DNA from: Saccoglossus kowalevskii
Lineage: Eukaryota; Hemichordata; Enteropneusta; Harrimaniidae
Direction: 5' to 3'
DNA: 50,868 nucleotides
Assembly (NCBI RefSeq): GCF_000003605.2
Contig: NW_003130356.1
Coordinates: forward strand, 789,373 to 840,240
Position 1 is the stretch's first letter. Every line of letters starts with the position of its first letter. This document shows, piece after piece, positions 1 through 50,868 of this stretch. The notes beneath the pieces were generated by a model. That model saw only the letters and a list, made by a program, of their open reading frames with translations. It had not been told where the DNA came from and searched no databases. The position numbers and the translations under genes are program-made.

Positions 1-975
1 CTTAATGAACTTTTGAATGATGACTATTTTCCCCACTGTTAACAATGTGAGCTTATCATGAATATGTTTAATTAATACTGAGTTATTCAAATAAAGGTTC
101 TGGTGTCTACATTGCATATTTTGTTGTGATGTTTTGTTGTACCATCATAAATGGTACATTTTGTGCAGCAGACTGCCTAATTTGATGTCATTAAATTACA
201 CACAAAATTAGAGCTCAGGTTGCACCAGCAAGCACCATTTTCAGCATGCTGTTCTTGTTTTCGGCGGACGACAGAGGGGACACCTCCCTCTCCTTCTCTC
301 TTCTCCGTTGTGCTCGGTCGCGGGAAAATGCTCCGCAGTTTCCAGACAAAGTTTACTAATACTTTTTTTTCTTGATTAGTAAATTTACTATTACCTAGAA
401 AATTCCAGAGAGAGCCCAGCAAATAGTGACCACGAAGACATGTTATGCCCCCTCAAATAGTGTTCTATTTTCTCATGGTATTACATCCAGTTACCATGGT
501 TACAGAGGTCAGGAGACCAGTGCTGTGAAGACAGTAGATTTTGTTATTTGAGGGGCATAAACAAGTCTTTCTTGGCTCTCCTGCTTCCATAAATGCAGCC
601 ATTTTCATCTATGGTTCATTTGAAGAATCAGTAAACCATCAAAGAATTAAGATTTTTGCATTAAAGTAATAATTTTGTATTTTTGGGTCCTTTCCATACT
701 AATATGAATGTTGCCTAGATTTCATGTGTACGATCAATACGTGACCGCATCATTGATTGGTTGATAAATATAGCCCGCTGCTAGTCTGAATATGCTAATT
801 TTCTTAATGATGGATGACAGGTGCGAAAGTACGACCGTCATGTCGTTGGAATAAATTTACATGGTTAATAGGCAAATCAAGGCAACATTTCTAAACTAGT
901 ATGACAGGGAATAATAGGGACGTAAACAGGCTATAATTTTGTTCACTACCATCCTTCTTGAAATGTAAAACACGA
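1..975. other. Non-coding stretch, nothing recognised
   Basis: No protein domain, RNA gene or clear repeat was recognised on either strand. It lies downstream (minus-strand sense) of the last visible exon of the SAM-domain gene, so it is probably intron of that gene. The next SAM exon, which should complete the C-terminal helix, could not be found here by eye. Confidence 0.5.
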
Positions 976-985
976 AATTACTTAC

Positions 986-2518
986 TGAGATCTTGCTCTG
1001 TGACCTGCATGAGGTAGTCGCCATCAATGCCACATCCTGTGAAGAAAGTGGATTCATCATTCTGTCACATGTAGTATAAACAAAGTCCTCTTAGATTTAC
1101 ACACACGTTGGAATCAAATGATATCTTACCCCATTACATACACACATTCCAAATATGCAGTAAAATACTTTATTTTAGCTGGAATTAATTTTCGCTGAAA
1201 AAAATTTTTGGGTGTTTTGTATGGAATTTATTTTCACAGATTTTTGATGAGTTGAATGTAAAATATAGGAAAAAAGTATATTCGCTGGATTTTATTTTCA
1301 CTGAATCATTCCTTCAGTGAAAATAGCAAAAATTAATTCCAAGCGAAAATGAAATATTGTACAGTAAAAGAAATACCATTAAAGTCAGTAGTCTCAGATA
1401 AATATTTCACTTGATTGCCATTCACAGTACGGTAATTAACTCCCATTGAAACCTGTCATAATCATCATTACATCATTAGTTTGCCAAAAAAAAATAATCA
1501 ACAGGCTTTTCCCAGCGACATAAATAGATAAAGACATCACATCAATTAGCATATTTATAATAAAATATGATCATAAAAAAATAATGAAATTAACAGAGTT
1601 ACAAACCCTAGTACAAAAAAAATTATGTTTTCACAATATATAGGACACATACATCTCCTGTGTAAAGATTGACATTATGTACTTGTCACATTATGTACGC
1701 AACACTATGATTACCATGTGAATACTAATATGGCTTCATATTGCGCATTGTTTGTATTCTGCCAATTCATATTTTCAACAATTGACGGACATTGAAGTAA
1801 AATGTGAAATTGAGAAAGCAACAGTTTACTAACAAGCAGCCTGTCGGCTACGACGAAGGACAATCACTCATATGATAAGCTCTGCTCGACAAAGTCGACA
1901 GCGGAGCTAATAAAAGTTTAATGGAACAATAACATTAGAATAGGAACACAGAGAAAACAGGTTTCTTATAAAAAAAAAAGTAAAATATTCTTTACCTTCA
2001 AAGATGTCTACAAAATAGTAGAGTCCGACAGACTGCAACCACTCCATAACATCATGATCATTCCATTCCTCAGGAGGGGTGACTTGCCAGCCACAGAATA
2101 CATTGTCTCTATCATCCTCTCCGGCACCTTGATAATGTCCATTTACAACACTTCGGCCATTGATAAGCGTTTGAAGAACAGAATTCACATCAGCGGAAGA
2201 CAGATTTTCATTGCTAGACTTAGCACTTGATGTTCTTGGTGGTGGTGGGGGTGCAGCTTTTTTCTTAGATGATGTTCTTCGCTGAACACCAGCCGTTGGA
2301 ACATTTGAGCTGGTATTACTGGCGCTACCTTCTGTGGAGCTATTACTATAAACACTTTGTGATCTACCAGTACCAGAATTTACATCGACTGACACTGTAG
2401 TTCCCTGAGTGTGTGAGGTCGGCAATGTCACATATACATTTTCAGCTGATAAACGAGTGGAATTGGCTCTTGGAGGAGGCTCTGGCTTTTTCTTCTTCTT
2501 TCGACTAAAGAATGGCAT
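986..2518 (-). CDS. SAM-domain protein, 5' coding exons (partial gene)
   Basis: Two minus-strand coding exons are visible: 2518-1996 (ATG at 2518, donor after GAAG at 1996) and 1036-986 (acceptor TTCTTCACAG, donor GTAAGT). Both junctions are phase 1 and the frame stays open. The first 174 residues start with a polybasic, proline-rich stretch (MPFFSRKKKKKPEPPP), followed by a Ser/Thr/Asn-rich low-complexity region and a second poly-Pro block (AAPPPPPR). A sterile alpha motif begins near residue 150 (EEWNDHDVMEWLQSVGLYY). The second exon continues it as CGIDGDYLMQVTEQDL, matching helices 2-4 of a SAM domain. SAM domains mediate protein-protein or RNA contacts; the basic N-terminus could bind membrane or nucleic acid, which is inference. 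The exact family (SASH, Caskin, SAMD or other) was not recognised. Further 3' exons lie left of the window or were missed. Confidence 0.8.
1158..1370. mobile_element. MITE-like inverted-repeat element
   Basis: Two arms are inverted copies: the left arm holds GCTGGAATTAATTTTCGCTG and the right arm reads the same on the other strand with small changes (GCTTGGAATTAATTTTTGCT). The centre is AT-rich and non-coding. It sits within the intron between the two SAM exons or their flank. No target-site duplication was settled. Confidence 0.55.
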
Positions 2519-2648
2519 TTTGTCGCTGGTTTGGCACTTAGAGTATTTTAATCTAAACTCGTGTATACTGTATCCTGAATCTTCACATCTCTATCACCAC
2601 ACTTATTGGCACAATCTGTTAGGTATGAATCCCACAACATACAGGCAT
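2519..2648 (-). other. 5' UTR part of the first SAM coding exon
   Basis: A good acceptor (TTATTTTTTGTAG, AG at 2650-2649 on the minus strand) precedes about 130 nt without a usable in-frame start before the ATG at 2518. This suggests the coding exon runs 2648-1996 and that at least one non-coding exon lies upstream. A short upstream ATG at the exon start hits a stop within ten codons. Confidence 0.4.
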
Positions 2649-2795
2649 CTACAAAAAATAAAAAGTTGCTTCAAATTCACAAGACACAGGAGAGTTTGAA
2701 AGAATTATGCAATTTAGCAACAGTAAACCTTTTCACAAAGATGGCATCACACAAACCCTAAACATTACATAACTCTGCCTTTGTTCATTGAACTT

Positions 2796-2953
2796 AGGAG
2801 CCAATCAGTGACAACCTTACGGTTGAACAGTAACTAGGAGCCAATCAGTGACAACTTTACGGTTGAACAGTAACTAGGAGCCAATCAGTGACAACTTTAC
2901 GGTTGAACAGTAACTAGGAGCCAATCAGTGACAACTTTACAGTTGAACAGCAA
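2796..2953. repeat. 40-bp tandem repeat, four copies
   Basis: The unit starts AGGAGCCAATCAGTGACAAC and recurs exactly every 40 bp at 2796, 2836, 2876 and 2916. The last copy breaks up after about 35 bp. The first copy has one C/T change; the others are nearly identical, so the array is young or homogenised. Each unit carries one CCAAT (NF-Y-type) core. Confidence 0.95.
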
Positions 2954-4290
2954 TTTGGGTTTCAAATACCCAGGAAAGAGATTTTTCCACGTAAAAATGA
3001 CAATTGTGATCAAATTTTGTAGCAGTTGGCTTAACACATCACCGTCTGACAGTTCACATATAAGCGAAGGCCATCAAGGATTGCCAGTGGATATGGGTTT
3101 GATTGAGAAATAGCAAGCAACGTGATATAAACAACTATTTTGTTGAACATTACTTGTGCAAGCATGTTATAATGACGATATAAACGGTATGCTTGAGTAT
3201 CTCTGGAAAAATTAGCATAGCTCACGCTTAGTTATTACCTCCCGCCAAATATGCTTATTTTAGCTAGAGAGGTCTCGTGACCTGCTCTAATACATTTAGT
3301 TAGAGATACAGGAATAAATTTGCATCTCAATTTTGGGTTCCCGAATTGATAGCATTCATCGTTTGTGCGCTTGCGCGTATCGCGTGACCTGGGGTCAACA
3401 AACCGGAAGGTAGGACAGATTTTGAACATTCCAAATGTGCAGTCACAGTGCATCAAACATCACTCTTTCAAACTCCCAATGTAAAAGTTCCCCTAAAATA
3501 AAACTGCCATCATCTTAAAACCAACTCGTACCAGTTTCTGAAAAGTTGTACACTATCCTGTCTAAGCAAGAATAACGAGCATGCAAATTATCTTTGGCTA
3601 TAGCTAGTTGAAAAACTATGTCGCGGTCATATTTTACTCAGTCCATTTTCTCTGAAAAATACTCTTTCAACTGAAAATCCTCTTGAAATAGTTCTACTAG
3701 CTGCCCTCATTTGTACTCACCCAAACTCACTCTGCTATCTTTAAAAAAACTCTTTTGACTTTTTATATTATTATCCAGCATGCTCGAATAAAATTACATC
3801 GCGCCTGACGAAAATTTGGGAATGGGGAATTAAAGTGTGAAAAGCTGCATAATAGTTATTCAATAAAACTTGGATGGTGTTTAATCCACAAACAGCAAAA
3901 TGTGGTGTTTGTGTATGATAAGAAAGGCATATGCTGATTGAAATAAAGTGGCCCCTTGCTAAGTCACAGGCATCAAGATCCAAGCAAAAACCTTGATCAT
4001 ATTTATCAAGGGTCGCAACTTACCGAGGGGGTATGCTTATGCATTGAAAATGGATAAAAAGCACATACAATGTATACACACATGGGTTTATTTATACCGA
4101 TAGTATGTTTTCTTTATTGTACAACATCACAGTGTCCATGTCTGCATAGAATCAACCACTCATTGTTACAAATTTTATAGAGCTTAATCGTAGGAGACCG
4201 GACGAAAAGTATGTAAAGTTACGACTTCATAACTCCCGTGTTCAGGCCACCGTCACCCTTTGTATCTCAGTAATTGACAGCATGTAGGTG

Positions 4291-4439
4291 TTAAAGCAGG
4301 AGAGTCGTCACTTGCGCACGCACGGGAATTGAGTCCCAAGCGACAATAACAACACACGCTAAAAATGCAAAGGCTCATGGGTAGACGCTTGTATGTAAAC
4401 AATGACACGCATGCACAAGTGACGACTCCCTCACTTTAA
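4291..4439. mobile_element. TTAA-flanked MITE, family A, copy 1
   Basis: A 149-bp element bounded by TTAA on both sides. The inverted termini are AGCAGGAGAGTCGTCAC on the left and GTGACGACTCCCTCACT on the right. The interior shares long blocks (GGGACTCAATTCC, ACAAGCGTCTACC in reverse) with 7860-7989 and 17440-17609. TTAA target sites are used by piggyBac and Kolobok transposases, so this is a non-autonomous member of such a family. It lies in the putative first intron of the SAM gene. Confidence 0.8.
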
Positions 4440-5312
4440 GTTGTCTCCCCCAGCCCTTTAACGACCAATTAAACACAGAATGCAACTGAGCACTGAATTC
4501 AGAGAATGATCTCTACATTGTACATATCGTTCACTGAACAAGGCTCCAGTTATCACCATCAATTATGTAAGCGAATCAAAATCCAACCAAAATTCAAGGA
4601 CGTAGAAGAAAAATACAATCCAGGACTTCTTAATTTGGTTCATGACATGACAAACAAGTCTTGATGCAAAGTAGAGATGCTAACAAATGCCATGTAAATT
4701 GAGTGCCTGATACAAAGTAACATACTACTATTAGAAGTTGCATACTTTGGATAAAAGGGTTAAATATGATTCATATCTGAATATTTAGACCACACCCAAA
4801 AACCATACTACTACAATATATTGAAGAAGAAAATTACCCACACTGACAATCTGAATTAGTTCATGAATACAGACTACATATATTAAATTATTTATTAATA
4901 AAAATTCAATCGGACAAAATTAAGGATGCCCAAATGTCTAGGGGAACTGTAGACATGTATACCTGTTCATAGTAGTACGACGTTCGGCTTCACGAAAAAC
5001 TCGACGAGCTAGTACTTTCTTAGAGAATCGAACGTACGTGTGGTAATGGGACGTGGTATTCGTAGTCTTTCAAATCACGGTTACTAAAACAGAACTCGGT
5101 TCAAATGCACTGTACACTGTATCTGACACTGGCGTTCGCGTAAAATAACATAAACATCGCAATGTCGAACCGGCGGAGTAAAATGAGCGGAATGAACGTG
5201 TTTACGCGAAATATTGACGGGTTAGATTGCTTTGAACTCTAAAGTGTATAACTCCGTTACCAAATACTCTAAATAACAGCACAGTTCAACTGAAATACAG
5301 TAGCCCATTACC

Positions 5313-5400
5313 TACCTCCACTAAGTTCGATAATCGAGCCGAGCTCCAGCAAAATTTGACCTGTCTGCCATGTTGTTGTGTTTAGATCCGGGGTATTCTA
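5313..5400 (-). other. Possible non-coding first exon of the SAM gene
   Basis: On the minus strand a 17-codon reading frame opens with ATG GCA GAC AGG and stops just before a donor-like sequence (GGAG|GTAGGTAATG, near 5313). The surroundings (about 5.0-5.4 kb) are richer in CpG than the rest of the window, as expected for a promoter or first exon. Linking it to the SAM gene is inference from position and strand only. Confidence 0.3.
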
Positions 5401-5793
5401 TCCTCGCACGGCAAGTGATAAATAAATGTGTCACTAAACTCGTCAGATTTCGTCGTCATCAGATTAAAAATAACATTTATATCAAATTATTTGAAAAATT
5501 TTAATGAAATTACAAAAATGATTATTCCATATTGAGATTACATGATATTAGCAAGAGATACTTTTCTTAGCATCGGACGAGGTTGAACCCAGAAGACTTT
5601 CCTTCTTATATCATGGCAATTTACAATGTTTTATGTGCTGATCACTGTTTTGCATGTATTCCTATACCGCTCTAAATATATAGTTTCAATATCATCGAAG
5701 TGACATTTGCATCGCTACGTCCCTCTGAAAAGTTTAACTTTTTTTTTTTTATGGTTAGAAAATGGTGTACAACTCTATTATTAATTTAATAAT

Positions 5794-5958
5794 CAGGGGA
5801 TAGCGCGTACGCAGTCCCCCACTAACATAAATTATGCGCCCGAGTCACCCACATTTGGGGTGATCGCAGGTGTCAGCCCAGCCGAAGTGCAATGGGAAGG
5901 CCTCTCCCTGAGGGAACCGCCTCCTTGATCACGGTTAACCCCTACGCCAGGTAAGTAT
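5794..5958 (-). ncRNA. U1 spliceosomal snRNA
   Basis: On the minus strand the sequence starts ATACTTACCTGGC, the U1 5' end that pairs with 5' splice sites, and ends CGCGCTATCCCCTG, the stem-loop IV 3' end. It is 165 nt long, against 164 for human U1. Stem-loop I, the U1A-binding loop (CATTGCACTTC), stem-loop III (CCCCAAATGTGGG) and the Sm-like site ATAATTTATGTTAGTGG are all in the right order. Stem III has paired changes relative to vertebrate U1 (TCACCC against GGGTGA), which argues for a functional gene. Stem-loop I reads GATCAAGGAG where the usual U1-70K loop is GATCANGAAG. A proximal sequence element should lie about 55 nt upstream (near 6010) but was not identified. Confidence 0.95.
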
Positions 5959-6090
5959 GCTCAATCGTTGGACTAGATCGATACTAGTATGAATTGAAGC
6001 ACAACTCAATCCCTGGTGAGTCGTGATTAAAAGATCTGTACTTTGCATTGACTATTTTTATATTTATTATATATGTCATATGGCCATGCG

Positions 6091-6606
6091 TCAATATTTC
6101 TGACATTTTATGTATGATAAATAATGGAGGTAAATGGATTTGAATAAACAGAAACAACATATTTCAACAAAATAACTGTTAAATTGCGCCCAAGACATTC
6201 TGGGGAAATTATTACGCAAATAGTTTTGTGACAGCGCCCTCTCCGTCAATCGGTTCAGACCCTTTCCTCCCACAAAGTTCAGGAAACAAGCGTACAGTAC
6301 ATGTCCTGGATGATTCTGTGTCGACCAAAATTGTCTGCCCGAGAAAAGGCACTGATCCTTCGATCGCACGAACTTTTCAGACTGCGTTTTTGGTTTAGGG
6401 AATCGCAAAAAACAAACAGCATTCATATACTTTTTGTACTGAAAACGAGAATCACTCTTACATTCGCCGTATGTGCACCGTTTGACTCCCATTGGGACAG
6501 ATATCATTTCGTGATGAGGTTTACAAATTGAACTGAAAGCTGTATCACCTGTACCTGTATCACATGACTCAATAGAGGGACTGTGTGTAAATGTAACCGT
6601 TATCAC
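6091..6606 (-). pseudogene. Degenerate THAP-type zinc finger ORF
   Basis: A 171-codon minus-strand ORF. Residues 42-75 (KRCTYGECKSDSRFQ, then FLRFPKPKTQSEK) match the start of THAP-like C2CH fingers common in transposon-derived genes of marine invertebrates. Residues 104-118 (LYACFLNFVGGKG) match their last block (usually YVCSxHFVGG). The first two zinc cysteines are C44 and C49 and the third is C107, but the fourth ligand, normally His, is Asn110. The middle of the domain (residues 80-103) does not fit the family, suggesting compensated frameshifts. No downstream domain is visible. Likely a relic of a THAP-containing transposase or host gene; loss of the His ligand argues against function. 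Confidence 0.5.
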
Positions 6607-6808
6607 AGTTATGTAACACTCACAGATATATTCGTATGGTCAGGTCGCATTTTGTACTTTCATCTCACGTAATATGTTGCCACTAGAGGTCATGATAAAT
6701 TAAAGAGCCGTGGTCTAGTCGTCGTGCAGCGCGTCTTCGAATGTAAACAAACAATATATCCCACGATATAAGATTCCCAGAAATCCCCGACCTATTTCAG
6801 TACTGGTG

Positions 6809-6947
6809 CAGGGGCGGATCTAGGATTCTGGAATAGGTGGGGGGGGGGGGGATAAGTTGGCCGAAGGCCAAGTTCGCGAGCGCCGATGGCGCGAAGCACT
6901 GTTGGTTGTTAAAAATAGGGGGCGGTCCCCCTCTAAATCCGCTCATG
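6809..6947. mobile_element. 139-bp MITE with 5-bp target duplication, copy 1
   Basis: The ends are CAGGGGCGGATCTAG and CTAAATCCGCTCATG (inverted), flanked on both sides by TGGTG (6804-6808 and 6948-6952). The interior has GATAAGTTGGCCGAAGGCC and a GCGAGCGCCGATGGCGCGAA inverted motif, shared with copies at 21778-21916 and 49273-49413. It is non-coding. A poly-G tract follows the left end. Confidence 0.85.
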
Positions 6948-7859
6948 TGGTGTAGCCGAACAATGGAGGGATGAACAGAAGAATGGAAAAAAAAAACACA
7001 CAACAACAACTGATAATTGCCGCATTCGCAATCACGGGCCACTTGTTGCACTCCAACGTAAATATCCGTCTTGCAAGTAGTACAGTGACCATTTTATCAT
7101 GTTTTGTATGAACGAAGGAGACTAGGTTCGAATACCGAATCTTGACACTAGGAAAAATGTATCATTTTGTTATTTTTTTTTTTAAATTGAGAAATAATTA
7201 TTACACTCTAACTTCAAGCCAAAGACATATGTCGTCATGGGAAAGTAGACTTTGTTCAAAAGTCAAGTGAAAAATACTAGAAATACAGGAGAGATTTGAA
7301 TAATAATTTTGAAGAAATTCAATAAACAGTTGTTCACTAGTTGAAAACACACACTTTGTATATCTTACAAATTTACGTAAAGATACCCATATATCTGATT
7401 ATAAATTATAATTTGGTTAACTTTATTGTGTGCGTGTGTCTTTAAAAATATGAAGTGAATGCCTTTCGGTTCTGATAAGAGTAGAATACAGAATCAACAT
7501 ACTCAATACAAAACCGAATAAAATGTCTTAAATAAAATTGCATATTCCTTCTGACCGAAAGGGAGTCGACGTCGAACCCCCCCCCCCCCCAGGAGTAGGG
7601 TTGCCAAAGATCTCGAAATTCTGTCACGGTCATTGAGCAACTTTATCGCTGGAATCTTTTTTTCTTCACACGCATTGTATACGTAGCACGGGGAGCAATA
7701 AATTCAACCTCAGACCACTTTCTTTCAGTGAAATCGTTCTTGATGAAAAATGCCATCAACGGCCAATATTTATGACAAACTGACAACACGAGAGCACAAC
7801 AAATACCCGGAGAGCTGACAGCTATGAAGTGCATGAATTAGCCCACCAGTTCTAATTAG

Positions 7860-7989
7860 TTAAAGTGGGAGAGTCGTCACATGTGAAGGCGTCAGATGGC
7901 CATAGCATGTCATTGTTTAAAAACAAGCGTCTACCGTCGCTTGGGACTCAATTCCCACGCTTGCACAGGTGACGACCCTCTCGATTTAA
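7860..7989. mobile_element. TTAA-flanked MITE, family A, copy 2
   Basis: A 130-bp relative of the element at 4291-4439, in the opposite orientation and with a shortened interior. It has TTAA at both ends, GGGAGAGTCGTCAC on the left and GTGACGACCCTCTCGA on the right, and the blocks TGTCATTGTTTAAAAACAAG and CGCTTGGGACTCAATTCC inside. Confidence 0.8.
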
Positions 7990-8639
7990 CAAACAGAGTA
8001 ATGAAACATGCATAACATCCTATTGTTTTAAATGATACGTTTTGATTTTTCTTCATTGCTCTGTAGTGGCAATATACTCTGTTTATGAAAAACGTAAAAA
8101 CCCCGGGAGGGGGGGGGGCTACTTCCACATTAAGTGGGTAAGGGTGTGAAGCCTTCATTTCTAATTTATAAAATGTTTTATAAATATTTTCTAAACATAA
8201 CATTCATGGTTTTCTGAAATTTAGTGTAAATAACGAATGATTTCACAAAACAAACAGTTTTTTTCTTTGTCTGTGTTTACATCATTTTAACATTACAGAA
8301 TTGTTTCATTGCTAGACAACTGTATTCATTATTGCCGAGATTAGTAAAATTTAGTTGAAAAGCAAAGTTGAGTATTGATGCCAAATCAAGTTTTGTATCA
8401 TGTTTAATAATTCAGTGTACTATATGGTGAGGACTTGCCATGCCAAAAATAAATATTTTGTGGACAAATTGTGTCACACGCAACGTAATATTACCGTAAT
8501 TGGTATAGTACAGGTGTGATGGTTCAAATACCAAAATGGCAACAGTAACAGAAAGACTTCCCTGGCGGCGATGATAAAATACGAACACGGAGCCAACAGA
8601 TGAGGTTTCAACTGGTACTGGTATTATTATACTCTGCAA

Positions 8640-8960
8640 ACATCAAGTACAACGACGCGGTAAAACTCCACTACTCCAATAACTAGATAGTTACTTAAAC
8701 TCCAATACAATTCAACGAGGTCTCCGATCTGAACTTAGTGCTGAACAACTCCCCTATATATACCCACACTGTCTATAAATAGACCATTACATCAGCATAC
8801 ATAATGAGTCTGGAATTTACTATAAATTTCTAGAATGTTCCATTACCTTCTATTGCCTCCTACAGTGTTCTATTACCTATTCAACCAGTTTATAAAAAAA
8901 ATCTACAATATTCCACCCAGACACAGTACGGTTCTAGAACATTTCCAGTGACACGGAAGT
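8640..8960 (-). promoter_or_regulatory. TATA promoter block with heat-shock elements, possible LTR
   Basis: Read on the minus strand, a heat-shock-type array (TTC-nn-GAA-nn-TTC at 8828-8840, a near-perfect second one at 8932-8944) is followed by TATTTATAG (8773-8782) and TATATATAGGGG (8751-8762). Further down comes a 75-codon ORF without recognisable domains (8639-8412). The compact U3-like layout and the lack of a host exon suggest a retrotransposon LTR, but its boundaries were not found. A stress-inducible host promoter is the alternative. Confidence 0.4.
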
Positions 8961-9900
8961 GGTAAATAAGTCGTATGCGACAATATATTTAAACAACCTT
9001 ATGAGTATGTACATTTCATATCAGCGAGTTGAATTCTGAGATTTATATTCAGTTTTATTAGCATTTTAACCACTATTATAACAATGACTAAACCACATCG
9101 CCATATTGGATGGAGTCGATTGTATGCAAGATAGTGTGTTATGCAGATTCAACCCAAATAGAGTAATTAATCGTCAGATAGAGTGACAGCAATGATGTAA
9201 TGCAATGTCCAAATATGGCAATAGAATGTTAAACAAAAACTAAAAAACAAAAAAATGCATATACTCAGAGGTACATTACTTGGGGTTTGCAACTACGGTG
9301 ACATAGGCGTTCCAACTAGGATACTGGGATGTCCAGGTGGATCAAAATAGCTGTTCGCGATATGACGGATTACGATAACTATATTTTCTGTACATTTTCG
9401 ATGTATTACATTTTTTCGCTATGAATGTGGTAATACATGTTTTATTGTTTTATTACAAACCGCCTATGTCATGTCAGAAGGTCGTAGTATCAGTCTCGCT
9501 ATCTACGAGATGAGACTTGAATGGGATCTTGGCATGATGTCACCATACAGTACTATGCGCGTTGCAAACCCCAAGTAATGTACCTCTGATATACTAAACA
9601 TTTTTCTGATATTTCTAGAATCACTATAAAATAATATCAGATTTAAATCAAGCTTAGTGCATCCATGTATGTGATCTTGGATTACCACAGACTGCAAACC
9701 ACAAAATAATGTACAACCAATTTTATTCAGCTTTTTTTAAACTTTGAATTTTTTTATTAGTATTATAAACTTCAATAAAATCACGTTGTGCATTTCGAAG
9801 AGCAGATCTGTATTAGCATACAAACTTCTCAGTTAAAAAACTAATCTTACATAATACCTCCAGTACCCTCAGCTAACAGTAGTTCTTAAAAGAAAAAGAG

Positions 9901-10560
9901 ATAGTCGAGGTATGTTTAACCATCTCAGGAATTCATAGACCATTAGAAGACATTTCAAAATCAAATCTGAATGAGGAATTAAGAAACAGAGTGTTCACAT
10001 CGCTGGTAGGTCACAGAGCACTGGAGGATATAATGAAACCAGAATTATTAGAATGGAAACACATGTATAAATTAATGTTAAAAATGTCAATAGATTGTAA
10101 ATTACGAGAATTCCAATTTAAATTGTTACACGGAATCATTTATACAAATGAGAAACTCCATAAGATTAATCCAGTTAAGTTCTCCAATCAGATGTGCACC
10201 TTTTGTAACAAAGAAATAGAGAATATTCAACATTTATTCTATGATTGTGATTTCACAGTAGCCCTATGGAGAGACTTATTATTCTGTTGGGGAAAACCGT
10301 TAAAGTTACAAAAAATACCAAGTAAACTGTGTATGATCCTTTCCGACCCAAAGAAAATATTAACGGTTAATTTCATTTCACTGCTTGTCAGAAAACATAT
10401 ATATTTTTGCAAAATGAATGAAAAAAACAAACAAACTTCATGAGACTGACTCTATATATCAAAAGAGTATACCGGTCTGAGAGGTTTATTGAACAACAAA
10501 ATAACACTATGGTAAAACATCTGAAAAAATGGAATCTTCTACTGCTCTTTGTTAGATAGG
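9901..10560 (+). mobile_element. LINE fragment, L1/Tx1-type ORF2 C-terminus
   Basis: An open frame from about 9901 to the stop at 10441 encodes the reverse-transcriptase zinc-binding tail (zf-RVT) of L1/Tx1-like elements: helix-rich lead (EWKHMYKLMLK, REFQFKLLHGIIYTNEKLHK), then CTFCNKEIENIQHLFYDC (C-x2-C-x7-H-x4-C) and the usual ALWRDL. The frame is lost in an A-rich run near 10425. The next block (LYIKRVYRSERFIEQ, to about 10557) reads on in another frame, so the copy is both 5'-truncated and frameshifted. An AT-rich tail follows to about 10690. Confidence 0.75.
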
Positions 10561-11884
10561 CTCACTGTAGCAAAGTGTATTTTTTTCACCAGGAAGAACC
10601 TACTTGAAGTTATGTTACTTGTAATTCTATGGAATGTGACTCATTAAGTACCCAATAAAAAAACTACAAATTATAAAAAAACACAGTAGTTCTTTCTAAC
10701 CTTTCTTTGATTTTTTTTTATTGCAAGCAATTCATATTAAAATTATTTCATATTTTCTTTTCAGTTTCTGCCGCCAGTTCTCTGATATGTCACCCTCAAC
10801 AAAAATGTATTGATGATGATGCATGATTTACAATGTGGGTGAGACTGAGTGACGGTTAAATTCAAAAGATTGAATTCAAATCAGGCGAGGTATTCATGCA
10901 TCCTACTAAATTCACAATCACTTCATCGGCTGTAAACTTTGCAATCTTCTCATAACAATCATATTTATTGAAGATAATTGTAATACTGTGAAATGGAATA
11001 ATTATTCTAAGCTAGTGACATGCTTCGTTTTATGAATGCTGACTTAAACCTTTGTAGATTCCAGTTGTTAGTCCACTGCAGGCTTTTCATTAGAAACTGG
11101 TAAACACTCAAATTGTCTGTCAGTGCTTGCCCGCTACCAATTTGTCAAAAGTACTCAATTTATAATGACAAGTGATTAGATAACAGTAATTATAAAAATC
11201 CGATATGATGTTTTTCATTCACGTTTGAACGAAGTCCAAAAGCGAGGACTTATAGAATGAACTCTGTTCGTGCATCTGTACAGCCATATATTACACATGC
11301 TTTAACTGATGCAATTTTAAAATTCACACATAGATCGTCATACGTTATATCATACATATCTGCTTGTAGCACTGATTTGTAGATTTTCATATATATCGCG
11401 CACGATATACCGGTATTCGTACTGTTCATGGCGATGTTCGTTGCGTGCGCTTCTATGTGGGTCCCATGTTTTGCATAACAACCCATACATTTGCATTATT
11501 GACCTTATCTACGTGTCGTAAATGACATCATCACATAACTCCATATTAATCCCAAACGAACGCTATTTTTGTTTGGGCCATTGAGCAATTACCAAGGCCT
11601 GATATATTATTTCATTTCCGATATACATTTTTTGTATCTTCAAGTCAGTACAACCATCCACTTTTCAGTCAACTCAATAGTTATTTTGGTTCATTTAAAA
11701 TACAATTTAAAATAGCTTTGCTAATTTAATGAATAATCGAGAAAATCATCTCATTGTAATCATTGCGAAGGTTGTAAAACATGATAATGTAAGAAAGTTC
11801 ACAGCAGATAAATACATACATACATATGTTTTAAATTAGATCATAATCGCCACTACATTAAACATTCAAATAATCAGAGCGACG

Positions 11885-12035
11885 ACAAACGATACCAGTC
11901 GTTCGTCACCATCTCCATCTGCATCACGAGCAACAATTACATCGTGATTAGCAGAACGCTGGGCGCGTCATCAAATCGCTCCCGCTGATTGGTTGCTTGT
12001 TCACCAATGACGTCAATGGTCAGATGTCACCATTG
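11885..12035 (-). pseudogene. Broken exon 2 of the secreted acidic protein family
   Basis: The minus strand encodes a block (GEQATNQRERFDDA) that aligns with exon 2 of the two intact genes at 39411-40264 and 42046-43034 (GQQAADQHERFDDA). The frame then shifts and stops, and the acidic tail (RDADGDGDER) resumes in another frame. No matching exon 1 was found within the next kilobase. It shows that the family has spread at least 24 kb from the main cluster. Confidence 0.6.
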
Positions 12036-12763
12036 ATTAAATATTGTTTCCAGTCGTATACTAGCATTTTTTCATGATTCAAAGTTTCAGTTGCCAGCTA
12101 CACAGTAAAAACTATGCAACATACAGTATACATTTAATGTGCGAGCCAAGGAAAATATACTGACATTATATAAACCTTCTTTTTAGAAATTCATGATACT
12201 TAATTTATGAACAACTAATCTTTTGAGTTTAATTCTAAAGTTACATCCCACATGTAACATTCTACACGCGCCACACGTACTAAAAGTTCCTTTAGTGTCA
12301 GTATAGTTTCATTATCTCGTGTGTCAAATGTAAAAATGTATTACCAACTCACACAGCTGTGAATTTATTACCAACTCACACATATGAGAATATTACATAG
12401 AGAATTGTATTTCAAGTTTTGTTGGTATATTCTGTAACGCTTAAAGAGCAGTGCAAAACAACTGACAGTATTAGTTATATCTTTTTGCAAATATCTTCAT
12501 TTTTCTTCCATCTAATCATATTCGAATAGTATTCTCAAAAGACTGATGCAAACATAAAATCAGCTTATCGCCGCTTGCAGGGGAAAATGCTAATAAACTA
12601 GGTTTAAATTATTAAAAACAAACACATGTGCTACTTACTTTAATTGTTTAATTAGCATAAATTTTGCATAATTAATGTTGATTGATTGCTGGAGCTTAAC
12701 AGTAATATGCAAATCATGTTTCGGGAAGACCAGTTTCGTTTCCTGTGTACTTATTATACAACA

Positions 12764-13007
12764 ATGCCACGCGGAATGAAAAGGAGAGAGGCCCGAAAAA
12801 AAGAAAGACGAGCACTATGTCAGAGGAAAAAAGTTATTGAAGGAATCAGACCGTAGTTCCTATCATAACCAAAGAGAAGACGCGATTTTTGGTGCATACT
12901 ATACCGAAGGGGACAGCTCCATGACGGAGTCCGACTGGAGTATGGAACAGACACGGGATCATACATCGGTACAACAGCGTTTTAAAATGCGAAACATGAA
13001 TGTTTAG
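12764..13007 (+). pseudogene. Small basic ORF split by a frameshift at an A run
   Basis: An ATG at 12764 opens a very basic frame (MPRGMKRREARKKERRALC) that stops at 12856. Skipping one base in the A6 run near 12828 joins it to a second frame (LLKESDRSSYHNQREDAIF to a stop at 13007). Together they would make about 80 residues with a basic N-half and an acidic, Ser/Thr-rich C-half. An ATGCAAAT octamer (about 12708) and TTATTATA (about 12751) lie upstream. The family is not recognised. It may be a recent pseudogene, an assembly indel or a recoded gene. Confidence 0.3.
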
Positions 13008-13838
13008 TCGCCTCTGATACATAGTTTGTTACCACGTAATTCACAGAGACGTTTTCAACCGCTGATTTTACATACATCAGCATTCACTGGGCGAAGTATG
13101 TTTTGAAAATGATATTTGAAAAGGATTATACAAGATAGGCTATTCAAAAAGAGGAGGCTACCAGGCCAATAAATATTTATTTTATTTGTCTGAAATATTA
13201 ACTCTGCAAAAACAACAAATACAACACATGTTTGACCGATTTATCCAAACGTGGCGTTGACATCACTCATGGCTGATTACTGATGCTCGTCATTATGTTT
13301 TGCGTATTGACTCATAACGATTTTTTTTTTAACAAGACTAGCGTTTTTTTCCATTTCTGAGAGGTGTTTTCACAAACTCGGTTTTTATTTAGTACACAAC
13401 GGCAAGACATTATGGATTGAATAATGTTGCTTATTATTTTTACATTTTGATGACCTTTGACCGATTGGTGTCACTTTTTGCCCCCACGTGTTTATCTCGC
13501 ATGTTTTTTTATGCCATGTCTGGGCTGACTTCATGAATCAACAAATTAATTACGAGTGTTCGCTTCAAATGATATGTATTTATTTAGCCAGTATCCATTG
13601 GATTGAAGATACCCACTCATACAATCATTTCTGGACAACAGATCAGACCTGATTACAGACTCGAAAATTCGGGACGGCACACCACAAACATGCAAGAATG
13701 CGTTAGTTGTTCTGTGGAAACGGCTACTCGACAGGAACGGCTACTCGGCTACTCATTTGCTGTGTGGCGCGTATCGCGTGGACGGGTTTCACGTTCTCTG
13801 CACGTAATAAGCTCGGTTATTAAGCATCCTTTTTTGGG

Positions 13839-13932
13839 GATGCCCGGTGGCCGAGGGGAAGACGTGTAGTGGCGTGAAGCTAGGCGATTAGGTGCCGTAC
13901 GCGAGCGCCGGTTCGAGTCACGCACGCAGTAC
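13839..13932 (+). repeat. tRNA-like element, probably a tRNA-derived SINE head
   Basis: A TGGCCGAGGGG A-box (13848-13858) and a GGTTCGAGTC B-box (13910-13919) are spaced as in a long-variable-arm tRNA (Leu/Ser type). The acceptor and T stems do not pair convincingly and no anticodon arm can be drawn with confidence. A functional tRNA is therefore unlikely; a SINE head or decayed tRNA gene fits better. Confidence 0.4.
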
Positions 13933-13934
13933 GT

Positions 13935-16290
13935 ATTTACTATAATTAGACATAGTCTTTACCTTGCCGTTTATTCTGTGTTATTTGCTTACTCGACAGG
14001 AACAATTGGATCTTTTACGTACACGGTGTAGGGCAGTACAGGGGACCAACAGCTTCTCCCTCCGAACGCCATTCTACCAAATTTTTTCTTTCAACCGTTT
14101 TTTTCTTTCTACGTTTCATTAAATGATAAACACATCTAGCATTCAACTCTATTCGTTCACACCATTTTTTAAAATTTTATTGTTCGGATTAGTCTTTAGC
14201 CATTTAAATGTCCTCGCCGTAAATTCCACAATTAATTCACTTTGACTGTGCGTTGTTCCGGAAATGGAATCTTCAATGAGAATCGTCTTTAATTTAATTT
14301 CACTTTAATTTCGCCCCATTTATAGAGTGTGACAATGCGCGACTTAAAGTCGTGTAAATCTTTTGCACATTGTACATGGTGAATTTACTGAACGGAATGG
14401 AGGACTTGTTCACGCTCCCGCCAGGTGATTGTGTTGCCGCCCGGACATGATAAGTAAAATCAGACAATCGCATTAATTAAAACTCAGAAGTTGATGTATG
14501 AAAAGAAATCCCTTGCCACATTTTAGCTCCCGACCGTGTTGTGTCTGTCTGTTTTCTAAACAGATCTTGATCAAATTTGGTTCATGGGTACCTCTGGATG
14601 ATGCAAAGACATGTTTAGTTTTAGGGCCATGTCCGTGCATATCAAATAGGTAATTAACTCATATTAAATATCTCAGTCTGTGTAAGCAAAATCTTCAAAA
14701 CTCCCTAGTGGAATATGATTAAATTTAGTACACAGTTAACTTGGGGTAATGTGCAGACACGGTTAGGATTGGGGTCATGATCGTGCACTGTATGTATCCA
14801 ATTTGCATATTATCTCATTGCAGCATCGTATGCTAAATCTCCTAATCTCTAATGGCATTGCTCCTTCATTGACTGTTAAGAATTTCCATTTCCTAGATAT
14901 ATTTTATAAAACAACAATGATTGCATATTCACACGGGTGCTTTGCAGAGTTTAACTTTGATGAAACAAATTTATAAACCCCTCCCATACACGTTGATATG
15001 TTTCTACTAGTGACCCACTGGGAAATCAGGTTGAATGCATCCATCGTGTACGCTTTACAGTTCAAAGTCGTACGATATTATTTCAGTTAAGAATACACAA
15101 TTAAAACATAAAATGCATACCGTATAAAGATAGATATAATACTAGTCTTATCTAAAATCACCACATCCAACAATGTACAACACACACTTATATAAGTTAA
15201 GGTTCATGCCAGGTGCGGCCACGTATCTGCAGTCAGTCCGGCGAACCATTTATTTACCACAACACACTAAAAGCAGACTAAAACGTCTGCACTTACATTG
15301 CACGTAGTGCACAAATGTGCTGATGAAAAATTAAAAACTAAATGAAAAAATAACAACCTCAAAAAGCCGACATAGGCTATACAAAAATGTCAAACTTACA
15401 AATTAATTTGAAAACTATACCGTAGCGAGGCTGGCCTACACTGATATTTAATCTTCTGCCCCACAATAAAATACCCCTGGTCATGTGACCCCATTTACCA
15501 TACCCCTGCCTCTTTGCCATCACAGACAGACAATAGTTACTATACTACTGTTTTAACATCTGTCATTGTGCAAATGAGGTAACTAAAGCGTGATTAAAAA
15601 GGTTAGTATAATAAATTTGTAACAAGCCTTAGCAAATTGAGATTGAACCAGATTATCTCCACAAAGTCAAACATAAATCTGACACACTTGTGTGCTATTT
15701 TAAATGCAGTACCGCTTAGCAATTGACCGGCAACACAAAATAAAACAAACAGAAAAATATTAAATTGGGTCGGCTTAATGACTAGTAAGACCTATACTTT
15801 ATTCGTAAATTAAATAAAGGCGTGTTCGGCATTCTTAATCAGAGTAATAGCATTTTCAATATAAAATAACATACACATGCTATTAAGAAAAGCTCGACCG
15901 TCATTTACTATGCTGGATTAAATCAAATCGTTTGATTGCAAAATGCGCTCAAAGAATTTATGTTTTACAGGGACTACGCTTGTTTGCAGTATTGCGCATA
16001 AAAGACATGGTTGAAATCCTTGTTTATCTAATAACAAGGAATTTACGCATAGAACATATGTATTTCTTTCTCGGTCATATAGAATTTCATTTGTTTTAAC
16101 CATATGACGTCATAGGACATTGTTCACACGCGACAGTGTAAGTTGTTTAAAAGATAAACAAGGAAACAATTGTATTTCAGTTTGTTTCTTGCTGTAAATT
16201 GTACTTCAAAGTCTGAATGAACGGGTGGATCAATTTTTGCTGTCATTTACCAATTATATTCATCAGAGACTTTCGGTTATACTACAGTAA
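13935..16290. other. Non-coding stretch; dispersed repeat and deiodinase 3' flank
   Basis: No gene seen. About 14525-14850 is a low-complexity dispersed repeat type (repeated phrases such as GATCAAATTTGG and TTAGTTTTAGGGCCATGTCC); 18200-18560 has a similar style. From 16297 downwards the minus strand would be the 3' UTR of the deiodinase-like gene. An inverted repeat lies at 15832-15889. Confidence 0.4.
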
Positions 16291-16297
16291 CAGTTTT

Positions 16298-19200
16298 TTA
16301 ATTTGAAGACAGCCACTTCTCCACTACGTCAGCCATCCAGAATATCAAATTTGGATCTCTTGTATCTTCAACCATTCTGCTTCCAATCATTGATATTTTT
16401 CCGTCTTTTATAATAAAAACATCTTCTAGGTAACAGTCATAGATACTGGCAAATGTATGTTCCATATCATCGCTAACGACGCGGATCTGTCGAGATTAAT
16501 TGCATATTAAGAGAACATTATACATTATGCGAGTCTAGGTGTTTTTTGATCAGGTATTTTTTCAACTGTAATCAGTAACAAATCCTACAGAGATTACATC
16601 TACAGTTATGGTTTGACTTAAAGAAAAAATAACTGAATAACGACATCGTTGACGACTTTTGAAAATGTGAACGCCATACAATTAATCGTCTCACAAGTTC
16701 TGTGATGTTGTATCTGGAACCTTTTGAAGTTTATCTAGTTAGGATATCGGTTTGATTTTGTACCCAGAATCTGTTCTACGTGTCAGAGGTCAGCATAAGC
16801 AGAAGGAAAATGAGATGAGTTTGGAGATTCGGTCACGATTTCAAAAGGCCGTAGGTTTTAGCTAAACTTCTAATTTCATAGCCAATGGTTCGAAAATAGT
16901 CACTAAACTAACTGTTTTGAGAACTGAGTTTATGGATTGCGGTATGACTGATTATTCCGCATTATACCCATCTTCGTAAAACCCGGCTTATTTAATTTGA
17001 GACACCTAGTGGTTACCGCAAAAACGCGGTGGTGATATACGTCTACAGTGAAATATTCAGTAGCTTGCAAAATGCAGAAATCAGCGTGTCTACCGTTAAC
17101 TACAAAGGACCAATCGGCCTGTACAAGTGCGCGGCCAATTCCCCCGTTCTAAGACAAGCGCCGATTGGTTACTGTCTTTCATAACAACTTACATGAATAA
17201 GCGAGTCATAGCAGGCCTTTACGTTGTATCTTAAGCGAGTGTAAGGAAAAAAAATACTTTGACGGGCGAAAATGTGCATACTGTAATACGACTGTTTTAT
17301 CACTGACTAAATCTCTATTAAACTCGCTCTCTAATACATAATAAGAATATTCAGGCATGCCAATTGGCTTCAGAGGTTTTCACGATGACATGTTCACAAT
17401 TCAAGCTGTTCCGCCGTCGAAGAGTCTACCTACAGAGGCTGCTCACAATGAAGCATCACGTACGCGATTTTAGTATTTACCATAGCGTGTCATTGTTTAC
17501 AAACAAGCGTCTACCCATGAGCCTTTGTGTTTTAGCGTGTGTTGTTATCGTCGCTTGGGACTCAATTCCTGCGCGTGCGCAGGTGACGACCCTGAGGCTC
17601 CCGCTTTAAATAGAACTCCAAGCCATCACAATACATATGCGATATATCAGTTCTATATCATTCAGTTGTAGGATGGACAAACATTCCATAGTCTACAATA
17701 GAGGACGAATATGGTGCGTGAATATGACGTTGTTTTAATGTCTATTGATATCGGTATTGATATTCGTACGTGTATCTTGTTGTAGGATGGACAAACATTC
17801 CAAAGTCTACAATAGAGGACGAATATGGTAAGTTAATATGACGTTGTTTTAATGTCTATTGATATCGGTATTGTTATTCGTACGTGTATCTTGTTAAATA
17901 TTTATTATACTTTGTTGAAATCCTTCTATGACTATTGAGTTTAGATTAATGGATGTGTATGTCGAAGCTTTTTAAATATAACTCTCTTATCAGAATAATT
18001 TCAACTAAAAAAAGTTCAGAAAGAAGTCCCGTGTGGCGACAGTATGTGAGATATATTTGAAATTAACGCGCAATTTAATATTAGTTTAGCGCTTAGCGAC
18101 TAATGTTAGTTTGCTATAGTCAATGTGATCCACATCATTGAAATGTATAATAATAATTATAGGCCCCTTAGAGCCTCTATTTCATTGAAATGTGATAATT
18201 ATGAATATTATGCAAATTAGGTAATTGATATGTCCGAACTTCAACCTGAAACTAATCAGGTCCGTGTATTGTGCTTTACGGCACTTACAATAAGACAATG
18301 TCGAATATTTATGCACCTAGATTCATTTGAATACGATGATGACTACTTAAATTATTAATGGAAAACCTGAAAACTGGCTTATTATTATGCAAGTTTGGTA
18401 ATTAATATGTCTTTGCATTGTCCTAGAGTACCTATGTACCAAGTTTCAATGAAATGTGATGATTAGGATTTGAGACATCTGTAGAAATCCTACAATTGAC
18501 TAAATATTACGCAAATTGGGTAATTATTATGTGCAGCCAGAAACTAATAATATCTGCGTATCATCACAGACTCCCAGGTCTGTGCATCATCTCAAAGTAT
18601 ATATGTAAATAAATTCATTAGTTGTCATTGAAAACATTTAATTCAATAAGTACAATAATTCAATTTACCTTATCAGCATCATCAATGTCTATTGTAGCGA
18701 CGTCTTCGGTCTCTGTATTGACAGCATCCACCAAGAGCTTTGCAGCATCTATCTTCTCCTGAATGGTTTTGTGCTGAGGTATCATACTTTCACCCAAGGT
18801 TATTCCATCTGATGGATGAGCCTCTAGCTGGTAGACGATCAGAAACTCTGCCTTCTCCTTATAAACATTATAAAGGGATGCGAGCCTACCCTGGTTAACA
18901 AAAAACTTTACAAATGTTCAAAAATTAATTAGTATCAAATAAAAGTTGAAATGAAAAACAAAATTTGAATATATATTTCAATGAGAACATAAATGTGTAG
19001 AATATACAATCAATAACAAAATCTTGAATTTATTTACTCCAGGGGGTCGATGTAGTACTTTCCAAACAATCAGGAAAGATTGTTGATTGACATTGGGCAC
19101 CTAAAGAAATACACAAATACTTAAAACGACGATATTGACAGACTACTTACCGACATGAAGGGTCAGCTCCACGATGAGGAAAATATTACCAGCGGTTTTG

Positions 19201-20292
19201 TTTTGTGTATGTGACATCTTGAAACGAGACTATACTTTTGCTCATCATCCAGCGAATGCACTTGAACATCTGGGGCCTCATCGCCAACGTCCAGTGTAAC
19301 ATCAGAGTATGTCCATCCATTGACAGCAATTTGGTCCATGATCTGATGGCGAATATTTACATAATATTACTTAATAACGTCAGTATGCTGAATTAGCACA
19401 TGTTTAATACTGATTAACGGTCGTGTGATGTAGAATGTTCGGAAAGTGTCAGCCATATTTCAGTGGTTGTTTGTGATGTGTTGCAACCTGAATGTTTATA
19501 ACAATTGACGATGCGATTTGCTTGAGAAGTGGAGATGTGCGACCAGGCAGTTGGAAGGCATGTCACGTGTTGGAACATAAAATACATGATACATATGAAG
19601 ATATATGATTATTGAACGTGTGGTGTGATTTTCATATGTTACGAGCTTTTCAAATATTACACGAATTTAAAACATATGATATTGTAAGTCACGATATGAT
19701 CTAATGTTTATCAAAATATCTCATTTTCGCAGCTTTCAAACCCAAACGACTTATACAGTACAGAAATTGAAATTGCAAGACATCCTAGACATCCTGGTTT
19801 TATTGCACGAATGAGTTGTGAACATTTATAATCGTAAGTTTGCTATCATGCTATTACGTAATATGTTTATTTCTGAATATATTTGTCAATATATTGACGG
19901 TTTTCTGAATGGATTATGGCATAATTAGGAAAGATATGTAAAAAGAAATCTGAACAATGTTAGAGTAGAGAGTTAACAACTGGACGATGGGCGGACATAG
20001 AACACAATCAGGGACAGAATGTACAATATTCATTACATACCTCTTGATCGGCGTGGTATTTACGCATTATTGTTCGCATTATTGGATCCGCTGATTTATT
20101 AAACTTGACGTTATAGTAGAGAAATGCCTTTTCCCACGCTCCCAGAACTTGTGTTACAATACTTTCATCTTGTTTTATGAATTTGTCACTGATATCTAGG
20201 GTATCGTCGGCCAGATATTCTTTCATCTTGACCACTATTTTTAAAACAAGGTCGCGGTCATCTAATACAACTTGTTGATGCAGTGACCCCAT
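16298..20292 (-). CDS. Iodothyronine deiodinase-like selenoprotein
   Basis: Four minus-strand exons, all joined in phase 0: 20292-20041 (84 codons), 19342-19151 (64), 18890-18669 (74) and 16486-16298 (62 plus TAA), 284 residues with one in-frame TGA. Introns are 698, 260 and 2182 bp with GT-AG ends. The protein has the thioredoxin-fold core of deiodinases: PLVIFSSSWS-U-PFMS around the TGA (residue 144), FLIVYQLEAHPSDG, and RVVSDDM near the C-terminus. The two histidines important in vertebrate deiodinases appear to be kept (H173 in EAHPSDG, H188). Family members remove iodine from thyroid hormones or related iodotyrosines by a selenol mechanism. Differences from vertebrate enzymes: no N-terminal membrane anchor (MGSLHQQVVLDDRD is hydrophilic), UPF rather than UPPF, and WS before Sec. 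Substrate is unknown. The ATG has GCC before it; an acceptor at 20301 suggests an upstream non-coding exon. No SECIS was found by eye. Confidence 0.88.
17440..17609. mobile_element. TTAA-type MITE, family A, copy 3
   Basis: Lies in intron 3 of the deiodinase-like gene. The right end (CAGGTGACGACC to TTAA at 17606-17609) and the blocks TGTCATTGTTTACAAACAAG and CGCTTGGGACTCAATTCC match the copies at 4291 and 7860. The left terminus is degraded, so the start is approximate. Confidence 0.65.
17672..17827 (+). repeat. Tandem duplication with exon-like 42-nt cores
   Basis: A 114-bp unit is present twice. Each copy holds a 42-nt core (17672-17713 and 17786-17827) preceded by TTGTAG and followed by a donor-like GTGCGT or GTAAGT. 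The cores differ by one base (CCATAG against CCAAAG). In one frame the first copy has a stop at that base while the second is open. No plus-strand gene could be recognised around it. It lies antisense inside deiodinase intron 3. Confidence 0.6.
19163..19165 (-). other. In-frame TGA read as selenocysteine
   Basis: TGA lies five codons before the exon 2 donor and is flanked by WS and PFM, exactly where deiodinases have Sec. The open frame continues on both sides through correct splice sites. It is a single stop in 285 codons at the catalytic position, so recoding is much more likely than a nonsense mutation. Confidence 0.85.
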
Positions 20293-21029
20293 GGCATTAC
20301 CTATGAGATTAGTATTGTTATGGTGAGTGTTAGTGACACAAGTATTTATGAAGATTGATCATTTACAGTGATAAATATTTTCGTTGTATGGGAGAATACA
20401 AATTTGATTGTGATCAACTTAATCACTTTTTTTTTCTTTAGTTTGTCCTTTTGTTGGGGTCAAATCCATTCACTATTGTAGAATCATATAATTATGTAAA
20501 AACGTCCTGTATTTCCACTCGAACACTGTATTGTATTGTTATTGTGATTCACGGGCACATTCAAAGACAGAGGCCAGTCGCACTGATTCTCGCTGCAAAG
20601 GACATTATAATTCATATTGTGGTTCACGTTACTTCTGGTGTATTTTGTGTCCAATGTCCAATGTTGTACAAGATAATTTGCAGCTAGTTTCGGGTTTGGC
20701 TTGAAATTGGCACATAACAATGAGAGTATAAATTAAAAACCTTTTAATAGCTTTACTGGTAGTGTGGAAGTCAGCTAAACAGGCTGATCCCTCGCCATCA
20801 TTGCCAGCATTTGTGTTATCATAATTTCACCTGAGGTATTAATATGATTATTAATTTCCTCATTACAGGAAGAACCCATAATAATAACACACATAATAAT
20901 CAAAAAAGGAAACAAAATACACAGACAATGGCTTAATACAAACAGTATGAATGCGATTAAAATCAGTCCTGAACAAAAAATGTCACAGGTAACTACACTC
21001 CATATTAGAGCAATACCTACTGAACAAAC

Positions 21030-21475
21030 AACATTTGACATCACGTGAAGATTTACTAAATTCACGAATCAAACCATTTGCTGGAACAACAAGAGACTGC
21101 GTAACTGTTTTCCAACAGCATCACTATCAATACCTTCTTGAATAAAAGAATAACCTACGTGACAGTACTCGTTCAGGAACCCGGGATTCTTACAACATTC
21201 TGGTGTCCAACACTGGATATCCAAAATACGCCAGGTTGAACGCAGCATACTGAGAAGTCGTGTGACTCATTGCAAGGTCGATGGAAACCATTTTCCAACC
21301 TTGTTCAAGCACCGCTGCCATCATACCGCGTAAATATAATGCCTCCATTCGACGTATGTCGAGTGGATTTCATGGGTAGTCTCGACCAAAACTCCTGAAA
21401 TAACGCTTACGTCTCCCTACCCAGTCGAATGTTGTTTGCGTTCACCTACATGTCTGCCGCCGTAGAAATACGAAA
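21030..21475 (-). pseudogene. Decayed coding segment of unknown family
   Basis: On the minus strand one frame reads FDWVGRRKRYFRSFGRDYP, then TGA (21372-21370), then NPLDIRRMEALYLRGMM, AAVLEQGWKMVSIDLAMSHT and TSQYAAFNLAYFGYPVLDTR, ending at TAA (21192-21190). The protein-like text continues in a second frame (NPGFLNEYCHVGYSF, QEGIDSDAVGKQLRSL) and then a third (VVPANGLIREFSK). Upstream, FYGGRHVGERKQ sits in yet another frame. A run of coherent text with at least two shifts and one stop (TGA where TGG would fit) indicates a pseudogene. I do not recognise the family. It could be a retroposed gene or transposon protein. Confidence 0.5.
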
Positions 21476-21777
21476 TCTACGCGATACTGCAGAAGTTCTC
21501 AGTTTTCATCGCGTCGAGTGAACATTCATCCGTGGTTCGCAGGATTCTGGAAAGGGCTATTCGGAATTAATCAAGAAGTCCATTAAAAAGGTGCTAGTCA
21601 CCTTTGTGAACTTTCAACCTTAATTAATCGAAGATAACGTCTGTTAGGACACCGCCTCATCTACTCAACGCCAAGTCATTGACACAGTTACCGTTCATAA
21701 ATATTACGGATGATGAACACTATGACCCTTATTATGATGTCATTCAGCGACGACACAACGCAACCCCCTGCCACAGA

Positions 21778-21916
21778 CAGGGGCGGATCTAGGATTCTGG
21801 AATAGGGGGGCCGATAAGTTGGCCGAAGGCCTAGTTTGCGAGCGCCGATGGCGCGAAGCCCTTACGGGGGTAAAATAGGAGGGCGGTCCCCTCGGCCCCC
21901 TCTAATTCCGCCCCTG
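21778..21916. mobile_element. 139-bp MITE with 5-bp target duplication, copy 2
   Basis: The ends are CAGGGGCGGATCTAG and CTAATTCCGCCCCTG, perfectly inverted over the last nine bases, flanked by ACAGA on both sides (21773-21777 and 21917-21921). It has the same length and interior as the copy at 6809-6947. Confidence 0.9.
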
Positions 21917-24295
21917 ACAGATGATATGCTAACAGGCAAAATGAAATCAACATCTCTACCTGTGGAAGCACCAAAGATACAATTACCACAATACAGATCA
22001 CATTTAGACGCCACAGCTGCCGCCAACATCAGTCGAAAAAATGAACTGATAGCAATAGTCAGGAGAATGTCGGCGATTCATAATATATATTTGTATTCGT
22101 TTAATACTACTATTTTCATTTGGATGTCATTTCGCTAGAGTAGTTAATTCGGTTTATGTATTCGTATGAAGGATTCATCTGAAAAACTCTTGAACAATGA
22201 GAGTCATTTGTCAATAAACGCCTAGATATTTTTCACCAATGATGCCTGTCGTGCACGTGAAATTCAACTGTCACTGAACAAGACACGGTGTAATCCTACG
22301 TAGACATGAACGACTCAAGACTCACAGCGTGTAACGTTCATGACATTGCGTTCTCTGTTGTATATAAATGATTACACAAATCAAACTACACACCTCAAAA
22401 CAGTATATATCCCAACAACTATGTTAAACAGACCATCGGGTTTGCAGACGTCGTTCAAATACTAACTGTTGATAGACGCCACATATATACGCATATTTTG
22501 ACACGTTTACTGTCCAATGACACTAAATTGAGTTCACTACATTTCCGCATCATTAATACTGTTTGAGTTTTAAATATGATATAATTAGAAACTAACACAC
22601 CAGACAAAAACAAGAGAAGTTCGAATTCGCACATTTTGTAAAACATCCTATTTATGCTTATATATGAAGATGAAAAACACCCATGAAATACATAAATGGA
22701 CAGCAATAACGTACCTTATGATTTGACTCGGCTGTCCTCAATTGCAACACTTGCCAGTATCCTAACTCGGGTCGTATGACCATATAATAATTATAACAAT
22801 TACTGGGAGGGGAGTTGGCTCGTGAAAACAAAATCTTAAGATAGTGGCGTGCATAAAGGTTGAATGACACTGATTGATCGTATAAAACAACAACTGACAA
22901 TATATGAGCAACAAAATCTGATTTCTTATCAGTGTTTTGAAGACACCTGAATTCATGCTGACAACTCCCTGCGCATGTAATATGTATAATTACTTTATAC
23001 CCTGGTCTCGTACCATGCACCGCGTCAACATCTGGTTGACCATACCATTATCTGCATTAGTGACGTCAACATTTTACGTAGTTCGTATTGAAGGAGATAC
23101 AAGTACAAACAGATATCATTGGTTCTTGTACGTGACGGCATGTACAAGCGTTAATGGTGATGCGTTGTTTGTTATATCTAAGTTTGGTGTATCGCGCAAT
23201 GGAACATTGAGGTGAACAACCCAACCTAAATACTCCAGACGCGCAGCGTGCTAGCAATGTACACATCATTTCGCCCTCAGCTGTATCTGTCTCATGGGTA
23301 AAATGCTTGCATCAAATCTTCAAAACGCATTATACGATTTATTGTTTAACCCAAAAATCACGATGTATTAATTTAATGGAATATTTAGCGATGTGAATGA
23401 TTTACCATTGACACAAATCAAAATACACACCTCAAAACAGTTAATATCTCAACAACTATGTCAAACAGACCATCAGCTTTTGGGACATCGTCCAAATAGT
23501 AACTGTTGATAGACGCCACACATAGACCCAAATTTCGACACGTTTACTGTCTGATAAAACACTATTTTGCACCACAATACGCCAGATTGAGTTCACTAAA
23601 TTTTCGCATCATTAATACTGTTTGAGTTTTAAATATGCTATAATTGATTGGAAACGAACACACCAGACAAAAACAAGCAAAGTTCGAATTCACATTTTTT
23701 GTAAAACATTTTATTTATGCTTATATATGAAGATGAAAAAACACCCATGAAATACATGAGTTTGTACTCTGGTCTCGTACCATTCACCGCGTCAATATCT
23801 GGTTGGCCATGAAATTGTACAATTGGACTGCCACTGAAATGGGACATGGAAATAAACAACACAAAATACTCATTGCGGCGTACAAGCAAGGTTCACGACA
23901 TTTTGTTCAGTGCTATATATTCCTATGGAATAAATGCCTGGTTTATATCTTCGAAACGCAATATAAGGTTTATAGTTTAATCATAAGATGAATGATGTTC
24001 ATCATAAGGTGAATGATGTTTCATTGACACAAATCAAATTACACACCTCAACACAGTTGAAAGATGCCACACATAAACACATATTTCGTCACATCTACCG
24101 TCTAATGACATTTTGTTCACCACTATTCTCCAAATTGGCTCCATTCAATGTTTACAATGTTAAAGTTGTATTGGCAAAAGTTTGTTGAAATCCCTTTCAT
24201 TATTGAGTTACTTGATCAAAAATTAAGTCTGCTGTTACGCCGTTCGTGAGTTACTATCAGGGGGAAATTCTCTTTCTCTCTGGGTTCTCCACACT

Positions 24296-24920
24296 TGTCA
24301 GGGGGGAATCTCGTCTCGTCTCTCTATCGCGTCCCCTTGAGGTACGGGATCGGGGAAGTCACTTATACTTTACAGTCAAATAAGACACACACAACGAAAT
24401 ACGTTTCAACTCTCGTCTTAGTCGATCTGTGGAGCACTCTATAAGACACAGCGCCCTGGGGAAAAGTCCCCAAGACTCTCGCAAGGCTGACCCAAGACTC
24501 TTTTAGACTGCGTCAACACTCGCCCCAAGGCTCTCCAGGACTGCACTCGACAGCGTCTATCGTGCTGTGCTCCCCAAGACCAACTCAAACTCTCTTTATT
24601 CACTTTCAAAACTCTAACCAATTACAAAACAGTAAAAAGACTCTAGGGCGTAACCTTCAATCATAAAGCCAATCACACTAAGCACTGAATACGTCATATC
24701 TTTTGATTAATCGTTCACTACATTAATAACTACGGATATAAACTGTCAAAATGAGTAGTCTGAATAGCGGCGGCTATCTGGTAATTAGTTCCAAATCACT
24801 GAGCCAAGTTCCGTCCAAAACTTCAAATAGGCCTAAACGATGACAGACATAACACAGCAATTCAGCTAATAATCAGCTAATTAAGTCGGTTAACAGATAC
24901 GCAAAAACAAATTCATGACA
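24296..24920 (-). mobile_element. Solo LTR, Gypsy-like, copy A
   Basis: 625 bp bounded by TGTCA and CATGACA. It shares long blocks with 30919-31491, for example CATATCTTTTGATTAATCG and TAATTAGTTCCAAATCACTG. Outside the left end both copies share a leader (GAAATTCTC, GTTCTCCAC), which suggests they were 5' LTRs on the minus strand. No clean target-site duplication was seen. Confidence 0.65.
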
Positions 24921-25849
24921 TTACACTGATCAAAATGACATCACAGGATGATTGAGACTTAATCACAACTGAATCTGAGAAACGGGTCGATGATGTTCGA
25001 CTATGTCCATGTTGCATGTCCTATAAATTGTAATACTATCTGAATCTTAAATATGATACAATTGACGAGAAAATTACAAAAAAAAGACAAAAAAGGCAAA
25101 AGAGGAAAATTCAAAATTAAACTCTCCACAAAACATAATATGGATAGTAATATGAGAAGATAAATAAAATGAAAAACATAAATGAATAGAAATAACGTAC
25201 CTGATGCTTTGACTTGACTGTCCTCACTTTAACTGCCAATTAGTGTTCTAACTCAGGTCTCGTCTGACCAAAAATATTATTAAGGAAGGGGAGATGATCG
25301 TGAAAACAAAATCTCAAGTCAGTGGAATCCCATAATCAGACTGAACGAATTATACAGCAACTGACCAAATGACTAGCAACATCTGATTTTTATACGTTAT
25401 TATTTGATGACACTTGACTTAAAACAAACAGTGCCTTACGCAATGAGCTTCGTACCACGAACTCTACCATTAGGATAATCTCAGATATCTGATTGACCAT
25501 AAAATTATCTACATTATTGACCTCAATGTTTTACGTAGTAATTTTCGCGACTAGCGAGAAATTTTCACTTTATTGCGGCTCAGGTACACTTGATAATAAT
25601 CTCGCAATTAACTTTGAGATTTTCGGCACATTGGTGGTGGAATTAAAACCTGTGAGATTAAAATACAATTTAATAGAGATATTAACAACAACAACATCTG
25701 ATTTCTTATCAGTATTATTTGTAAAAAACACTTTACATAATGAACAACGCCCTTCATTAGTGTGTATCATGAGTTCGTACTCTGATTTCGTGCCACCATA
25801 AAGTCATGTTAGTAGTCTATAAACACTATTAAAAAGTAGATGTAGAAAT

Positions 25850-26112
25850 GCAGTGGCGGCGGCACATTGGGGGGAGGGGCAGAGGGGGCGGTCGTCCCCT
25901 CGAAAAAATGTTGAGGGGGCTGCGCCCCTCCAGAATCAAGCTGGAACCAATTGTGTCAGCAAAATGTGCCCCTCCAAATGCAGGAAATAGCGTTTCAGAG
26001 GGTCTAGATTTCAAATTTTGAGGGGGGGGGCATGCCCCCGGATCCCCTTGTAAGGTTGGTGAGCAGATCTCGCCCCCATGCCAAATTTCGTGCAGCCGCC
26101 TCTGAAATGTGA
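25850..26112. mobile_element. G-rich inverted element, possible MITE
   Basis: The left end GCAGTGGCGGCGGCACATTGG and the right end GTGCAGCCGCCTCTG are roughly inverted. The interior holds several runs of G and CCCC and has no reading frame of interest. It is compositionally unlike its AT-rich surroundings. A second copy was not found in the window. Confidence 0.4.
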
Positions 26113-26927
26113 ATGCTATGATCACCGTCAACTCACTTGTATATAATGATAGTTTAGTTGGGCTGTGTTTATTGTTGGCACAGTAGAACTGATAGATGGT
26201 ATCTGATTTTAGAAAGGGTTGGAACCTTACTTTCTTATTCAGAATTTCTTTCTCTTCCTAATTTTTTTAGTTTCTTCCACTGTTTGTTTTCTGTGTTATC
26301 TTATATGAAAGAAGTGCTAAACAACATGCTTCCATTATTATTATATTGACATGAAATAACATGAACTGGTGCACCTGACGTTCAAAATTGTCATCACATG
26401 CATGGTTATATGCGATGATAAAAAATACCCCTGAAATACATGAATGGATAGAAATAATGTACCTCATGAGTTGATTTGGCTGTCTTAGAATGAGTTTCGA
26501 ACCACGCCCATGTCAATGTCCGATTAACCATAGATTATCTACATTAGTGACGTCAATGTCCCACGTAGTACGATAGAGAAGACACAGACGTCATTGGCTC
26601 TTGTACGTGACGACATGTACGTGCGTTAAGGGTGGCATTCTGTTTGTTGTACCTGATTTGGGTGCATTATATAGTAGAGCGTGTACAATTAGACTGCCAC
26701 TGAAATGGGACATGGAGGTATAAAAGTGAACACAACTCGAATACTGTAGGCTCGTAAGATTCACCTGTATATTCATATATGCCTGGGTTAAGCTATAGAT
26801 GCAGGTTCGTTGGCACTAAGAGTGACATTGTTTTTTTTTTTGCTTTTTCTTACTCGGACAGTCTTAGCTAGATAGTATTAAAATTTGCGGAGCTTTGTCA
26901 ATGTTAGAACATACTCAGAAATCCATT

Positions 26928-27287
26928 TTAAAATATAGGGAACCGAGGCACGCATATGTGATTAAAAGTCCCGAAAGTTTGTTTACGTTGCTCTTTGATT
27001 GACAAGTCACTGCTGATCTTATATGCAAATGAGATGCTGGCCTCAGTTACGATGCGGCGATGTGTGACTTCCTGTCTTCGACGCTGTTTAACCACAGTCC
27101 CTCTAGCTCTAGATTGATTGTGGTTTAACCAAAGACTATAGTCTTCTCTATAGTCTTTGATTTGAACTTCCCTGGTAAACTGAAAAACACAAGTGGAGAT
27201 AATGGCTAAGAAGTTTGCTACGAAATTTAAACATATTATCGTTTTGTAAAGAGTTAAATATAGTGCATAATATAGAGATTCCGTCAT
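26928..27287 (-). CDS. Hypothetical 119-codon ORF
   Basis: The first 36 residues are hydrophobic (LYKTIICLNFVANFLAIIST), the remainder is basic and charged (REVQIKDYREDYSLW, RARGTVVKQRRRQEVTHRR). An acceptor-like site (TGTGTTTTTCAG) falls exactly between the halves, so the basic part could instead be an exon of about 83 codons. It contains a perfect 12-bp inverted repeat (27130-27159). No domain was recognised, and expression is unproven. Confidence 0.25.
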   Translation of the reverse strand: MTESLYYALYLTLYKTIICLNFVANFLAIISTCVFQFTREVQIKDYREDYSLWLNHNQSRARGTVVKQRRRQEVTHRRIVTEASISFAYKISSDLSIKEQRKQTFGTFNHICVPRFPIF

Positions 27288-27883
27288 TACTTTTTTTCGC
27301 CATGTTTCTTTTTGACTATTTATGTACAGCCTTGCTAAATCTTGCTAAACATTCAGAAGGGTGAATGTTTGTACCTGTTTTCTATATTTTAAAATCGTCT
27401 TTTGAATATATTCTTCTATTCACAATGCTGCGAAATTTTAACAGTCTATAGCCAAGACTGTTTGGATAATAACAAATAAAACAAAAAATCACTCTCAAGT
27501 GCACACGAACTTGCATCTATACCTTAAATCTTCAAAACGAAATAACCAGAAGATCTTGACGTTTGAAATTCATGTATCTTTGGCATATATATGAATGGCG
27601 TAGCACTGACACAAATCATATTACACGCCTAAAACAATTTATATCCTAACAACTATGCCAAACCAAATACGCTGGAGATTTCATGGCGTTTTCTGCGACA
27701 TCTCTTGGTGCGTCATGTTCGGGTGCGCGCAACAAATCCATAACCGGATCAATAACAGAAATAATCTGCACGCCCGAATCTCAGGGTATTTCATACAATT
27801 GTGGGAACAAAAATACAGCAACTTCACAGCGGAAAAAAATAACGCAAAACTAAGCGACGAAAAAAATCGCCATCGCCCACCCA

Positions 27884-27982
27884 CTATAATGCTCCATCCC
27901 TTAGAGCGATTCTCACGTAAATTTTCCTGTCAACTGAAAATTCTAAGTCCTCCTGTGACGCATTTTCCAAACTACGATGCAT
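27884..27982 (-). CDS. Short ORF of 32 residues, unknown
   Basis: MHRSLENASQEDLEFSVDRK begins a 32-residue frame ending at TAG (27886-27884). The composition is protein-like, and the upstream minus strand is purine/pyrimidine-mixed with CpGs, as in a 5' UTR. No family was recognised. It may be the start of a spliced gene or a transposon remnant. Confidence 0.2.
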   Translation of the reverse strand: MHRSLENASQEDLEFSVDRKIYVRIALRDGAL

Positions 27983-28429
27983 AAATTCGTTCGGAATATT
28001 CAAATTTAATCTGGCGCGTCAAACGATCGAATCCTAAGAGAGCGAGAAAAAAAAGAACCGGAGTTTCTTGTCCCTGTATTTCTAGTGTATTTGATTAGTC
28101 AGATTGTCGGGGTTTGTGACGTCGTCCACTCACTAAAAGGTTGATGAACGCTATACATATATAGCTCTCACCAATACGCCAAACTGAGTTCTCTCAAGGT
28201 ATGCTCTGCACCATAATACTGTTCGAATCTTAATATGTTAAAATTGAACGACGGACAAACAAAAAATATACAAGAGGAAATCAAAATATGAAAAGATTCA
28301 TGTCACCCACGATATTCAAGAAACATAGTGACTTGTTGGAAGGAAGGTAAAATATACCTTATAATTTTGACTTGACAGTCTGAATACTCATCATTCGCGG
28401 TGTCATTTGACCACATATTTATATGTCCC

Positions 28430-29640
28430 CTTATCGGCTCGTACCGAGTCGGTTCTTGCCAAATAGGTTCGTTTATAGGTCAACCTGTTGTGCACGCGTG
28501 TTGGTATTTCAAAATCGTGCTCCTATCTATATAACACTCATTCCACACCTTAGTTTAGTTTAGTAGAGATCGATAACACTGAACATAATCTGCGGTTTAA
28601 AAAAACAAACAACTCAGCTGTTACAACAACCCAACTTTTTAAATCTTATTTTGAGACATGATGGCCAGGATTACCAACAATCAAAACTTTATCGAGCTTC
28701 GAGCTGTTGTAGAACAATTTTAATTTCGGCAGGGGTTATCAAGGAGTTATGTCAAGGCTGCAGTATCCCGGTCACTTTAAAATGAATGAACACATCTTCT
28801 GGTCTTTACTACATGTTATAATACTTTCTGAAGATATTCATAACGTTTTTATGACTTTTATGGAAGCATTAGAGAGTGGCTGCGGCATGTCTTATGGTCC
28901 GATCGAGTACGAAACTCGCTCGCAATTTGTGCCAGTGTGGTACGCGCCTGTGGTGCTTACGATTATGCAAATACGAATACGTCACTGACAGTTCTTGATG
29001 GTAAACTATCTCTGAAAGCGATATTTAAGCTGAACTTTTCTTTCTAGAGGCTTTTAAAAAAGATTAATAAGGTTGCTAACAAAATATCGGAATTTAGGTT
29101 CTCGTACCTCGTACGAATATATTATTAATTCGTTTGTGTTAGTCACAATCACAGTCGGCATTTACTGGTGTAATAATATTTATTAAGGTTTTTAACAAAT
29201 TACAAGTCTACATTATTGACTTTATTATTGTCATCTTAAAACAAACATTTGCTTTCAAAGTTTGCCCCAAGGTACTCCCAGTGACGCATTCAAAATTTAC
29301 ATATTTTCGAGTCTTTCTTTCATTGTCTGTTTAATTACGAAGTATTCTATTACAGATATGCTTTTAGTATTGAGTACACATTGTGCATATGAATGAATAA
29401 ATTTGCATAAATTATTAGCATGTCATGTGACCTTATTACTATCTGTGTACATGGATGAATATATTTGGATAAACTATCATAATATATAGAAAATGATAAG
29501 GTAATCTTTCGTCCTTTGTAATTATTCAATATAACCAGAAGTTTCAGACAATGTATTATTCCTCAGCGATAGATATGAAATAAAGTGTACTATACTATTT
29601 CCATGTTGTGATTATTTTTCATATTACACAATTTTTCTCC
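28430..29640. other. Non-coding stretch, nothing recognised
   Basis: AT-rich sequence between the module array and the LTR block. A 79-codon plus-strand frame (28749-28988) shows no domain and is not supported by any splice or repeat evidence. Confidence 0.4.
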
Positions 29641-29644
29641 GTGC

Positions 29645-30427
29645 TGTTATGGGGGAAAATCTCGTATGGTTTCTATGTCACGTCTGCTTGAGGTACCGGA
29701 CTGGGAAAGTCACTTAAGGTTTACAGTCATAGACGCACGCAACGAAATACGTTAGCCACATCGAGAATGCCTCAAGGCAAACTACCTCGTCGGAGACTCT
29801 GCCCAGGACTCACCAAGACTCTCTCGCCTCGTGGAGCTCTCTCTAGGACCAAGGACTTAGACCGTTTATTACACATGACACATCCCTTCACCCCAAACTG
29901 AGGTTATGCCGCCTGGCCTAACACGTTCATAAATCAAAGTTACCTTCATCTACTCATCATCATACGGGTTAAATACAATAATAATAAAAGGTATAAATCA
30001 AAAGAGTAAACACACTGATTAAATACATAGTTAGAATGTCACAAAAATCAAGGTTATAAATCTAAATATCCTACTCTTCCAGGGAGGGCTCAAACCGTCC
30101 CGTTTTCCTCAAAACAGTCTGCCGACACAGCCCTTTGCTGCACTGTCTCCCGTTACTAAGGTTACACATTCTATATCAAAAAGGTCAAAAAAACTAAGGT
30201 GTGGTGGTGTAACCATGCGATCAGCCAATCGCTGCAGTCGACAGCATGATCACGTGATTACTAGGGATGCATCTCTCGGTTAAAGCATTGCAAACTTCTT
30301 AAAAACTCAAACCTGCATGTTGCAAATACTTCGTCTACTAAGAAACGTTTGAATTTACCATCACAAAGGACCTCACAAAGCCATCAAAATATCCGTTCAA
30401 AACAAAGATCTGGGCACCCACATAACA
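29645..30427 (-). mobile_element. Solo LTR, related subfamily, copy B
   Basis: The ends are TGTTATG and CATAACA (inverted). About 240 bp at the left (29650-29885) match the R-U5 part of the LTR at 30919-31491, including the minus-strand AATAAACGGTCTAAG polyadenylation region. The rest, the U3 side, is unrelated to the other copies. This U3 replacement is typical of diverging LTR subfamilies. The right boundary rests on the terminal inverted motif only. Confidence 0.5.
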
Positions 30428-30637
30428 TACAATTCAATATCACAAAAAACGTTCGAAAATTGACAATAGAAAGCGAGAAATATATTACATTACTAAGCAA
30501 AAGAGCCGGATTCTGAAAAAAAAGATAAACGTCTTTCAGTTGCAGCAGTTCTCTACACAATACACAAATAGATAAAGTTCTAATTTAAAGTCTAAGCGTC
30601 TCTTCTATGTCATCGCGTTAGTCCGGGTCGTTCTTTC

Positions 30638-30853
30638 TCATCTTGTCTCAATGTCGCTCAATTCACCTTGATTATCCAATCCTATTCGATACTCGTCCTT
30701 CCTAAGGGGTTCTAATATCTTCATCTCTTCAGTGTTGTTCATCGGTGTGATTCGGGTAAAGTCGTTAGTCGTCAAGCGCAGTTTCGTCTGTGCCATCGAG
30801 CTGCTAGTTCTGTTCACAAGAAAGACACACACGTCCAAGTGCGTGAGACGCAA
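30638..30853 (-). pseudogene. Retroelement leader/gag-start ORF fragment
   Basis: A 71-codon minus-strand frame (inner start SSSMAQTKLRLTTNDFTR) lies just inside the LTR at 30919-31491, where the 5' leader and gag start of a minus-strand LTR retrotransposon would be. It ends after about 70 residues with no capsid or zinc-knuckle motif, so the element was deleted or truncated here. Assignment to gag is by position only. Confidence 0.3.
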
Positions 30854-30918
30854 TGCCCAGGGTTCTCACACCACGTGTCATGAAAGGAAATTCTCGTTTT
30901 GCCCAGTTCTCCACCACT

Positions 30919-31491
30919 TGTCATGGGGGAAAATCTCGTCTGGTCTCTATGTCACGTCTGCTTGAGGTACCGGACCGGGAAAGTCACTTAAGCTTTACAG
31001 TCAAATTGACGCACGCAACGAAATACGTTTCAATAGCTAGTCTTTAGCCACATCGAGAATGCCTCAAGGCGAACTACCTCGTCGGAGACTCTGCCCAGGA
31101 CTCACCAAGACTCTCTCGCCTCGTGGATCTCTCTCTGGGACCAAGGACTTAGACCGTTTATTATGTATCAAAACTTAACCAATTACAAAGAAGTTTAAAA
31201 ACTCTAAGGTTTGGCCTTCACACATTCAATTTGCACATAGCCAATCACACTAAGTACTGGACACGTCATATCTTTTGATTAATCGTCCGCCATATTAATA
31301 ACCGCAAATAGCAAACGTCAGAAATAGTAGCCCGGATGGCGACAGTTATATCGTAATTAGTTCCAAATCACTGAGTCAAGTTCCGTCCAGGACCTCGCAT
31401 GCACCTAAATGATGACAGATATAACACAGCCATTCACTAGTAACCAGCTAAATTAGTCGGACAACAGATACACAGAAACTAATTCATGACA
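30919..31491 (-). mobile_element. LTR, Gypsy-like, copy C, with leader
   Basis: 573 bp bounded by TGTCATG and CATGACA. On the minus strand it carries an AATAAA signal inside ACATAATAAACGG. Just beyond its minus-strand 3' end lies TGGTGGAGAACTGGG, positioned like a primer-binding site two bases after the LTR. It matches copy A over its whole length with scattered changes. Confidence 0.7.
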
Positions 31492-32219
31492 GTGCCATAG
31501 AATGAAAAGATCATATATTATTTTTGATAGGAATCCTAATAGTTATCCATATTATACAATGAGAAGTGCTCTTCCAAAATGAATTGCATATATGTGCAGT
31601 AACATGCTCAGTAGTACAACGTCTAAATTCGACTCGAAATATTTGTGAGGTATTAAACAAATTATTTCATTTTGTGTGTACGACATGTGATTCATTATAA
31701 TAATAAATACATAATTGCATCCCTTGTGTTAGTACAACACATTATTCGTTTCTTATAATAAATACGCCCCGTGACACTGTGTACTGTTTTCTAGGGCATG
31801 AAGTCACAGACAAAATCAGGGCAAAGATGATCCGTATAGCAGCCAGGTTGGAAGGGAAGACAAGAAGTTAATATTTATTCCCGTATAAAGTTAACTACTG
31901 ACAACATTTCTATGCTCTGCATTATTCAATAAAGCATTGAAACGTGTATTCCATTTGCCAAGAATAACCCTATTTTTCTGTTTCAGTCATTGCAATATAC
32001 GAATACCTTGTGGGGAAAAATAAGCGATGGCTTTCAGTGTATACCACGCTACAAATGTCTTGGGTGACTAAGTGTAATTAAAGAAGTTGGTCATAATTAA
32101 AGAAGGTTAACATTATCACACACTTGTACAGTATCAAACACAACACATACATATGCAGATTATTTTCCACCATACTCGTGGCAGCAGTGGGATTTGACAA
32201 CAGATAAAATGAGAAATAG

Positions 32220-33090
32220 ACGATTGAAAGATTAAGACCAAAGAGGATTCCAAAGAAGTACTGGAAAAACCATTATGTGCAATTAGGTTCGCTCCACCAA
32301 TAGGAAAGAAGGAAAATTCAGATTGACCAGGCTGACAATTATGCTCCAGAGCTGAGAGGTAGACAGAGAAAACAAATGAAAGCCTGCTAGAATCAGGAGA
32401 AACTGTTCAGGAGCTGACTGTAAATAACTACACAGGGGGACACAGTTATATATGGTAAGGTATGATAACCGCTATTAGGTAATGTCGTATACAGTGTGAT
32501 GAATGTACAAAACGCTACATGTACAAAATCCTCCCCCCCTGACGGCACAGGAGGGCCTTACAACAGTATATAGCGGGTGTCCCATGGAATTTAAACAGTC
32601 AGCACTGGACATACTCGGACCATTTCCCACGACTATAAACGGTAATAAAGTCGTATTAGTGGTTATATACCAGTTCAGTAAGTGAATGGAAGCATACGCA
32701 ACACCATATCAAGAAGTAACTACTGGGCTAGAGCTTTAATAATGGTATTTTTTTCCAGGTTCGGAGTTCCAAAAGAATTACACTCTGATCAGGAGAAAAA
32801 GTTTTGACTCCGATGTTTCAATGAAATATGTACTACTTGAGAATAAAGAAGGCACGTAATAATAAAAATCGAGACTTTAAATAAACGATAGTAGATATGT
32901 TGGTAAAGAATATACGAACAGATCAGACAGACTGGGATTTAGTCATGATGGCTATAAGAAGTACAGACCATGAATTCACAATAGAAACACCAAATATGAT
33001 GGTATTGGGCAGGTAATATGACTTCAAATAGACCATGGTAGAAAATGCTGTACGCTGAAGGGGAAGACATAAAAACGCATTATTCGCAAG
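32220..33090 (+). mobile_element. Ty3/Gypsy integrase relic
   Basis: Broken plus-strand frames show, in order, the zinc-binding linker (QCDECTKRYM near 32490), the integrase start (PMEFKQ, DILGPFPTTINGNKVVLVV at 32590-32670), the central block (RFGVPKELHSDQ near 32760) and the late block (MLVKNIRTDQTDWDL, AIRSTDHEFTIETPNMM to about 33010). Several stops and frameshifts separate them. The order is correct for Gypsy integrase, so this is one decayed copy with no active product. Confidence 0.75.
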
Positions 33091-33099
33091 TTTGGTGCA

Positions 33100-34436
33100 A
33101 TTATTATTATTTATTTCAGAAAGAGTCCATATAAAGTAAATTACAAAACAAAAAGAGAAAATGAAATAGAGTTACTGTTTATAATAAAATACAGTCATTA
33201 GGTTTATGCTACAAAATCAAAAAATCTAATTATTCCAGTACCACACCAACTGTGAGTTCCAACGTATGTCACTACTATATATTACAGAGCCTGACAACGC
33301 CATTAGTAGATGTATAAACGCGTTCAGTAAATAAAGATACTAGCTTTCTATTAAGACAAGGGAATGTTTGTACTCTATTAACAACACACATTGTACTGAC
33401 ACTACAATCATGTGGATATCCAAACAATTTCCTGAAAGCATTGTTATAGGAAACCCTCATGGTATTAAACGTAGACTTTCGAAAACAACACCATAATTGA
33501 CAGCAATAAAAACTGGAACAGTAAGTTTTGAAAAGACATTGCTTAACCTCAGTGCTACAGTTCACAAATTTTCCCAACAAGAGATTAGCACGAACACAAA
33601 ACAAACGTCTCTGGTCAGTGGTTATTTTTGACCAGCTGACACGCGTATTTCTATTAATACCATAGTTATTATTAGTTGTGGTTGTAACCATGTTCATAGC
33701 TCGACAGGTAATCGACATGGGCATATGATCGGACGCAACGTAGTCGTAACATATATTAATGTCTGTAATTGACCGATGCGCGCTTACACTAGAAATACAA
33801 TGATCTAACCAAGAGGTAGTCTTATGTGCTTCATTCAGGTACGTAAAATTATCATCAGAGTTGCCGAGAAATTCAAGATTAGAAATGAGTAACTCTTCCT
33901 CGTTACAAAGCTCGCGTAGCTCACTACAATAACGTGAGTACGACCGCGGATCTGTATTCCAGTCCCCTATCACAAAGACGTTTGGAGTATCGACCTCCTG
34001 GATAATGGCATTTATTTTACCAAGGTAGTCAACATATTCGTCTTGGTTCTCAACACTGTAGGTCGGGAGGTACACACTCAAGATAAACAGTTTGCTAATT
34101 CTCTCCAAAAGTAATTTCTGCGCCAAGAAGTCTGGGATCGTTCAGTGGCTTAATCTTTAGCGAACTTCCTATTGTTTTACTCCAAAGAATAGCTGTCCCT
34201 CCGAAGGGACGTCCCAGGAGGATGTCAGTACTTGTGTCGACAGCAGAAACGCCATATGCATAGAAGTCATTGTGAATAGCAGATACAAATTCAAGATCAT
34301 CCTTGACGAGCCAGTGTTCTTGTAGAAGACAAATGTCGTGCTTATCGCAGAGTTCGGTGACAATCGGTCTACTATTTTTAACCGATCTACAGTTATAAGT
34401 TACAATTTTAAAATCTGACATAAGAAAGTTATTCAC
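33100..34436 (-). mobile_element. CR1-like LINE, internally deleted
   Basis: The minus strand opens at 34436 with an apurinic endonuclease domain: FKIVTYNCRSVKNS, LLQEHWL, VIGDWNTD and SDHMP. The frame shifts once near 34110. After residues for the start of the RT region (VSWSKITTDQRR) the text jumps directly to the ORF2 C-terminus (CLFKTYCSSFYCCQLWC, RVSYNNAFRKLFGYPHDC), so nearly all of the reverse transcriptase is deleted. The 3' tail ends in a TGGACTCTTTCTGAAATAAA-type CR1 terminus and ATT repeats at about 33100. It separates the Gypsy integrase relic from Gypsy RT sequence. Confidence 0.85.
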
Positions 34437-34779
34437 GACGCGGATAATACTTGCGTACTAAAACTCCTTCGGGACAAGCACTTGCGTTCATGATTGGCTG
34501 AAAGTTGGATGCAGTTGTTGTTATGCAAAACGAGGCATAAGTGTCAATAGGATAGCTAAGGCACTATAGTTGTTTGATCGCGCAAAGAAGAAAGGACGAT
34601 ATCCAAAATTGCATATGAGATGGCTCAGCCCTAGTTTAATAACATGGAGTATATCCTAGGTTGTATTGGTATATTGAATACAGCGCAGTGAAATCTAAAA
34701 CTGTGTCTCACTATGACAGTATGTAGTCATATGAAGGTAAACCTCTTGGTAAGCTGGTTGGATTCTGAACTGGTAGGCG

Positions 34780-35165
34780 AAATGGCGACCTCATTGAAAA
34801 TGCATAGTATATATCTAACATACAGACCGCCGAGTATCCAATATGTAAAGGTCGCCACACTGCTTTATATTGTTCTAATACTAATAACAAATTGTCTGGA
34901 TTCACTTGGTTTAGAAAATCCTAAATATTTTACAATGCTTGACATAAAAAAGTAGATTTATATCCAGATAGCCGCGAGTAGACAACTTTTAAATAATTTG
35001 GCGTAATTGCCAATATAATCGACCTGGATGTGTTCGGAAGCAGATACCTTTTTTATGATTTTGTTTATTTAAGGGCTACAATTGGAAATTTACCTGGATG
35101 ATACACCGTTTTTTGAGCAGTTTCAGAAACTCGCAGCAAACGGTTTATTTCCAGGACGCCGAGTG
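34780..35165 (+). mobile_element. Ty3/Gypsy reverse transcriptase relic
   Basis: The plus strand has NCLDSLGLENPKYFTMLDIK (34890-34950), the Gypsy RT block just before the first catalytic Asp, and EIYLDDTPFFEQF (about 35085-35125), the YLDD catalytic box. Stops interrupt the text between them. It lies downstream of the integrase relic, the reverse of RT-then-integrase order, so it belongs to another copy or the locus is rearranged. Confidence 0.65.
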
Positions 35166-36290
35166 TAACGTTTAACCTTGAGACGTTTGATACTTAGTGC
35201 AGCCTGTTGAGGAATCTATTTATCATATCATCAGCTAACAGCTGTGTAAAATTAAATAATGCTACGCAAGTTATTGGTCGAATAATACATCACTAAACGA
35301 GGTTCTATTTCTATGAATAATCGAAGAAGATGGTGACGAACATAAATCGACATTCAAGATATTGAGTTCAAAACATATAATAAAAACAACTGCGCAATAA
35401 ATTGAATGAAACAGAAACTACGACTTAAATCTGTCATTGGCAAGGTATCCTGCATACATGTAATTCATATCACATTGAAATCTAACAAATAAAATGCATG
35501 CTCGGTGGATGCACGATCACCATGTTGTGCCTAAAGCTAAAGGGTGTGTCCGCTCTGTAAAAAAAACGTGTATTTTGCTCTTTATTTATGTCGCTCTAAT
35601 GTTTAATAAAATAACGTCTTAGAAACATTTATTATAGCAATGAAATGAATATAAAACGGTTAATTTTCTTTTTGAGGTTGGGACATCATCGCGATGGTAT
35701 GCGTTGTTCACAAAAGTGTTGTACGTAAAGAACATCGTTATATTTTTAGTACAAGTTGGGCGAGTCAAATTCGAGTAAAATCATAAAAAGTTCGACAGAT
35801 GTGACTTTCCTTTAGAGTGGAAATATATAGCTATTGGCCAACAGGAATTGTACAAATCATTGCAAAATAATTGTTAGCATGAGTTTTTCGTTGTGAACAC
35901 ATTTTCTCTCTCATATGTTCTGTTTCTCTCGCATTCTCACTCTTTTTCAATTTACAAGTTGTACAATGATGTTTTTCATAATTTCTCTCATACAGATAAA
36001 AAATGTAAAATATTATGTTCGTGCGTGCATGGTCCTTGTTTTCAGACGTTACATTCGAATACGACCTTCTTACATATTCACGAGATTTTTTAAAATGTAC
36101 AAGCAATAACACGTGTAAGTTCTACTGTAATGTACTGTGATTGATAAACAGTTTTTAATTATCAAGTAAAAAGCTTTATTCGGATAAGAAATTTAAATTG
36201 CACTGTGACTTCAATCATATTTAAATTTAATTACTTCGTAAACATTGTTAAAGTTGTAAATACCACACAGAACGTATGCAAGTGAAGAAC
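35127..36290 (-). repeat. Duplicated unit 1 of the secreted-protein cluster
   Basis: This block aligns with 36878-38030 and 38036-39300 over about 1.1 kb (for example ATTGGTCGAATAATACATCA, GCATGCTCGGTGGATGCACG, AATTGTACAAATCATTGCAAA). Unlike the other two it lacks the signal-peptide exon: sequence corresponding to about 37495-37630 is cleanly missing at 35750, while the CCAAT-region promoter block (35830-35870) remains. Confidence 0.85.
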
Positions 36291-36292
36291 AG

Positions 36293-36293
36293 A

Positions 36294-36392
<99 letters not shown>

Positions 36393-36394
36393 AT
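36293..36394. repeat. (ATAA)n microsatellite
   Basis: About 25 uninterrupted ATAA units over 102 bp. A shorter array of the same unit sits at 39311-39342, in the same place relative to exon 2 of the secreted-protein family, so the microsatellite was duplicated with the gene and then expanded. Confidence 0.97.
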
Positions 36395-36409
36395 TAGGTG
36401 ATATATTCC

Positions 36410-36610
36410 ATCACTACATTCAACATCATTAACATAATCCGAGCGACACTAAACGATACTAGTCTCTCACATCATCGTCCCGGCAACGTCTTGATTATCA
36501 GTACGTTGTGCTTCATCAGCGTCATCAAACCGCTCATGTTGATCGGCAGCTTGTTGACCAATAGGCTGAATGCTGTCGTTATGGATATACTGCTTGGTGA
36601 TATTTCCATA
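36410..36610 (-). pseudogene. Broken exon 2 of the secreted acidic protein family
   Basis: The minus strand reads HNDSIQPIGQQAADQHERFD, close to the intact exon at 39411-39698, but upstream the frame runs into Gypsy RT sequence (a YLDD box on the opposite strand at about 36625-36660) and the acidic tail degenerates. The 5' half of the exon is therefore lost. Confidence 0.65.
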
Positions 36611-36614
36611 GTGT

Positions 36615-36690
36615 TGGTTACATTGGAAGTTTACCTTGATGATATCACGGTTTTTGAGCACGTTTGAAAACACATTCTGTTCAACCCTGT
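36615..36690 (+). mobile_element. Gypsy RT YLDD fragment
   Basis: LEVYLDDITVFEHV is the catalytic box of Gypsy reverse transcriptase and matches the fragment at 35085-35125. It is now joined to a decayed exon of the secreted-protein family. Confidence 0.5.
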
Positions 36691-36877
36691 TTGTAGCTTC
36701 ACTGAAATACCAAATTTACGTCTATAATACGACCTCTTTGCAGATGAATATTTAATTTGTGAAATTAGAACAACTTGCTAGCCCAACAGTGTAAATTCAA
36801 TTCATAGTAAGAGGCGGTAAGCATGCTCATCGCGAAACAACGATGCTATGCATTCGAACATGATATTACATACATCA

Positions 36878-38030
36878 GAAACTCACAGCAAACGGTTTAT
36901 TTCCAGGACACCGAGTGTAGCGTTCAACCCTGAGACGTTTGATACCTGTTGAGGAATATATTCATCATATTATCAGCTGACAACTGTATACAATTATATA
37001 ATATAACGCAAGTTATTGGTCGAATAATACATCACTAAAAGGGGTTCTATTTCTATGAATTATCGAAGAAGATGGTGACGAACATAAATCGACATTTAAG
37101 ATATTGAGTTCAAAACAAAATAATAAAAACAATTGCGCAATAAGTTCAATGAAACAGAAACTATGACTTAAATCTGCCATTGACAAGGTATCCTGCATAC
37201 ATGTAATTCATATGACAGTGAAATCTAACAATTAAAATGCATGCTTGGTGGATGCACGATCACCATGTTGTGCCTAAAGCTAAAGGGTGTGTCCGCTATG
37301 TAAAACATGTGTACTGTGCTCTTTATTTATGTCGCACTAATGTTTAATAACGTCTTAGAAACATTTATTATAGCAATGAAATGAATATAAAACGGTTAGT
37401 TTACTTTTTGAGACCGGGACATCATCGCGGTGGTTTGCGTTGTTCACAAAAGTGTTGTACATATAAAACATCGTTATATTTGTAGTACAGGTTCTGTCTA
37501 AATGGTGCTTATCGATAAATCTGTATGCCCTTCGTCACCGTCTCCGCCACTCTCAGCTGGGACCATCGATCCATACCATAGCAATAACGATGCCGATAAT
37601 CAGCGCTGCTGTCCGGACATACATTATGGTGATTGGGCGAGTCAAATTCGAGTAAAATCATTAAAAGTTAGACAGATGTGACTTTTCTTTAGAGTGAAAA
37701 TATATAGCTATTGACAAACAGGAATTGTACAAGTCATTGCAAACTAATTTCACAACACATTTTTTAGTGTGTGTTTTTCGTTGTGAACACATTTTCTCTC
37801 TCAGATGTTCTGTTTCTCTCGCATTCTCACTCCTTTTCAATTTACGAGTTGTACAATGTTGTTTCATAATTTTCCATACAGATAAAAAGTTGGTAAAATA
37901 TTATGTTCGTGCGTGCATGGTCCATGTTTTCAAACGTTATGTTCGGATACGGCCATCTTCCATGTTCACGAGGTTTTTTAAAATTCACACGTCATAACAC
38001 GTGTAAGTTCTACTATAATGTACTGTGATT
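36878..38030 (-). repeat. Duplicated unit 2, with broken signal-peptide exon
   Basis: Second copy of the ~1.1-kb unit. It contains a former exon 1 (37624 to about 37500) with an intact signal-peptide start (MYVRTAALIIGIVIAMVW). A deletion after the cleavage region throws PAESGGDG-type sequence out of frame, and a TGA follows. The donor CCGGTAAG is also changed. Confidence 0.75.
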
Positions 38031-38035
38031 GAAAA

Positions 38036-39300
38036 ACGTTAGTGCAGACGTTAGTGCAGCCTGTTGAGGAATATATTCATCATATCACCAGCTAACAGCT
38101 GTGTAAAATTAAATAATGTAACGCAAGTTATTGGTCGAATAATACATCACTAAACGGGGTTCTATTTCTATGAATAATCAAAGAAGATGGTGACGAACAT
38201 AAATCGACATTTAAGATATTGAGTTCAAAACAAAAGAATAAAAACAATTGCGCAATAAGTTGAATGAAACAGAAACTATGACTTAAATCTGTCATTGACA
38301 AGGTATCCTGCATACATGTAATTCATATGACAGTGAAATCTAACAAATAAAATGCATGCTTGGTGGATGCACGATCACCATGTTGTGCCTAAAGCTAAAG
38401 GGTGTGTTCGCTGTGAAAAAACACGTGTACTTCGCTCTTTATTTATGTCGCACTAATGTTTAATAACGTCTTAGAAACATTTATTATAGCAATGAAATGA
38501 ATATAAAACGGTTAGTTTACTTTTTGAGGTCGGGACTTCATCGCGATGGTATGCGTTGTTCACAAAAGTGTTGTACGTATAGAACATCGTTATATTTTTA
38601 GTACATGTGCTGTCTGAATGGCGCTTAATATCGGCAAATCTGTATGCCCTTCGTCACCGTTTCCGCCACCCTCAGCTGGGACCATCGGTGCTTACCATAG
38701 CAATAACGATGTCGATAATCAGCGCTTCTGCCCGGACATACATTATGGTGATTGGGCGAGTCAAATTCGAGTAAAATCATAAAAAGTTAGACAGATGTGA
38801 CTTTTCTTTAGAGTGAAAATATATAGCTATTGGCCAACAGGAATTGTACAAATCATTGCAAAATAATTTCACAACACATTTTTTAGCGTGAGTTTTTCGT
38901 TGTGAACACATTTTCTCTCTCAGATGTTCTGTTTCTCTCGCATTCTCACTCCTTTTCTATTTACGAGTTGTGCAATGGTGTTTTATAATTTCTCAAACAA
39001 ATAAAAAGTCGTAAAATATTATGTTCTTATGTCCACGGTTCATGTTTTCAGACGTTACGTTCGGTTACGGCCATCTTACATATTCACGAGAATGTTTAAA
39101 ATTTACACGCAATAACACGTGTAAGTTCTACTATAATGTACTGTGATTGATAAACAGTTTTTAATTATCAGGAAAAAAGCTTTATTCGGATAAGAAACGC
39201 ACTGTCGTACGTACTGCACTGTCACTTTAAGCATATTTAATCTCAATTACTTCGTAAACATTGCTAAAGTTGTAAATACCACAGAACGTAAGAAAGTGAA
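38036..39300 (-). repeat. Duplicated unit 3, with broken signal-peptide exon
   Basis: Third copy of the unit. Exon 1 (38743 to about 38620) carries the same deletion and TGA as unit 2 and has CCGATA instead of the CCGGTA donor. Units 2 and 3 therefore derive from an already broken parent. The promoter block (TATTGGCCAACAGGAATTGT, about 38829) is kept. Confidence 0.75.
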
Positions 39301-39310
39301 AAACAGATAG

Positions 39311-39342
39311 ATAAATAAATAAATAAATAAATAAATAAATAT
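39311..39342. repeat. Short (ATAA)n microsatellite
   Basis: About eight ATAA units just past the stop codon of the gene at 39411-40264 (minus sense), homologous in position to the longer array at 36293. Confidence 0.85.
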
Positions 39343-39410
39343 GCATAAATTAAATGATATATTCCCTCACTACATTCAACATCCTTAACATAATCCAACA
39401 CTAAACGATA

Positions 39411-40264
39411 CTAGTCTCTCTCGTCACCGTCCGCGTCAACGTCTTGATCAGCAGGACGTTGTGCTCCGACAGCGTCGTCAAACCGCTCATGTTGATCTGC
39501 AGCTTGTTGACCAATAGGCTGAACGCTGTCGTTGTGGGTGTTCTGCTGGACGATGTCTTCACTATTTTTCATAGAGTTGGTTACATTCGATTTCAACCAG
39601 TGTCCTGGCTTGATTTGCGGTAGGTCACGAAAAATTTCGCTCAATTCGCTGAAATTTAGCATCTTCGCTCGTGTCTCTTCCGGAATAACGAATGTTAACT
39701 GGAAATGAAATAGTTTCAAGCGGATTTACATCTACAGAAGGGAGTTAAGAGAATGGGCTAATTTCGAAATATCCCTGAATGGCCTCAATGTAAGGAAAAC
39801 GACAACGTTCAATAACTATACAATTTAAATTTACTATCGAATATAAAATAACAAACGTTTATCGCTAAGGATGGAAATTGCCAAAAGACGATAAGGTGCT
39901 CCAATGTAAAAAGAAAAGTGCGCTTTCTGGTGGACGAAACCTCTGTCAAGGTAAGACAGTTTCATTTATTTGCGCTTTGGTAACACGTGGGCAATAGAAC
40001 GTATTCGCACCCCAAAAAGGCTCTTGCGCAATGTATCTCACCCCAGATTTTGTCTGAACAAACGCGTTATGAGCACATTGCAATTGATCCGACATGTCCA
40101 TGTGATTGTCGTTATTTTAGTGTTAAGTTTTTTGTGCTTACCGGCAAAGATTTTTGTCTCGCTTCGTTACCGTCTCGTGCACCCTGAGCTGGGACCGGCA
40201 ACTCATCGGCCCACACCATCACACTACCGATTCCTATAACCAACATAACGGCCCGGATATACAT
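39411..40264 (-). CDS. Small secreted acidic protein, family member B
   Basis: Two minus-strand exons: 40264-40142 (41 codons, donor CCG|GTAAGC) and 39698-39411 (95 codons plus TAG, acceptor TTTCCAG), phase 0, 443-bp intron, 136 residues. Exon 1 is a signal peptide (MYIRAVMLVIGIGSVMVWA) with a likely cut before DELPVPAQG. Exon 2 has a conserved IPEET start, a middle block (SDLPQI-type, HWLKSNVTNS with a possible N-glycosylation site), the family block SVQPIGQQAADQHERFDD and an acidic Asp-rich tail ending ADGDERD. There are no cysteines in the mature part. It is not recognised as any known family; a secreted, largely disordered acidic protein, perhaps a propeptide, is inference. A CCAAT box lies about 100 bp upstream of the ATG, as in the neighbour at 42046-43034. 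Confidence 0.65.
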
Positions 40265-40365
40265 TGTAGCGATTAGCGACTAGGATTCGACTCCACTGCC
40301 TTGTAAAATGTGTAACGAATGGCACCTTTCTTTTTGTGTGCAGTAGAAATAATTAAAAATCCCGA

Positions 40366-40387
40366 CCAATAGGAATTGTACAAATCA
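40366..40387 (-). promoter_or_regulatory. Conserved CCAAT promoter block, member B
   Basis: GACCAATAGGAATTGTACAA is shared almost base for base with 43143-43166 and, with CCAAC for CCAAT, with the units at 35830, 37710 and 38830. It lies 102 bp upstream of the ATG. The intervening sequences differ more, so the block is preferentially conserved. Confidence 0.55.
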
Positions 40388-40489
40388 CTAAATCGCTGCC
40401 CCGGATGTATAAAATAAAAGATGGCGACCAGATTCAAAAAAACTCCGTGGTAATGCATCTGGTAGGATTGTTCCATAAGAATTAAACGT

Positions 40490-42040
40490 ACTTCTCGTCA
40501 AAGAGTTGACGAAAAGGCATTTTTAACCAGTCAGTCTTCAAAATTACTGTCAACTATAGGTTTATTCATGTTAACTTGCTAATTTTAATATAGCTCGCAC
40601 ATAATTCCCTTATGTTAAATCACGTGGTCCCCGCATTTTCAATCGACCAATTAAAATTAGGCGTGTGAAAAAGAGGTTCAATGGGACAAAAAACAGACCA
40701 AGTTCTTGTTGAGAGCGAGAAAGCACTTCGATAAAGAAATTATCGACATTGTGAAATTTTTGCGTTTTTTTTGGGGGGGGGGAATCTGAAAAACTGATTT
40801 TGACAAGATAATTTAGAAATCTATATTAAGAAAAAATCATAACAAAATCTATTCCCTATGCAACCATAAATATTTCAGGAATACCGATTACACACAAATA
40901 TTACAGAAAAAAAGATATTCTGTATATTCCCTATATTTTTGCCATTATTTGTCTTAAATTATGACTGAAAGAAGCTGAATGAAATTACAAAATAGACATT
41001 TCACAATGTCGAAAACGGAATCGCAGTGTTCACGAGCCTTGTTTTTGCCCATTCTTTCCCGTCATTGAATCCGTTGTTTTCCAGGCACCCTATTTACATA
41101 TGAACAGCAGGCATATAAAAAGGTGACAATAGTTTGAGATAGTAGTTTAAAAAAGTGTAATTTTCATCAATGTTTGTCCCATTTTCTTTGGACGACAATT
41201 AGTTTCTTGGTCATACTTTTTTTTTTGCATTCTTATATTTGAAAATAAATCCTTGAAATAAAAGCACATCATGTTACTTAGTATTCCTTTATTTCGATTA
41301 TGAAATTACAGAAAAATTAAAACCACCATGAATATATTTATAAATTGTATACAAGTCATAACACTTTGTAAAAATCAAGTGATTCTGATGACATGTTTTA
41401 ATATTTTGTATTGGAACAATTATATTTAAACTACCGATAATATAATGATATTACAAAGTTATTGAGTCAACACAAAATCTGTGCACGTTCTGTGATCTGA
41501 GACTTATTTTGGCAAACGTGACTGATCGATTTCCATCTGGTGAGAAAACGTACTCACAATAATTATTTTGTAAATTCAAAAATAATTCCGTCACAATTAT
41601 CCAAATAAATATTTCACAGTTATAACCAAATCCTTGCCACGTTTTGTTCCTGGAATAAAGTAAATATTTTGCACATGTCGTGTTGTTTGTTATTTAATTT
41701 GAAATGATTTGTCTAGCAGAAATAGTCCCGAAAATGTGGTCTGAGCGGATAATCTTAATAAGCCGTCTTATATGTTTTGCTTTCACGGACTGCATTTCTT
41801 TCCAAATAGTTAATCATCATGCGTGTTTTACTAGTAACGGGTGTGTACTAACGTTTTACCAGCGCCCAGGGTGAGAGAAGTATTGATTATTTGTCGTATA
41901 CAAAAATAATTCAACCTGTAGAAAGTTTTCGGCAAACAAATAAATGCACATTTAGATCACACTATGTGATACTAGAACATTCAGATAGAATCAACAAAAC
42001 ATAATCAAAGCATAATTAACATATTCGATTCAAGGCTTAG
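40490..42040. other. AT-rich intergenic stretch, nothing recognised
   Basis: No coding frame, RNA gene or clear repeat. It has poly-T and poly-G tracts (for example G12 near 40772) and separates the two intact members of the secreted-protein family. Confidence 0.5.
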
Positions 42041-42045
42041 TGATG

Positions 42046-43034
42046 CTACTTTCTTTCGCCATCTTCGCTGTCAGCATCCGCGTCAGCAGGACGTTGAGCG
42101 CCATCAGCGTCATCATGTCGCCCTTGCTGATTTGGTGCGCCTTCACCAACAGGCTGAATGATGTCGTTGTCCACGTGCTGCTGGGGGAGGTCGACGCTGA
42201 TATCCATAATATGAGGGGCTGATGCACCCAGTTTAAATCCGTCGTTTAATTTAAACGGAGACAGGGGACCATGAACTTTCAGGCGTTCCCTCAACTCTTC
42301 CATTTTCTTAAGTGTCTCTTCCGGAATCTTGAGAATTGGTCCCAGACCTGCAACTGAAAGCTAAAAGTGACACATTTGTTAAACATGATTGTTTCTAGGG
42401 TAGTTTGGAGACCTCAACGAAAGAATTCACTCCCATGCTAATCAATAATAGACCATATATATTTCTAGCTAGTGTTCGTTGTTATAATAACTAACAACCA
42501 CAAAGGACTGACATGTGAAGGTTTAATTTGAACAAGGAACATGATTTGAAGCGTCACAACATCCTCAAAATCCGGTGTTCAAATTTGCTGAATATCCTTA
42601 TATTCATCTTCGTGACCGATAAAGAAATATTAAATAATAGTGCGACATCTGTTTAGTCGAACAGTGACGTCACGATGAGTAGTTATTCAAAGAAACGTGT
42701 TTAGGCCATTGGGCCATTGGGTGTGTCCCTCCGTGTGAAATACATGCAAGTATAACGTGTAGTCCCGTTGCACCGATGTTATAGTTGCCTTAGAAATAAA
42801 AAAAGTATTTTTTTTGGTGGACGTATGGCGTTGATACTGGCGCTATGCATATAGTAGGAGTTCAGTCTAACAATAGACCTCGTTACTAGGGTATGTGGCC
42901 TGATTGGTGCTTACCGGCTCAGCTCTTTGGCTATTATTACCGTCTCCACTACCCTCAGCTGGTACAGGAAGCTCATCAGCCCGTACCATACAAATAACGA
43001 TGCCGATAATCAGCGCTGCTGTCCGGATATACAT
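42046..43034 (-). CDS. Small secreted acidic protein, family member A
   Basis: Two minus-strand exons: 43034-42915 (40 codons, donor CCG|GTAAGC) and 42360-42046 (104 codons plus TAG, acceptor CACTTTTAG), phase 0, 554-bp intron, 144 residues. The signal peptide (MYIRTAALIIGIVICMVRA) probably ends before DELPVPAEGSGDGN. Exon 2 carries IPEETLKKMEELRERLKVHG, a short predicted helix, then SAPHIMDISVDLPQQHVDND, PVGEGAPNQQGRHDDADGAQ and an Asp/Glu-rich end (DADADSEDGERK). It aligns with member B along its length with the same intron position and phase, so they are paralogues. The mature protein is acidic and cysteine-free. Family and function are unknown. The gene has a TATA-like ATATATG about 80 bp and a CCAAT box about 112 bp upstream. 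Confidence 0.7.
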
Positions 43035-43142
43035 TGTGGTGATTAGAGGTGTTGTAGTCAACGATGTTGCGATCGCGGTGCCCTATTGTAAAATGCATAA
43101 CATATGGCACAACCTTCAAGCATATATGATGGAATACATGCT

Positions 43143-43166
43143 GACCAATAGGAATTTTACAAATCA
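43143..43166 (-). promoter_or_regulatory. Conserved CCAAT promoter block, member A
   Basis: GACCAATAGGAATTTTACAA matches the block upstream of member B at the same distance from the ATG. A second inverted CCAAT (GGCCAATCAACT, about 43190) lies farther upstream. Confidence 0.55.
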
Positions 43167-43299
43167 TTACAACAAGACATTCTATCATTGGCCAATCAAC
43201 TATAGAATCTAAACGTCAAACCAATCAGAAAGATTGCTTCATAATTTGTAAGCACATTAATTAATAGATGCAAAGGGTGAAGGACTAAGCGTCATTCTT

Positions 43300-44700
43300 A
43301 AAGATGCCTTGTATGTGCCTATTTTTTTCCCGTCCAAGCAGCAACCAAGAGGAGAGCTTGGTTGAGTGTAGACCAAAATTCTGCAGGACTACGTGCAAAA
43401 GGCTCAACATTCAATAATCGGAAAAGAAAGAATTTGTATTATTTTAATAACATGATTTCTAAGACTCACAGGAAAGTCGCCATTCACTTATAGAGTGGCA
43501 TATTATGGGCCATTTCAATGTTTTGATTGAAATTAGAAAGTGTAGTTGAAGGTATGAAAAAGCTTGACAAAAAACAGAGGCAGGAGTTTATGTTGGATGC
43601 GCTTGGCTCTCTTCTGGTTACATTAACATGAGCTATCGACTACATATTCTCCTCGCCTAAACTGTACAGTGGAACGATCATGATGTTCTATTTTTAAGAT
43701 GGCAAGAGGCCTGTTAAATCATGCTTATCAAAAATGTTGTGGCCCTGTGCAGTTATGGCTTCAGCCTATACCTGAAATCGTTGTTGAAACCCAAGAACAG
43801 AAAGCACCCCACTTCAGTAATTTAATTACAAAAACCTAATATTGCGAATATGCAGAAATTCGATAGCTTTTGTTACGCATATGAGCAAAATCCTAAGAAA
43901 TTAGATGATGGAAATGACAAAAAGTACATCTGTACATCTAGCGAATGTAGTATATAATTATGTATGAAAGCTGAGATGTGTGGGGGATATAATGAAGGAC
44001 TTATTAATTGCGTTATAAATGATGAGTGTATAAAGAAAGGAAACAATAGTAATAGAAAGTGTGAACTTGTTGGTTCTGGTGAAGTCTACAATGTAGACTA
44101 CATAGACCCCGAAATGTTTGTCCTGATGAACATGTTTGCAGACACCAAAAGATAGATGATAGTCTATTTTATTAGTCTAGAATTATTTTGTGCATCGTTG
44201 TTATAATCTCACTAGTGTGCCCGAATCAAACCAGGATTTTACCTGATTGCAATAAGTGCCGAGTAATACTTTTGATTTGAGGACACACTGTCACAAGACA
44301 GAGAGGCAGGGGGTCACTGGGTAAAAGCTGTTAAATTGGATCAAAAATAATAAAGAACATTATAAGGCCAGGTTTGTGGCAAAGGGCTAATTACATGTAA
44401 TAAAGTGGGATTGTACCTCAGTACCAGCTGCAACATTGGGGGCGATTTTTGAGAGAACTGTTATGTGATAGGACTAGTCATGATTTAATGTGATAACCAG
44501 GAAGCAATGGCACTTGCTAAAAATCCTACTCAAAATCAAAACACAGATATAGTACTATTTAGAACGTGGTGGAGTTCAGGAAGATTATGTATGGAGACCA
44601 CATATGTGTCTTCAAATAAGAATATTGCTGATGTACTTGATAAGCTTGTGCCTATAATTAAAAATGAGAAATTCAGAGGTAATTGAAAGGTAATTTTTTA
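43300..44700 (+). mobile_element. Ty1/copia relic
   Basis: Broken plus-strand frames show integrase-like KMARGLLNHA (about 43700), the RT start (VKAVKLDQK, then YKARFVAKG-like text at about 44325-44390) and the RNase H C-terminus (NQEAMALAKNPTQ at 44497, then VSSNKNIADVLDK, ending FRGN at about 44690). The order integrase-RT-RNase H is that of copia, not Gypsy. A 63-codon frame (43964-44155) lies inside with no recognised motif. Many stops: not active. Confidence 0.6.
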
Positions 44701-44764
44701 TTTGATTATTTCTCAGTACTTTGATTTAAACCATACTAATGGTTGTATTTTAATAATGTGTTCG

Positions 44765-45007
44765 TTAAAGTTAGTTGTATTTTAAACTGGGATTTTCCCT
44801 TAATCCAATGCGCTCAACTTGTACTGAATACCGCCAGTGACTTCTTCGATACCTTCCAGTCACCTAAAAATTACCAAATTAAACCTTGAAAACTTTCCAG
44901 TTTGTACTCGTTGTTCTATGCAACAGTCAAAGTCGCCATCTTTGTTTATAATAGACGCATATATCTCGCGCATGCGTGGCGCGACGACTACCGCTCTTCA
45001 AGTTTAA
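44765..45007. mobile_element. TTAA-flanked MITE, family B, copy 1
   Basis: Shares with 46499-46795 the blocks TGAATACCGCCAGTGACT, AGTTTGTACTCGTTG, CAACAGTCAAAGTCGCCATC and ATATCTCGCGCATGCGTGGC, in the same order and orientation. The right end GCGCGACGACTACCGCT to TTAA is intact. The left end is shortened or degraded. Confidence 0.75.
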
Positions 45008-45285
45008 GCTGTAAATTCCACTGAGTGTGTAAGACCTAGAAATATTGGTCCGTGAGTTTCTGTAAGTTTCCTTTATGCACAAGTAGGAACAATTCCTGAC
45101 TGACAATATGGTTATGGATTTTGTTTTTGTTGTTGTACTCTAGTATCTTTCTTTTATTTCGATTCCCCCATCGACGAGAGTAACTTCGTGAAATAACCTA
45201 AGGTGAGTAGCTCTACAGGAACCCTGGCGGTTTCTGACCTCTGATTGCATAAGACGGTTGTTGCAATATGTAAAGATGTACTCCT

Positions 45286-47952
45286 CTAGTCGTTGAAACT
45301 TTTTCGTCGGGCCACCGGTCTTCTCATCTGCTGAAGTAAAATCATGTTCACATGTTCGATGGACTGATTCACCATCACCTGCATACTCTCTGAAAACGGG
45401 TCAGCTGAAAATACGAAATTCGCCCCTTTTCGATGAAATAGGCCCTCCGTTTTCTGTATCAGGCAATCGGCTCGCACCTCACTGTCCGAAATATTCAGAA
45501 ACCTCGTGATTTCAAACATTGTTCGTTGGGTGTTCTCTAACGCGTCTTCGTAGTGGATAACCAGCCGAGGAAAGTCGCGTAGCAACCACAAGGTAGTGAT
45601 ACCTTCCCAATATTGCAGATAATCATTAACCATGGCGTTCCATCCTAAATAAAACAAATCGTATGGGGTGATCATTAGAAACACTGAGAGGAAGATGATA
45701 AATAGCTGGGCAAATATTTTTTCTGGAGGGAAATGTTTTGGTTACGATGGTAATGTTGGTTTTAAATAACACTTAATTACCATTCATTCTTAAAGCGCCA
45801 TGGTCGTCGATCCACGTCCTGTTCGATATGGGTCCCATGCGATGTATACAATGCTTGTAAAATATACAAAATTGTTGCGCTTTAAAGGGCGGTTGTCGTC
45901 GAGCGCGTTCATACTTATATCGAACACCACGTAGCGCGGTAACTACCACATTTAAGATATTGAGTATAGTCACCGACGTTAGATAGAATGAGATACAAAA
46001 TTGAACACTTACTCACCCCCAGAATCCGTGAAATCGACTTCCTTCGCAAAGCCCACGTGACCTCCACCAGTCTGCCGGTGACGCTCTGAAATAATGGCGT
46101 CGTAAGGGTTCCTGATAATTAATATAGCGGCGTCAAACTTATCGACGTGCTCACTGTCTGTTTCATGTGTTTTAACGACGATGGTATTTCTCTCGAGCCA
46201 ATCGTATTTTTCACCTCGAAACCCTGAAAAATAGCAAACACAGTGCGATTAGTTTGTTTATTTAATAAACCCCCATGTGGGTTTCACAGGGAACCTGTGT
46301 GCCATGTTTGAAGTTCCTATCTATTATCGCTTGTAGCTCAATATAAACGCATACTAATCTTTGACCTCAAAATGTGATAAGGTCTTGTGAATCTGTCAGG
46401 GAACATGTGTGATAATTTTGATAGCACTGGCCAATTTCGTTTTTCTTATGTACATGTAGTTATATTATAAACACATGCTGTGAACTTGAACGTAATGGTT
46501 AAAGCGCGGTAGTCGTCACGCTGCGCCTGTGCGACATTTGTGTTGATAAAGATTGATTTTCCCATAATCCAATGCGTTCTTCAAATTGAAATCACAAGTA
46601 TGAGGTTTGATATTGGCGCGACTTGCACTGAATACCGCTGGTGACTCCTTCGATACCTTTCAAGTCACCTAATTAAAACTTGAAACGTCTCAGTTTGTAC
46701 TCGTTGATCTGCGCAACAGTCAAAGTCGCAATCTTTTTTTTATATGAGACCCGTATATCTCGCGCATGCGTGGCGCGACGACTAGCGCCCTTTAAATGAT
46801 GGCGATCGTCCCACAACACGTGCTCGAATTTGTAAACAAACAATGTATTTTGCACGTTATGAATCGAACAGAACGCGACGACGTGTAGTGTGAAATATCG
46901 CCCTCGGCGGCCGAGGTGATTATTTTCTCAGACTTGCAGGCAGTTCGATTTCCACAGGAAATTAGCGAATCCAGCGTCACGTCAACTTTGTTAAAAAAAC
47001 AAGTAAAAGTAATGCTATACAGCAATGTTACTGGTGACAGCATTAAACAATTGTGCTTGCGGTGCCGCTATATATCTACATTACCTGCACGAAAAAGAAC
47101 CGCGTCCGAATAAAAACTCCCAGTGTAATAACCAGTAACTCTTTCGATTAAATATCTGATCCATGTGTTGCCAGAGCCAGGGAAACTTGCTAGCGCCACC
47201 AACGGTCGACTTCCTGGTGCGATCAACGTCTTTGTTTCGCAAATGTCAATGTTTGCTGAAATGTGATATACACAACTATATTAGGTCGACACAAACGCTG
47301 TTAGCTAGATAGATTGCTCATGTTTTATGTATGGGCGTCAGCTTGCTGAATTGACCCCTCTCCTTGGTGTGTCAGCTGGCAGCGGACACGCAATATCAAC
47401 AAATTAGTTTACACTATACCCACTAACACGGAGCTGTCATATTAATAATAATAAGGTACACATATTAAAATAGACATATCAATTCTGAAATTGTTTCGCT
47501 ACAATTACGTCGGGGGATTGTCGATAAACGAGTTGAGACCCGATGCTAGCAGTTTTCAACAGCAGACAAACAGCTTGAGATCTACACCTAATACTTACAC
47601 AACAGGCGTGCATCTTCCGGAAATTGGGTGTAATCTTTTTTTTTTATAATACTCTCTAGTCTGCCCGAGCACACCCCATACTTAATTGCATCGGGTTATA
47701 TTAACGATTGAAGTGTGCTCAGTATGTAATACTATTAAAGTAAGTTGACATAAATAAAATATATATATATATAAACAACAACCCATTATATTCACCCTTA
47801 CATTTCACGTCGCGTCCAGGCGTATAGGCAAGAATATTAACGTCCTCAACGAGCTCCGTGGAAAAGAGGAATGCGGTTATTATCCAAGCTGTAACAGTCA
47901 CAACTGAAATTATTGCCGAGCGTCGTATCATTCGCGTGCAACATCGTCTCAT
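45286..47952 (-). CDS. Type II membrane sulfotransferase, WSCD/CG9164-like
   Basis: Four minus-strand exons joined in phase 1: 47952-47802, 47255-47085, 46223-46017 and 45644-45286 (TAG), 295 residues. Residues 1-12 are basic and cytosolic ([12 protein letters not shown]), then one membrane helix ([19 protein letters not shown]), then the lumenal part. The PAPS 5'-phosphosulfate loop is [20 protein letters not shown], followed by GYYTGSFY; the 3'-phosphate site is [15 protein letters not shown], preceded by VVKTHE and followed by [16 protein letters not shown] and MFEITRFL follow. These are the signature blocks of the WSCD/CG9164 branch of Golgi sulfotransferases. The WSC domains found in vertebrate WSCD1/2 are absent, as in the short fly form. 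The acceptor substrate is unknown. An alternative exon 1 donor six bases farther (47796) would also keep the frame. A MITE sits in intron 2. Confidence 0.9.
46499..46795. mobile_element. TTAA-flanked MITE, family B, copy 2
   Basis: 297 bp bounded by TTAA (46499-46502 and 46792-46795). The inverted ends are AGCGCGGTAGTCGTCACGC and GCGCGACGACTAGCGCCCT. It lies within intron 2 of the sulfotransferase gene. Its ends resemble those of family A (GTCGTCAC), suggesting a common transposase. Confidence 0.85.
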
Positions 47953-47959
47953 TGTAATC

Positions 47960-49270
47960 CGTCACCTAACACTACATTTACAGATCATGTGGCGACAGGC
48001 GTAGTGATTTAACACTGGAAATAAAAAAGAGCTTGTTCCGAATGTACTTCAAACACATGGGTCACCCACAATGGAATCTCCATCGGCTATTATGCGGCTT
48101 GGACCACCTGTCACAATAATAAATAGGCGGTTTGTGAATAAAGAGCTAAAAGACAACGCACGTATAATATGTTTTACGTACAATCAATAATAATGCATGG
48201 TGCAGTATGCCATTGACAAGGCGGGTCTTTTCTTACCAGTGATTGCACAACAATTGCCGACAGTAATCAATCTACTGTGATTATTGTACGTTGACCAAAT
48301 ACCCGAATGCCTCAATTTACTTGATCCCACAATACAATCAGCGCTAAATTTATATCACGCCAAAATATTGTAAGATCACAAATGCTTTGGGTTCAGACTA
48401 ATAATATTAGTCTGAGATTTGGGGAGGGGTCATTAACATAATTAAAACAAAATGCGCTTACAAAATGTACTTACATTGAAGGAATGTACTTAGTACATGA
48501 GCAAAGACATCACAATAATACAATAATAATAAATAAAAATGAAATTCCAAAAACTCAAAAATATTGGCGCATTGCATTTAAAGCGATTATTGCGACGCGT
48601 GGTGTTCGTTGCGATGCTGGCCCCACGAGACTTACACGTGTACAAACAATTGGCATTTTTTAGTGCAGGGTAATATTATTCTGCGCAAGTTTCACAGAGA
48701 TCTTATCCCGAACTTATTGTGCACGTATGTATACTGTGCAATTGTTGCGAAAGTTTAAAAAGACTTCCATTAACAGACTTTGTTTTTTTGTTATCACAAT
48801 GCTCCCAATCACTTATATATATTTTTTATATCGCGTTATGTGTCAGATTATGGATTTCAAAAACTTAATTATAGAAAGCAATTTGTACACCTAGCTTCAA
48901 GTTGAAATTTACACCCTGAGAATAAGAATTCACTGGATATACGTTTATGCAATTTATTTAGTTATGGATAAATGTGATTCATCTTTTGGATTCGACTCTT
49001 CTGTCTGGATTCAATGATTCTGGACAGATGAATTCACTTAATTATAGATTTAATGGCTGGTAAACGTCCTGAAGGGAGCGCCCTCTAGACTGGAAACCGT
49101 TTATTGTTCAACTGGTTACCCAGACTAATATACGGTAACACGCAGTCGGATTTCTAAATCAATCGTGCAGCCATATGATTTATTGCCATTTAAAGAAGCA
49201 AAATTGTGCTTGTGGGTGTACCAATCGACGTGACAAAAATAAGACCCCCCTTTAACGAATATCAGCAGAC
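47960..49270. other. Upstream flank of the sulfotransferase gene, nothing recognised
   Basis: No domain, RNA gene or repeat family identified. It holds the promoter of the sulfotransferase gene, but no TATA or initiator could be fixed. Confidence 0.45.
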
Positions 49271-49272
49271 CA

Positions 49273-49413
49273 CAGGGGCGGATCTAGAATTCTAGAATAG
49301 GGGGGCCGATAAGTTGGCCTAAGGCCAAGTTCGCGAGCGCCGATGGCGCGAAGCCCTGTTGGTTGTTAAAAATAGGGGGGAGGGCCCTCGGCCCCCATCT
49401 AAATCCGCCAATG
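49273..49413. mobile_element. 141-bp MITE with 5-bp target duplication, copy 3
   Basis: Starts CAGGGGCGGATCTAG and ends AAATCCGCCAATG, with GACCA on both sides (49268-49272 and 49414-49418). The interior matches the copies at 6809 and 21778. Confidence 0.85.
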
Positions 49414-49737
49414 GACCAAAATGTTTGTATTTGCGCGATGAAAAATGCATGTGTGATAACTCACTTCTTCCGGGAAATCGGTCTACGCCCTCTGTCGAGT
49501 GTGACATAAATCCTGTGCGGTCACCGACAGAGGGCGCCGTTCAGACGATGGTTATGATGGTATCTACTCGTATTTGTCCCCAGTCTCCATCTCAGGCTAA
49601 TAATCTATTATTAGTGTGAACCTGTTATTCTCGGGAGCGAGCATCGGGCTTTTTCCCCGGCTGGCAACCACAATCGGTGAAACACCCTAAAAAATTATAC
49701 TTTCAGTTTGTTGAGACTCTCTTTAACAATGTAAAAC

Positions 49738-50285
49738 CACCCTGACACTTGCACGACTTTTGGCCACGATTTTGTCGTGGCAAGTCGTGCCATTTTGGGG
49801 TACGAACTGGGAGGCTGCCGCACTGTTCACGACTAGTTCACGACGAGTTGACGACGAGTTCACGTATAGTTCACGAATGCGTGCCCATCAGTGTCCACAT
49901 TGACACGAACTGGCACGACAAGTTAACGCATGGTTTGCGTATATTTTACGCACTTCCCGCATTGGCACGACGAGATTACGCAATTCGGACGTGAGCTGTT
50001 TGTGAACTATTCGTGGCAGTTCGTGACAGTCGTGGTATGGCGCGCACTGACACGCATCCTCCCGCATCTTCCCGACGAGTCACGAACAGTTTGCGCATAG
50101 TTCACGACCCGGTCGCGAAATTTTGTCGCGACCAGAATTTTGATCATTTCAAAATTCTCGTCCCGACATGGCACGCAGTCACGACGGGTTTACGCACACT
50201 TCACGCCAGTTTACGACTACTCTGCGCACTGGCACGACTCGAGTCGGGCCAATGCGTGCCACAGAATCGTGCAAGTGTCAGAGTG
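49738..50285. mobile_element. Foldback, CACTA-like non-autonomous element
   Basis: Inverted ends: CACCCTGACACTTGCACGA on the left and TCGTGCAAGTGTCAGAGTG on the right. The interior is packed with short degenerate copies of motifs such as GTTCACGA, GTTTACGC and GGCACGAC on both strands. Subterminal arrays of this kind are typical of EnSpm/CACTA elements. GC content is far above the surroundings. Open frames inside (up to 110 codons) are a by-product of the repeats. Confidence 0.7.
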
Positions 50286-50628
50286 GCTTAACAAGATAAC
50301 TCCTACATGTGCAACATATATACATTTGATTGTTCAGGATAGCCTCATAGTTGAGTTTATGCTGTTTTATGGATTAAAGCTGTATCGGCTGGCTTTCCAC
50401 AGCAGTTCTTACAGAGCCCATACAATACATGGTACAGCGGTGTATGTCAAAGCAACACAAAACGTTCTGTGACGGTAGTTGCTAAAAAAATTCGGGTTGG
50501 GACTTTGCTTCTTCATAAGTGGTGGTGCATCGTTTACGTTAGAGCTCCTAAATTTGGCGGAATTTGAGACACGATCGGTAGGATCTGGCAACGTCCCCTT
50601 TTAACGAGGTACATAGTGACATGTTTTG

Positions 50629-50868
50629 ATGATGGGTGTGGATGTGATTACCTATAGAATAAGAATAGCCAGATCTAGTGGCGGGAAACTGAGTAAAGGT
50701 GACGGTACTTTCGCCATATTGGCAGTGATCTACTGTTCTCTATTGTTATGTGGCAAAACAACATTAGCAGTTCGGACATGCCTATTCTGTCTCTTAGTAA
50801 TTGGTAATGTGGAAATGAACCCTGGTCCAAATTATGGTGACTCGGATGAGGTCGGTGGGGGTACACGC
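50629..50868 (+). CDS. Start of ORF with 2A-like skipping motif (partial, runs off edge)
   Basis: ATG ATG at 50629 opens a frame still open at the window end (80 codons). Residues 25-58 are mostly hydrophobic in two stretches (TFAILAVIYCSLLLC and VRTCLFCLLVIG) and run straight into NVEMNPGP (residues 60-67). That is the 2A-like consensus D-V/I-E-x-N-P-G-P with Asn in place of the first Asp. At 2A sites the ribosome omits the Gly-Pro bond, here G66/P67, releasing an upstream 66-residue peptide. N-terminal 2A motifs joined to signal-like sequence are known in CR1-type non-LTR retrotransposons and NLR-like genes of sea urchins and relatives. Which of these follows cannot be seen. Earlier in-frame codons were not traced for a longer start. 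Confidence 0.7.
   Translation, partial: MMGVDVITYRIRIARSSGGKLSKGDGTFAILAVIYCSLLLCGKTTLAVRTCLFCLLVIGNVEMNPGPNYGDSDEVGGGTR

What the first reader, a model, noticed from the sequence alone, without database searches (positions are those of the whole stretch)
50629..50868. 2A-like ribosome-skipping motif after a signal-like N-terminus, with Asn for the first Asp
LLVIGNVEMNPGP ends a hydrophobic N-terminal region. In known 2A sequences the residue two before Glu is Asp; here it is Asn, which may lower skipping. Partial skipping would give two products with different targeting: a free signal-like peptide plus cytosolic protein, or an uncleaved form sent to the secretory path.
Basis: partly seen in the sequence, partly recalled or inferred. 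Interest (0 to 1): 0.7.

Follow-up and report, generated by a model that had tools for sequence, protein, structure and literature searches.

The report
2A-like ribosome-skipping motif, Asn variant
The last bases of this animal-like DNA window encode a short leader ending in a peptide that probably makes ribosomes skip one peptide bond; such leaders, and this Asn variant of the motif, are already described, so it looks like one more case of a known kind.

Summary
The motif is real. GNVEMNPGP is encoded at 50803-50829 (+), the only NPGP in six frames of the window. By base composition the expanded StopGo core is expected 1.2e-4 times per window. It ends a leader of 65 or 66 residues with two hydrophobic stretches, in a frame open from 50620 to the window's end. 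Only 14 residues follow the skip site, so the downstream protein is unseen.

A 2026 survey puts the core at (D/G/C/N)(V/I)ExNPGP and reports above 95% activity for a natural Asn example; it also says that Asn put into foreign 2As was only modestly active. The dual-targeting idea was published in 2016 for sea-urchin NOD-like receptors.

Most likely this starts a non-LTR retrotransposon protein, less likely a host NLR-type gene. I could not decide: one scan of viral contigs and one of PDB sequences gave no relative, and the own-genome search did not complete. New member of a known kind; low interest.

The parts
50620..50868 (+). Open frame of 83 codons that carries the motif and runs off the window; preceded by an in-frame stop at 50617-50619
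50629..50634 (+). Two tandem ATG codons (50629, 50632). The second has A at -3 and G at +4, a good start context; the first has T at -3 and A at +4
   Evidence: for the bases; which one is used, if either, is inference
50710..50754 (+). First hydrophobic stretch, residues 28-42 (FAILAVIYCSLLLCG), after a basic N-terminal part (R10, R12, R15, K20, K23)
   Evidence: Kyte-Doolittle profile and charge list
50764..50802 (+). Second hydrophobic stretch, residues 46-58 (LAVRTCLFCLLVI), directly upstream of the motif; the hexapeptide before the core is CLLVIG
50803..50829 (+). GNVEMNPGP: Gly plus the StopGo core octapeptide N-V-E-M-N-P-G-P; predicted skip between codons 50824-50826 (Gly) and 50827-50829 (Pro)
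   Evidence: core definition from PMC12846837
50827..50868 (+). The 14 residues visible downstream of the skip site (PNYGDSDEVGGGTR); too short to identify the protein
   Evidence: the 81-codon reading has no Pfam match near a cut-off

Best explanation
A genuine StopGo (2A-like) recoding peptide ends an N-terminal leader of 65 or 66 residues, most likely at the start of a protein of an animal non-LTR retrotransposon. While the leader sits in the exit tunnel, NVEMNPG holds the ribosome so that the Gly-Pro bond is not made; the leader is released and translation goes on from Pro. Shown: the motif, the frame, the two hydrophobic stretches. Inferred: that the frame is translated, that skipping occurs, that it is efficient despite Asn, and that the downstream protein is a retrotransposon's. 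With 30-40 residues in the tunnel, both hydrophobic stretches (24-38 and 8-20 residues before the skip site) would be still inside or just at its mouth when the skip is decided, so skipping would come before targeting, and only unskipped chains could use the leader as a signal or anchor.
For: Motif match far beyond chance. Core NVEMNPGP fits (D/G/C/N)(V/I)ExNPGP, and a natural Asn example was above 95% active. Leu-rich upstream sequence ending in Gly resembles the L-rich upstream classes. Reported cellular hosts of such motifs are non-LTR retrotransposons and NOD-like receptors (title of Odon 2013). The window carries other non-LTR retrotransposon pieces (zf-RVT at 9883-10440, endonuclease at 33278-34457). 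Tunnel length of 30-40 residues: PMC2978324.
Against: No relative was found in the two collections searched, neither of which is an animal genome set. No endonuclease or reverse transcriptase is seen after the motif, since the window ends. The residue before the Gly is Ile, not the A/S/C given for the L-rich classes, and Met at p15 is not among the favoured residues listed. Asn put into a foreign 2A context was only modestly active. The endonuclease fragment in this window has no NPGP near it, so it does not show a 2A-bearing family here.
Confidence: 0.55

Rival explanations
1. First exon of a host gene, for example a NOD-like receptor, in which partial skipping splits the product between cytosol and secretory path, as in the sea urchin.
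For: Published precedent: 14 of 87 S. purpuratus NLR entries carry a 26-residue N-terminal 2A, 12 of those 14 predicted as signal sequences, and one was tested (about 80% recoding; more secretion when inactivated). The leader here is hydrophobic with a basic start.
Against: The leader here is 65 or 66 residues, not 26, and its first hydrophobic stretch starts at residue 28. No NLR domain is visible in the window next to it, and the one Pfam row for this frame is far below its cut-off.
Confidence: 0.22
2. A decayed or 5' fragment of a retrotransposon: the motif is a relic that is no longer translated.
For: The window is rich in broken repeats and retrotransposon pieces; a repeat with inverted ends stops at 50293, a few hundred bases upstream.
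Against: The motif, an ATG in good context and the open frame are intact as far as the window reaches.
Confidence: 0.18
3. Chance match in non-coding DNA.
For: A stop-free stretch of this length is common here (59 of at least 80 residues), and so is such hydrophobicity (7 of 59, this one included). Both matches to a similar DNA pattern in viral contigs (2 of 2) looked unrelated to an L-rich 2A leader, so the pattern does arise elsewhere.
Against: Expected 1.2e-4 per window for the expanded core and 4.4e-6 with the preceding Gly, and it falls at the expected place behind Leu-rich sequence.
Confidence: 0.05

Closest known systems
N-terminal 2A-like signal sequences of Strongylocentrotus purpuratus NOD-like receptors (Roulston et al. 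2016, PMC4981915; named sections read)
   Different: Their leader is 26 residues; here 65 or 66. Downstream NLR not seen here. The paper searched with the Asp form of the core; its Table 1 sequences were not shown to me
[quoted passage not shown] 2013; not held, only the title seen in reference lists)
   Same: Animal-like genome with retrotransposon pieces; 2A-like core
   Different: No endonuclease or reverse transcriptase is seen after this motif; the comparison with their sequences could not be made
Natural p12 = Asn StopGo variants of RNA viruses (Li et al. 2026, PMC12846837; abstract, sections 9, 10, 14 and passages read)
   Same: Asn at the first core position, then (V/I)ExNPGP
   Different: Those are in viral polyproteins; this lies in an animal-like genome and no activity was measured

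Membership tests
StopGo / 2A-like recoding peptide | Core octapeptide (D/G/C/N)(V/I)ExNPGP | tested here: met
   NVEMNPGP at 50806-50829; definition
StopGo / 2A-like recoding peptide | Suitable upstream context; L-rich classes end in (A/S/C)G before the core | tested here: inconclusive
   CLLVIG: Leu-rich and ends in Gly, but Ile precedes the Gly; 28% of sequences in that survey were unclassified
StopGo / 2A-like recoding peptide | Skipping activity in translation | not testable with these tools
   needs a reporter assay
Dual-targeting 2A signal sequence (sea-urchin NLR type) | N-terminal leader of about 26 residues that acts as a signal sequence | tested here: inconclusive
   65 or 66 residues, first hydrophobic stretch at residue 28; no signal-peptide predictor was run
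Dual-targeting 2A signal sequence (sea-urchin NLR type) | NLR domains (DEATH, NACHT, LRR) downstream | not testable with these tools
   window ends 14 residues after the skip site; own-genome search not answered
Non-LTR retrotransposon with 2A | Endonuclease and reverse transcriptase in frame downstream | not testable with these tools
   same limit; the endonuclease and zf-RVT pieces in the window lie elsewhere

The most novel reading that the evidence does not exclude
A host animal gene, not a transposon, uses a natural Asn-type StopGo leader, longer than the sea-urchin ones, as a tuned switch between a cytosolic and a membrane-anchored or secreted form.
Probability: 0.08. Interest if true: 0.55.

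Novelty: new member of a known kind. Interest (0 to 1): 0.22.

Why it matters
If it is active, it adds an animal-genome example of the rare Asn form of the StopGo core, which the 2026 survey drew from RNA-virus sequences. That would help to tell whether rare core variants are tuned for partial skipping or simply work. The kind of system and the targeting idea are already in print.

Tried and rejected
Relatives: one scan of viral contigs with the 80-residue frame (28 pattern matches, none a relative by tblastn), one PDB sequence search (2 rows, E 3.6 and 4, not meaningful), one Pfam scan (one row, TMEM52, E 0.22, far below its cut-off). None of these collections holds animal genomes, so the absence says little.

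A degenerate DNA pattern for G(D/N/S-type codon)(V/I)ExNPGP in viral contigs gave 2 loci. Both read Asp at the first core position: GDIEVNPGP before a GPT-repeat stretch in L001, GDIESNPGP without a Leu-rich leader in L002. Neither helps.

No second copy of 50294-50868 or of the frame was found in the window: self-blastn gave only itself, tblastn only itself plus three rows at E 7.4 to 9.6.

Rejected: 'Asn is outside known 2As'. Rejected as evidence: length and hydrophobicity of the frame taken alone.

Papers: Odon 2013 and Rao 2025 are not held; only their titles were seen. PMC8623073 gave no passage for my five terms.

Full report
What is there. The + strand from the ATG at 50629 reads an 80-codon frame to the last base of the window. 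The frame is open from 50620, after a stop at 50617-50619 and further in-frame stops just upstream. So, unless an upstream exon is spliced on, the protein starts at 50629 or 50632. The second ATG has A at -3 and G at +4; the first has T and A. The motif GNVEMNPGP lies at 50803-50829, with the predicted skip between Gly 66 and Pro 67 counted from the first ATG.

Is it more than chance? It is the only NPGP in six frames of 50,868 bases. In 60 simulated windows NPGP appeared 0.15 times per window and ExNPGP never. By base composition the expanded core is expected 1.2e-4 times per window and 4.4e-6 with the Gly before it. These numbers do not allow for the other motifs a reader might have picked. 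The frame itself is not remarkable: 59 stop-free stretches of at least 80 residues exist in the window, and 7 of the 59, this one included, have an 11-residue stretch as hydrophobic. The case therefore rests on the motif and its place.

The Asn. Li et al. 2026 (PMC12846837; abstract, sections 9, 10, 14 and passages read) found G as common as D there, and C and N also over-represented, among 2,465 octapeptides from RNA viruses. They expanded the core to (D/G/C/N)(V/I)ExNPGP. Natural examples with rare residues, Asn among them, were about 90% active or better in reticulocyte lysate, and those with C, N or V at this position above 95%. They also note that D12N was only modestly active when put into a foreign 2A. 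So Asn does not predict weak skipping in a native context, and it does not exclude it.

The upstream part. The six residues before the core are CLLVIG. They resemble the L-rich classes, which end in (A/S/C)G, except for Ile before the Gly; those classes go mostly with Asp and Ser in the core, not Asn and Met. That paper leaves 28% of its sequences unclassified. The context is thus plausible, not proven.

Targeting. Here the leader is 65 or 66 residues and its first hydrophobic stretch begins at residue 28. With 30-40 residues in the exit tunnel (PMC2978324) both hydrophobic stretches are inside it or at its mouth when the skip is decided. I infer that skipping would be decided before targeting, and that an unskipped chain could be anchored or exported. 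The same paper reports that engagement of the translocon by an upstream signal can inhibit 2A, a further reason why a lysate assay alone would not settle the split in cells.

Whose protein is it? Reported non-viral hosts of such motifs are non-LTR retrotransposons and sea-urchin NLRs. Only 14 residues follow the skip site, so neither can be recognised. The window carries other non-LTR pieces (zf-RVT at 9883-10440, E 2.2e-10; endonuclease matches at 33278-34141, E 2.6e-7, and 34098-34457, E 1.7e-4), which makes a retrotransposon the more likely owner. These pieces lie far away and show no NPGP. One scan of viral contigs and one of PDB sequences found no relative, and the own-genome search did not complete in 8 tries. 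I put the retrotransposon reading at 0.55, an NLR-type host gene at 0.22, a relic at 0.18 and chance at 0.05.

Verdict. Real motif, known kind. The new element would be an animal-genome Asn example, if it is active. Odon 2013 and Rao 2025, the two papers most likely to list similar animal cases, could not be read, so I make no claim that this one is unpublished.

Noticed in passing
window 5794-5958 (-): Full-length U1 spliceosomal RNA match, 143 bits, E 1.8e-36; the only Rfam match at gathering threshold in the window.
   Followed up: no
window 49730-50293: Element of about 560 bases with 39-base inverted ends, 79% complementary, and an internal array of 11-base units (GTTCACGACGA); the outer flanks read TAAA and TTAA, perhaps an imperfect TTAA target duplication.
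   Followed up: partly
window 18663-18917 (-): Exon-like piece of an iodothyronine deiodinase (Pfam T4_deiodinase, E 8.6e-11; PDB 4tr3, E 1.2e-7). A simple motif search for the active-site exon on the minus strand found nothing.
   Followed up: partly
window 33278-34457 (-): Endonuclease part of a non-LTR retrotransposon in two overlapping frames.
   Followed up: no
window 9883-10440 (+): C-terminal zf-RVT piece of a retrotransposon, E 2.2e-10.
   Followed up: no
window 35123-39590: Large nearby duplications, for example 36945-38037 against 38060-39155 at 92.5% over 1,097 bases; a perfect ATAA array at 36293-36394.
   Followed up: no
window 6809-6942, 21777-21912, 49272-49409: Short dispersed repeat of about 140 bases in three copies, 83-87% alike.
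   Followed up: no
window 45289-45741 (-) and 1910-2590 (-): Weak sulfotransferase match (E 0.01, below cut-off) and a SAM-domain match just under its cut-off (E 6.8e-4), probably exons of host genes. Of 104 stop-free stretches of at least 70 residues, 16 were scanned with Pfam, besides the motif frame itself.
   Followed up: no
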